This document shows positions 1-64,000 of a stretch of 64,000 nucleotides of DNA, in pieces. The stretch's first letter is position 1; each line of letters begins with the position of its first letter. The notes under the pieces were generated by a model. That model did not search any database, was not told the origin of the DNA, and saw only the letters and a program-made list of their open reading frames with translations. The translations under genes were made by a program, and so were the position numbers. The stretch is from Mytilus galloprovincialis. Lineage: Eukaryota > Mollusca > Bivalvia > Mytilida > Mytilidae. Location: the NCBI RefSeq assembly GCF_965363235.1, contig NC_134845.1:22880524-22944523 (forward strand), given 5' to 3'.

Positions 1-769
1 GAAAAACATGACCTTGTGCAATACCAAGTTACAGGTTAATTATAGCCCTATGCACTGCCGTTTTTTGTTTTGTTTTGTTTAGCTACATTTTACATCTTTT
101 TACGCTTCATAACAAAACTAGACCTTTACCCAATCCGCCCAGACAAACAATCATATTGCTATATACCATTGAACTATCGTTATTTCGTCACAACAATGTA
201 TATCTACAAAAATTAATATGCTTTTGATTATTTAATGTGTCTATTTATATTAGTAGGCATTTTTCATTCGAATTAGTTTTCAACCAGTGTATCAGATTTA
301 TGATGTATATATATATTGGGGTTTGATTTGTTTTAGCTACATGTTTACTAGTAATTTTGGAGTAGAGCTTTTCACATAGAATATGTGTCTGATATTTATT
401 GAGATGTAGGCATTCCTAGTTTAACTCTTGTAAGATTGAAGATGTTCATGAATTATAACTAAATAATTCTGTCTAACATGTGACAAGAGACAAGCTAAAA
501 TAATCTATGTTTGAGGTTTTAGCATATTACTTAAGCTAGATCTACAGTTATGGGAACGAAAGTCAACATTTGCCTTTCATTTACCTCACCCTTATCCTTT
601 CATGAATTACGAATTGATCTGTTCTCATTATATATCACAGATGAGGATTACATCAAATAGAATTCACTTTGCAACATGAAATGGACTTCCAGAACACAAC
701 AATAGTTCCATCTAAATATAGAAAAAAAAAGATGCAGAGACCAAGTTACATGAAACAAATTAAGCGATT

Positions 770-965
770 TGTATGGGTCACCGTGGAGCCATAAACAATG
801 TTAAAACCCATACCGTATAGCAGGCCAGAAAAGGGCTCTGACACGAAAAAAAACAAAAAAAAAACAATCCAAACGGGAGGAATAGCCAGATATTTGTAAA
901 CAGTAAACGAAACCCCCATATGTTAAACAGCAATCACTGGATTAAAGACTCCTGACTTTGAACAG
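770..965 (-). repeat. SINE-like dispersed repeat, copy 1
   Basis: Read on the minus strand, this segment shares a run of landmarks in the same order with 46370-46630 and 62020-62325 on the plus strand: AAGTCAGGAG, then a CAGTGATTG-like block, then a CTTTTATAGCAG-like block, then a GTACGGTGAC-like block near the end. Three copies in one window show that it is a dispersed repeat. No coding capacity is visible. I assign it to a SINE-like family by size and lack of ORF only. Confidence 0.55.
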
Positions 966-1274
966 AATATGTCAGAGTTACATGTAAACATATTTGCTGG
1001 AGCCCAACCTTATAATTAATCTGTCTTACCACTAAATTGGACTTTTATAGATATTTAAAGACAGATGCATGCCCTTTTCCATATCCAACCAGTAACTGGG
1101 CCGATATTTTGATATCTGTCCTAGATGTTAAAACTGTGAGCAGCCATATTTTATGAATTGACCAAGTGATAGAAAAGTTATAAAGATTATTAAATATCAG
1201 TCAGTGGATTGTAACATGGTACGTCAAGAGAAGCTTGGAATCTTGATGGTTCATGTAACAAGCAATATTTGATG

Positions 1275-1313
1275 AATAAAATTATTATGTAGTTAAAAAA
1301 AAAAAAAAAAAAA
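1275..1313 (+). repeat. AATAAA followed by A-tract: possible retroposed transcript end
   Basis: AATAAA at 1275 is followed about 14 bases later by a run of about 19 A. A polyadenylation signal with a genome-encoded A-tail at the right distance is what a reverse-transcribed mRNA or SINE 3' end leaves behind. The 200 bases upstream have no ORF, so it would be a 3' UTR-only fragment. A slipped A-run beside a chance AATAAA is the alternative. Confidence 0.35.
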
Positions 1314-2410
1314 TATTAAATATAGCTGATGAGGAAAAATGTATCACACACTTCAGACTGTACTGTAAAAGAAATATAACAACTTGCACATACGACCGTC
1401 CTCTTTGTATATCCTTGGACTTTTATACTAACAAAACTGTCAATATATTATATCTCAGTTATAAACGTATGTTGTATGATGGTAACTGATTTCTAGACCG
1501 TTTATTTTATTATGTTTTAATTTGTTAATAACTTGACCCATGACCATGGAAATAAAAGATAACAAAGGAAGTCTGAAATGGGATATCACAATACTCTTAG
1601 TTTTCCTGTGCAAAATGATGACAGTAGATGGTATCCTCGAACTGTACATGCTAAATTATAAAATGATATGTCATTTTCTTTTGTATGGCCTGTAAACTAT
1701 GTATTTGCTATTGCGTTCTGTTAATTGGTCATTGAAGTATGATCTGACGTTTAAACCACGCTGATATCAAGTGTATTTTCAAAGCAGTGGATTAATCTAA
1801 TCTCGCATTTCGCATAAATGTTTTAATAAAAACACAAAAGATATATGTAAAATATCTAAAATACCCATCCATTTAATATTATCGTTATATATCATGTGTA
1901 TTCATATTGATGTCGATATAATTTATGTACAATTAAAATAAAACAGATGCAAAAGTTATGTTTTGAATGATTGTCTTGAATAAGGAACTCAGAGAACAAG
2001 ATTGAAATATATAATAGTCATAATATAATAGTACACTTTCACCATTCTTCACTCATCTGAATTTGTATGATTCCTTAAACACCAGTTAAAACTCCTTCAA
2101 AAGTTTTTTAATTGACTCAACATTACCTATACAAATGTATGAGATATAAGGAAATAACAAAACGTTTTACCGATTAAGATTAACAAAAGAAAATTAAAAA
2201 CCAATTCTTCAGAGAACAATTGAGGGTCTTGCAAACGAGTTAATAAGAATGAAATTTTAAAAAACGATGTTAGAAAATGTCACTCCTTGTTGATGTTATT
2301 TGGTATCTCAAACTGATATACAAAAATAAGATTAATAGGTATATCCAGAAGACTTAATTGTTTTATAATGAACAAGAAATAATTTTAAAAAAAGGTCAAA
2401 ATCTAGAATG

Positions 2411-3130
2411 TCAAATTGACCTTTAAACTTTACCTCAATTTCAAGGTCGTAGGTCAGTGATCTCGAATCAAAGAACCCCAGGTCAATCACTTGCATGGTT
2501 GTTGAGAAATACCGATTTCAAATACAAACAGGGAGAAAACTCCTACAGGTGTTGCCCAAAACACTTCGCCCTAAATGTACTTATCGTAAACAGTTATTTG
2601 GAAAACACATCATATCATTAACTGTTACAGTTTCTTTTGAATATAGATTACAAGCAAATTGAAAATTAAGAATATGACCTTGACCTTTGACCTTGACCTC
2701 AATTTCAAGTTCATAGGTCAGTGAACTCAAATCGAAAAACCCCAAGGTCAATCACTTGTGTGGTTGTGGAGAAATACTGATTTCAAATACATAAGGGGAG
2801 AAAACTCCTATTATAAATAACCAAAACATTTTGACTAAGCTCTGATTCCTTTCACGGATTTGGCTATCCTTTTCAAACCTTTTGGATTATAGCTTTTCTT
2901 CTTTTATATAAGCTTTGGATTTCAAATATTTTGGCCACGAGCATCACTGAAGAAACATATATTGTCGAAATGCGCATCTGGTGCAAGAAAATTGGTACCG
3001 TTTATGTTATTTTGACTAAAATAGGTTGAAGTTTCGCCTTATTGTAAACAATTATTTGACAAACACATCATATCATTAACCTTTGACCTTTGACTTTTGA
3101 CCTTGACCTCAATTTCCTTCAAATTAACCA
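2411..3130. repeat. Tandem repeat of about 230-260 bp, interrupted by an insertion
   Basis: Two long units and the start of a third are visible. Each unit contains a GACCTCAATTTCAAG-like block, GGTCAATCACTTG, GAGAAATAC, GGGAGAAAACTCCTA and, near its end, ACACATCATATCATTAAC (about 2607 and 3063). The first unit is uninterrupted. The second is split at 2838/3009 by an inserted element. The third is cut short after about 3120. Confidence 0.75.
2839..3008 (+). mobile_element. Short element with hammerhead-like core, flanked by 11-bp target duplication
   Basis: A 170-bp segment interrupts the second unit of a tandem repeat and is bracketed by the exact direct repeat ATTTTGACTAA (2828-2838 and 3009-3019). 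Near its 3' end are ATCACTGAAGA, GTCGAAATGCGCATCTGG and TTGGTACC, the same layout as the other hammerhead-type copies here but with CTGAAGA in place of the canonical CTGATGA. The neighbouring uninterrupted unit acts as an empty site. The target duplication shows an insertion event; retroposition is inferred from its length and from the absence of terminal inverted repeats. Confidence 0.7.
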
Positions 3131-4140
3131 AGGACTTCATATCAAAAGACTGTAGGCCTCTACGACGTATAACGTATGAATTTATCCAACATATCGCCTA
3201 TATAAAATTTCAAAGGGAAATAACTTCCATAGATGTCTTCCAATCACTCTAGTTAAAAATAACTAAATCATTCTTAAGAGTAGACAAAAAATTTGGTGAA
3301 AACAGTTTTTTATAATCTTTTACGGTTTAAGAGATATAGAGATAACAAGAAAAAGGGACACGGGGAGAGAACTCCTATAATAATAAATGTTTGGTCACAC
3401 AGGGTGAGTTTTGAAACCTATATTACTGTACAACCGATCATTTGCCAAAAATCCTTTGATATATTATAAAACAAAAAAGCATCGTAGACGGCAGAAGAAA
3501 ACACAATTAAAAGAAAAACAATAGGTCTCTCCACGAAAAGTGGAAAGACCTAAAGACCTAATTAAACAGACGAAATGAAAAGGTATTAACATTTTTTGTC
3601 TGTGCAGTGTCTTTAAGCTGATTTTTGGTTATTCGTGGTTTTTTTTCTTTTGGTAAAAGTATCGTCAACCCGTGTTCAATTGTCGCATTGATACATGTAT
3701 CTGTATACCTTTGGAAATATATTATATATATAAGTTTGTAATCATAATCATAACGAATAGAACATACAATAATAATGTCATAATAAAACTATCGAATTGA
3801 AAGCTAAGGACAATATTCATATCAAAGTTAATATTAGCTATGACTTATGAAGAATATTGAAGAGGAAGTCCTTTTTATCATTTTGTCATTTTATTGCTAC
3901 ATGTATCTCATTGATATAAACCTGACGATTTTGATTGGTCAGCAGTTACCTCCTGAATTGCCGCATTCAAAAGCGAACGAAACGGCTCTTTCATTGAAGG
4001 TAGTAAACTATCAACAATTGCCCTACCCATACACTCCAACCATATTTTTGTGTTGACACATAGCATAGTTTAATCTTTCCTGAATATGTATATACATTGT
4101 AATACATTAAACATTGGATTATGACTATGTTTCCTTACAG

Positions 4141-4339
4141 AGCCAGCATGTGATAATCCATTACCGTTTGTTGGATCATCAACGTGGAGAACAAGTAGCA
4201 AAGGAACATGGACAATTAATGCAGGTCAGACACAAATACAAAATTTTGAAGTAACCACAAATAGTGCTATCGGACCTGTCAAATACACAATGGATTGTGA
4301 GGATGATACAACAGATACTGATGGATACACTCTACTTAA
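4141..4339 (+). CDS. Receptor exon a (first ectodomain block)
   Basis: Acceptor TTCCTTACAG, donor GTGAGT. The exon enters with two bases of a codon and leaves after two bases. It encodes PACDNPLPFVGSSTW, then GTWTINAGQ and YTMDCEDD. The two cysteines and two tryptophans in a Gly/Ser/Thr-rich context mark an extracellular module. It is the most 5' exon I can support. Confidence 0.75.
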
Positions 4340-7300
4340 GTGAGTATATTAATTATTCAATAGTTATGAAACGTGTTGTAACACTTACATCATTTATTAG
4401 TATATATGTGCTTTACTTGATTAAAGATGATAAGATGTAAAGAATCTATAATTGATATACTTCATGAGTTCTCAAAACTAGATTTAAACTCATTAAAAGG
4501 TAAAAAAAAAAATGACTCAGTATGGCTCATAAATAAGTACATGGTAGTAATGGTTTGGAAGGGATATCATATTATTATTTATTTTATTAGATCTACAACG
4601 ACAGTCAATTTATTTGGCGGCCCCAAAACTATCTATGTATGTGTGAAATTTGAGCAGAAAGACGCATCGTCAACAGATTCTTACTTGTATTATTTTGGAT
4701 CAGGTATGTTTTTGTTTACATGTTGCTTTTGTACTTAAATGGTTTGCTTAATAAGGATGAAAATAACAAGATTGTGATTTGGAATATTCTATTTTATTGT
4801 TGTTGTGAATTTCTGTTGTCAATATTGCTGATGTAAAATGAATGCAAAGAATATTTTTGTATCAAGCAAAGGAGGTGTTGGGCCCAGACAAATAATCAGT
4901 GTTCCCATTTAACAGTCAATGTAAATGTTATATTTCTTTAACACTAAAGTGGTTATTAAATTTAGGCATATTGTATTAATTCATACAAAACAGCCATGCA
5001 AATTGACGAATATGGTTTCAAATGCAGTAGTGTTTTCAGGCTCTTTTTTATATAATTTTGTAGCATAAAAGCACGTTGGTTCATCAATCAGTTATATATA
5101 ACTCAAAATGTCCCCATTACTAGTAAATGTAATTAAGAATCATTCTTTGTTTTAGTATTCTTCATAACCATTTTTTTATTTCAATTTTACTTCTTCTATT
5201 ATTTCTCATTGCATCTCCCTTTTCCTCAATATCAACTGATGGATATTAAGTTATTGAATTATTTTTCGTCTTAGTACTGACAACTAGTTACAGTGCAGGT
5301 AAACTACAGCTAAAAGTTCTTGATATATTAATAATGTGCAGCACTACTTATCTTTAATTTTTCACCATAATTTTGCATGTGCAATATTTGTTTTAATAGT
5401 GATTGTTTTCTTCTTTCGATTTTATATTAATTTATAATAAGTAATACGCTTACTTCTTATAAAACTCACTAGCCTTATTAATACCAGCCAAACGGACTGT
5501 TTCTCTCCTATCAAGATAAAATTTGAACATACAATGTCGAAAAAAATCCAAAATGAGACACATTTATGAACCAAATCAGCAATCAACAAGAAGAAATATT
5601 TAAACAGGATAACATCTTATTTCAGGCACTTCGCTTTCTCTTTCATTTAATCAAATTTCAAGCATTCATGGCATTTATTTCTTAATTAGTTCAAATAAAG
5701 TGAAAACCATTTCATTTCAAGGCACTACCTTTAGTTGTCATATCGTGATGACAATCAGCTGACCTCTTAATTATGCATGTATTATAAAAGAACGTACAAA
5801 AGTCCAACTTTAGAAATACAGAAACATCTACTCATGATCTTAGAAACAGACAACCTGATACACCCATGCATCTTTTTGTTATTCAAGAGCATCCGATTCC
5901 AGTTCATACCAGAATTAATTCAAATAGTTTGAAAGTAACACCTACATGACATATGTGTATGAACTATTTTGTTTTATATATTTACTACAAGTTTAGTGTT
6001 GCGTTCATTTCGATGAACTAGTATGTATTACTATTTAACGAAAAAAGTGACGCCCGCCTCAGGGTTTTTGCTGCGTGAACGTTGGAGGCATTAAACTGTG
6101 TTCTGCTCTAAGTCGAGTTGTTGTCAAATTTCTATTTTACTTTTAGGAAAGATCTGAATAAGTGGTGTAAAAAAGTAAAATCACAAAAATACTGAACTCC
6201 GACTAAACTCAAAACGGAAATTACATAATCAAATGGCAAAATCAAAAGTTCACACACCTCAAACGAATAGACAGCAACTGTAATATTGCTAAAATGTTAC
6301 ACCTTTACTCTTTTTATCTTTTGAGTTCCAATTTTTATTTGACCAACCACAAGACAAATTATGCATGTTGCAGCAAATAATTTTGAACTAGATTTCTTGT
6401 GCAAATTTCCCCCCGACTACGTTTTAGCTAGGAAGTATTGATAGGGATCACATGGCCTTACACGTCATTCTGTGTTCAAAATATTATGTTCTTGATTATG
6501 AACAAAATGACTTTTTGCCCGACTTCGATTCTAGATCTAGACTTTGTGTATTGTATATTCAAACTCCTTATATTCTATTATAAAACCAATTTTACTAAAC
6601 GCTAACACTAACATTGTAATCGTTAAATTAGTACCTTAGATTTGCTTTTAAATTGCTTGAGTTAACATATATGGACGACCATTTGATTTTTGGGGAATGG
6701 GACTACGAATTTTGAAAATGGATATCAGCCACTACCGAAGCCTCTATAGAAATAACATTGCCCAACACTTGATGCGAAATGAATTTTCTGTATCACAATA
6801 TACATAAAAGAAGTATTTTCGTCTGTAGGCATTACTATTCCTACTGGCAAAGAAACTTCTATAACTTTGATTGATATCTCCCGACTTGATACAGCTATAT
6901 CATGACGTGTGTCATGTATGTCATGACGAAAATGTCGTCTTTCTTTTACCCATTAGAAAATTAGAAGACTATGTAAAATCCAAAGTAAACAGCACAATGT
7001 GGTCCGAATGAATAGTTTATTGATGGTGTTTTATTTCACGCATTCATATTATATTTTTAAAGATGGTAATAACCAATTTAAATCAAAGCATTATTTTAAC
7101 TTGTCTTGTTCTGAGAGAATCAACATATATATTAGTTAAATATACGAATGTACTGTTTCTCTGAATTTAAGAATGTCAGAACAGGTATTTCAGATCTAAG
7201 AAACAGCTTTTTTTCAAATTGCACGTTATCTTAACTTTGAATGTCCTCCTTTTGTTTTACCAACCATAAGAAGACTTTTGAGAATTGCAACATAATTTTG

Positions 7301-10300
7301 TGTTCAATGATTTCACTATTTGAGTTTGTTTATCTAAAGTTTGATAGTGACAATCGGTTTTAACACGTCATTCAATATATCCTCAAACAATGGCCACTTT
7401 TAGGATTAATAGCTTTTGTTTCTAAGGCTCCGATTTCAGACTTAATTTATTGATCAAACTAACTGCTAGATTTATAATGCTATCAGTAATCATAAATATT
7501 ATGGATGTAGTGCCTTTTTTATCTGAACATTTGCTTACATTTTCCTTTAGTACTTTTATCTTACACACAATTTCTTACATTTCGTAATTTACTAATTAAC
7601 ATTGGTTAGAACCTTAGCTTTGCTTTTAAATATTTGCTTTATTCAACCTAATGGGACAACCATATGCTTTTCTTGAAAGGGAATTTTAGAAATGTATGTA
7701 TCATTGACTGGTTGGCACTTAGTTCATGCATATACAAAATTGCCCGAAAGAGGATCAATTGACTTTTCATAATGTGCTCAACTGTAAGTGAAAATTAATT
7801 TTCTGACAGCAAAACATCCTTTCAGAACCTTGATGGTCGTCCCTTTACAAAGTATAATTATTAAACTTCTATATACATACATATATAATTCTTCTACAAG
7901 TCTGTTGTTATTGAATAATAGGTCATTTGTCTTTAACATATGTAATAACTGGAATATGTTGTTATAAGCAAAGTGAACGGTACTATGTGTCGAATAAATA
8001 TTTTACAGATTGTTAATACTTTCGATTAATGTAAACATGATAATTTTTCAAAACAAGGACACAGATGGACAAAAAGAATACATTCTTATATAACAATCAT
8101 CCCTTTACCTTATATGGCTACATGTTTGTAGTTTCTTTTAGTTTTATAAGATCTTTGAAGTTTGTCTAGAGGGTTATGTGCATCCCTCAATTAACAATAC
8201 ATGTGTTTTATCTCTAGGTAATGTTCACATCGCATTTATATAACAGTGGACATCACTGCTTTACAATAAATATAGTTGTTGACTTATCAACGAGACCATC
8301 TTATATAAAATTCTCTCATTTCGCGGAATATTTCAAAAACAAACGACAAATAGTGATATTTTAGTTTGTTATACTGACTCGATCCACAAAGCTTTACGAC
8401 AAAGGCGAGCTGGTTTTAACATAAAAAAAACAATCCTTGTTTCTTGTCACCATTTTTTCTCCCATGTGTTTTAGTTGGGTAAATTATCAAATAACATAAA
8501 GTAGGTAACACCATTTTTGTTTGCAATCAAATGACTACAATGATTGTTCTGTTGTATGAATGACGTCGCCTGAATTTCATTGTTACATCGACGCGGATAT
8601 ATATGTTTCTATATTGGCATGTGCGTTTTTCTTTTTCTTCCCACCGGTAGCTATTTTTTTTTATACTCAACGAGAAACAGTCGTTTATGACTAAAATGTA
8701 TATTTAGTACGTGCTGCAATGCATTAACTTTTTTTAAAAGAAAGATATTGAAAGTTAAACGGAACATTGCAAAACATAATTATTTGATTTAGCGCAAGTA
8801 ATAACCTATGCACAATAACATTTAAATTTAAGTTCTGATTTATCTGTAAAGAGGTTTTATACATTTGCCCACCATGAAGTGATGGTACAAAGTTATAATG
8901 ATAATGCATATTTCCAGGTTCTACTACACTAGCTGCTGGTACATATGAAAGGATTATTTTGTTGCCAACAGCATCTACATTTAATTTTGATAGCCATTGT
9001 GCAGATAAATCAACAGCGGCAGAAAGGACACATGTTGCGATAAAAGATGGTATTATTTACGAATTGAAATGGAAAAATTACCGTTGGATTACAGTTTTTG
9101 ACGTTTAAAAAATAATATTCACGTCAAAATGAGGATAATTTTACCAAAGCTTTAAACTCTCCACCAATTGTGCACATAATATATAACATGAATTACAAGA
9201 AAGGCATACACTTGTTCAAACATTCCTTAGGGTACCATCTTTGTTTCCAGTACTACGTTTCTGGCTCAATTTAAATAACTGACTTTTTAAAACAAAAGAG
9301 GTCGCAAAAGTTCATGGTTTATTGAATAAAAGTCCATACTACCTAATCAAATCATATGCTCAATTTTATCAAACAACTGAACGGGGGCTAACAACTGTCA
9401 TATTCTTTACTTAGGACATAACTTTTAAGAAAAAAAATATGGCAAAAGGCGTACTTCTCTCCAATTTTGACCAATATGAAGATTTGAATAAATTTGGTAT
9501 AAGTGCCAATGAGGTACCTCTCCATCTAGGTTTCAATATATACAAAGTAAGTAATAAAAGGTCAAAGTACGGTCTTCAACACAGGTCATTGGCTCATACC
9601 AAACTGCAAGCTATACATGCACCAACATGACTAGTATGATACATCCCAAACATGAAAACAACGATATAAGTCTATATTAGAAATGAAAACACCTAGTATA
9701 TATAAACCACACCAATAAACGACAACCATTGAACGAAAGGATCTTACTTAAGATTCCCTTCCGTTTCATAAATGTGACCTACCGAATTTACCGGATTTGT
9801 TATAGCATGAGCAACACGACGAATGCCGCATATGGAGCAGGATCTACTTACCCTTCAGGGGCACCTGGGATCACCCCTAGTTTTTGGTGGCGTTCGTGTT
9901 GCTTATTCTTAGTTTTCTATGTTGTGCCATGTGTACTATTGTTTGTCTGCTTGCCTCTTTCATTTTAAGCCATGGCATTGTCAGTTTATTTTCGATTTAT
10001 GAGTTTGACTGTCCCTCTGGTATCTTTCATCCCTCTTTTAGGACAGATGCGTACAAAATTTTAGTTGAAATATAAAAATGTTGGAAATGAAATTTTGTTA
10101 TTTCATTCATTTAATTATTTCAAAAATGTAAAGTTTCATAAAACCAAAAAACTTAACGTTGCGAATTCCAAAATTATATAGATTTTTAAAATATACTACT
10201 ATAAATCTAATATACACAAAAAGTCCTTATATGGATACATTAATTAGAGATCATATTCTCAATTATGTGAAATATTTAATTAGAATACTAGACCGGGTCA

Positions 10301-13300
10301 AACGATGAAAGCATTAACATTGAGATCATTAAGATATATATAAAAAATTCAGTTGTAAGTGAAGAACAATAAGTGCAAGAGGAGAAGAATTGTATATACA
10401 TATATAGATTTAAAAACGAAACTTTATGCTTACATAACTCGTCTCTTCCTTTCATAAACTTCAAAGAAAGATACAGATAATTTAGAGTATTCATGCTATA
10501 CTAGCTGTGATGTCAGTAATATATATTACTGATTCTGCTGTGTTTCAGGAACTGAAGACAGTGCAGCAATAACATGTCCGACGTCAATACATGGGACATT
10601 TTCGTACAGTGATACATCTTGCACAAGTACTTTTCTAGACGTGTGTTCCACCCTTACACAGTTTTATTTCAATTATACTGTTTGTGCTGAAGAACAAATA
10701 TTTTCTGGTAAGTTAAACTAAAATTTTGGTTTAATAATGTTTTTGGTAAAGCATCGCATAAGTCTTCAAGTATTTATTATACATTTATAATTCACATTAA
10801 TTGGTTTGAACTTTTGTTCAGACAAGCGCTTTCGATGTAATAAATGAAGTGTTATTTTTTCTGACACTGAATAAATTGAGCTCATTGGACAGCGCTTTTG
10901 TACTGATGTGACTTTTTGAATACCAGTTTTGGAATCGATGTTGGTAAATTTAAACAATTTTCAGAAACTAAAGTTATACGGCTAGGCTTAAAATATAATT
11001 TTGGATATAACAGGTTTTTGTTTGTCCTTTTTTATATACCGCAATGAAGTATGTATAAATCAACGACCTTCTTAATATTTAGATTTCGGCTCTACTTTTA
11101 GAAATGTATTTTTAGTTAAATATTGCTTTTTCCCACATCCACTTAGCGTATTTGATATTTGTAGAAATGGCCAATGACTTAATCCAGATACACAAAAAAA
11201 GTCTGCATATTGAAAGTCAGTCTTTAATTTAGATGTGTAAAATTATTGTGGCTCTTTTTTTAAATTTTTAAACCTATTTACAAAAGACATGTATTCACTC
11301 TATATGATTGATGATGTGACGTTTAATTAGATTTGATAGTGCAAATGTGAATAATTTTAAAAGGAGCAATTGGTGTCGAACTCTAGTTCACCGATTTGAC
11401 TCAAAATAGCATATTTGGTTTATACATACTGAAACTTGTAATCAAATTACAAAAAATCTAAACAAATCATTAAACCATGCATGCATATGATTTCTAGTTT
11501 ATACGCAATCTTAAAACAGCTGGATACTATTTGAGGCTTTTTCAAGACATTCGACTGGTGTAATATGAAATCATTGTACTTTTAAATTTTGGTTCGTTAG
11601 ACTTTTACTTATTTTACTGGATTATTAAAATATACCATTTAAAATCTCAGGTTAAATATAAGTATATTTTATAACGATAATGCATGTACATTTGTCGTCC
11701 CTGTCTGCAAATCTATGAACTTTTACATTTGAGAGTTTTAAAGTATTTGCTTATGATATATGTAATAATCAATGGATATATAATTACATTTAAAGGGGGC
11801 ATTAATTGCCAATTTTATTTTAAAAAGTTGACCCAAACTCAGTAATTAGACTTACAAAATACTAAAACATTTAAGGTGGTACCTAACACTACAGGGAGAT
11901 AACTCTGTAAAATCAGCAGAACGTTTAAATGACGTTGTGTTCTTAAGGGAATATTAAGCTTCTCAATGATCAAAATGAGTGTTTGTCAAACTGTTATATA
12001 ACCAGTGTAATTTTTCTAATAAAACGGTTGGTTCAATATTTTTGTTTTTTTATATTTTTGTCAAAGGGTCAAAGTAAATACTTTGTCAAAATTTTAAGAA
12101 AATTAAACGAGCCAAATTAATTTTACTTCAGGTGTTAGGTACCACCTTAACAGAACTACAAAAGTTCAATAGGAAACAATATATAATTCATGCAATCGTT
12201 TTAAAGTATCCGAATTTCATGCGCACTTTCGGATTCGCAGACAAATCAATAAATATTGAGATGACAGCTAAATACTTCGAATTACCTAATGATCCGAGAT
12301 AATAATATAATTTGTAGTAAAGCATGCGCTATTATTTTATGACGATTTTCCTACGTCTGTTTGATAATGTCATAGATTCAATGCTTACATTTTTTAAATA
12401 AGCATGCTCATTAAATGCGCAGCCAATCTGAAACTAAAAGTCAAATCATGTTTTCATATCATGCAACTAATATCAAATTGCTCCCTGTCAATGCTTGTGG
12501 CGTTGTTTTGCAAGGCAACAGTAATAAATGAACTTTAGTAACAGGGATGTGCTCCTTACATAAAAACCTTTCCAAAAGAGTAACGAAAACGAACGACTGA
12601 AATTGTGACTACACGTTTTACGACCCCCCTCATTAATTGGTGGGCCGATAATATTTGTCAATCCACTTGCGATATGAACGGTCTTATTTAGACGAAACGC
12701 GCGTCTGGCAAATTATGAGCCCGGTACCTTGCTAACTCTTCGCGGCCTTAATAAGATACCAGTTTTGTCGTCTGATCTTCAATTAAATCAACATGAGCAT
12801 ATGACCGATTATTATTTTGACTGAGTGTGAATGTATGAGTAACTGGAGAAGTTTTCTCTGTCGAAGATTGTAGTTTCGCTAGTTGGAGATCATGTGATTC
12901 CCTTGGTTATTTTCTTTTACCTTGATTTGTCTCATATAAATCGTTTTATGAAATTCTAACATCGGTAAACAATTAAGGTAGCTCAAAACAAAAATGTGTT
13001 TACTTCCAATCACTAACCTTTAAAAGGCTGTTACTTTCTTATGAATGTCTAAAAGATAATAAAAGAGGTAAATATAGATAGATATAGAAAAATCTTTAAA
13101 ATGAATGCAATATTTTTTTTATGCAATCGTGATGTACTATTTATGTAATTAGTTGCAACAATCTCGGTTAGTTCACTTGAATGAATTTAGCTCTATCATC
13201 TCTTTAACTATACAGAAAATTTTAACGAAATCTTTATCAACACATCATGGGCTTCAAAAGGGTGTCTCAAATAGTCCCTATGGTATTCCATTCTCTCATA

Positions 13301-16300
13301 AATCTCTAATTAGTGTAAACATTCTAACCACATAAAAGAAGATACTGTTTCATTAGGTGTAAAATTTGTTCTATACACTCTATCTAAAATCTGAGACACT
13401 TTTTTGTAGATAATATCAATAGGAACAGCATATAATAAAACCAACACTCTAGGAATAACTATGCAGAAGCTAATTCCAATTGATAGTGGAAATTTGGAGG
13501 ACAATACTTTAGACACAGTTAACATTATAATTGGAACTACATAATTGTTGTATATTACTAACATTGCATTAATTTGAAAGAGTAATCTGTTAGCTATCCA
13601 TAACTACTACTTTTATAAATTTTCAAACATTATCAAGAAAGTTAGAGCATTTTTAAACTTGGAAGTTATAAAATCGTCGTCTTGTGCTAGCTTAAGTGTT
13701 GCTTTTATTTTCACTGTCAAACAACACTTAGGGGTGGCCTTATCTTGGCGAAAGTGGGGTAAACCATCACCTGCCAGCATAAACGAACCTTACGCGACGC
13801 AGTACAAGCACTATAAAACTTTAACACGTAGTAATTGAGAAGTTTTGAATAAGGTTTTTGTGTAACAGACGCAAACTAAAGATTATTTGCGAATGTATAA
13901 AATAGCCGGAATGTTTGGTTGTTTTGTTTTATAGCGGTTGACTATCTCACATAGGTTTATAAGTTAACTGTAGTTAGTGAATATTCTTTTATATATTTCA
14001 GCTGTCGGCCAGTTACTATGTGTATTTACTAGTACCAGTGGCAGTAACAACTACCTCACTCTTTACAATAAAGATGCAGCGCCTACTTATCAGTATGCCT
14101 GTTTAGTAAGTATTCATTTATGCTTATTTTTCCTCTGAATTTTTCAAATGTGTTGTTGATGTAAGGAATTATTTTTGCCATTGTTACTTTCTGGTACCAC
14201 TAGCATTGTAATTCAAATTTTCTTTGATTTATTACCGTTTTGGTGGGGTTCATGGTACTAAGCATTTTTAATTGTAGTCGTCTTTCCCTTTTCAATCTCG
14301 CAACCTGATGGGAAACGTAGAAAATGTTGTCATTACATATGTAGTCATACATAGTAAGTTTCATTTACCTGGAAATATAAACAGAGGTATGGAGATCAAC
14401 CAAAGAATAATCAGACAATGATGCTACAACTGCAAGTCAACATATAACATTAAGCAATCTGACCATGGTGTTTTGTAGAGCGGTGTTAATATGCATAACA
14501 CATAGAATATGTATTCTACATTTGCTTTTGTCAACATAAATTTTGTTTTACTGTACGCATGGTACAGCCGCAACTTATACGGACACATTATAGTTTATAT
14601 TAAAATAAGTTAGGAATAAGAAAAGCACTGTTGGTGGTTTTGGGTGTACATGTTGTGCCGTGAAAGTATAATATTGCATTTTCCGAAATATTTGTCGTAT
14701 ACAATGTCATTCATTGAGGACCAACATGCGTTCTCCACACACCTAAATTGTACATACTATATTCAGGTATACTCAACCTCTGATACCATAGTGTCAGCAT
14801 CTATAAATCCAAAGGAGTGTTTTGATAGTTCACTACAAACTCCAACATCAACTGTACATCCGGATGGAGTTACACGAACTTTCACAAATTATGGTGATTG
14901 TAAGTATTTTATAGCATTACACTTTCAGTATCAGCAGAATTAAGAATTTAAGCATAATGTCATATAATTCAGTATCTTTACCTTACTACCTTACGATTTA
15001 AGTTATCCATTGAATTATTCATATGTTCCGATAGTTTGTAATCATTATAGTGACTATGATTTGTATAAGATATTTCTTATAGAATGTAAAAAAGTGTAGT
15101 TGTCCTCACAAACAACTATTTGTTATGTATTAGTGCTAAAAATCAGTGTAGCTATTTAGGTAAAATCGACTTCTGGAACCATTGTATCAGCATTCAACCT
15201 TACGGTTTGTTTTGATAGTACACTGCAAACTTCTACATCACAACACACCCACTGACTTCCTAAAGTTTCATCGGAATAGGCTCAGGAAAGCAATAATTGC
15301 GTTCATCAAAATAATTTATTTGATTGAAGCATATTCTATAAAACGTATATGCGATATGATAATAGAAAAGAGAGGCAACGGTTACTAAAGGGATATTCTA
15401 ACTCCAAAGTCTTTCCTTATTAATTGTCATTTACCAGTAAAGATTAACGAATTAGTATTCAATTTATTTGTATATATTTCTTATTTCAGCTGTATGTTGT
15501 AAGTATAGATTTTTATCAATTCCAATTATCATTGGCTTTTTTTCTTTCTCTTCCAACTGCTTTTTTGTAACAATTGAGTACCAGACTTTGTAAAAATCAG
15601 TTATGAATAATTTCAAAACATGGTCTATAAAAGAACCTGCCTGCCTATGTTACTGTAATCCCCATTTTGGGTTTGAAGGGGAGGTCTTGCATGTTCCCTT
15701 ATTCGAGCAATATCTAGAACAAATTTGATTAGAATGGATTTAGATCCCATCAAATGTCAACTATTAGTGTATTTCCACCAAATAAAAGCGTATATATACC
15801 AGAATAATCAAAAGACGAATGTTATATTCATGTTCCATTATACATTCTGAACTGAAATAGTGTAAAAAGTAAAATCACAAAAATACTGAACTCATAGGAA
15901 AATCAATTAGGAAAGTCCATAATAAATGGCAAAATCAAATAACAAAACGCAACAAAAACGAATGGACAAGAACTGTCATATTCCTGACTTGGTACAGGCA
16001 TTTTCAAATGTAGAAAATGGTGGATTAAACCTGGTTCCATAGCGCTAACCCTCTCACTTTAATAACAGTCTTTTTAGTGGGATGTTGTTTGCCATTTCTT
16101 TCACCACTGTCTGATTCTTATGAGATTGGCACTTGCAGTATTAATGATGAAAAATGCAGTGTTGTACAGTGTTTAAACCCTTTTGTTTTGCCTAATATAT
16201 TGTAATAGTAGCAAACTAAATGATGAATTCAACATTATTTATATCATGAACCTGTTCAACATGCAGTCAAAGACTTTACCGTTACCTTCTTTTATATCAT

Positions 16301-17092
16301 TTGAATTCTAAATAGTGGCTATTATTTGTAAGTTTTAATTAACTATCGAACTGAAGCTTAAATTGTAATAGCATTGACCAATACACGAAGCCAGGCGAAT
16401 TATTAATATAGTATTTAAAAAGGTTTTAATTCAGACTTTTTATCGGAATTCTCTAAAGTAACTTGCAAAAATTGAAATATTAATTTGTAAAATAAGTTAT
16501 TATTCAGTTTTTCTATTCATTAATAATATGCAAGACTAATAAATTGCTTGCATTTTATCAGTTTTAGTTAAAGTAACATCTTAAGAAACATATCAAAAGT
16601 AAACATTTTTTGTTTTTGTCTTCTTTTTTGTTGTTGAGTGTTCAGCGTCTTTTAATAGTATCTACTCATAAAATTATTTTTTTTATCCTTCATTAGTATT
16701 TATTTCTTTCAGATCCATCGTCGTCACCGACATCTACCAATTTACTATGGCTGTATATATTAATAGCAATTATTATTATTCTTATAATAATTGCTATCAT
16801 AATACTGATATGCTATCTGAAACGTAAGAAGAAACGAAAAGAACAGAAAAAAGCAGATGAAGAATCATTGCACCCTTCTGAATCAGAAGAAGAAGAAAAG
16901 AGAAACGATGAAGAACAAAAACGAGACGAAAAGAAACGAGAAGAACAAAAACGTGAACCAAGTCCCATTCCAGTGAAAGATGAGGACAGGACTTCCATAG
17001 ACTCGGGAATTCAGCAGGATAAAAAAGAAGAGGAGAAAGCCAAGAAAGTGGTAATAGTGAGTGTGACATTAGTTCTTTCTTTAATACTGTAG
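4141..17092 (+). CDS. Single-pass membrane receptor-like protein, 5' incomplete (8 exons seen)
   Basis: Joined exons 4141-4339, 4591-4703, 8918-9049, 10549-10707, 14002-14105, 14767-14899, 15490-15498 and 16713-17092 give one open frame of 408 residues with matching intron phases. The ectodomain begins with a cysteine/tryptophan block (PACDNPLPF, then GTWTI), continues through a second cysteine-rich block with the glycosylation sequon NYT, and ends in a Ser/Thr/Pro stalk. A transmembrane helix of about 25 Ile/Leu/Ala residues follows, then KRKKKRK and a long Lys/Glu tail. The pattern resembles invertebrate ectodomain families named as DUFs (perhaps DUF7042-7045), but I cannot confirm this. 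Ligand and function are unknown. No signal peptide exon was found, so the N terminus is missing. The tail either stops at 17092, with AATAAA at 17147, or is spliced at 17051/17057 into the phase-0 exons from 21994 on. A paralogue lies at 54923-61715 on the minus strand. Confidence 0.75.
4591..4703 (+). CDS. Receptor exon b
   Basis: Acceptor TTTTATTAG, donor GTATGT. It completes the codon left open by the previous exon and encodes STTTVNLFGGPKTIYVCVKF, ending near YLYYFGS. The alternating hydrophobic pattern suggests beta strands. It leaves in phase 1, as do most exons of this gene. Confidence 0.75.
6001..6132 (+). repeat. Decayed copy of Penelope-like 3' tail
   Basis: The order of landmarks (GAACTAGTAT, a GACGCC block, a GCTG block, a GTTGTTGTC block) follows the 3' untranslated tail seen at 57605-57784 and, in reverse, at 31351-31520. 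Similarity is patchy, so this is an old fragment or a SINE sharing that tail. Confidence 0.4.
6160..6290 (+). repeat. Dispersed repeat, copy 1 of family with AATGGCAAAATCAAA
   Basis: Shares AGTAAAATCACAAAAATACT, then ACTGAACTC, AATGGCAAAATCAAA, CGAATGGACA-like and AACTGTCATATTC-like blocks with 15858-16070. Reverse-oriented relatives are at 49930-50040 and 51820-51890. It is non-coding; the class is unknown. Confidence 0.55.
8918..9049 (+). CDS. Receptor exon c
   Basis: Acceptor TTTCCAG, donor GTATTA (weaker than its neighbours). Phase 1 in, phase 1 out, 132 bp. It encodes STTLAAGTYERIILLPTAS, then NFDSHCADK and ends THVAIKD. Because it is phase-symmetric it could be skipped without shifting the frame. 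The paralogue's matching exon, if it has one, lies outside the window. Confidence 0.65.
9455..10045 (+). repeat. Composite of SINE-like repeats
   Basis: Two repeats abut. The first (9455-9640) has GTGCCAATGAGG, CTCTCCATC, AAAGTACGGTCTTCAACAC and GGCTCATACC, shared in part with 19577-19700 and 47566-47640. The second (9765-10045) matches 25965-26240 over its full length (GTGACCTACCGAAT, TTACCGGATTTG, TACCCTTC, GCACCTG, AGTTTTCTATG, then GCATTGTCAGTTTATTTT and GTCCCTCTGGTATCTTTC). The short open frames crossing it are by-products of the repeat. Confidence 0.65.
10549..10707 (+). CDS. Receptor exon d (cysteine module)
   Basis: Acceptor TGTTTCAG, donor GTAAGT. Phase 1 to phase 1, 159 bp. It encodes ITCPTSIHGTFSYSDTSC, then DVCSTLTQFYF and NYTVCAEEQ. 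It aligns with the minus-strand exon 61518-61715, which has LLGVFSYT, SCGTG and LNYTTCATT: the G-x-F-S-Y core, the cysteine order and the N-Y-T-x-C sequon are kept. This exon is the clearest evidence that the two loci are paralogues. Confidence 0.8.
11871..12150. mobile_element. MITE with TTAA target site and perfect short inverted repeats
   Basis: The element reads TTAA, then GGTGGTACCTAACAC, about 240 bp of non-coding AT-rich DNA, the exact inverse GTGTTAGGTACCACC, and TTAA. Fifteen bases at each end are perfectly inverted. A TTAA target duplication is what piggyBac-type transposases make; some other families use related sites, so the superfamily is inferred. There is no ORF, so the element is non-autonomous. 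Intact ends suggest a fairly recent insertion. Confidence 0.8.
12685..12740 (+). repeat. Truncated hammerhead-type element
   Basis: Contains GTCTTATTTAGACGAAACG followed by CGCGTCTGGC and CCCGGTACC: helix II, the GAAA box and helix III of the hammerhead fold. The upstream CTGATGA box is absent, so it cannot fold as a ribozyme. It lies in the receptor intron in the sense direction. Confidence 0.65.
14002..14105 (+). CDS. Receptor exon e
   Basis: Acceptor ATATATTTCAG, donor GTAAGT. Phase 1 in, phase 0 out, 104 bp. It encodes VGQLLCVFTSTSGSNNYLTL and ends TYQYACL. The minus-strand exon 59876-59979 has the same length, the same phases and a matching pattern (TGIFFNVANVTATGSTYYT, ending IFTCI). 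Confidence 0.8.
14767..14899 (+). CDS. Receptor exon f
   Basis: Acceptor ACTATATTCAG, donor GTAAGT. Phase 0 in, phase 1 out, 133 bp. It encodes VYSTSDTIVSASINPKECF and ends TRTFTNYGD. It matches the minus-strand exon 58964-59087, which begins VSQSGSSRSISTNPGGC. This is the last folded ectodomain segment before the stalk. Confidence 0.75.
15490..15498 (+). CDS. Receptor 9-base microexon
   Basis: CTGTATGTT sits between a good acceptor (TTATTTCAG) and a strong donor (GTAAGTAT). It enters and leaves in phase 1 and adds three residues, S-V-C, just before the stalk. Its extra cysteine would change disulphide pairing if included. Skipping keeps the frame, so it may be alternative. It could also be a chance splice-site pair. 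Confidence 0.5.
15858..16075 (+). repeat. Dispersed repeat, copy 2 of family with AATGGCAAAATCAAA
   Basis: Same block order as 6160-6290 and extends further 3' through CATATTCCTGACTTGGTACA, GTAGAAAATGGTGGATTAAA and CCTCTCACTTTAATAACAG. It lies in the intron before the transmembrane exon and is non-coding. Confidence 0.6.
16713..17092 (+). CDS. Receptor transmembrane and cytoplasmic-tail exon
   Basis: Acceptor TTTCTTTCAG. It encodes a short stalk YPSSSPTSTN, a helix starting LLWLYILIAIIIILIII, then YLKRKKKRKEQKK and a tail alternating Glu and Lys/Arg (SESEEEEK, KRDEKKREEQ), ending DSGIQQDKKEEEKAKKV. Beyond 17050 the frame continues into VIVSVTLVLSLIL and a stop at 17092. That sudden hydrophobic ending reads like retained intron, and a strong GTGAGT donor sits at 17057 (alternative GTAATA at 17051), so splicing onward is likely in at least some transcripts. 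Confidence 0.75.
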
Positions 17093-18088
17093 CTTATGTG
17101 TGATATATATTTACATAGTTTGATGCTAGAATTAGACAACTAACACAATAAAACTTTATCTTTACACTTTCCTTAATCTTTGGATTACAACATGAGTGTG
17201 TGCTTTTCTTTAATTTCTACTGCCTTTCGTGTGATAAAAGTTAAATTTGAATTTAGCATATAGTGTTAGTTAGACGATTCCCTCCCAGAAAAAAGGAAGA
17301 ACAAACATATTGGTAAAATAAATATCACAGTCTAATAAAGAAATTATTGTTTAATGGTTGGGATGTGTGGTATTGTTACCTTTGCCTTATGCTTTATATT
17401 TCGATGTATATGCATGACAATATAAATGTACCAAAGCTACAAGGTTACAAGGATCAAGTTTTCCTTTAATATTCTCCTAAAAGTACTTAAATCCCAATCT
17501 ATCTTCTGACTTTTTTACTAGGTCTTTATTGCATAACAAAAAGAATCATTTAATTCGATATAGTGACCTCTATTTATGACACACAGGAATCGGATAAGTC
17601 AATACATTGACCTCTATTACATTAACACAACGAATCTAATTATTAAATACAGAAACCTTTATTTCATTGCATCCTTCAAAAGTTGTTTGATCTGACATCC
17701 ATAATTAGACTATTTCCAAAGTTAGGACTTGAACATTAATGAATCAATATTGTAATTTAATCCAGACAATTTAATTCTCATGAAATGCAGAATTTTAACT
17801 GCAAAGGTGAAGGATATTCATCTGCAAATTGCATGTTAGATTTTACCTGAACAATTGTCAATTAAAAGTCCATAGAACTATTGAATCTTTTCTTCTTGGT
17901 TTAAATACACAACATTAGCTTCGCTATCAACGAAGTATTCAATATAAAAAACCTATTGAAATTAAAAAGGAAAGCTTTTATAAGTGCTTCAATATTTTCT
18001 TTTTAAAAGTTATAGACATGATTTAAATACAAAATTGTAAAATTCAAACACAAAGTTTATGATGTAAAACCATTAGACTTATTCAATA
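17093..18088 (+). other. Spacer or intron, possible internal promoter
   Basis: No exon is visible. A TATAAAA motif at 17943, about 145 bases before the ATG at 18089, could drive an internal start; in such AT-rich DNA a chance match is just as likely. The rest is featureless. Confidence 0.3.
17147..17152 (+). terminator. Polyadenylation signal AATAAA for short receptor form
   Basis: AATAAA lies 55 bases past the 17092 stop and is followed by a T-rich stretch. It supports a transcript that ends here without splicing to the downstream exons. Confidence 0.45.
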
Positions 18089-18148
18089 ATGTCGGATAAT
18101 AGTAAAACAGATTACCAAGGTGACTTTCATCACAATAGCGATTCAGAG
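18089..18148 (+). CDS. Possible first coding exon with ATG
   Basis: Encodes MSDNSKTDYQGDFHHNSDSE, then a GTATGT donor in phase 0. An in-frame stop lies 15 bases upstream (TAG at 18074). The same TAG could serve as an acceptor, but its pyrimidine tract is poor, so a translation start is the better reading. If so, this transcript makes a soluble protein without membrane anchor. Confidence 0.5.
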
Positions 18149-21100
18149 GTATGTAAATTTACTCTATGAAAATATCTACGTATAACTTTTGTTAAGTTTA
18201 ATTGATTATATAAAATGGGAATAGTATGATTCTTAGCTTTTTTGTTGATACAAGTCTTTAATCTTAAATCATTTTTTATTTAAAATTGTTTGTAATTTGT
18301 AAACAGATTTTTATATAATTTCGTCTGTCTTACAAATGTATGTTTACAAACAAGTATTTCTTTCATTATAAAGCATTTTGTTACGTTTCTACTTAGTGTC
18401 CACCGGAAGTATCAAACTAAGTCCATAAACAACAAATAAGTAAATAGTAAAATGGTAAAAACATATCTTTATATTTTTCATTTTCGCTATCAGTTTCACA
18501 TATTTCACACGTGGACAATACTTATGATATAACATTAGTTGTTGTCATTTCGAATACAACTAAATCCAAAACATACTATATTTTTAATATGCAACATATC
18601 CATTATCTACTTTCAATTATTAACAGACTATTCCAATGATGTTTTATTAAAGTACATCTTAGTATTAGAAAAGCCATGTGGTATATGTACCTATCCGGCA
18701 TGCTCTTGAAATATATACATGATATATGCGTGATAAGTCTACAAATTGGACCTTTCTTTATTTCTTGTTACTAGAAATTATAGGAACTGCTATTTATTTG
18801 TAACACTATCGTATCTGACTATTGAATTAGTTCTGTTGAACATGAAAGGCAATCAATCATCAACATTATCTGACAAAGAGCTAAGGGATGACCTGCAATT
18901 AAATGGCTTTGATCTCAAAATTGCAAATCGTAACCAGTTGTCTTACATTTAGTCATACTGCTATTTGGACATTTGCATTGACTGGCGCCACACAAATAGA
19001 AACACAGCCCCATGACAACATTGCATAACAACATATCACAAGAAGACTCATTGCAAATCAATTAAATATTGTTTGCAATTCAGTTTCCTTTTAAATTGTT
19101 ATTTAATATTCAATACATTCACATCTAAATAGATAAGTTGTCCTTCATGAATTACATTATCATTGTTGAAAAAGCAAATAGAGACCATGAATTTAAATTT
19201 CAAAATTCACTGTTGTTTAAAGAACGATAAATTTATTGAAACAAGTTTCATTAGTAAATTTGTTCTCTGCTTAAATTTGATAAAGAATTGAAATGGTAAG
19301 GAAACATAATCTATATAAATATATTTCATCTATTGACCATTTTACTAAAAGGAGATAAGTTTTTATTTTGTGTATTAATGTTTCACTACAAGATATATGG
19401 GAAACTTTATGAATCGGGAAAGTGGGGTAAGAAAATTTGTTTTAAAATAATATTTTATGTATTTTTGTTATTTTCAAACTTGAATATATTGACCTGAAGC
19501 TCAATGTTAACAGTTCTGGTATTATGTATCAATATGCATAATTCAACAAGAGATGACCACTAAACTCTCCAGTATATAACAACATGTGGTATGAGTGTCA
19601 ATGAGAAAACTCTTCACCAAGTCGCACTTTGCAAAAGAAAGACAATATAGGTAAAAGTAGGGTCTTCAAGACGGAATCTTTGCTCACACCGAAAAGCAAG
19701 TTTATGTTCAAATTATACAAGTTAAGTCCCCGTATAGAATATTGTATTGCCTAATGATAAAAAGTGACTCTTATTATCCGAATTCAACTTTCTAAAACGA
19801 GCTGAAGTTTTATTTGAAACAAGCTACGTGAGTGCAATTTCCAAAGTATTCAATGGAAAAACAATCGTCATACAAAGACGTATTGTAAATTTGTCTACAT
19901 GTAAGACAAAAGAGAAAACGTTAATGACTAAACTCTATTTCTGTCTTACCAGTCATACATCCCTTACTGACGTCTTGATTTTTAACTCTTGTGAAGCAAA
20001 TGTTTTTCAGATCTTTCTGAAAATTGAAAAAAAGGAGAGTCTATGAAAATGAATTTTAGACATTGACAATGTTATTGAATAACCCACATTTCTACATGTA
20101 AGACAAAAGAGAAAAGATTAATGACTAAACACTATTTCTGTCTTACCAGCCATACATCCCTTACTGACGTCTTGATTTTTAACTCTTGTGAAGCAAATGT
20201 TTTCAGATCTTTCTAAAAATTGAAAAAGGAGAATCTATGAAAATGAATTTCAGACATTAACAATGTTATTCAATAACCCACATTTTATGGAGTGTTTGCA
20301 TCTAATATATCCAAGATGATGGATACTCTTGAATTTAAAATATCTGGTTCATATCTTATTGTTTTCGTCGTTATTTACACAGATTCACAACTTCAAAGTA
20401 CACTCTGTAGCAAGTGTGTTGATTTCAACATTCCAATTGCAAACTACTTATTTATTAACAGTAAAATATCCTCTACCTTATCATATGGTGAAACGCACTT
20501 GAATGTAACAACTATACATCAATTCCCTTTGCGTTCCAAAATGCGTTTGGCACAAAATCGGTCACAAGTGCGGAAATGAGGAAATACGACATGTATCGAT
20601 ACCATATAAGTTTTGCGGTCACAACAAATTGACAAATACGATGTGTCTCAACTCATACCGACTTATGCCGATTGCTGCAGGAATATCGTTAGATGCTTAC
20701 CACTTTGAAACAACTAACCTCTCTTCTTTAAGATTTATTGAGATTCCCTTTTTTCCACCTTGATAAGCAAAACAAATGAAAGATAACAGGAAAAGCAAAA
20801 CGTCATGGATAGAGCTAGCTATCTATTTCTCCAAAAACATCACATGGCTATTCTAAGAGGACTTTATTTACAAAAATATTGCATTAGTTTTACCAATCTG
20901 GATGTTTTTGAAACTTGTCAAAGATACAAGGCTCATTATTTTAATCCCTAATATTTCTTTCTCAATAATCTGGTTTTGGTACAATTCATCTTATCAATCA
21001 AGCAGATCAATGATAAGCTATGCATTGTATTCTCTCTCTTTTGATGCATAAAAGAAGAATTTTAAAAATGACATTAAAAAAGAACACTTGCATGTTCCCC

Positions 21101-24100
21101 TTACCTTTCTTTTTGTGGGTCACTATTAATTTCTGATTTTCAACCTGTTTGTTTTCATAGTTGAATCCCTTTTTTAGCTTCCTTCACGAATATATTTAAA
21201 TTTTTGCATGTCACAGAGAGACAACAAATCGAACATCATAAATAAACTAAGTTCTTTTGATTTATTAAACCTTTATTCCATTTCCCCCGAATCCACATAT
21301 ACTCAAATGTCAGACAAAAGGAGAGTACTATGTATAGAATAACTGTACATGATCTCAAAATATAAATGGTATTTGTACAAGGCTTAGAAACAGGAAGAAA
21401 ACGAGGATGGCATAGCATTTCTTCCTGTTTCGAGCCAAGTACAAATAATATTTCTATTTCGAGGCAATGTGTGGTTATTCTTTATATACTGCAACTCTTA
21501 TAACTGTTCTTAATGAAATATTAAGGTAAAAACGATCATTTTTAATATGAAGCTCACGACATAAACTTTCCGCGCACCTGTATAATTATTTTATTGACAT
21601 CATAAATAAAATTCTATGGACATGTACTGTAAACGTCATAAACAAGGCGGTGACTGTATATCACATTTGAATATACGGTCAATAAATAAAAGGCAACAGT
21701 AGTATACCGATGTTCAAAACTCATAATTCCATAGAAAAAAAACAAATGACTATGTATAAAATAAGATAAGTTTTACTGTATATTCTCCCCGGATATCAGT
21801 TATAATTGTATGTAGCAGGGATACTTGATGGAATGCTGTACATTAAGTAATTTGTTAAAACAGCAAGGAGTGGAATAAAGAATTTATGAATGTTAAAAAA
21901 AAAAAAAAATGCGAGTCACAAACCAAAACCGAGAGAAATGCAATTTGACTAAGCAGATAATACAGCTGCAGTATATATCATGTTATTTTGTAGGTGGACA
22001 AAAGAGAGGATAAAGAGGAGGTAATTATGACACATTTTGCACAGACGGGATTGTACATGTTTATAAACAACATGAGTTTAATATTGAGTTTTCCAATAGT
22101 TTATTAAAACTCTGTATAATAGATTCATGTTTTACTAAGAGGATAAAAGTTGAATGGTATGATCCTCAAATATACAATTGGCATGATTTGCATTATTAGA
22201 AAAAAAAGTTATTATTTTAATAACTTAATTATTAAAAGCGTCATTTTTATTTAATCAATAAGTTTGTCTGTTGATTTGAATGGGAAAAGGGACCAAAGTA
22301 TTTGTCAACACAAAGCCAAAGTCAATCCAAAGATTTACATAACTGATGAATAGACAAATAGAGCAAAGGAAAACAAAAATATTCTGTGTATGAATTTTTA
22401 TGATTGTAAAATTATTTGTAAATTATATTATTTTTAGTTTATATACTGAATATAGATAGTTTACCTTGATAGATATATATTTACAATTTTCAGGAGCAAC
22501 AAAAATCAGACGAGAATAGTAATGATATGTCCCAAGAAAACGAAAATTTAACTGAAGAAGCTAATATTGATAAAGAAATTCAAAATAATGAAATCATAAA
22601 TAATAACACAGATGATAAGGAAAACATTGATAATGACCAAATTTTAAAACCTGAAAATGATTATATTAATGATGATAATATAGAAAACTATGTAGGGCAA
22701 AACAATAATGGCATAGAAGAAAATAAAACTATTGACCAAGAAATAATAAAGAATGACCAAAATGAACAAATGGAACAAAGTAAGGAAATTGAAAACGATG
22801 ATGGAACTGAAACAAAAACTGACCCCAAAGATAAAACAATAGATGATAATAGTAATCCTTTACAAAATAATAGTATTGAATTAAATGAAAAGGAAGGGGA
22901 TGCAAAAGATAATAATGAACCAAAAAATGATGTACACGAGGACCAAACTCCCCAAAATGAAACTAAAATTGAAATTGAGGATGACAATTCTGATAACAAT
23001 GTAGCCAAAAAGCAAAATCGAAAAGTCAAAATTTATGAAAGAGTTGATTTGGATGGCAACTTGGACCAGCGTAAACCAGATGATGTCACTGGTGAAAAGA
23101 ACACTGAACAGATCACCCAAACAGTATTGATCACTCCTATATAGTAGACATAGAAGTTTTCCCAATTCCTATACAACAATTCTAAATAACCACTTTCTAT
23201 AACAAATAAATACTCTGCTTTCACATGCTATTAACTTTGACGAACTAACAATGATACATAACAATTATCTCTCTATGTATATAATTATGTATAAAATATA
23301 GTACTTTTATTTGTATCTTAACTAATATTTCTTTCTGCTTGAACAGCATGATCTACTAGAGCTTCATATAGATGCGTTTCGACTTATGTCAAACAAAATA
23401 ATAATTTATAGTTACGATATTGAAATAAATTCTACCAAAAAGAAAAATGTAAAAATCGTTAAATCAATGTCTCTTAATCCTCGTTTTAATATGATTTTCA
23501 GAAACCAGTTAACGACTAGAAATGAAAAAGTCAGTTTTACACATTTTGAAATTCGTAAAATTTTATATGAATCAGATATTATGTATATGTATGATTTTAA
23601 TATTTCTGTTTTCTGTTCGCTTCAACAATAACATAATATTGTTTATTTTTTTTTTCAGATTAAAGTCAAAGAACAAGAAGATGAGGTAACAACTAATTCA
23701 TTTGCTGTAAAATTACCTTTGAAAATATCTGCCAAAATATAGTGTTCAAAACATATTTAAGATCTAACATATATAAATAGATATCAATACATGTTAAACA
23801 CTTCTCTCTGGTCTAGCTAGGTCAGACATGTTACTTTATATATCTATATAACTCAAAAATGATACCACAGCAAACTTTATTACGGTTTACTTGCTAATAG
23901 ACCAGCATGTCAAAGATAAAGGCAACAGTAACAATGACATATACATACTGTAACTCTTAAAGTTCTTTACTGATCACTGTTCTAAAACTTGTAAATATTC
24001 ATAGAAGATTGCCACTGATGTATAGGCAAGACACGAAGTACAACCATGAAATCACGTAATTGAAAAATGAAGAAGAAGAAATAGAATTATAACCAAATCT

Positions 24101-27100
24101 TTTATTTGTTCTAGCTTCGGCATCTTTCGTTTTATTCCTTGTCGTTTTATTTTTTGCAGAACTTATTTTAAATGTAGTTTGAAAGGACTGTCTAATAGTA
24201 GAAGGATGACTGGTGACCTACAGAAAGTGCTATAATTATTAACGCTTATTATAGGGTGTTCTACTGTTAATCTCTGAATGCATTAGATTATTACTTTTGA
24301 TGCTTATCCTATTTATGCTCTTAACGGTTAAACTCTAGTTTAATTGATTGTTCCGATATTGCATATTGTTATTTACCTGATGAATTCATTTGTTTATTTT
24401 TTAGCAAAAGGAAGATGTTGACGATGAGGTATCTATTAATAAACAATATGTTTTTATTCCAAGCAAAATAAATTAACAGTTAAAAATGATAAATCATTTG
24501 ATACTATTATTAGTTTAATTTTGTTTGTGGTCTTCTTATGAATGGTGTGTTATTATTGCCAACAGAAAAATATAAAAACTTTTTCCACCACAGACCACAG
24601 AACGAGAATGTAAACAAATATAACAACCAGGTTAAAGTTCAGATATATAGATAATGATGTTATTATGTATACCTGTCACGTGCCTACAGTTGATAGCATG
24701 AACAGTATCATTCTGCAAACAATTATTGTAAAATATACCGGTATAACTTTTAAAAACCCGATAAGCAACGCTCATTTTGACAATATATTTACTTAATGTA
24801 ATTGCACCATAAAGGGTTAAAAAGTTTTATTTACAATTGAATGTGAGTAAACATTGAATCCTAAGTATTTCAATACAACATTGGTGTGGTTATCTCTTTG
24901 TTATCGATTATTAAGCCAAAAACTACCATATTCCCGATACCAAAAAATCCTTTCTAAACTGATAGCTTATCTGAAATGACTTTGCAGGCTGAAAACTCTG
25001 GATCAGAAGGAACTGCATCGTCGAGTCGTGTTACTACTCCCGATCCAGAGGAAATCGAAAGAAATATTCGTAAAATAGGGATGAAAAAGTCTACAGACTT
25101 CAAGGTATGTAACTACAAGGTTTAAAAGTGAAATTCAAATTATGTTTCTTGCTACTATTGCTCGTAATGCAACATATTATGAGATCAGGTTTTAAGACGT
25201 TTTGATATGTTTTTCTTTTTTTTTCTTTTTTTTTCAAATGGACCTTAGGAGCAGTATTAAATATATGAAATCTAACAAGTAACAAACAAACAAAAAACGA
25301 ACGGGAATCACGCTGAACTCCTCACCAAATATCTGTAAATAAACAAGGTACATAATATATGAAACATAATGATATGGACACATACAACAGTTAATAAGAT
25401 TATGTCTATAAAGCATGTACTAGTTACGTTTTATGTTATCATGTAATGTCATTATAATAACTCATATTTATATATATATATTTGACGATTATATACATAT
25501 TTGACGATTATAAAAATATTTTAGCCTCAAGGCGACTTAAGCAAGGTTCTCGTAACACGGAAAATGGAAGAACAGAAACGAAAGGAAAAAGACCACGGAA
25601 AATGGACAAAGATGAAAAATATATTTCGTGTTAAAGCAAAGAAAATTAAAGTTGCTAGCTATCAAAATAATGACAACAAAGATAACAAAAGAGAAGACGG
25701 GCGGAATTCTGACTCTGACGACGAAAGGCTTCACCGAGAAAAGACTATTGCTCCGTTCATGAAGGAATACCATTATAAAAAACAGATGGATCACGTATTG
25801 GATGAACAACATGTGCGTGAAGGTAAACCTGATTTCAAAGACAGAATTAAAGATTCAGATGATGACGATGAGGTAAGGTATACAAGTACACACATTTATC
25901 AAATTAGTTATATTAATGTACCTTTTATGTCTTATGCATTTCATTCAGCTATCACTTATAACGAGTGTGACCTACCGAATAAGACTATTTACCGGATTTG
26001 AAATAACATAAGTAACACGACGGGTGCCACATGTGGAGAAGGATTTGCTTACCCTTCCGGAGCACCTGAGATCAACCCCAGTTTTTAGTGGGGCTCGTCT
26101 TGCTTAGTCTTTAGTTTTCTATGTTATTTCTTCTGTGCTATTATTTGTTTGTTTGTGTTTTTTTTTAGCCATGGCGTTGTCAGTTTATTTTTAATCTATG
26201 ACAGTCCCTCTGGTATCTTTCGTCCCTCTTTTATAACTTGTGTATATTAAAATCCAGTCTGGATGCATATGAAACTCACGCATATGATGTAATTTTATAA
26301 AGTATTTTTAAATTTATTTGTTTTCTGTCCTGATTATAACTCTTAACTTCCAGGAATTTGGTGGCATTATCGATGATGAAAAGAAACGTAGAGAACATGA
26401 AAAAATCGAACAAACTCGAATAGAACAACTGAATGAAAAGAACAAACATGAAGGAAAGAAACCTTTACAGTCTTCCAAAAACGCGGGGGAGAAAAGGCAT
26501 ACTAAAGGGTCAGAACATATGCGAAAGAAACAAATAAATGGGGATCAAGGCAAAGAAATGGATGAACTTGAAAGAGCAAAACGTAAACAGAGAACTGAGG
26601 ACCAGGGAAAAGATAGTGGTGTCGATAGTCCGGACTTTAAAAAGGAAACAAGTTTTATTGAAAACAACGAAGAAATGGAGGCTGTTGAAATGACAGAACC
26701 ACCGCCAGGTTATATCAGAGACAGCACAGGCCAAATTATTGTAAGTCAACATATTCAAAAATGAATTCCGGTTTTATTGACCAAGTAATTTCCATTTTCA
26801 ACCAAAGCGTTGTAAATAAACTCAAGACATTATACAATGTATATACCAAGATTCAAAATTGGAGCTGCAAAGAAGTGAAACTGTAATTTATAAAATCTTT
26901 AGGACAAAGTAAATTTGATTGTCATCAGTAATAAATACAAGTCAGTAGTCATACATGTTCTTTGATATGGCTTATACATTTTGTACATGGGTATGTGAAA
27001 AATACATTCATATGTTGTCTCATTGGCACTCATATTATATCTATATATATGTGTTTTTCTTCCCGAAAAATATGTTCTTCATGCAAATATTATATGTTCT

Positions 27101-30100
27101 GCCGAAAAAAATCTTTTGTTTAAAAAAAATATATATAGCTCTGTATGTACTTACAAATACATTGATATCAAGATTTTTACACAAAATCAACATCAGTTAG
27201 TAAAACATTTCTGCGTATTTAGTACAAGCATATCTCGTTATTTCCTTTTTAAGTACTATCATAATAATTATTCTTTTTTGTAAAGCGTCTGTATGACGGG
27301 AAAGTCATGACACAGGAAGAAATGCAATCTATATTTCCCACGGCTAGACTTGGTATGTTATTCCATGTACCAAGATTAAAACGAACATCGCATGGACGTC
27401 CTACAGGCGTAAGTAATATATACTATACTCTTTATTTTGAATACTTTTCGTTACCTATATAATTCCTGTCAGCTGTTTTTATTTAAATTTTAAATACAGT
27501 GTTCGTTTATACTGCATCACTTAATATGCTAGTGTTTTGATTTTACAGACGTTACAATCATGTTTTATATGCATATATACTCTTCTGTTTATAGGAATAT
27601 ATAGAAGATCCTTTCGGGCCAAAACTGGAAAATGATAAGGAAAGCATTCGTAACGTCGAATTAAAAGAGGATCATTCCAAACCAAAGCATCCTAGATCAT
27701 CAAAAGGGGTAAATATAGTTAAAATATTCATTTTAAAGTAATGAAATAAAGAAAATTCATTTAAATTTTGTTCTACTTCTAATGAATTGATGAATGACAA
27801 AGTAATACATGATTCCACGGAATGCATTTTTTTTTTTAAATTATTTTAATTGAAATCTCAAAAATCTTTGCTTAAGCAACTTTGCTATTTGATCACATAC
27901 ATCCGAAAATAATTCTTCATGAATATCCATATTATGTTGAGAAATGCACATTTTTATGTGTTCCTGATCTGAGGTATATACATTTGTAATATATCAAACT
28001 GCCGAATGTATTACATTGTATTTTTTTAAACAAAATAATAATTGCAGTCCGCACGGAGAGATATTAAAGAAAAAACAGTCGCTTTCGATATGGATGATGG
28101 ACAATCAATGAATTCTGATATACTCATGGTTGAAGACGAGGATGAATGGAAGGTATGATCACTTAACTTTTTCATATAAACGTGGGTATAGATTGAAGGG
28201 GGAGGGGGTTGTTCTTTATTTCTATAATCTTTATTTTCTGTTTTTTTTTGTTTCATTCTTTTTTAATTTCTGTTTCTGTTTCATTACAATTCTTTCTCAA
28301 TGTACTATAGCACCTCATTATTCTCTGGTATATCTTTTGAGTATCCTTTGTTCTCTTAATTTTTCTTTCCCAATATCCTCTTTTTTGAACCCCCATCATA
28401 AACGAAAATTGAATAAAACAATATCAGAATGGCTTTATCGGCGAAACGCTACTGGTTTCTGATAAAAAAAAAAAAATAAAAAAAAAAATAATAATGGCGT
28501 AACCAGCTTTATTGAAATCTACCAACATTCCTTTTTTCAGACCCTCCCTCCTCAAGTGATGAATTTATTAAACCACAAAGAAGAGTCTGGCGATTTAGAA
28601 TAAATTAAAGTGCAATTTAATCGCATGTTTGTTCATTGTTGTTCGAAACAGTACAACTGTAGTAAAACAAAAATGTTTGTTATTTGTAGCATCGGCGAGA
28701 CAGCTCTACCACGAACAGAGAACTTCTCAGAAAAAGACTTTTCAAAAATAAAAGGAAGTCACGTTCACATGGAGGGGTAAGATTGACAATGTTTGTTAGA
28801 TTATATTGTTTTCACCAATAAAACCAATTTGGTGTTATATTTAAGCCATTTATAACAATATGTATTTCAAACTGTAGTGAGTATCCTCTTTTTATGACAT
28901 ACATGTATTGAAAATGAGTTGGAAAATGCACTACTGTAACAGTTGACATTAAAAATGGTGGTTAAAGTAAACATCGCTTTAAAATGATTGAGATTTTATG
29001 ACAATTACAGAAGTACATTTAAATTGTATTTTTGTCATACAGGCTGACAACAAGATGTTTATGTCCGATGATGGCCGACCTAGAGAACTAAGTGATCTGG
29101 TTCGTGTTATTCCACAAAATAGTGCCAATAAGTATTTATTAAATGGTCGTGCACCTATTCCTGGGTCTGTTGTTTCTAGAAATGATAGCATGAAAAACAA
29201 ATTTGACCATGAACAGCAGCAGATGTACAGAGAAGGTCTTGCCACTGATAAAAAGATTCTTGAACGTTCACCGTCACTCAAACGTAAGTATAAGCACTAA
29301 TTTTGTTAAGCCAAAGATAAGACTAATAATTAAATACAAACAAATACAAACAAAAACTAACAAGAAAAAGCAATTACTGATTTAATACCCACAAACTATA
29401 TTGCAAATAAAATCTTACTCTTTAATTTGAAATATTATATCTAAATATAAACCTGCCTTAAAATGAATTTATTGTTAGTTATACATGTATAAAATTGCAG
29501 GACCTCCTGGAGTGCCACGGCAAGCTTTTACAGAACAAGACCCAGATGATATTCGAGTTTCAATTGATAATGAAGAAAATGAGGTATATTAAAAAATTAG
29601 TTTTACAAAAGCTTAATATGTACATTCGTATCTTTTCTAACTTTAACTGGCATAGTATTCTTAATCTAGTGTCCATAATAATTTTATCATGTTTTTTTTT
29701 CTACCTATCAAAGTTCTAATGACGTTCTTGTAATGCCATATGGTTCATTGTTCAACCTTCAGCTCGTATCGTCAAATCGTACCGTCAAGTCGCCTCTAAA
29801 GGGCATATCAATTTATGTTGTATACTATACTCAAACCATACTATACTCAAACCTTCTCCCAGACATTTAATTACCAAATTTGAGATACTATTTTGTTCAT
29901 CATAAGAATTTGTATATATTTAATCTTATATATTATTTATTCATGTTACAGAATCGTTTACAAAGACAAGAAAATGGCATTAATATTGGAAGTGATGACG
30001 AATTCTTTCTAGTCGGTGACGATAGAGAACAGCAACCAGAGGTACAATCTTTGGTGGTATCTTTTTTTATATCCAAAGTAAAATGTCAAGGCATACCAAA

Positions 30101-33100
30101 CTCTTCAATTTATAATATATGTAGAATCGCTTTTGTTTTATTAAAAGTAAAATATCAAGACATAACAAAGACTAGTAAAAAGTCAAAAAAGACAAGAGGA
30201 AAATAAAAGATTGAAAGTATATGTTTATGTAAACGTAATTAAAACTCTTTCAACTTATAATATGTGACAACATGTTTAAAATTAGCATTTTCTTTTCTTT
30301 TCAGCAGTTTTTTACTCATACACGACGACCTGGACAAACAACTGTTCGACCTCTTCCTGGGAGTCATGACATGTTTTGTCATAAACATGACATGCGTCAT
30401 GCCTTGCCATGGTCTTTAATAAATCAGTATCAAATAAGAGAATCTTCCCTGCTGGACATTAATAGTGTATCCAAGCACCATACAATGTCTAAATCAGCTG
30501 GCAATGTCAAACGAGATATGGACGATAGACGATTAAGAGAACTTTTAGAAGAGTTGTACAAAGACAAAAAGTATTTTGATCACGTGATAGATACAACTGG
30601 TAAGTGAATCTAAAATTTGAAACTCATAAATCATTATAAAAACGTGGTCTCAAGACGCATTGTGTAACTCTGGTAGGTCAATTTTGCTAGTAAAAAACTG
30701 CTTTATCTATGGTTTGAATTTATTGCGGACAGTGCTCAAGATAAAGGATTTTGTTTGTTATTAACATATTATTTCTGTACAGAACGATCAACATACGCAT
30801 GTAGTACTACGATTTGCTTGTTTCTCGTGATCATATGATATTCAAACTGAAATGTTTTTGTTTTATCGTGCATTATACTGACAGGTGCTACCTTTTCTTA
30901 ATGTTTTGCATCGCATGTTAACGCTTCATAGACCTACCTGTACATGTATTTCATAGCTTTCGTGGTGTTTCTAATTTGTCAATAGGTGGTTTGAAATGCA
31001 TAAAATAAGTTTGCATAGCTTTTTATTGATTTACTAACGCAAACTCATTCGTATCAGGGAAAAGATGTTATTAGAAAGTTCTGAAGAATATTTATTTTTT
31101 TATTAACAATAGTTTCAACAATTATATGGAGATTTGTTTATCAGCATACATTTGTTACAATTAATGAAATGTAATTCCAATTTAAAACTTTATTCTATCG
31201 TGATATAACCAATAAAGAACAAGTATAATAATAGTTAGTTTTAAGATTTTCACAAGTCAGAAATAATGTTATAATATAGGGTTATTGCATGAATATTGGG
31301 GAATATTGTCCCGAGTAGAATTTTATATTGCACGAGCTTGCGAGTGCAATAAAATTGAGAATGGAAATGGGGAATGTGTCAAAGAGACAACAACCCGACC
31401 AAATAAAAAACAACAGCAGAGGGTCACCAACAGGTCTTCAATGTAGCGAGAAATTCCCGCACCCGGAGGCGTCCTTCAGCTGGCCCCTAAACAAATATAT
31501 ACTAGTCCAGTGATAATGAACGCCATACTAATTTCCAAATTGTACACAAGAAACTAAAATTAAAATAATACAAGACTAACAAAGGCCAGAGGCTCCTGAC
31601 TTGGGACAGGCGCAAAAATGCGGCGGGGTTAAACATGTTTGTGAGATCTCAACCCTCCCCCTATACCTCTAACCAATGTAGTAAAGTAAACGCATAACAA
31701 TACGCACATTAAAATTCAGTTAAAGAGAAATCCGAGTCTGATGTCAGAAGATGTAACCAAAGAAAATAAACAAAATGACAATAATACATAAATAACAACA
31801 GACTACTAGCAGTTAACTGACATGCCAGCTCCAGACTTCAATTAAACTGACTGAAAGATTATGATTTCATCATATGAACATCAGGCACAATCCTTCCCGT
31901 TAGGGGTTATGTATCATACCATCATAACATATATGAGAAGAACATAACCCGTGTCATGCCAACAACTGTTTTTAGAATAAATGTGTTTAGTTCCGATGCA
32001 AAGACCTTATCAGTGACTCAATATTAACGCCAAAATATGCAATCTTTAATGACTTGACAACAGTATCGTAATTATATCCCTTCTTAATAAGTCTATTCAA
32101 AGGTTTTGTAAGTTTCTGAGGTGAATACTGACACATTTGTGCTTTATAAAGAATATTTCCATAAAAAATTGGATGTGAAATACCTGAACGTATTAGAAGT
32201 CTGCATGTTGAGCTATATTTACGAATGATGTCTTTATACCGATGATAAAATTTAGTAAATGTTTTGACTAGTTTGTGATATCGAAAACCCTGGTGTAATA
32301 ATTTTTCAGTAATACATAAATTTCTCTCGTTAAAATCTAAAACATTGTTACATACACGAGCGAATCGTACAAGTTGAGATATAAAAACACCGTAAGATGG
32401 TGACAAGGGAACGTCACCATCTAAAAACGGATAATTAACGATAGGAAATGAAAAATCATCCCTTTTATCATAAATTTTAGTATTCAGCTTTCCATTAGTG
32501 ATATAGGTATCAAGATCGAGAAAAGGGCAGTGGTCATTGTTAGTATTAGCTTTATTTAAAGTAAGTTCAACAGGATAAATTTCATTAATATACATACTGA
32601 AGTCGTCATTATTGAGAGCCAAAATATCATCCAAATATCTAAAAGTATTATTAAATTTGTTTATCAGATGTTGTTTCGATGGGTCTTTGCTTATTTTTGT
32701 CATAAATTGTAACTCATAACAATACAAAAACAGGTCCGCAATAAGTGGTGCACAGTTAGTCCCCATTGGAATTCCGATAATCTGACGATATACGGAATCC
32801 CCAAAGCGAACAAAAATGTTATCTAGTAAAAATTCAAGGGCATATATAGTATCAAAGCATGTCCAATTAACATAGTTTTTTTGTTTATTGCTACTAAAAA
32901 ATGACCTAAAAGAGTTTGAACATATATATTCACATTCTGATTTTTTGAATGCCCATTTAATTAGGTGTGTGAATTTTTTCTTAATGAGAATGTGAGGCAA
33001 AGTGGTATACAGGGTAGAAAAATCAAAACTTTGAACAGATTCAAAATCACCAATATAAGCATGCAATTTATCAAGTACTTCCAACGAGTTCTTGACACTC

Positions 33101-33924
33101 CAAAAGTAATTTATTCCACTATTTTCGAAGGCCTTATTTGAACAATTTATTATCAGGTTTTTAATTGTACCAAGTGTGCTGGTAAGAAGAATAGACAATT
33201 TAGTAGTTGAACAATGGCTTGAAGACGAAATAAATCTATATTTGTAAGGGGTTTTGTGTAGCTTCGGAAGCCAATATATAGTTGGGACTTTCATTGTATT
33301 TGGCTCTGCTTGTAAAGCGGTGGCTAAAAGTTTATGTTTGTTACAGATTTCGTTTTATATATGTTCTACGAGGGACAATATTTCCTAATATTCATGCAAT
33401 AATCCTTTTATTGTATAGCAATATAATATTTGAAAGTAAAAATTGGTTTAAACTAAGATTTTGTCGTTGATGACGTCATGAATTTTGACGATTTATTGCA
33501 CTAGTGCAATATTAGAATTTATTGCAGGCTAACTTTTGGTTACTTTCTGTGGGAAATATTATATTGCTATACAATAATATCAATGATTTTGTGAAAGTCA
33601 AATCATGTAATCAACCTTTTTTTAATTTTAGAGCCAAACACAGAACCAATAATAGACGAACGAGATTTAGCAGAACATGGACGAGGATTCTTGCTAGATC
33701 GGGCAGAATTTTGGGATGGAAGAGGCGTTCACATACCTCGCCCGCCAACAACTGCCTTAGGACTACGTTTATCTAGAATGAACACTAATATGCTTGACTC
33801 TGGTCGTGTATCTAATATATCATACGCATCCACAGTAACCCCGCCACCTCACCCTGAACAACAACAAGAAACACCAAAACAGCCCAAAGAAGCATTCGTT
33901 ATACGTGAACATACTGTGTGCTGA
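18089..33924 (+). CDS. Large charged protein, or alternative cytoplasmic tail of the receptor
   Basis: Exons 18089-18148, 21994-22020, 23659-23685, 24405-24428, 24988-25104, 25525-25872, 26354-26740, 27286-27408, 27595-27708, 28048-28152, 28690-28776, 29043-29283, 29501-29583, 29952-30041, 30305-30599 and 33632-33924 join to 2421 bases, an open frame of 806 residues plus stop. I do not recognise the family. The first half is Lys/Glu/Asp-rich and probably disordered. A PPGY WW-domain motif occurs in exon 26354-26740, a basic FKNKRKSRS patch in 28690-28776, a His/Cys cluster (CHKHDMRH) in 30305-30599, and proline-rich TPPPHPEQQQ near the C terminus. The start is the ATG at 18089. Because the receptor's transmembrane exon also ends in phase 0, exons from 21994 on could instead be its tail, giving about 1180 residues. 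Alternative ends lie at 23144 and 28603. Confidence 0.65.
19577..19700 (+). repeat. SINE-like repeat fragment
   Basis: GATGTGGTATGAGTGTCAAT-like start, GAAAACTCTTCACCAAGTCG, then AGTAGGGTCTTCAAGACGG and TTTGCTCACACCG. The block order matches 9455-9640 and the start of 47566-47640. Non-coding. Confidence 0.5.
19894..20286 (+). repeat. 197-bp tandem duplication
   Basis: Unit 1 (19894-20090) and unit 2 (20091-about 20286) both start TCTACATGTAAGACAAAAGA and end in CAATAACCCACATT or its near match. Shared blocks include ACATCCCTTACTGACGTC and CTCTTGTGAAGCAAATG. Only scattered differences separate them, so the duplication is fairly young. The repeated ACTGACGTC carries a TGACGTC (CRE-like) word; I attach no function to it. 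Confidence 0.8.
21873..21909 (+). repeat. AATAAA plus A-tract: possible retroposed transcript end
   Basis: AATAAA at 21873 and a run of about 15 A from 21895, some 16 bases further on. Same signature as 1275-1313. No ORF upstream. Confidence 0.35.
21994..22020 (+). CDS. 27-base acidic microexon
   Basis: Acceptor TTATTTTGTAG, donor GTAATT. It encodes VDKREDKEE, phase 0 to phase 0. It belongs to a set of small symmetric acidic exons (with 23659-23685 and 24405-24428) that can be included or skipped without changing the frame. Confidence 0.6.
22494..23144 (+). CDS. Alternative last exon, Asn/Asp/Glu-rich tail
   Basis: Acceptor ACAATTTTCAG, phase 0. It encodes EQQKSDENSNDMSQENENL and then about 190 further residues, mostly Asn, Asp, Glu, Lys, Gln and Ile (IDKEIQNNEIINNNTDD, for example). 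It ends TEQITQTVLITPI and a stop at 23144. AATAAA lies 61 bases on, at 23205. There is no good donor near the end, so it is best read as an alternative 3' terminal exon giving a short acidic tail. It has its own ATG at 22527. The composition is that of a disordered region and no domain is visible. Confidence 0.6.
   Translation, partial: EQQKSDENSNDMSQENENLTEEANIDKEIQNNEIINNNTDDKENIDNDQILKPENDYINDDNIENYVGQNNNGIEENKTIDQEIIKNDQNEQMEQSKEIENDDGTETKTDPKDKTIDDNSNPLQNNSIELNEKEGDAKDNNEPKNDVHEDQTPQNETKIEIEDDNSDNNVAKKQNRKVKIYERVDLDGNLDQRKPDDVTGEKNTEQITQTVLITPI
23205..23210 (+). terminator. Polyadenylation signal for the 23144 end
   Basis: AATAAA 61 bases past the stop at 23144, in AACAAATAAATACTC. The position is normal for a polyadenylation signal. 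Confidence 0.5.
23347..23450 (+). CDS. Doubtful alternative exon
   Basis: A good acceptor (TTTCTTTCTGCTTGAACAG) opens a phase-0 frame starting HDLLELHIDAFRLMSNK and running open to 23631. A weak GTAAAA donor at 23451 would close it in phase 0. The composition (Ile, Tyr, Leu) is unlike the neighbouring acidic exons, so it may only be intron. Confidence 0.2.
23659..23685 (+). CDS. 27-base acidic microexon
   Basis: Acceptor TTTTTTTTCAG, donor GTAACA. It encodes IKVKEQEDE, phase 0 to phase 0, and has the same size as 21994-22020. Confidence 0.6.
24405..24428 (+). CDS. 24-base acidic microexon
   Basis: Acceptor TTTATTTTTTAG, donor GTATCT. It encodes QKEDVDDE, phase 0 to phase 0. Third of the small symmetric acidic exons. 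Confidence 0.6.
24988..25104 (+). CDS. Exon of large charged protein
   Basis: Acceptor ACTTTGCAG, donor GTATGT. It encodes AENSGSEGTASSSRVTTPDP and ends GMKKSTDFK. A Ser/Thr-Pro rich stretch (VTTPDPEE) is a likely phosphorylation region. Phase 0 on both sides. Confidence 0.65.
25525..25872 (+). CDS. Exon of large charged protein
   Basis: Acceptor AATATTTTAG, donor GTAAGG. It encodes PQGDLSKVLVTRKMEEQKRK, a basic WTKMKNIFRVKAKKIKV segment, an acidic NSDSDDERLH segment and an ending in DSDDDDE. Phase 0 on both sides. A SINE-like repeat follows in the intron (25965-26240). Confidence 0.7.
25965..26240 (+). repeat. SINE-like repeat, second copy
   Basis: Full-length relative of 9765-10045. Shared words include GTGTGACCTACCGAATA, TTACCGGATTTG, CTTACCCTTCCGGAGCACCT, TTAGTTTTCTATGTT, AGCCATGGCGTTGTCAGTTT and CTCTGGTATCTTTC. 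Its 3' part is also found at 61863-61935 and, inverted, at 53590-53660. Confidence 0.65.
26354..26740 (+). CDS. Exon of large charged protein with PPxY motif
   Basis: Acceptor TTAACTTCCAG, donor GTAAGT. It encodes EFGGIIDDEKKRREHEKIEQ and a long Lys/Glu/Gln segment likely to be helical or coiled-coil, then DSGVDSPDF and TEPPPGYIRDSTGQII. PPGY fits the PPxY ligand of WW domains, as in NEDD4-type ubiquitin ligases; that binding is inference. DSGVDS resembles a DSGxxS phosphodegron, also inference. Phase 0 on both sides. Confidence 0.7.
27286..27408 (+). CDS. Exon of large charged protein
   Basis: Acceptor TTTTTTGTAAAG, donor GTAAGT. It encodes RLYDGKVMTQEEMQSIFPTA, then LGMLFHVPRLKRTSHGRPTG. 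Less charged and more hydrophobic than its neighbours, so this may be a small folded or binding segment. Phase 0 on both sides. Confidence 0.65.
27595..27708 (+). CDS. Exon of large charged protein
   Basis: Acceptor CTGTTTATAG, donor GTAAAT. It encodes EYIEDPFGPKLENDKESIRN and ends KPKHPRSSKG. Phase 0 on both sides. Confidence 0.65.
28048..28152 (+). CDS. Exon of large charged protein
   Basis: Acceptor ATAATTGCAG, donor GTATGA. It encodes SARRDIKEKTVAFDMDDGQS and ends VEDEDEWK. Phase 0 on both sides. The next exon is either 28541 (terminal) or 28690. Confidence 0.65.
28541..28603 (+). CDS. Alternative short last exon
   Basis: Acceptor CATTCCTTTTTTCAG, phase 0. It encodes TLPPQVMNLLNHKEESGDLE and a TAA at 28601. 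ATTAAA, a common variant polyadenylation signal, directly follows the stop (28604). Using it would remove the whole C-terminal third of the protein. Confidence 0.45.
   Translation, partial: TLPPQVMNLLNHKEESGDLE
28690..28776 (+). CDS. Basic exon of large charged protein
   Basis: Acceptor TTATTTGTAG, donor GTAAGA. It encodes HRRDSSTTNRELLRKRLFKN, then KRKSRSHGG. The KNKRKSR cluster resembles a monopartite nuclear-localisation signal, which would matter only for a soluble form. Phase 0 on both sides. Confidence 0.65.
29043..29283 (+). CDS. Exon of large charged protein
   Basis: Acceptor TTTGTCATACAG, donor GTAAGT. It encodes ADNKMFMSDDGRPRELSDLV, then IPQNSANKYLLNGRAPIPG and ends KKILERSPSLK. 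It enters in phase 0 and leaves in phase 1, so from here on the exons are not freely skippable. Confidence 0.7.
29501..29583 (+). CDS. Exon of large charged protein
   Basis: Acceptor TAAAATTGCAG, donor GTATAT. It completes an Arg codon and encodes PPGVPRQAFTEQDPDDIRVS, ending IDNEENE. Phase 1 in, phase 0 out. Confidence 0.65.
29952..30041 (+). CDS. Exon of large charged protein
   Basis: Acceptor TTCATGTTACAG, donor GTACAA. It encodes NRLQRQENGINIGSDDEFFL and ends DDREQQPE. Phase 0 on both sides. Confidence 0.65.
30305..30599 (+). CDS. Exon of large charged protein with His/Cys cluster
   Basis: Acceptor TTCTTTTCAG, donor GTAAGT. It encodes QFFTHTRRPGQTTVRPLPGS, HDMFCHKHDMRHALPWSLI, and a C-terminal charged helix DDRRLRELLEELYKDKKYF. 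The Cys/His cluster could bind a metal, but it matches no zinc-finger spacing I know. It leaves in phase 1. Confidence 0.7.
31279..33405 (-). mobile_element. Penelope-like retroelement bracketed by inverted repeats
   Basis: On the minus strand lie an open reverse-transcriptase frame (31987-33294) and a 3' untranslated tail ending at 31351. The tail is matched almost throughout by the plus-strand fragment 57060-57784, which fixes the 3' end of the family. Outside the element, TTATTGCATGAATATT (31282) has its inverse AATATTCATGCAATAA (33387) on the other side, and each arm extends through an ATATTGTCCC-like block. So either the element has inverted termini or it landed inside a fold-back element. 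It appears 5'-truncated. Penelope-like assignment rests on the RT motifs and is fairly firm. Confidence 0.65.
31987..33294 (-). CDS. Reverse transcriptase of a Penelope-like element
   Basis: An open frame of 435 residues. Motifs in order: YWLPKLHKTPYKYRFIS (about residue 7), FDFSTLYTTLPH (RT block with the first catalytic Asp, about 90), IIGIPMGTNCAPLIADLFL (about 170) and FRYLDDILAL (the catalytic D-D pair, about 220). It ends LIRSLHRN and a stop. The IPMGTNCAPL form is common in Penelope-type RTs of molluscs and other invertebrates. No GIY-YIG endonuclease is visible in the frame. The N-terminal part usual for the family is missing. It lies antisense to the host gene, in its last intron. 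Expression is unknown. Confidence 0.75.
   Translation of the reverse strand: MKVPTIYWLPKLHKTPYKYRFISSSSHCSTTKLSILLTSTLGTIKNLIINCSNKAFENSGINYFWSVKNSLEVLDKLHAYIGDFESVQSFDFSTLYTTLPHILIKKKFTHLIKWAFKKSECEYICSNSFRSFFSSNKQKNYVNWTCFDTIYALEFLLDNIFVRFGDSVYRQIIGIPMGTNCAPLIADLFLYCYELQFMTKISKDPSKQHLINKFNNTFRYLDDILALNNDDFSMYINEIYPVELTLNKANTNNDHCPFLDLDTYITNGKLNTKIYDKRDDFSFPIVNYPFLDGDVPLSPSYGVFISQLVRFARVCNNVLDFNERNLCITEKLLHQGFRYHKLVKTFTKFYHRYKDIIRKYSSTCRLLIRSGISHPIFYGNILYKAQMCQYSPQKLTKPLNRLIKKGYNYDTVVKSLKIAYFGVNIESLIRSLHRN
33632..33924 (+). CDS. Last exon of large charged protein
   Basis: Acceptor CTTTTTTTAATTTTAG. It completes a Glu codon, then encodes PNTEPIIDERDLAEHGRGFL, DRAEFWDGRGVHIPRPPTTA and a Pro/Gln-rich end TPPPHPEQQQETPKQP, finishing REHTVC. 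The IPRPP and TPPPHP stretches could be SH3-type ligands (inference). TGA at 33922-33924. Confidence 0.7.
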
Positions 33925-34104
33925 TAAATCATGTACACGTCTTATTGTTGATGTGCTCATCACTGTAATAAGTTGAAATCAAAATCAATGTCTCGTATAC
34001 GTGATCATTACTTTTAATCACGATATTGTGTATATGGAGAAATTTTGTTTCTTTCGTTTTTAAAACAATACTTTACAAGTCAAAACAGAATGCATATAAG
34101 AAAT

Positions 34105-34110
34105 AATAAA
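34105..34110 (+). terminator. Polyadenylation signal for the 33924 end
   Basis: AATAAA 180 bases past the stop, in AGAAATAATAAAGTG. The minisatellite begins about 300 bases downstream. Confidence 0.5.
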
Positions 34111-34419
34111 GTGTTATGAACAAATTATTACTATAAACACAAAAGTATTATTAAGCTTCCTGTGATATTTGCCGTATCAATCATTGTTATTTATTGATAT
34201 TAAAAATGTATTTGTTATCAAATTGTTTTGTTTCTTTTCAAAATACCCCGTTTTTCTGATTCTACACTCGAAAGGAAAATAAATGTAAGTTTTAGATAGA
34301 AATAATATTGAGAAGTGAACATACGAAAAAACTCTGATGGCAAGCTGGCCATGGTCTAGTGGCTTTTTTAGTTCTTGGTGATCACGTGCAAAACAGACCA
34401 AATCAACCCCCATCACTAC

Positions 34420-37320
34420 TATGCTCACGTTTACAACACACCACATCAACCACCAACATTCTTACGTATACAACACACCACATCAAACACCAACATTCTT
34501 ACGTATACAACACACCACATCAAACACCAACATGATTACGTATACAACAGACCACATCAAACACCAATATGATAACGTACTAAACACCAACATGCTAATG
34601 TACTCAACAGACCACATCAACCACCAAACACTACTATTCTTACGTATACCACAAACCCCATTTACCACCAACACTGTCATGCTCACATATACAACAGACC
34701 AAAACATATCAACTACAAAAACTGCCATACTCATATATACAACAGATCACAACAACCATCGACACAACCATGCTTCTGAATACAATAGATAACATCAACC
34801 ACCAGTTTTATCATGCTCATGGATACAACAGACCATATCAACCACCAACAACGCCATGCTTACGTATACAACATACCAAACTAACTACCAACACTACCAT
34901 GCTCATGTATACCAATTACAACATCAAATTGAATCACCAAACACTTCCATGGTCACATAAACAACATACACATCAACCACCAACACTATCATGCTCATAT
35001 ATACAACAGACCACATTAACCACAAACAATATCATACTCACGAATACAACAGACCACAGCAATGCCAACACTACCATGCTCACCTATACAATATACCATA
35101 TCAACCAACAAGACGTCCTTGCTCATGTATTCAATAGCCCACATCAATTAACAACACTACCATGCTCAAGTTTACAATAGGCCCACTTAATCACCAATAC
35201 TGTAACGCTCACGTATACAACAGACCACATAAACAAATAACACTGTCATGCTCACATTAACAGGCCACATAAACCACCAACACTGCCATGTTCACGGAAA
35301 CAAAAGACCACATCAACAACCAACACTATCGTCACACGGATACAACAGATCACATCAACCACCAACACTATCATATTTACTGATAGATTGTACAACATAC
35401 CAAACTAACCACCAACACAAACATGCACACGTATACAGCAGAACGCATCACCCAACAACTCAAACATTCACACGGATACAACAAATCATATCAACTTCAA
35501 AAACTCATATTATCACATACAACAGATTACCACAACCACCAATACAACCATGCCTCTGAATACAACAGATAACATCAACAGCCAATCATTCCATGCTCAC
35601 GTATAAAACAGACTACATCAACCACCAATGATATCATGCTCATGTATACAACAAACCATATCAACTTCAAAAACTCATATACTCACATACAACAGATTAC
35701 CACAAAATCCAACACAACCATGCTTCTGAATACAACAGATAACATCAACAGCCAACTATTCCAACTACATCAACCACCAATGCTATCATGCTCATGTATA
35801 CAACAAACCACATTAACCACCAACACCACCATGCTCACGTATACAACACATCACATCAACCAACAACACTGTCATGCTCATGTATGTAACAGACCACATT
35901 GTCCACCAACAATATTATCCTTACGAATACAACATACCACCACTACCATGCTCATGTTTACAATATACAATATCAGCTAACAACACTTCCATGCTCATGC
36001 TTTTGATAGACCACATCAACTAATAAAACTACCATGTTCACATTAACAACATACCAGATCAACCAACATGAACCCATCAGACTACAAAATTAACCAACAA
36101 AATTACCATGCTCATGTAAACAACAGACCATATCATCTTCCACCACTGTCATGCTCAAGGATACAACAGACGAAATCAACCACCAACACTACCATGCACA
36201 ACTATACAACATACAACATCATCTATCGACACTTCCATGTTCAAATATACCACCGACCACATCAAATAACAACACTACCATGATCATGTATACAACCCAC
36301 CATATCAACCATTAACAATGTCATGTTCACGAATATAACAGACCACACCAACCACAAAAACACTGTCATATTCACGAATATAACAGACCACACCAACCAT
36401 CAACACTGTCATGTTCACGAATATAACAGACCACTCCAACCACCAACACTGTCATGTTCACGAATATAACAGACCACACCAACCAACAACACTGTCATGT
36501 TCACGAATATAACAGACCACATTAACCAACAACACTGTCATGTTCACGAATATAACAGACCACACCAACCACCAACACTGTCATGTTCACGAATATAATT
36601 GACCACACCAACCACTAACACTGTCATGTTCACGAATATAATTGACCACACCAACCACCAACACTGTCATGTTCACGAATATAAACCACCAACACTGTCA
36701 TGTTCACGAATATAACAGACCACACCAACCAGCAATACTGTCATGTTCACGAATATAACAGACCACACCAACCACCAACACTGTCATGTTCACGAATATA
36801 ACAGACCACACAAACCACCAACACTGTCTTGTTCACGAATATAATTGACCACACCAACCACCAACACTGTCATGTTCACGAATATAACAGACCACACCAA
36901 CCACCAACACTGTCATGTTCACGAATATATTTGACCACACCAACCGCCAACACTGTCATGTTCACGAATATAATTGACCACACCAACCACCAATAATGTC
37001 ATGTTCACGAATATAACAGACTATATCAACTAACAACACTACCATGCAGACCACACCATTAACCACTAAAACTACCATGCTCACGGTTACAACAGACATC
37101 CCAAACTACCTACACTACCATGCTGACGTAAACAACAGACCACATCAACCAACAAACACTTCCATGCCCACGTATACAACAGTCCTTATCAACCACCAAC
37201 ACTGCCATACTCACGTATTCAACAAACCAAAACAAAGAACAACACTACAATGCTAATAAAAACAACAGACCCCTTCAGCCACATCAACCACCAACACCAC
37301 CATGCTCACGTTTACTAAAT
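34420..37320 (+). repeat. Minisatellite, 43-bp unit with homogenised core
   Basis: About 2.9 kb of tandem units built on CAACAGACCACATCAACCAC followed by CAACACTACCATGCTCACG-like sequence. The first units are 37 bp long; most later ones are near 43 bp. From 36325 to 37012 the units are nearly identical: I count 17 copies of TTCACGAATATA, with the variants AACAGACC and AATTGACC interleaved. The edges are diverged. That is the usual pattern of unequal exchange acting in the middle of an array. Many short open frames rich in Thr, His, Asn and Gln cross it, but they are a by-product of the repeat. Confidence 0.9.
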
Positions 37321-39998
37321 ATTTAAAGAACTTTCGACAGGTTAATACAAGATTTGCTAACATCATCCTAAGACGGTCTCGAGGCGAGGTCTGATATATG
37401 TCATAAGACAGTCCTAAAAGGATCATACGATATTTCCTAAGGTATGCCTTTTGCCATTTCATAGGATATCTTCTTGAAACCCGTCCCCAAATTTAAAAAA
37501 AAATCGGATTCAATATATCATACGTCATCATTTAAATTCGTTATAAAACCAAATCATCCGATGAAGATATTGATTTCCAAATCGGTTTCTTGTTGATTTC
37601 ATCTTCATTTGTGTATTCGACCATGATCGTTTTAGACTACCATTTAAATAGATTTGTATATACTTATTAAAAAATTTGGTATATTCACAGTTATCATATG
37701 TTGAATTTCTATAATGAAGCTTTTGAGTAAAAGAAATTTCCGATATCAAGTTCATTCAATCCAAAATAAATTTTGTTTTGCTAATCAATTGTGTTGCCAG
37801 AGGTTGAACTTCTACGTGACCATTCAGTGGAATGAAATATTTGATAAGTAAATCGGTTCTTTATCACAGTTATAAGTAATTATTTCTGAATAATATTTTA
37901 GAGTAAATAAAAAGTTGAAGAACTGAAAATGATTGTTCATTAACGCTCAGTTGCAAATATTTCATGCAAATTCTTGAGGAGAATAGAAAATCATATGAAC
38001 TGGTTCTACAATGTGAATATCTAGGATGGAATGCATGACTATGTAACTGTCACTAGGAAAAGATGTCATTTTCTAGTAGAGTCAGAAATTTAGTCTTGAA
38101 ACAGGCTTTATGCGAATCCTTCGAATTTAAATTCTTCCTTCTAGAGCGATCTTGACACGTGATCTCTAACATGAGCCATCAATTCACATAAATAGCCCTG
38201 AAATTTTATGAAATATAATAGTCTAAATACGCCATGTCGTCATTTAGAGTAATTTGTTCTGAGTGCTAAGGTTTATGGGGTCTCTATTTCAGTAATTTCG
38301 TTTTTCATTGCAGACTGGTCACATTTAAACTGTTCTATTTAGTAGACCAGGTTTGTCATATAGAATATTCTGCGTAGTCATTCTATATATTAATTTGATT
38401 TTATAAATAGACAAAAAGCAATACATATATTCCTCACCAAACCGACATACATGTACACCTTTGTTTAAATTCATAAGTCTTCTAAAAGTTTATATACACA
38501 CAGATTAAGATAAATAAAATTGAAAATAGCATAGATTTTGATTTATTTTTATATTATCAATGTATGGTATCAACAATCTTATACATATTAATAAACCATA
38601 ACAGTATAAATAAGTAATGTTAATATTTAGTTTCTAACAATCTACATACTTTTTTTCAATTATGAATGACAAATTGAAATGGTATTGTGTAAGAATGTTA
38701 AGCTTTATATTACTGCAATAAAGAACTGAAGTAATTGTTCAATTGTCCTTAATATGATACTTTCAAATCAATATTTTCAAAAGTTATGAATGCTGCATTA
38801 CACTTAATATTTTAGTTGACACCACCGTGGTCTTTACGTGGGTTTAAATAAACGTCTGTACTTAACTAATTACAAATTAAATGCTGAAAAGGGAAATTTT
38901 AATAATATTCTTTTATCTGTAGTCAATACAATATCGATGTTTAAAACTTTTAAAAGTGTTTTGAACCTCTTTGTATAATGGTCACACGTCTGGATGATTT
39001 TCTTTTATTTTATCGTATTTTGGCAATCATTTCTAATACTGTAATGACAAAGTTTGAAAGGAAATCAAAAACCATATAAACATATGAAATATTAAATGAA
39101 ATGAGCCATTTTCTATAACGCTTTTTAAATGCATTATTCAATTTATGAAAGGGGTACATGAACTTTTAAGAGACAAGTATTTAAAAAGGGGGATAAGTAT
39201 CGCAATATATTAAGATTTAAATTCGGGTTACAATGTGAGGGATATGGTTTACGTCAGAAAGACGTCGTACGATCAAGTTTTTCATCGTGTCAGATATGCA
39301 GTTCCAATCAAAAAAGAATTTTGCATGATAACTAGGTCATTATGTAATTTCCTTTAATTGTTAGAATGACTTTGTTATGTTTCGTATCGTCAGACTTAAA
39401 TAGGGTCGACCAGTCTGATTTTATAATAGTTCTCGTAAGGACAAACATGTACGAAGAATATGGTCCGATTAAAATTTAGCCATGTAGAAAATTATGAAAA
39501 ATAAGATTCACATACAATATTTAGTTAAATTTAAAACCACAGTAAATCCTATTCTTGTGCATTATAATTAAATAAATATTTCTTGTTTCTAAAATAAGGA
39601 GACACGTTGTTTGATTATGAACCAATCAAAAAGAAGAATAATTACTTGCTCTATGACAGCAAACAAGAGAAAAGAAAACCATATATATATAACAGACAGA
39701 AACCAAAGACAACCATTGAATTATACACAATTTTTAATGTAGCATTCGTCACACAGCAGTTTTGTTGTCAGATTTTAGGATTGAGTTACCTGATAAAAAT
39801 GATTTTTTTTTTTATACATGTACATGATAATTTTTTATCTATAAATAATTAAATTTTGGATGTAACGCGTCTTCCTATTGGCTGACGTTATTTTATTATC
39901 AGCCCTTAGACATAATTTAGTCATGTGACCGTGACGTCATCAACGTTTTTTTTTTATGGTTTTCTACGGTTTAAAATGGAATTTAGAATTAAATTATA
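37321..39998. other. Intergenic, nothing recognised
   Basis: AT-rich sequence on the far side of the minisatellite. The open frames at 37253-37462, 37528-37755 and 39607-39852 are short, have no family resemblance and no splice context. No repeat recurring elsewhere in the window was noticed here. Confidence 0.5.
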
Positions 39999-40150
39999 AG
40001 AAATGACTGTAATATTTTTTCTGTCTATTCGAAATAACATAAAAAATGAAGTGCACACTGTTAAATAACCCGCTACGCGCGTTATTCAGTGTGCACCAAA
40101 TTTTGTATGTTATTTCTTCATAGACAGAAAAAATATTAAAGTCATTCCTT
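39999..40150. repeat. Fold-back element with about 70-bp arms
   Basis: The left arm runs from AAATGACTGTAATATTTTTT through TCTGTCTAT, GAAATAACAT and GTGCACACTG. The right arm repeats these in reverse: CAGTGTGCAC, ATGTTATTTC, ATAGACAGA, AAAATATT and GTCATT. The centre is CCCGCTACGCGCGTTATT. Mismatches are few. It is non-coding and would form a long hairpin. It resembles a MITE of the fold-back kind. Confidence 0.8.
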
Positions 40151-40962
40151 AAATGTAATAAAGTTTTAATAGGATATTCATTGCATACAAAAAGTACTAA
40201 ATCAAGTTCTGCATTTTGTAATACTGTACAAAAAATAATATATAACGCTGTGGTCACGGATAGCACAAACAGACGACCAACGTATGAAAAAAAAAAAGTT
40301 TTCCGTTGGGAGTTCGTTGATGTACTGACCAAATAAAACGGACGCGTAACGAATGCATAACGGACACACACAGATATGCAATGAACGAGAAACGGAGACG
40401 TACCGGACAGAACAGACGAATACCGCATAAAACGAACACAAGTCATAACGGAAACGTACCGGGGAAAACAGATTAACAAGATGTGCGGAAAAATTGAAGG
40501 CGAAATTAATAATACATGTAAATCTCATAAATATTCAAAATATTTCCGTGTTACTGTTTTTGGCTTGTTCTTCAAAATGCCACCAAAGTGAAGTGTCTGG
40601 CCTGAATAAAAGCTGCATAATAGTGAAGACGTGTGGTCTTACTCTGAGATCTATATACTGAGCCAAAAAAGTTTAGCAACAAAAATGTGAAATTTTATTT
40701 TATTACAAAATCATAACAACACATAATTTTAATAAAAATAAAATAAAATTATGACATGACAGAAGCAACATGAATATTTATCACCCACATTCATTATGAT
40801 TTTCTTTGTATGGAGCGTGGGAGGTTCAAAATGTGTAAATGAGTATAGTGTTATTCAAAATCAATTTCTCTGCCATGCCCTAAGTGCACCAATGATGGAC
40901 TGGCAGGCAAACCAGCAGCTGCCCTTAGTCAATGCACTACTCTTGAGGCCAGAAAACACTTG

Positions 40963-43900
40963 CACTGTAAATAAAAGTGTTAAGAATCTGAACACTTTTT
41001 GAACGCCCTTTTGTAACACTTCTGGAACGCGTAACGGTGTTCTCAATATTAACATTGGTGTTCCAGTTTTTAACATTATGTGTGCATCTTTCGAACGCTA
41101 TGTGTGTTATTTTTGAACGGATAGTGTGTACTCCTTGAACACCTAGTGTTTGAATCTGGAACGCGTAACAGTGTTCTAGATATTAACTTTCGTGTTCCAG
41201 TTTTTAACATCATGTGTGCATCTTTCGAACGCTATGTGTTATTCTTGAACGGATAGCGTGTACTTCTTGAACGCCTAGTGTTTGAATCTGGAACATGTCC
41301 TTGTGAGCAAAATTGTATGTCGTTACGCGTTCTAAGCCTTGTAACACTTCTGGAACGCTCGGACTGTGTTCCAGAAATATGTGTTAATATCCAGAACACA
41401 TAGTGTATATTACTGGAACACAATTTTACATGTTCCAGAAAAAGTGTTATATTCTCTGTAACATTATTGTGGTCTTGTAAAACAAATATTTTAATTGATT
41501 AAAAACGTCTTTAATTGATTAAAAAAGGCAACATTTAAAAAAAAAGTACAATAAAATGTGAAATATTGAAGCAACTTTAAAATGACAAGTTAGACAAGTT
41601 AGAAATATAACATTTGTAATTTGCAAAATGTGTCCAAATATTTACTCATAAACAAAATGTTCGTCATATATTTAAAATTATTATGTTACAACAAAGTCAA
41701 GTGTCTTATGTTTAACTCATCGTTTGCAACTTCCTAAGTCAAGACCTGTTCTGAATTTCTCAGTTTACAAAATACTGATGCCACTGACTCTTTTATCACC
41801 AAAATGTTCCATAATCCACTGGCTGCATAGCACTCAGATAGTCAATATCAAACATAAAATACCCTGTGTATATGATGCTAGTAGTCGAGTCGGTGTTCAT
41901 GTAACACTGCTTCCTTGGACACTTTTAAACATGATTTGAGTCGTTTACAACTGATTTTGAGCTTCCATTTTTAGAGGATTCGTCTCCTTGGGTTATAATT
42001 ATTCTTTAACCTTGTTATCCATCAACCGTAAGTTCTAAAATGTGAAATATGAAGTGTATGAGTAAACAAATTATTCATCATGTCGACATTCCTTAAGAAT
42101 ATTAGAAAATCTTATTTCGTTTTTTGTAATTCCATTATACTTGTCAGCATTATAAGATAAGATGCATTTGCCAATGAGTGGTAATTGAGTGGTCAAATGT
42201 GCTCTCGTGTTCTATATCTTTTTAAAAAAAATGATAGAAAGTGTCCAGCAAGTGCTATTATGTTTTTTAGGCAAAACTTTATCGTCAACTTAGACTTGTC
42301 ACTAAATTAACTGCTAACATTTCAAGAAACTAATTACCATTTGCCTTTATTTTGAAAGATATTTAGTAATTTTTTCACTTATGATCTGTATACGGATAAT
42401 TGACGGATGATGTAATTGCATCAAATTTAGCTCAAATAGTTTTCTGATTAATGTAAACAAGTGAATGGTGCACATTTTATTGATAAATCTGCAATAACAA
42501 CACTTGTAAGAAGTCAATGGACATGCACTCCTATTCAAAATTCTTAAACTTACATATAGTACTTTTATGGTGCAGGATAAGTAGTCATCTCTTGAACTGC
42601 AACATGTTCTCTTTATTCTCGAGGTATGCACGAACAATTACCCTCAAGTACAGTATAGTTGGGTTTGTACCCTATAAAAGTAACACAGGAATACATTACA
42701 ATACATGAATGCAGTGCACAAGGGTGGACATTTGCTAAAATGAATAACTAATTACAAAGCTATTATAAATAACATATACATGAGAAATTTAAAATTAGTG
42801 TTGCAGTATGCCTTTTTTTACAAACTTCTGTCTTGACATTGCAATGTCATGACAGTTTTTGCATTTGTGAACAAATCCTTATGCATTGGTTTTATTTAAT
42901 TAAAAAATGTACATCCTCAAAAGTGTAGATGATCGTTTGATCTTCTTAATGCTTTCTATACACAATGTTTGAGTCGTGTTAGGAATACATAGCGTTCGGA
43001 GAAAACGATTAGCTTGAACGCATCATGTTCGAGACCAGAACACATTTACAATAGCAACGATATCATTTAACATTTACGACATTTACGTATAAATTTACAG
43101 AGGTTAATTTTTTTTTTTAAACATGATAATTTGAATGTAATCTCTCAAAGAACCGCTACTTTTTTAATCGAATTATGACAGCACAGTTAAGTGGAAGTGG
43201 AGGGGGCAGTTTTATGTTCGAACAAAATGTTCTTCCATTTATACTTCAGTGTGTCCTGTCCAAGTAGACATTTGTTGATTTCAGGACTAAAAAAAATATT
43301 TTTTATGTTCGTCATGTGTAGATAAATATAGATAAACATACCTATTATATCAAGTTTTGTTGTTAATTTTCTTCAGTGAAGCTTCTTCAATCACGATCAA
43401 AAACCAAACTTCCGGTACATTAATACGTCACGCGCTGTTATGTACGCGGATATGTTTGGAACACATGGCGTTCAGGGAAAATGGTAAATTTGAACGCATC
43501 ATGTTCGACACCAGAACGCTTTTACAAGAGCAACGTTTTCATGAGCATTTACGCATTTACATTGTTAAAAAAAATACCTTAAGAACTTAAGTCGTTTAGA
43601 AAAAGATTCATATTAAAAATCAATCATTTGCACGCTTATAAATACGCTCTTGTAAAATGTTTCATTTTTTTTTACCAAACTATAATTTGCTTATATGCCG
43701 ATACAGCTAAAATACATTTATCGTCAAATCATAGTACGAATCACCCTTATTCATCGTCTGTTTGACTCTGAAATGATGATTTTTTTTTCACTCCCCATTA
43801 CAATATAAGAACATTTTTAGTGTTCAATTTAGAACACCTGTCTTGAATATGTGCGTTAAAAGACTGAACACAATGTGTTATATTCTTTAACACTGGCGTT

Positions 43901-43991
43901 CAATGTGGAACACTAATGTTAATAACTGAACATATTGTGTTTAAAATTGGAACGCGTCCAGACGCGTCAGGCGTCTGCAATATTTGCAGTG
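40963..43991. mobile_element. Nested element rich in GAAC/GTTC words, class unknown
   Basis: The ends are CACTGTAAATA (40963-40973) and TATTTGCAGTG (43981-43991), an 11-bp inverted pair with one mismatch. From 41000 to 41460 I count about 14 GAAC and 7 GTTC words, mostly as GAACGC, GAACAC or GTGTTC. About 130 bp of this (41029-41160) is repeated directly after (41161-41290). Similar words return at 42985-43080, 43456-43560 and 43815-43965. No transposase frame is visible. Dense subterminal repeats are typical of transposase binding arrays in several DNA transposon superfamilies, so a non-autonomous DNA element is my best guess. Confidence 0.5.
41029..41290 (+). repeat. Tandem pair of about 130-bp units inside the nested element
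   Basis: Both units run GGAACGCGTAAC, GTGTTCT, a TATTAAC block, GTGTTCCAGTTTTTAACAT, ATGTGTGCATCTTTCGAACG, TTGAACGGATAG and TGTGTACT-like, to GTGTTTGAATCTGGAAC. Unit 2 follows unit 1 without a gap. Confidence 0.8.
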
Positions 43992-44111
43992 TGTCACGTG
44001 TTGACGTAAAGCTAAGGTAGCGCTCCTCCCTTGGCGATTGGTTTTTTTTGGTCTACGAGATATCGACCTATCCTATGCAGTTGCAATTTGTCGATATCTG
44101 TTTGTTAGTCT

Positions 44112-44231
44112 CTAAACTGTTGCCTTATGCACATTAAATCTAGCCACAATGTCAGTAACACTCATTCCGGCATCAACCATTCCAAGAGCTTTCTGACGGT
44201 CATTTTCTGGGAAGCCTGGTTGACGCCCCAT
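44112..44231 (-). pseudogene. Tc1-like transposase N-terminal fragment
   Basis: Starts ATG at 44231 and reads MGRQPGFPENDRQKALGMVD, then AGMSVTDIVARFNVHKATV, the paired-type helix-turn-helix that binds Tc1 terminal repeats. A stop follows at 44112. Beyond it the same frame still shows RLTNRY, DRSISRRPKKTNRQG and LALRQHVT, matching the linker and GRPR-like AT-hook region of the family, with another stop between. The sequence is then cut by the nested element at 43991. No DDE catalytic core remains, so it is inactive. Confidence 0.75.
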
Positions 44232-45599
44232 GCAATTTTTTCAAGGGTGTATATGTGTTTTTCTTTTCAATGGTGTGTTTCTGAACGTTAGTGAAAAGGA
44301 AATTTTTAATATCGTTTGAAAAGTACAGGTGCATTGTACAGAAGGTAAAACATCAATTACACTGGCAAAGCTGAAATGGCGCGAAATTAATCACCAGGAA
44401 AAAAGTACAACTGTTTTGAATTACAGGTAAAACTTAGGATTATATCAATGATGTTTGAATAATTTTTTTCCAGAAACAACAAAAAAAAAAAAAAAAAAAA
44501 TTAAAAAAAAGTGTTGCTAAACTTTTTTGGCTCAGTATGTTATGAATAATAAACAGTCATGACACTCAAGAAATCTTACAAACCACTAATTGGCATTTCC
44601 GACGAGAAATTTTCAATTGGCATTTATCCGTTGCAGATCCGTACGGTATTCGATTTAATACAATCTATTTCATAATACGAAAGATCAAAATATTCGTTTA
44701 ACAACATGTAATATTTGTAATATGTTATATCATACATGTCAGGGACTATTAATCGTTTTCATCGAGTAGGTGAAATTATCAAAAATAAAAAGAGTTTTAA
44801 GGGACACTTAACAAAGAACACCTGTCATGAGCAATTATAGTTATTAAGAAATGCATATTCTAATTCTTTTGAATGAATTTAAAGTGCTTCTTTAGTGCCA
44901 TATCAAATGCATGCATCATGGTATTATTCAGGACACTAATAACGACAAGTTTTATCGAAATTAAATCCACGAGTTATCTTTCCTTATGTGCAACCAGATT
45001 TTTTTTCTAAATTACTGGTAACGATGTGGTGACAACTGACACATGTATATCCATTGTATTGCCAGGCCTTGATGGCAATCGGATATTATACAAAATGTAC
45101 GTTACATGGGATAATATCAACATGTAACTTTGCGTTAAAAACTAAGATCAGACGAAAAAACTTAAAAACAGGACAACAAGTTTTGTAATTCCGAGCAAAA
45201 ACGGATGTCACCTCGCCAAGGTAACGGCAGCCATTTTGAAATTCCAGATTCAAAGTGTATATAAACATGCCAACTAAAATTGTTGTAGAGTTTATTAAGT
45301 TTGGAGCATTTTGGAATTTGAACAGTTTTGCTGTTTCCATGGCAACGGTAAAGCTGCAAATTATTACATGCCAGTTACCAGTTCTGTAAAGTTACTTCTA
45401 GTTTGGAACACTTTGATTTTCTGGCATTTTTGCTGTTTCCATAGGAAAAAAATAATGTATAATAACAATGCGTCACCCTTACTCCATTGAGAGTGCTACA
45501 ATGAATATAGTAAGATTAACAGGCTCGTCGTTCTTTGTGTGATATAGTGATCGTTATTTATATACTTTCGTTTATATTTGGTTTCTGAAGAATGTTTGT

Positions 45600-45738
45600 G
45601 GAATACGCAATCATACATTGTACCACATCTCATTAGAAAAAATTGAGAGATATTTAATATATTAATATAAAATCACATATCTCTATCTCTCTCAGTTTTT
45701 TCTAATGAGATGTGGTATAGTGTATGATTGCGTATTCC
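45600..45738. repeat. Fold-back element with about 53-bp arms
   Basis: GGAATACGCAATCATACA and ACCACATCTCATTAGAAAAA on the left return as TTTTTCTAATGAGATGTGGT and TGTATGATTGCGTATTCC on the right. The loop is about 35 bases of AT-rich DNA. Nearly perfect arms imply either youth or repeated gene conversion. Confidence 0.85.
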
Positions 45739-46227
45739 ATATATATGTATATTAGTGATGTAGGAACATTGCACATGTACAATGTACACATTTATCAAAT
45801 CCTTAAAATAGTTATGTCAAGTGTTTTATGTGTGAACTTCAGAAAAAATGTTATTTTGTTAAGTTATAAACTAAGGTGCTTCAGTATAACAAATATTCAT
45901 GTAATGAATATTTAGACAGTGGCCATGAAAAATCTAAATTAATTTTATAGGTACTCATTTCATTCTGGTACAATAGCTATATAGACACATATGAACTTTT
46001 CTTCTTTCAATCGAAGGATATTACGCAAATTAACCATTTACGTAGACATGTGTGTCAAAGGACATTAAAATTTTCTAAATTGCACTTTTAAGATACATTG
46101 TATGATTGTATTTATATAATGTTATAAAGAACAAAGTGTTTAAAGCCTTTTACATGCAATATAAATTCGATGCTATTCAAAATCTAACATTTTTAAACTA
46201 GTGTGAAGCTAGCCATCGATAGCAGCC

Positions 46228-46290
46228 GGCGTTAATATTCATAACGCCAGCCTTCAATAATATTCATGAGCCGTCAATAATATTCATGAG
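46228..46290. repeat. Short hairpin followed by 17-bp direct repeat
   Basis: GGCGTTA and TAACGCC pair around a 7-base loop (46228-46248). TCAATAATATTCATGAG then occurs twice (46254-46270 and 46274-46290), three bases apart. TATTCAT is also in the hairpin loop region. Confidence 0.7.
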
Positions 46291-46369
46291 ATGACTTGCG
46301 TCCGAAGAAGTGTTGTTAGAAACTATGAACGATCATTATGATTAAATAACGTTCCTATTTATATTTGTT

Positions 46370-46630
46370 TTTAACCCCGCCACATTCTGTATATGTCTGT
46401 CCTAAGTCAGGAGCCTGTAATTCAATGGTTGTCGTTTGCTGTTGTGCTACATTGTACATATTGTATTCGTGCATTTTGTTTGTATATTCGTTATTTCGGG
46501 GTCTTTTATAGCAGATTATACGGTATGGGCTTTGGTCTTTCTTGAAGGTCGTACGGTGACTTATGGTATTTAATTTCAGTGTCATTTGGTCTCTAGTGAA
46601 GAGTCACTGTTGTCTAATTGGCAAACACCA
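46370..46630 (+). repeat. SINE-like dispersed repeat, copy 2
   Basis: CCGCCACATTCTGTATATGT, AAGTCAGGAGCCTGTAATTC, GTTGTCGTTTGCTG, TCTTTTATAGCAGATTATAC, GTACGGTGACTTATG, CAGTGTCATTTGGTCTCTAG and ACCACATCTTA follow in order. The 62020-62325 copy has all of these. Confidence 0.65.
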
Positions 46631-47029
46631 CATCTTATTTTTTTTCACTGGAAATCCAACCGGTTTTATTTTAAATTTCAATGATTCATAGAAAAAAACG
46701 TGAATATTTTTATTATTTTCAGTATCAATGGCTCTTGATTTTTAGTTCTACAAAATTGTTTCGTTTGCTCTCCTGATGGTGCAACAAACTCGACACATTT
46801 TTATTGTTCTTTCAATTATTTTACTGATCAAATACAACAACAATATTAAGCATGTATGAGCATTTTCTCATTGCTTTAAATAAAATTCCATAGAGATTAT
46901 CAATGAAACGTAAATTTCGTTACTCTCTTTTGCTCAGGGGTTGAAACCAAAAGGATATGGTTGCAATTAACTTATAACGCACTGTGGATAGACGGGGATG
47001 TGCTATATACATATGTGCTATATGCATAG

Positions 47030-47200
47030 CTATTCGATATTTCATTTTGGTCCTCAATGCTCTTCACATTCATACTTTATTTGGTCTTTTTAACCTTTTT
47101 TTCGAGTGTCACTGATTAGTCTTTTGTAGACGCAACGCGCTTTTAGCGCAAAATACAAAATATCAATCCTGGTATCTACGAGGGGTTTATTTACAACCTC
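47030..47200 (+). mobile_element. Hammerhead-type element, decayed copy
   Basis: TTTTGGTCCTCAATGCTCTT start, then GAGTGTCACTGATTAGTC, TTGTAGACGCAACGCGC and CCTGGTATCTACGA. The core boxes CTGATGA and GAAA are changed to CTGATTA and GCAA, so self-cleavage is not expected. Confidence 0.65.
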
Positions 47201-47404
47201 TGGGTCAATGCCACTACTGTTGGAGTTTTTATTCCCCGAGGATATCACCAGCCCAGTACTTTTGTGTTGACATGAATTATCATTTATACATATGGTCATA
47301 ATTATAAATAAACTGTTTACCAAACTTAGAATTTTTGAAATACAAAGGCTTTTCTAATTTCTACCTCAGGAATAGATTACCTAAGCTGTATTTGGCAAAA
47401 CCTT

Positions 47405-47565
47405 AAGAAATTTTTGGTCTTCAATGCTCTTGAACTTCGGACTATATTTGATCTGTTTAACCTTATTTTATTATTTGAGCGTCAATGATGATTTTTTTGT
47501 AGACGAAACGTGCGTCTGACGCAAATACAAAATTCTCATTCTGGTATCTATGATGATAGATATAA
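47405..47565 (+). mobile_element. Hammerhead-type element, second decayed copy
   Basis: TTTTTGGTCTTCAATGCTCT start, GAGCGTCAATGATGATTT, GTAGACGAAACGTGCGTCTG and TTCTGGTATCTATGATG. GAAA is kept, but the first box reads ATGATGA. It lies only 240 bp after the previous copy in the same direction, and a SINE-like start (GAAGATGTGGTACGAGTGCC) follows at 47566. Confidence 0.65.
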
Positions 47566-48019
47566 GAAGATGTGGTACGAGTGCCAATGGGACAACTCTC
47601 CATCAAAGTCACAATTTATAAAAGTTAAGTTTATTTTTATCCAAACAATAATGATTAATTCTACATGCCACAAACAATAAGTAAAACATCTTTTGAAACA
47701 TCGTATAAAAAGTTTCAATATATTCTTTGGAAAAAGACAGCTTAGAATATGGTAACTGCTTCCATTTAGACACGCTACCTGAAGGTTAGACGAGTTTGCA
47801 TTGGAATTTTACGTTCTCATTTTCACCAGATGTGGCTGCGTACTTGTTTAACCCGCACAGTTAAACGGACACCCAGCTTTGTCAAGTTTTACTTTCAGTA
47901 AGAGGACGATCTTTTCTTCTTTAAGTTTACCAGTCTTTCATCTGAATAAATATAGTTTATGACTGGTGTATACGTTGCATATTTATTTAAAACAAGTTAA
48001 TATAAAGTTATATGCAAAA

Positions 48020-48615
48020 AAGGTGCAGCGATACCTGTTGCAGGCATCCAAACAACTCTCCTTTGGACCATCATATCTGTCTTCGAGATACATTCTTAAG
48101 TGTGGGGGTCCAAAAACAGATCAAAACATCTCAAGTTTGGGACGGACAAGTGCTTGGTATTCCTGGGTCTTAATGTTTTGATTTTATGTTTACAGGTTTC
48201 TTCTAAGAAATCCTAGTGTTTTATTGGCTTTGGGGATATTCTCATCTATATGTGTGTCCCATTCGTGGTTAGATTGTAGTGTGATGCCTATGTACTTGTG
48301 ATGTAACAGTTTCTAAAATATGATTTTGAAAAGTTTAGTTATGTTGTTAAGGTTGTCGTTTACTTGTGACAGAGAGTCTTGGTGCAAGGACATCAGTCAG
48401 TCCGCTTCCCATTTCGCAGCTGCATCAAGGTCAGCTTGCAGTTTAAGTGACACCCTTGGATCTAAATTGCATGTAAATGATACTGTCATAAGCAAATAAT
48501 ATTTTGCTATGATTAAAGTAGTCTGGGAGGTCGTTAATATAGACCAAGAACAGGACTAAACATAAGAAAGTGCCTTGTGGAACTCCAGAGGTGACTGGGA
48601 CTGTGCTTAAAGATA
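48020..48615 (-). pseudogene. Decayed LINE reverse-transcriptase fragment (CR1/Jockey-like)
   Basis: Read on the minus strand from 48615: VTSGVPQGTFLCLVLFLVYI, NDLPDYFNHSKILFAYDSI (the FADD box as FAYD), then HHKYIGITLQSNHEWDTHID, KANKTLGFLRRNL, and YQALVRPKLEMF and RMYLEDRYDGPK near 48050-48160. These are the ordered landmarks of the 3' half of non-LTR reverse transcriptases. Stops and frame changes break it, and the 5' and 3' ends are absent. The clade is inferred from the general motif style. Confidence 0.8.
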
Positions 48616-49929
48616 TTTCCTAAAGAACTAATGTCTAATTACGGTCACAGAGAAATGCAGTTTAATATGTTGCCAATGATGCCAAAATGATATAATTTTT
48701 TTAGAAAATTTTCTAAATTTACTTTGATGTGGTCATCAATGCATTTTCTTGCTGTGTTGCAGACCCATTAGTGTACTGCGGCTGTTTTCTGCTCGTTTTC
48801 TTTTTTTCTTTTTGACACATTCCACATTTCCATTTTCTTAATAATGACATTACTTAACTAATGAAGGCCGTATATTTCAAACAAAGTCATTAGGTGTTAA
48901 AACAAGAAGGCAATTGGAACAGTTTTACAATAGTCATATTTCATTATTTTGCCAAATTTGAATATGGCGCACAAAGGTAGAGCACAATAGTATTAATATA
49001 ACTGTTAGCTTTTTTGAAATACGGTTATTATAATATTGTTGACACAACCTAAACCCCGAAAAAAGACCTAAAATTTGTGTATTTGACAAATCAAAAGGGT
49101 AAACCCCTTTCATTTTTGGGGTGGTTTATTGAAGTTTTTTAAAGACAGATTGAAATCTTATATGCGATATGTTTTCAATCTGTGCATGCTTTATTAGTTC
49201 ATAATGTCTTTTACTGGACTATTTTATTATAACTAATCGATCAGGAATCACAACTATTAGGTCGCTCGAAAGTATAAGTTTAATTATGATTTGGAAAGAT
49301 GCTTTACCAACATTAATTATACATATAAGATATTTGCATACTAGACATTTTATAGCAACATTAAATTCTCATTGAGACAACTTGGTTATGATTCTGACTA
49401 AATATTGATGACAAATTTTCTAAATGAGACTATTTCAACAGGTATTGCAGTTTTGAAGAACAAAATGAAGGTCGTTCTAAGACCAAAAGCAAATGTGAAA
49501 GAAACAATATCAAATATTCATACTGATTTCTGAAATACAGACGACAATATTTTACTTGACGTCAGAGATGGATTTTTTTTGTGTTACAGTATTAATCTAT
49601 GTGGTTTATTTAAAATCTTTTAATCCTTTATTGGTGGACTCTACATATATAAATAAAATAGTATAATAAAAAATCAAAATGAGTTTGTTAAATTTGATGT
49701 ATGCCTTTTTGTGCTTCTTTGTTACATTTGTTTGTTTTACAGTGATTAAGATAATAACACAATGTTGACTGCTGTACCCTTATTTTTGAAATTTGTGCCT
49801 ATCGTGTCTGTTTGTTTTATTCACGCATCGTTGTCAATATAATGGAATTTGATGCGACTGTCATACAAGTGTACGGTTTAGCTAGCTATAAAACAAGGTT
49901 CAATCCACTATTTTCTACATACGAAAATA

Positions 49930-50040
49930 TGACAGTTGTTATCCATTTATTTGATGTGTTTGGTCTTTTGATTTGCCATTTGATTACAATTTATGGACTT
50001 TCCTTTTTGAACTGTCCTCGGAGTTTAGTATTTTTGTGAT
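49930..50040 (-). repeat. Dispersed repeat, reverse copy of the 6160/15858 family
   Basis: ATGACAGTTGTTATCCATTT, TTTGATTTGCCATTTGATTA, GGACTTTCC and AGTATTTTTGTGATATTACT are the reverse complements, in order, of the blocks at 15858-15985. Confidence 0.6.
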
Positions 50041-51150
50041 ATTACTTTTTTAATATGTTGTGAAGCAATCTGGAAAATCTGGGTGTCAATAACTGAGTAA
50101 ATTGAATTTGACCTGCTTATATTATGGTCTTGAGTTCATATTTTTGTAAGGAAACATACTTTGTTAAAATTTCCTTTTTAATATCATAAAGCCTGTGCAA
50201 AAAACTTCGAGATTTTGGTATAGAAACAATAAACACCAACGAAGCAAAATCACTGACTTAGTAAAAACAATTGTAGTGAAGACAGATTTTTAAACTCAAT
50301 CATTAATACAACTAAATGAACTGATTTATGAATGAACTGAGGTAATTAAAGACTCATATTTGCACCCACACTTCAATCCCTATTGTGCATGCTCATTGGT
50401 GTGTTTATCTTAATACATGTACCTCACCCGATTGCTTTTATGATTGATGAATAGTTTACGTGAAATGACTTTTTGATATTGTACATGACCGCAACTGATG
50501 GGGGGTTTTGAACTTCAAGTTGAAAAGTAACAAAGGACGCGAAGAATTATATGTGGTTTAAACTTTAGGGCTTTTACTCTGTTTTCACTAGAATCTTTGG
50601 CATTTCAGTTTATTGTAAACGTTTTTGACGTGAATCTGTCTGCCAGGGCTTTCAAAGAATGTATAATTAGTTGAAGTAGCGTCCGAAAACACGTGTCACA
50701 AACGACGTTGCGTTATCAATTTGGTTTGATCAAGGATTGTCATCTATACTGCAAACAGCTATTTTACTATACAGATAAAGCTATACGTATAAACGTTAGC
50801 TTTATACGTCAATGACCTCAACTAACCGGAACTACTGTATTTCATCAACAACGTCACGTCACAACCATGACGTGTACATGTAGTAACAATGGTCAAACAT
50901 TTATGTATTTAAACTTGTTATATCTTCAAATTGTTAATTTATATACCATGTGTATCAAATGTTATTAATGAAGCTCATTTTCCCTTTCTTATTTTTTAAA
51001 ATTTCAATGTCTTACCGCCTGGACTACGCTCATAGGGAAATACCCCAAAATGGTACCCCCAAGAGGGAAATTCCAAAACACTTTTTTTTAACAATATTTG
51101 TTACATATTTTTTATTTTTTTAAATCTTTTATCGATTTCAGTATAAAAAC

Positions 51151-51290
51151 AATATACGTATAGTGTCTTGAAATATGAAATTTATTTGTATTCGGCACGA
51201 AACGGGAAAATGCTCGGTAGAACCTCGCATTTCCCCGTTTCTAAGCCTCATACAAATAAATTTCATATTTCAAGACACTATACGTATATT
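51151..51290. repeat. Fold-back element with 37-bp perfect outer arms
   Basis: ATACGTATAGTGTCTTGAAA and TATGAAATTTATTTGTA are exactly inverted as TACAAATAAATTTCATA and TTTCAAGACACTATACGTAT. Inside, a second pair (GAAACGGGAAAATGC and GCATTTCCCCGTTTC) forms an inner stem with one mismatch. The two stems are separated by 5-8 unpaired bases. Confidence 0.85.
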
Positions 51291-51819
51291 GTCTAACTTT
51301 ATCAACAAATTTTGTATGTCTGTACAGTTGTTTCTACGGACAGTTAGAAGAGTTTCTGGTGTGAAATGGTCTAGCAGCAGTCAGTTAAGACAGTTTACGA
51401 ATAAAATGGAATGCAAATTGTTTTTGTTTTTTGCTTTAAATATTTATATATGGATATAGATTGAAAGAAATATTTTAAAAAGTAAAACGAGGAAAAAAGG
51501 CATTTATGGGTTTCAAAATAGGCTTCAAGAAATTCGTATTCTATAATCGAGTGTGTTTTTAAAATAACTAAAATTGAGGCAGATATTGATTTTTCTAAAG
51601 AGAAAAAATAGATTAACATATGAGGATCAATTGATTTGTTAAAATGATTTACCAAATTGTGTGTTGCGTTTTTAAAATCCATCAGTATACATTGTATATG
51701 ACTTTTTAAAACTTGTTGTTACTGTCACGATACCCATTTAATACTGATATTTTTTTTAAATTCCAGTTTACCAATTAATCTCAAATTAGATTTCTACTAT
51801 TAGTTAATGCCTGTCACAA

Positions 51820-51890
51820 GTCAGGCTTGTGATATTTGTTTTCCATTCGTTTGGTGTGTTTGAGGTTTTGATTTTGCCTTTTGTTAAGAG
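51820..51890 (-). repeat. Short reverse copy of the 6160/15858 family
   Basis: CAAGTCAGGCTTGTGATATT, CATTCGTTTGGTGTGTTTGA and GGTTTTGATTTTGCC are the reverse complement of the 3' half blocks in 6200-6290. Confidence 0.45.
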
Positions 51891-53589
51891 ATTTATAGAT
51901 TTATATTCTTATTAAAATAATTGTTTCTCCAATAGCTCTTAGCATCCGTGACAGCTGTTTATTCGGGACAATTATATAATTTTTAATGTAAACTTTGTTG
52001 TACGAACGTACATGACTTTTAGAACGCAACTACGCATGTGAGATTTCCGCGGGGTTTTGGTGAATGTAAACAGAACGATACTAGGACCGAGAATACTGAA
52101 CACAACCAGAGAAAACGTTATTTAAATGGTATCTTTGTTACATACATGCATGATGAATCTGGTGTTGAATAATATAACCAAGGAGGTTATATTTTTGATA
52201 AATATACACGAGTTTGTGAAGTTGACATATGTGACGATTTGCCCAGAACTACTGGGAAAATTACTTCTTTCTTTAGTCTTTCTCAATCGGTATTACTTTT
52301 CATAATATAATGGCATTTGCCACCTATTTAATTGAAGACGTAAAATAAAAACAGACGTCAGTGGGTTTTTTTTTTATCTCGGCTTTTGAAACACTTTGTA
52401 TTCAACACCGTTGCAATTGCACTATCAATTATAGTTAATAAAGAAAATAAAAATACTTTATGTTTGTCATAGTTTCAAATTTCAGTCGTTTGTAAATGCT
52501 TAGTTTTCGTCAATGTTACATGTTTTTAGAATCTAAAAGCTCTCCTTTTCTCATACAAAAAATGTTTGATCCTTGCAATACAGACGATGCGGAAATTAAT
52601 AATGGTCAATAGTTCAAGAACAGGAATAATGAAAACAACACAATAAAATAAAGATAGACAAGTAAAAGCAAGACAACAATGAATAAAATCGTTCCAGAGA
52701 ACGATAGCGTTTACTGTAAACAAAGTAAAACAATAATCCTCTGATATCGGAGTTTTGTGTCTTCAATTAAACACTTTACAATGAGAAAACTATTACAGTA
52801 TATTCCGTATACTGGCTGAACAAATCAGCTCGATATGTATTGTTTGTAGAAAATATTTTCTAATAATATATATCTCTGACAAGATATAACATACGACCAT
52901 TATAAAAACAATAAACCGTATACTTGTCAATGAGACAACGGTTTGATCGAGACCGGAAGACGAAGATATACGCCACTATATAATACACTGTTCAGACCTC
53001 AGCAATGAGCCAAACCAATTAATATACCGTATAGAAAGTGACAAACTGTTAAACGCGTCTCACAATGAAACAAACGACCTGATTGGTGTACCCCAAAACG
53101 CACAAAAACACATATTATAGACCACTAGCATATATGATCCTGACTTGTAAAATATATTTACAGAATGAAATAGGGTTCTTGATTTTTGTTGAAAGTCTTT
53201 ATTGTGATATATGACATAAAGTTAAAAATTCTAGCAATCGAGACATTCCGTATAGGGATATGGCATTCATAATTGTATTCGGTATTCCTGCTTAAATCTG
53301 GTTTACGGTTATTTTCATACAGACTGATAACTTGGTAGGTATAAATCACCGAATACATACATACGAGTTTAGTATCGGTTAGAAATATTCTAAATATATA
53401 ATAAAATGTTGTTAATAGCAATGTTTAATCAAAAACACATTTTGAAAAAAATAATGAGTTATACTTTTTCTTTTTTTAGGAGAGGAGAGGATATTTTATG
53501 ACAAAAACAATTAGTGTATAGATACATTAGAAATATAATCTAACTATCTGATTTCAAACTCATTTTAGACAATTCTGATCCCACATTAA

Positions 53590-53660
53590 GAAAAAGGGCG
53601 AAAGACACCAAAGGGACAGTCAAACTCATAGATCGAAAATAAACTGACAACGCCATGACT
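53590..53660 (-). repeat. SINE-like 3' block, inverted copy
   Basis: GGGCGAAAGACACCAAAGGG, ACAGTCAAACTCATAGATCG and AAACTGACAACGCCATG are the reverse complement of the shared 3' block at 9968-10040, 26168-26235 and 61863-61935. Confidence 0.65.
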
Positions 53661-54488
53661 AAAAAGACAAAGACAAACAGACAAATCAAGATATATCTTA
53701 ATTACTCTAATTTATCAATTAGATATCGTAGAGGAATGGTTCCTACCATAGTATCACATACCCAAACGGGGACCATATTTTCTTGTAAACAAATTTTCTT
53801 TCTTAGTATAGTGAGAGAGCCGAAAGATACCAACAAATAAATAAATTGTTCATGGTCCGCAATAATTGGTAAAACATTATGTTTTCAATTTCTGATGATA
53901 TACAAATCTAAAATAAAATAATCGAAATCTACAATAAAAATAAAAAAATAATAATATCCCATTAAACCACATTTTATGAATACATATTACATGTTTACCA
54001 TTTTGTCTAATCTACAGAAGATATGATTATATTGCGGAAAACGTCAATTACATTTTTTTAAGGGAGCTGGCTTCTCAGTTTCAAAGTAATTAACTTTTCA
54101 AAACACTAGCATATATTGATAGTGGATTAATAAAGGAATCAAAAGAGCAAAACAAATATATCGGTCACCGTGCTTGTTTTCGAGATATTAGCCATTGGAA
54201 TTTTGGCGGGAAAATGTTCTCTCTTGACTTTTCATAGCTTTATCATTAACAAGTTTAAGTCCTCAAAAACTATTAAAAAGTAATTAAAATTTTATAAGAC
54301 TTGAACAGACAGCTTATCATAATACATGTAAAAGAACTATAAAAAGAAAAATGGGGGTCACCGGGAAAAATTTGATAGGGCTTTCAAATGGATAAACCAG
54401 AGGAATCCGAAAATCTGACCAAAATTCCAAAACATGACAAGCAAGCTTCCTTAAATTGTCCAAAACGAAATTAAAAAGTAAAAACCTC

Positions 54489-54494
54489 TTTATT
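54489..54494 (-). terminator. Possible polyadenylation signal for the 54923 end
   Basis: AATAAA on the minus strand about 430 bases past the stop at 54923. The distance is long but acceptable; such words are frequent in AT-rich DNA. Confidence 0.3.
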
Positions 54495-54922
54495 TACACT
54501 TTATCATTTGTGAATGGTATAATATAATGTAGATACCACCATATTTTAGCATGCCCTATCTGAGGCTTTTTTGTTTTATTGAACATCGTGAATTTTAATA
54601 TGTAACACTTGGTTAAGAAAATGAATAAGTGCTTAAGTAAAGATCTGATGAAACCACTGCGGCATGCGGCACGGTGAATAATCTACACATGTATCTGGCT
54701 GTTATGTGTAACGGACATTGATTAATAGATCAAAAAGCAAACGATTTCACTATTTTAAACTATACTGTTAACTAAGAATTACAATACTCAAGTTATATAC
54801 CAAATACCTTGAAATGTTGTAATTCAGTATGAATTGACCCAAGTTATTAATGATCTTATTTGCCAAAAGAGAAGGTGACTCTGCATATTCCTTATTTCAA
54901 AGGGGTTACTTATTTCATCATA

Positions 54923-55200
54923 TCAGTTATGTATCGGTGGTAGCGGTTTAGTACGTATGGCTGAGCTTGTTGGTGGTCGCGGTTGTTCGGGTAATGGTGT
55001 TAGATTTCTTCTCAATGCCTCATTTAGGGGTTCTGGATGTTGGTAAATCGTTGATGTCATAGCAAATGGAGAATTGGAGTTTGCAAGAGTCCTTCTGTTT
55101 TCATCTAAGCTTCTGTCGTTTTCTAGACATTCAACGCTTATTTTGTCTTGTCGAGAAACCAGTTTTGCTCTCGAATTATAATCTTTTGAATTTGGATTTT
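54923..55200 (-). CDS. Receptor 2, last exon (distal alternative)
   Basis: Acceptor ATATTCCTTACAG on the minus strand. It enters in phase 1 and encodes ENPNSKDYNSRAKLVSRQDK, CLENDRSLDENRRTLANSNS, and ends PLPEQPRPPTSS and TKPLPPIHN. The repeated PLPxxP and PLPP motifs at the C terminus look like SH3 ligands. TGA/TAA stop at 54923-54925. Confidence 0.7.
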
Positions 55201-58200
55201 CTGTAAGGAATATAACTAATCGTTTCAATACAATTTATTTATATTTTTATATGATGAACATTAACAAAAATATTAACAATGCACACACAGCGTGCAATAA
55301 GTATAAAAACATTAACGAACAAAAAACCCCAGTTAAAATTGATAACAAAAATAATAGCGCCATTAACATCATATGTAATTTCTATTACTGTACTGTTCCA
55401 TTGGTATTGCTCTGTCACGTGGCGATAAAGAGTCTACAACTAAATCATCCGACATGGTTGGTTCTCTCTTCAAATTTAATTCTGAAATGAAGAGAGAACT
55501 GTTGTTGTAGATCATCAGTATCGCCACAATTACGTTTTATATTTACAACTATAACCCTCTTATTTTTTTTGGTGTACTGTCAAAAAGTCAGATTGATGAT
55601 TTTCTTCCACCGATATGCTGTTTTATATTATAGTGTCCTTTGGTTTTGTGTGTATGCTTTCCTGACAGTTAATATTTATATATGTGTTTATAAGCGAATT
55701 AAATAATTATCTTCACAACATGTTGGAAGTAAAATAACAATTCGTGCACATTAAATAAAACTTTTCTTTCATAAGTTAGATATGCTTTGTATATATTTAT
55801 ATATACTCTTTCAAAATAATAATTTTGAAAGCATTTTGGTTTATTGGTTGAGTTTAACTACTTTGATCGCATCTATTTTATCGAACTTGTAATAAAACAA
55901 TTACAAATTATTCATATCTATAATGGTACATGTACCTGAAAACTGATACTGATAGTCGGTTGCAAACTAAACTTATGTGACAAAAGATACAAATTCAATT
56001 ATCCAATTGTGAACTTATTTTTATGATTTGAGGATTTTTGTATGTTCCCTAAAACATCCGATAGCTAGGAAAAGTACAACATTTTGATAGTTTGTCTTTT
56101 AAATAATTGTAATTATTGAATTTGTTTGTCGTTTATTTGTCCCATTTGCACCTACCTGAAAGTGTAAAATCTGAATCTGGTGGTAGAGGCTGCTTAATAT
56201 CGGTGCAATTTTCTTTCAGTGACTGTCTATGCTGAATTTGTGATTTCTTTCCTTTGAAATATTTCTGGTATATAAGAAAGGCAATAATAACAATAGCTAT
56301 CAGCAATAGTATTGACAGGACAGCCCCTACCACTGCTGCTGTGTTACTACCATCTGAAGAACTTTCACCTGTTGAGGGGTTAGTAATGCTGCTATCGTTG
56401 CTAGATGTCGTAGGCATCATGGTAGTAGTTGAAGTCGTTGTTGTAAAGACTGTGATATAAATTTTTCGATTACAAGAACTATATACATTGTACATTTAAA
56501 AACTTATAAATAACACATTTGATATAGGCTTGCTTACAGCCTTCGACAAAACCACGAAATTAAATATCAACGAACATTGATACCACCGAAAATAAATGAA
56601 TCCACCGTAACTTCAAGTCATATCAGTTTGCAATTAAGCTGTCTTATCATTATCTTTTTTTTTTAAATTCAGGTTTGTCTACTTGTTGTTGTACAGCATG
56701 TCTTTTTGAATTGTTGTAAGTAATGTCATGCATTCTTTTTGCATTGTTGTAAGTAATGTCATGCATTCTTTTTGCATTGTTGTAAGTAATGTCATGCATT
56801 CTTTTTGCATTGTTGTAAGTAATGTCATGCATTCTTTTTGCATTGTTGTAAGTAATGTCATGCATTCTTTTTGCATTGTTGTAAGTAATGTCATGCATTC
56901 TTTTTGCATTGTTGTAAGTAATGTCATGTATTCTTTTTGCATTTTTGTAAGTAATGTCATGTCATGCATTCTTTATATACTAATACACTTCTCAAGTGAT
57001 TGTATTTATTCATTATTAAAACATACAAAAACCATTATTATTTAAAAAGTACTGACTGCTTCTTATTAAGAAGGGATATAGATACGATACTGTTGTCAGG
57101 TCATTAAAGATTGCATATGCTGGCGTTAGTATTGATTCACTTATAGGGTCTTTGCATCGGAACTAAACACATTCATTTAAAAACCATTTGTTGGCATGAT
57201 ACGGGTCATGTTCTTCTCATATATGTTATGATGGTATGATACTAAACCCCTAACGGGAAGGATTTTACCTGAAGACATAATATTTCAATCAGTTTAATTG
57301 AAGTCAGGAGCTGGCTTGTCAGTTAATTGCTAGTAGTCTGTTGTTATTTATGTATTATTGTCATTTTGTTTATTTTCTTTGGTTACACCTTCTGACATCA
57401 AATTTGGACTTCTCTTGAACGGAATTTTAATGTGCGTATTGTTATGTGTTTTACTTTTCTACATTGGCTAGAGGTATAGGGGAAGGGTTGAGATCTCATA
57501 CACATGTTTAATCCCGCCGCTTTGTTGCGCCTGTCCCTAAATCCTTTGTTAGTTTTGTATTATTTTTAATTTTAGTTTCTTGCGTACAATTTGGAGTTTA
57601 GTATGGCGTTCATTATCACTGAACTAGTATATATATATTGTTTGGGGGCCAGCTGAAGGACGCCTCCAGGTGCGGGAATTTTTCGCTGCATTGAAGACCT
57701 GTTGGTGACCTTCTGCTTTTGTCTGTTCTTCTATGGTCGGGTTGTTGTCTCTTTGACACATTCCCCATTTCCATTCTCAATTTTGAATCATACAATATTT
57801 ATTGTCTCTAAACCACCGAAATATTTCTCTTACCGCGAGTAAAACTACTGCTGGAATTATCTTTTTAATTAAAGACTTGAAGTTCTCACATGTTCATAGA
57901 ATATCCAATGCAAAGAAATATTCGTATTTTGAGACATTTCGTCATTAAGACATATATCAGTATTGATATTTATGATCAGCAATTATCAATTGAAACAAAT
58001 AATTTAAATGCTGTTGCTAGCTATATATAGAAACAGATTACTAGCATTTTGTGATAGCATTAAAGGGTACGTGAATCTTCTTTTATATTATATCTTAAGC
58101 TTGTTTAGTAAACATTTCACACCACATCTTCCTATATCTATTTAATAATATCTAGAACATCTAAATGAACTCATCATAGATCATGTAGATACCAGGACTA

Positions 58201-61200
58201 AATTTAGTATACGCCAGACGCGCGTTTCGTCTACAAAAGACTCATCAGTGACGCTTGAATCCAAAAGCTCTTAAAGACTACTTACGACATGTTTCTGAAA
58301 AAAAACGTAAAACTAGTCATTAGTGTACTCAGAGATAAAGAAAGATTGATATATTTCCGATTGTTTTATCATTTTATCATTTTAGACAAATTGTTTCGAC
58401 CGTTATATTTGTCCATGATAAGGCACCATACAATTTAGAACATTCAATTACAAAAATACGACTTGTATGAGATCTAGAGTTGTTTAAAATCCAGTGAAAT
58501 GATAATCTCAGAATTCAAATATAATTATTGCTATTAAACATTTTACTTCGATATAATGAGATGGCTAAGAGAATACAAAATTATGTGTGCTTCGATATTT
58601 GGTTTATCAAGAATACAAATATGGGTGGCTTTGATCGTATTTAAGAAACGTTAAACGTCATCGTGGACATTTAATTTAAAAGATTATTGTATTCGCATCT
58701 TTCATTTGTTTTCTTCCAGATACGTTTAGTTGTTTGGAACCAGATCTTTCACTGTTCAGTTTTGTGATAGCATATTGTTTAACGATTTTAAATGTAACGG
58801 ATCAGATCAACGGAAAATAGTATGGTAACCGTCGTATTTAAATAGCAGAGACAATACACAACATTTTGTATTGTGCAAAGTACTTTGCGCAGACAGTTTC
58901 AGATTTATAAAAAGCATTAAATTTCTTTTTCATTTAATAAGTTTTTGTTTTTAAATAACATACCATATTCTGTCAATGTAATGAGTAGACTGTCAGCATG
59001 TGATGTTCTACTTGTTGAAACTTGATTAGCTGCACATCCGCCAGGATTTGTACTAATGGAACGCGAACTACCAGATTGTGATACCGCCTGAAAAATAGCT
59101 ATGTATAAAAAAGAATCTGAATTTACAGTTATTAATAGTTGTGAAAGGTACCATGATTATAATTTGATAAGCCAGACGCGCGCTTCGTCTACATAAGACT
59201 CATCAGTGATGCTCAGATCAAAATATTTATAAAGCCAAGCAAGTACAAAGTAAAACTAACACGTTCAGAAAATATATCGCAGAAATAATGAAATATGATT
59301 TGTAAACTATACAACAACGATTTTATTTTACCAAAAAATTATCTGTAAAATATATAAACATAATCATACTAATAATAAATGCCATTATCACAAATGTGTG
59401 AACTGCTCAACAAATCTGACTTTTAATTTGCATTTTCGTTAATTGAAATCTAGTAAATACAAGCTTTTGCACATTTAGCTTGGCGGTGTTTTTTGTTTTG
59501 TTTTATTTCGTTACCTTTAGTAAATTCGGTATGATATTGAAAAAATATAAAACAAAGTAGCAAAATCAAAAACCCAGAGCATTATTTTGTCTATTATATC
59601 GAAGAACAAACGTGAACAAGGTCGATGCTTAACAAAAATATAGAATGTCAATCGAATATTCGTGTTAATATGCTTACATGAATATCAACGAAAACTGCTC
59701 AACATCCTGCTTGAGTCGTTGTCAAGGTTTAGTGAAGTGTAAGATTTTGCTTCATATTTAACACTGTGGCTGTGAGATAACAAAAAGCAGTCAAAGTGCA
59801 GTTCAATTGCCTTTTCTTATCATCTACATACAGCAAAATTATTCCAAAACTTGTATTATAGTTAATTTTACTTACAATACATGTGAAAATTGGATCTGCT
59901 CCATTAGAATTGATCAGAATTGTGTAGTATGTTGATCCAGTAGCAGTCACGTTCGCTACATTAAAGAATATTCCAGTGGCTAAAATAATAGATAAACGGT
60001 TGCCAAATATGTTATATATAAACTGATATAACACTAACCAAAAATTGAAATCACGTTAATGCAAATGTCGTTTAATGAACCTCATAAATATTGCACAAAA
60101 TTAGAAAAAGTGGCAATAGTTGACGTAACTATTGAATTCATAAGCTTGAATGTCCTTTTAGTATCTCTCGCCTCTTTTTTCATTGAATGACATCAAGGAT
60201 ATCAACGTTTCCTTGCTTATGTCTTAAGTTTGCTAACATTTTAAATGATATTTTATTAACGCCTGTCACACCTCAGAAACAATTAGCCTTTGTTAGTTTT
60301 GAAAGATTTATAAATGTTGGTTCATTTGTATGTTTCGGACTTAAGTGTGATGTTCATTTCCGATTTCACTCAACTAGTATTCATTATTGTTTAGGGGCTA
60401 GCTGAAGCCCGCCGTCGGATGCTAGATTTTCTAGTTGCGTTGGATACCTATTGGGGCACTTGGGTTATTTTCGACTCTTTGGTCGGGGTGTTGTCTTTAA
60501 TATATTCCCCGTTTACGTTCTTTATTCGAGTGTACAATGGAAGTTTTCGGTGAATGCAGGACTCAAATTAATGTCAATATTTTTCATGTGAATATTAGAA
60601 ACTAGTTTGAGTTTTGTCTCAACACTAAACTAAAGAGTATTAAAGAAAAAAAATAGTTTGATATACGAATAAATGCGTATGTTAAAATTCGATTCATTCC
60701 CCGACCGTGCGAGGGCTTTAGAGTCAGTAAAGGTCGTTAAAAATCACCATCATTATCATCGATTGATTATAGTATAAACTATATAAGTAAGAGGATTTTT
60801 TGGAATTACTTGCGGATCGAAATTGAGTACATTTGTTGTTTGTTGTTGCCCAGGTGTTTCGCGGTATTATTACCGACTTCACACCAATTTTTGTCATGTA
60901 AATTGAATTTGATTGAACCTTTTTGTTTGTTTATGAATTACGGGTTTAATTGCAGTTGACCGATTTTTTTGCGGAATTACAATATAATGTTCATTTTCGG
61001 TCCCTTGACCTATGATGAAGTATAATACCAAGAAAACTATTTTGTCCAGCCTATAAATATAACGTCTGTATATCGGATGTATTCGTGAAGAATCGGTACA
61101 TATATTTTTTAAAATGTATATTGTCAATTGCTACCACTGCAGAATGAAATGTCAGAAGAGCAATTATAATTTAATATTTAATTTATATCAACAGAAGGGA

Positions 61201-61715
61201 TGATTTCGCGCAAATACGCGGCATAGGGATAAAGACGGCCATTCTCTATATACATCTCAGCGGTCGTCAAATTAATCTAATTAAACTTCCTGTGCCTCTG
61301 CTAGCTTTGAGAATATATAAGTAGCTATTTTTTTTATTATCCAAACAAGAAAGTCTATATAACGAGTGAAACGATATAACCTAGATTAAAAAAAAAACAT
61401 CACAGAAAAACTTAACTTACTAATTTCTGTAAAATTATAAAACAGCAACTTCATTTTAACCAATAAAATTTTTAAACATGGAAATAAAATTTTGAATTCA
61501 ATAAGAAAAGAACTCACTGGAACCCATAACCGTTGTTGCACACGTTGTGTAGTTTAAAACAGCAGTTGTTCTGTCTATATATCCATTTACATAGCATCCA
61601 TCCCAGACAGATCCTGTTCCACATGATGTACTAGAACCGTCATTAACAGTGTATGAAAACACTCCAAGCAGAGGATCAGGAAAGTACTGCTCGAGGTGAA
61701 CAGATTGTTGCATAT
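54923..61715 (-). CDS. Paralogous membrane receptor-like protein, 5' incomplete
   Basis: Minus-strand exons in transcript order: 61715-61518, 59979-59876, 59087-58964, 56449-56156, then either 55481-55369 or 55200-54923. With the second ending, the frame is open throughout for about 332 residues. The ectodomain exons match exons d, e and f of the plus-strand receptor in order, phase and local sequence (G-x-F-S-Y, conserved cysteines, the N-Y-T sequon). A Thr/Ser-rich stalk (FTTTTSTTTMMPTTSS), a helix VVGAVLSILLLIAIVIIAFL and a basic YQKYFKGKK stop-transfer follow. The tail is short and has Pro-rich ends. It is a type I membrane protein by layout; the signal peptide and first ectodomain module must lie upstream. 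Ligand unknown. One intron contains an apparently intact hammerhead core in the sense direction. Confidence 0.75.
55234..55239 (-). terminator. Polyadenylation signal for the proximal alternative end
   Basis: AATAAA on the minus strand about 130 bases after the stop at 55369 and before the next exon begins at 55200. Its position between the two terminal exons fits alternative polyadenylation. Confidence 0.45.
55369..55481 (-). CDS. Receptor 2, last exon (proximal alternative)
   Basis: Acceptor CTCTCTTCATTTCAG on the minus strand, phase 1. It encodes ELNLKREPTMSDDLVVDSLS and ends PRDRAIPMEQYSNRNYI with a stop at 55371-55369. It joins the same donor (56156) in frame as the distal exon and both begin with Glu. 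The two tails have different content: this one lacks the proline motifs. Confidence 0.6.
56156..56449 (-). CDS. Receptor 2, transmembrane exon
   Basis: Minus-strand acceptor TTATATCACAG, donor GTAGGT. Phase 1 to phase 1, 294 bp. It encodes VFTTTTSTTTMMPTTSSNDS (likely O-glycosylated stalk), GESSSDGSNTAA, the helix VVGAVLSILLLIAIVIIAFL, then YQKYFKGKKSQIQHRQSLK and QPLPPDSDFTLS. Confidence 0.8.
56704..56970 (+). repeat. 33-bp tandem repeat in intron
   Basis: Seven full units of GTCATGCATTCTTTTTGCAT plus TGTTGTAAGTAAT (56725-56955), preceded by a partial unit and followed by a partial one. The first six full units are identical; the seventh has two changes. Because 33 is divisible by three, all frames without a stop stay open: on the minus strand this gives an 11-residue repeat MHDITYNNAKR. 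It lies in an intron of the minus-strand receptor. Confidence 0.9.
57060..57784 (+). mobile_element. 3' fragment of the Penelope-like family
   Basis: Starts inside the reverse-transcriptase frame (LIKKGYRYDTVV, then SLKIAYAGVSIDSLIGSLH) and runs through the stop at 57164 and the 3' tail. It matches the tail of the 31279-33405 element almost throughout and ends at the same CCATTTCCATTCTCAATTTT. Only about 35 codons remain, so it is a strongly 5'-truncated copy. It sits antisense in an intron of receptor 2. Confidence 0.85.
58140..58290 (-). mobile_element. Hammerhead-ribozyme element with intact core
   Basis: On the minus strand: GTCA, CTGATGA (58248-58242), helix II GTCT...AGAC, GAAA (58228-58225), helix III CGC...GCG, then the cleavage triplet GTA (58212-58210) and TCCTGGTATC. 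All invariant positions of the minimal hammerhead are present: CUGAUGA, GAAA and UH. Helix III is only 3 bp, as in retrozyme-type hammerheads of metazoans, which work better as dimers. It lies in the receptor 2 intron 56450-58963 and is transcribed with the gene. Confidence 0.75.
58964..59087 (-). CDS. Receptor 2, ectodomain exon (matches exon f)
   Basis: Minus-strand acceptor GCTATTTTTCAG, donor GTATGT. Phase 0 in, phase 1 out, 124 bp. It encodes AVSQSGSSRSISTNPGGCAA and ends SHADSLLITLTEY. It aligns with the plus-strand exon 14767-14899 at the S-I-x-x-N-P-x-x-C core. Confidence 0.75.
59150..59240 (-). mobile_element. Hammerhead-type element, nearly intact copy
   Basis: Minus strand: GCATCACTGATGAGTC, TTATGTAGACGAAGCGC, GCGTCTGGCTTATC. 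CTGATGA is intact but GAAA reads GAAG and the 3' strand of helix III is changed (GCT for GCG), so activity is doubtful. It lies in the sense direction in the intron between two receptor 2 exons. Confidence 0.7.
59876..59979 (-). CDS. Receptor 2, ectodomain exon (matches exon e)
   Basis: Minus-strand acceptor TATTATTTTAG, donor GTAAGT. Phase 1 in, phase 0 out, 104 bp, exactly as in the plus-strand exon 14002-14105. It encodes TGIFFNVANVTATGSTYYTI and ends DPIFTCI. NVT is a further N-glycosylation sequon. Confidence 0.8.
60365..60515 (+). repeat. Decayed Penelope-like 3' tail
   Basis: ACTAGTATTCATTATTGTTT, GGGGCTAGCTGAAG, CGCCGTCGGATGCTAGATTT, TGGATACCTATTGGGGCACT, TTTGGTCGGGGTGTTGTCTT and ATTCCCCGTTTAC follow the tail of 57605-57784 in order, with many changes. 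Older than the 57060 copy. Confidence 0.6.
61518..61715 (-). CDS. Receptor 2, ectodomain exon (matches exon d)
   Basis: Minus-strand acceptor AATTTATTTCTAG, donor GTGAGT. Phase 1 to phase 1, 198 bp. It encodes MQQSVHLEQYFPDPLLGVFS, YTVNDGSSTSCGTGSVWDGC, and NYTTCATTVMGS. It is 39 bp longer than the plus-strand counterpart through an insertion before the cysteine region. Most 5' exon of this gene seen. Confidence 0.8.
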
Positions 61716-61749
61716 CTAGAAATAAATTGTAAATTCGCGTCAATTATTG

Positions 61750-62330
61750 CTCTTTACAAATAATAGATGACGGAAATGAGGAGTGGCTGTTAAACGTTCA
61801 CTCGTATTTGTATCCATCTGATAAGTGATTATTGTTTGTCTGTTTGTCTTTTTCATTTTTAGCCATAGCGTTGTCAGTTTATTTTCGATTTATGAGTTTG
61901 ACTGTCCGTCTGGTATCTTTCATACCTCTTTTAAGCCTTTTTCAACTGATTTGTATAGTTCATTCTTATATTCTACTGGTATACCACTGTCCCAGGTTAG
62001 GGGAAGAGTTGGAATCCCGATAACATGTTTAACCTCGCTACATTTTGTATTTATGTCCCAAGTCAGAAGCCTGCAATCCAGTAGTTGTCGTTTGTTTATG
62101 TGTTACATACATGTATTTGTTTTTCGTTAATTGCTTTGTACATAAATTAGGACGTAAGTTTTCTCGTTTGAATTGTTTTACAGTGGATTTTCTGGGCCTT
62201 TTATAGCTGACTATGCTGTGGTCATTGTTGAAGGCCGTACGGTGACCTATTATAGTTGTTTATTTCTGTGTCATTCTGGTCTCTTGTGGAGAGTTGTCTC
62301 ATTAGCAATCATATCACATCTTCATTTTTA
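61750..62330 (+). repeat. SINE-like repeats, tandem arrangement
   Basis: 61863-61935 carries the GCGTTGTCAGTTTATTTTCG and CTGTCCGTCTGGTATCTTTC block seen at 9968 and 26168. It is followed at 62020-62325 by the full AAGTCAGAAGCC ... GCCGTACGGTGACCTATTAT ... CTCTTGTGGAGAGTTGTCTC ... ATATCACATCTTC block seen at 46370-46630. The two blocks occur next to each other here but apart elsewhere, so they may be parts of one longer element. Confidence 0.65.
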
Positions 62331-62369
62331 ATATACAGGTAAACCTTTTGTATATTTATTTTTACATCA

Positions 62370-62388
62370 GAGGCCCCTGAGGGGCCTC
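62370..62388. repeat. Perfect 19-bp palindrome
   Basis: GAGGCCCC and GGGGCCTC flank TGA. The left half is also the outer end of the MITE at 62783. It might be the remnant of a related element whose two ends are now joined. Confidence 0.6.
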
Positions 62389-62782
62389 GGGTGTATTGCC
62401 ATCGCCTACTTTTCAATTCGCGCAAAGATCAAAGAGATGCATATATAATTAGTTTTGGAATAATAACCGACATTATAGACCCGCGGACCTATATAGTGCA
62501 GAATAAAATTCCGTATCGCTTCTTTTAAATTCATGTTTTCAATGGATACTCAGTTTTTTTAATTTTTCTTAATGCAAAATTTATAATATGAAAATGTTTT
62601 GTCGTTAGAAATATTTGTATTTACGAGTCAAAAATTGTTGTTGCGGATGAATACCACGAGTGCGCAAGTGGACAAGATCGAGCGTGTAGAAAATCGAGAG
62701 GAAATCAATTCACACATTTATACACAGAAAGGTAATTATATTTCAATTATTTGATTTGGAGTAACCTTTTTAAACCGTTTGT

Positions 62783-63012
62783 GAGGCCCCTCATGGGGGG
62801 GGGGGTCCTAGTAATCACATAATCACCATTTTTTTGCCAATATAATCACATAATCATTAAATATTTGCTTATCTTTAGTAATCAAATAATCATAAACTAA
62901 AAATACAGTCCTAGGTAATCAAATAATCATGAAATATTTGGCTTAATAATCAAATAATCATTAAAAAAAACGGCCAAGTAATCACATAATCAAAAACCCC
63001 ATGAGGGCCCTC
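62783..63012. mobile_element. MITE with GAGGCCCC ends and internal TAATCA repeats
   Basis: The ends GAGGCCCCTCATGGGG (62783) and CCCCATGAGGGCCCTC (62997-63012) are inverted with one mismatch. Both flanks read GTTTGT (62777-62782 and 63013-63018), a 6-bp target duplication. The interior consists of about five imperfect repeats of TAATCACATAATCA or TAATCAAATAATCA. Non-coding. I cannot place it in a superfamily. Confidence 0.75.
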
Positions 63013-63018
63013 GTTTGT

Positions 63019-64000
63019 AGCATATTTGTCTATAATATTAACGTAGCAAAACCAGGAAAATTTAATCTGTCATAATATTAAAATAAATTATCAGGTCACG
63101 TCCCCCGCAGCCATTTTGAAAATACCAGCAGATTGGGTAGGAGTAACAAGAACCTGCAAGGCCTTTAAAGATAAGGTTACTATTTGTGTATTTTTTATAA
63201 CAACAATTTGTTTTTATAAAGATCTCAACAATTTTTTGAGTTAAATTTCTTTTCTTCGTAAATAACAAGTAGATTGATCACTTGGACACACACACGGAAC
63301 TATTTTCTGTTTTTTAAGATACGGTTTCGGATTTTCGCTCCTTCTCCGACTTAGTTTGTTGCATTAGTATATATGTGAATATGTCCCTTGACTGGAAAAT
63401 ACGCGGACTTTGTAATGACTTTGACTATGTCTATGTAAGTCAATTCTAATATATAATTATTGGTTGAATTTATTGTTTATATAATATTCAGAGAATCTTC
63501 GACTTTTTCTTCTTCCTATAGAGTTGGACTCTTTTTGAGTGTATAAAGACTCTTGCTCGTAAAATCAAGTCTTACTTTACACTGAAATGTCAGAATTTGG
63601 GTTAATCACATTTACTGAATTACTATAGATATATTGGGAGAAACCTTACAGTTTTGGAGATATAAATATAGATTAACTGTCCTGTTTTTTAAGTCTTCCT
63701 TAGCTTGTAGTATTGTATTATTTTGACCATACATGACATGTATCGTCAAAATTATATGATAATTTGATGACATACTTGTGCTTATCATTCTCTACAGCAT
63801 TATTTATTAAATTTAAATGTGTAACCATATCCATGTCAAATTTTAGTAACTTATATTAGACATTTGTTCACACATACATGCATATGTGCATATGAGAACT
63901 TGAATTGAGCAAATATGATTAGTTATATCTATGAGAAATACAATCAGTTAACTTTATCTATGAGCACCCATGAGATCTTAAATTGAGCAAATATGATCAG
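63019..64000. other. Window end, no gene seen
   Basis: AT-rich sequence. A near-repeat of GAGAACTTGAATTGAGCAAA (63894) as GAGATCTTAAATTGAGCAAA (63972), 78 bp apart, suggests the start of a tandem array cut by the window edge. The open frame 63062-63268 (-) has no family resemblance. The missing upstream exons of receptor 2 were not found here. Confidence 0.5.

Follow-up and report, generated by a model that had tools for sequence, protein, structure and literature searches.

The hammerhead ribozyme motif at 58254-58211, on the minus strand of the window (the whole 64,000-nucleotide stretch of Mytilus galloprovincialis DNA that was analysed), is real, yet unremarkable: it belongs to one of the many copies of a transposable element. 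Very likely, what remains at this locus is a lone copy of the mussel non-LTR retrozyme, young and truncated at its 5' end; the RNA of this non-autonomous retroelement is cut by a type I hammerhead. The element is already known as a very abundant mussel retroelement, and a single site of it matters little. The features on which this reading is built are collected in Table 1.

Table 1. Hammerhead motif, retrozyme copies and host-gene exons in the window (window coordinates)
Feature	Positions	Strand	Basis
Exon of host gene	61518..61715	-	splice signals, open frame
Exon of host gene	59876..59979	-	splice signals, fitting phase
Old related copy, in preceding intron	59146..59251	-	78.6% to unit; Rfam 22.3 bits
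Exon upstream of hammerhead intron	58964..59087	-	splice signals, consistent phase
~105-bp 5'-truncated retrozyme insert, 3' part from unit position 267	58162..58266	-	unit alignment and 751-nt query matches
Possible distal helix I, GGAUU facing AGUCC 58199-58195	58258..58262	-	by eye only
Type I hammerhead ribozyme motif	58211..58254	-	RF00163, 32.5 bits, model 1-45
Helix I 5' strand GCGUCA	58249..58254	-	pairs with UGGCGU 58216-58211: 6 pairs, two of them G-U
CUGAUGA catalytic box (DNA CTGATGA)	58242..58248	-	read from sequence
Helix II GUCU/AGAC with 5-nt loop UUUGU	58229..58241	-	pairing check
GAA box, then weak helix III ACGCGCGU	58218..58228	-	pairing check and descriptor scan
Predicted cut, 3' of C58217 in the GUC triplet	58216..58217	-	inferred from fold
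Exon downstream of hammerhead intron; codes transmembrane stretch	56156..56449	-	splice signals, fitting phase
Final exon in model, TGA end	54924..55200	-	splice signals, fitting phase
Old tandem retrozyme copy of 1.4 units with two damaged hammerheads	47044..47556	+	82% and 80% to unit
29-bp element fragment	12681..12709	+	sequence match
62-bp degenerate element fragment	2920..2981	+	unit alignment

The first-pass annotation had read a hammerhead here from CTGATGA, a helix II of GTCT/AGAC, GAAA and a 3-bp helix III, in that order, and both the Rfam model RF00163 and a pairing check agree with it. On the minus strand, the helix I strand GCGTCA is followed in the correct order by CTGATGA, helix II, GAA and the short helix III, so that a CUGANGA box, a GAA box, three helices and an NUH triplet (GUC) are all present in type I order; helix III can be drawn either with 2 pairs and a GCGC loop or with 3 pairs and a 2-nt loop. 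The Infernal/Rfam check that the annotation had proposed gives a match over the full model (1-45) of 32.5 bits, with E 1.6e-6 for 301 bases and E 3.4e-4 over the window, yet this score falls short of the Rfam gathering cut-off of 34 bits, and for that reason a default Rfam scan of the window returns 0 hits. A descriptor scan that demands the boxes, an NUH triplet and at least 3 pairs in helix II, 2 in helix III and 4 in helix I finds a single site in the window, 58254-58211; when run on 60 first-order Markov sequences, each 64 kb long, it finds none.

It was originally postulated that a GTA triplet (58212-58210) is the site of cleavage. With this triplet, helix III gains 4 of 4 pairs, but helix I is pairable at just 2 of its 6 positions (positions 1 and 4), which amounts to no helix. 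With the GUC triplet (58219-58217), all 6 pairs of helix I form, as in the Rfam alignment. Because helix I fails with GTA and forms with GUC, GTA was rejected as the cleavage triplet, and the RNA ends once expected at 58210/58209 give way to a predicted cut at 58217|58216. For a 68-nt stretch, the predicted minimum-energy fold is another hairpin (-14.6 kcal/mol, versus -6.7 for the hammerhead pairing), and the hammerhead pairing is not formed in the predicted fold of a 200-nt context either. Judged from the modelled pairing, a transcript of 58254-58211 can probably cut at 58217|58216, although slowly.

The motif sits in an insert whose borders are fixed within a few bases. When a 751-nt query covering the locus was compared with the genome (82 matches, from the best 40 scored of 1,716 candidates), every listed match except the locus itself fell within query positions 335-447 (58266-58154), and among the matches listed none extends more than 8 bases into the flanks; since such matching skips very common words and scores the best candidates, it does not of itself prove that the flanks are single-copy. 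The matches commonly end at query position 415 or 439, and the many that end at 439 place the insert at about 58266-58162. The insert is neither tandem nor full length, consisting of the ~105 bp from unit position 267 only, and no target-site duplication was seen around it by eye. Over 77 nt its identity to a copy on a different contig (L002) is 100%, and the three longer relatives within the window share 79-82% identity with one genomic unit. By these identities the insert is young and its longer window relatives are old. Its youth suffices to account for the intact motif at 58254-58211, and selection is not required.

Five relatives were kept in the window, two further rows (33 and 25 nt, E 0.065) having been dropped. 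Parts of the motif are missing in all five, as judged by eye, in keeping with the earlier statement that five other window copies are damaged. In the copy at 59251-59146, for example, A15.1 is G and helix I retains 3 pairs (by eye). The tandem copy at 47044-47556 consists of two aligned pieces, 47044-47193 and 47194-47556.

The size of the family was determined in the genome (1.385 Gb, 331 contigs). A mussel foot-protein repeat finds 12 matches there in a single open frame of 770 aa (best E 4.9e-11), which favours a Mytilus-type mussel as host. The exact 44-mer of 58254-58211 is present in 2,230 copies (1,121 + 1,109) and the intact 32-nt core in 13,301 (6,539 + 6,762), while reversed-pattern controls give 0 copies genome-wide. 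With both strands counted, the density of intact cores is ~1 per 104 kb, and 0.6 are expected per 64-kb window. The position of the motif, which the first-pass annotation had singled out as notable, loses that standing against these counts. Matches to an 86-nt query are 97-100% identical in 41 of the 42 listed cases and 83% in the other (best 40 of 1,288 candidates scored). In an RF00163 scan of the genome, 29 of 37 listed matches reach or exceed the cut-off, up to 42.4 bits (74 of 224,653 candidates scored); over 7 family loci, 1 match (L026) reaches it. The core had 0 matches in viral contigs, a set from which records near the window's genome may be excluded.

Tandem arrays reveal the unit. 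Locus L031 contains five cores spaced 364-365 bp apart and L032 three cores spaced 356 bp apart, so that the family shows what marks a metazoan non-LTR retrozyme: short direct repeats in tandem (150-450 bp), each with its own type I hammerhead. The insert corresponds to the 3' end of this ~364-bp tandem unit, and the retrozyme-type origin suggested at first stands. When one natural 364-bp unit of L031 is taken as reference, 25 of the 30 loci matched by the 86-nt query have a final aligned piece that stops at unit position 360-364, and the 5' starts vary. These loci are partly non-independent, since the pairs L019/L020 and L026/L027 each come from one array and L014-L016 have flanks in common. 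The exceptions are L002, L011 and L027, which end at 107, 258 and 83; L001, whose alignment ends at 349 because BLAST stops at a longer tail; and L026, which runs off its locus. The usual 3' end of genomic copies thus lies 48 nt past the cleavage point, and therefore the ribozyme cut is not where insertions end. Target-primed reverse transcription leaves a fixed 3' end and variable 5' ends. The window copy has a 9-nt longer tail; of the four other loci read for it, L064 has the identical tail and L065, L067 and L068 have variants, and this tail looks like a subfamily trait.

A family of this description has been reported. According to the available text of Cervera and de la Pena 2020 (PMC7229834), M. 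galloprovincialis has ~5,000 type I hammerheads in two similar families, the repeats are usually ~350-390 bp, a cloned repeat cuts at a kobs of ~0.1 per min, and circular RNA is abundant. In the cycle proposed there, tandem units are transcribed to oligomers, each hammerhead cuts, and the unit-length RNAs are circularised by host ligases; the circles are then proposed to be reverse-transcribed by the enzyme of another element, for which Penelope-like elements are strong candidates (PMC7229834). The mussel host, type I hammerhead, repeats of ~350-390 bp, two ribozyme families and thousands of copies are likenesses to this published non-LTR retrozyme, and the family described here fits it on host, size, ribozyme type and copy number. 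The likeness is one of description; no occurrence of the core or unit letters was found in the printed literature searched, and the window copy differs from the published repeats in being solitary and ~105 bp long.

Taken together, these results lead to a model for the origin of the locus. Reverse transcription would have set out from the ...GAGTTTATTTA end, the 3' site usual for this element, and halted after ~105 nt, just beyond the ribozyme, and one hammerhead would thus have been left in the intron, with its sense direction a matter of chance. Since the copy is solitary, with a single cut site and no adjacent partner, no unit would be excised and no circle made. The spliced-out intron would most likely be degraded.

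It is also conceivable, though very unlikely, that the insert derives from the pseudo-LTR of a Penelope-like element and not from a retrozyme. Type I hammerheads are found in the tandem pseudo-LTRs of Penelope-like elements (PMC7761336 and PMC11167929, in their available text), a likeness in both ribozyme type and tandem arrangement, and the window contains a frame with Penelope-like reverse transcriptase (RT) motifs, recognised by eye, at 33354-31990. However, this frame is ~25 kb away, an Rfam search up to E 10 places no hammerhead in its vicinity (the descriptor scan would miss minimal hammerhead forms), and Pfam and PDB searches with it led nowhere. Furthermore, the available descriptions have Penelope-type hammerheads as minimal, usually without helix III, and accompanied by an RT gene, whereas in the mussel unit helix III is present, if short, and a coding part is lacking. 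The arrangement of the units also speaks against it: in L031 and in L026/L027 the ~360-bp units abut and leave no space for a gene, and over the parts of L031, L032 and L026/L027 that were read, no RT gene lies between hammerhead repeats. The pseudo-LTR was consequently rejected as the likelier source.

The surroundings of the retrozyme insert can be modelled as a gene. Within the exon model built here, the hammerhead does lie in an intron and in the sense orientation, as first described; the 5' splice site is 746 nt upstream of it and the 3' splice site 1,766 nt downstream. The protein of the joined exons has a transmembrane stretch and a marginal match to DUF7042 (E 7.2e-6, 26.4 bits, cut-off 27); with Pfam searches on single frames, no displayed family is above its cut-off. 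The exon model therefore suggests, marginally, a DUF7042-like membrane-protein gene. Of the "receptor" named in the first-pass annotation, a single-pass membrane protein stands, and what goes beyond that is a DUF7042 match just under its cut-off. An exon-like piece at 55481 was left out of the model because of a phase mismatch with the last exon as read; it may be an alternative end.

An intronic hammerhead in this orientation could act on its host gene, a cotranscriptional cut of the pre-mRNA altering splicing or isoform choice. The sense orientation and the distances to the two splice sites would allow this, and there is a precedent in the intronic hammerheads of amniotes, such as that of RECK, which are conserved and for which a role in mRNA biogenesis has been suggested (review PMC6155905, available text). 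Like the window copy, these are type I, intronic and thought to derive from retroelements; conservation across species is described for the amniote ones. Because the motif is one of thousands of identical ones and the copy is young, no constraint on it is demonstrable. In addition, the cloned mussel retrozyme is slow (PMC7229834), and in the available text of PMC2288634 the upstream RNA stayed with the polymerase after a hammerhead in a 3' flank had cut; the same paper cites earlier work with the same outcome for splicing. With identical motifs in the thousands, domestication by the host gene was rejected as the default reading, and an action on this gene is considered very unlikely indeed. 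We infer that nothing points to a host function. At a density of ~1 intact core per 104 kb, an intact copy lying sense in an intron should be no rarity.

A further possibility arises from the observation that the exon at 59087-58964 has a sense-strand retrozyme remnant on either side, one upstream (59251-59146) and one downstream (58266-58162). If both remnants cut, even weakly or paired via a shared helix III, they would set free a ~960-nt RNA that contains the coding exon and that a host ligase could close into a circle. Although this is highly improbable, it would, if true, mean that ribozymes give rise to a circular exon RNA from an animal gene, and given the thousands of copies, hammerhead-flanked exons might then be frequent in mussels. 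Finally, that the hammerhead-like string is a chance match, as an Rfam score under the gathering cut-off might be taken to indicate, is a practically negligible prospect and was rejected on the copy counts (13,301 cores versus 0 reversed) and the empty Markov controls.

The 13,301 intact cores, tandem and solitary together, give the number of possibly active hammerheads in a mussel genome. In addition, the position of the 3' end, 48 nt past the cut, fits initiation of reverse transcription at an internal site of the RNA, which is how the enzyme of a Penelope-like element begins on its template in vitro (PMC11167929, available text).

The most complete retrozyme copy found within the window is an old tandem one, in which both hammerheads are broken; its position is listed below together with those of other features of the window.

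Retrozyme copy and other repeats and frames in the window
Feature	Position	Strand	Basis
Retrozyme tandem copy, old, 1.4 units	47044-47556	plus	sequence comparison
Tandem array, ~2.8 kb, unit 37-43 bp	34421-37282	plus	
33-bp tandem repeat, eight copies, nearly perfect	56696-56961		
Long AT-rich inverted repeat	45611-45727	plus	
Open frame, 455 codons	31990-33354	minus	

The 33-bp repeat shares its intron with the hammerhead. The inverted repeat was scored as MIR1509-like by Rfam, at 49.5 bits against a cut-off of 87 (E 5.2e-7), and we would guess that it is not a microRNA but a palindromic transposon. By eye, the open frame carries what we take to be a resemblance to Penelope-like reverse transcriptase (FDFSTLYTTLPH, GIPMGTNCAPL and FRYLDDIL); searches of Pfam and PDB gave no match supporting such an assignment.

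Elsewhere in the genome, 26 matches to the ~105-bp hammerhead-bearing insert, among the matches listed, lie on a single strand within ~9.4 kb (G000:C14:56132083-56141523). This region is an array of retrozyme units longer than any in the family loci that were compared with the unit.
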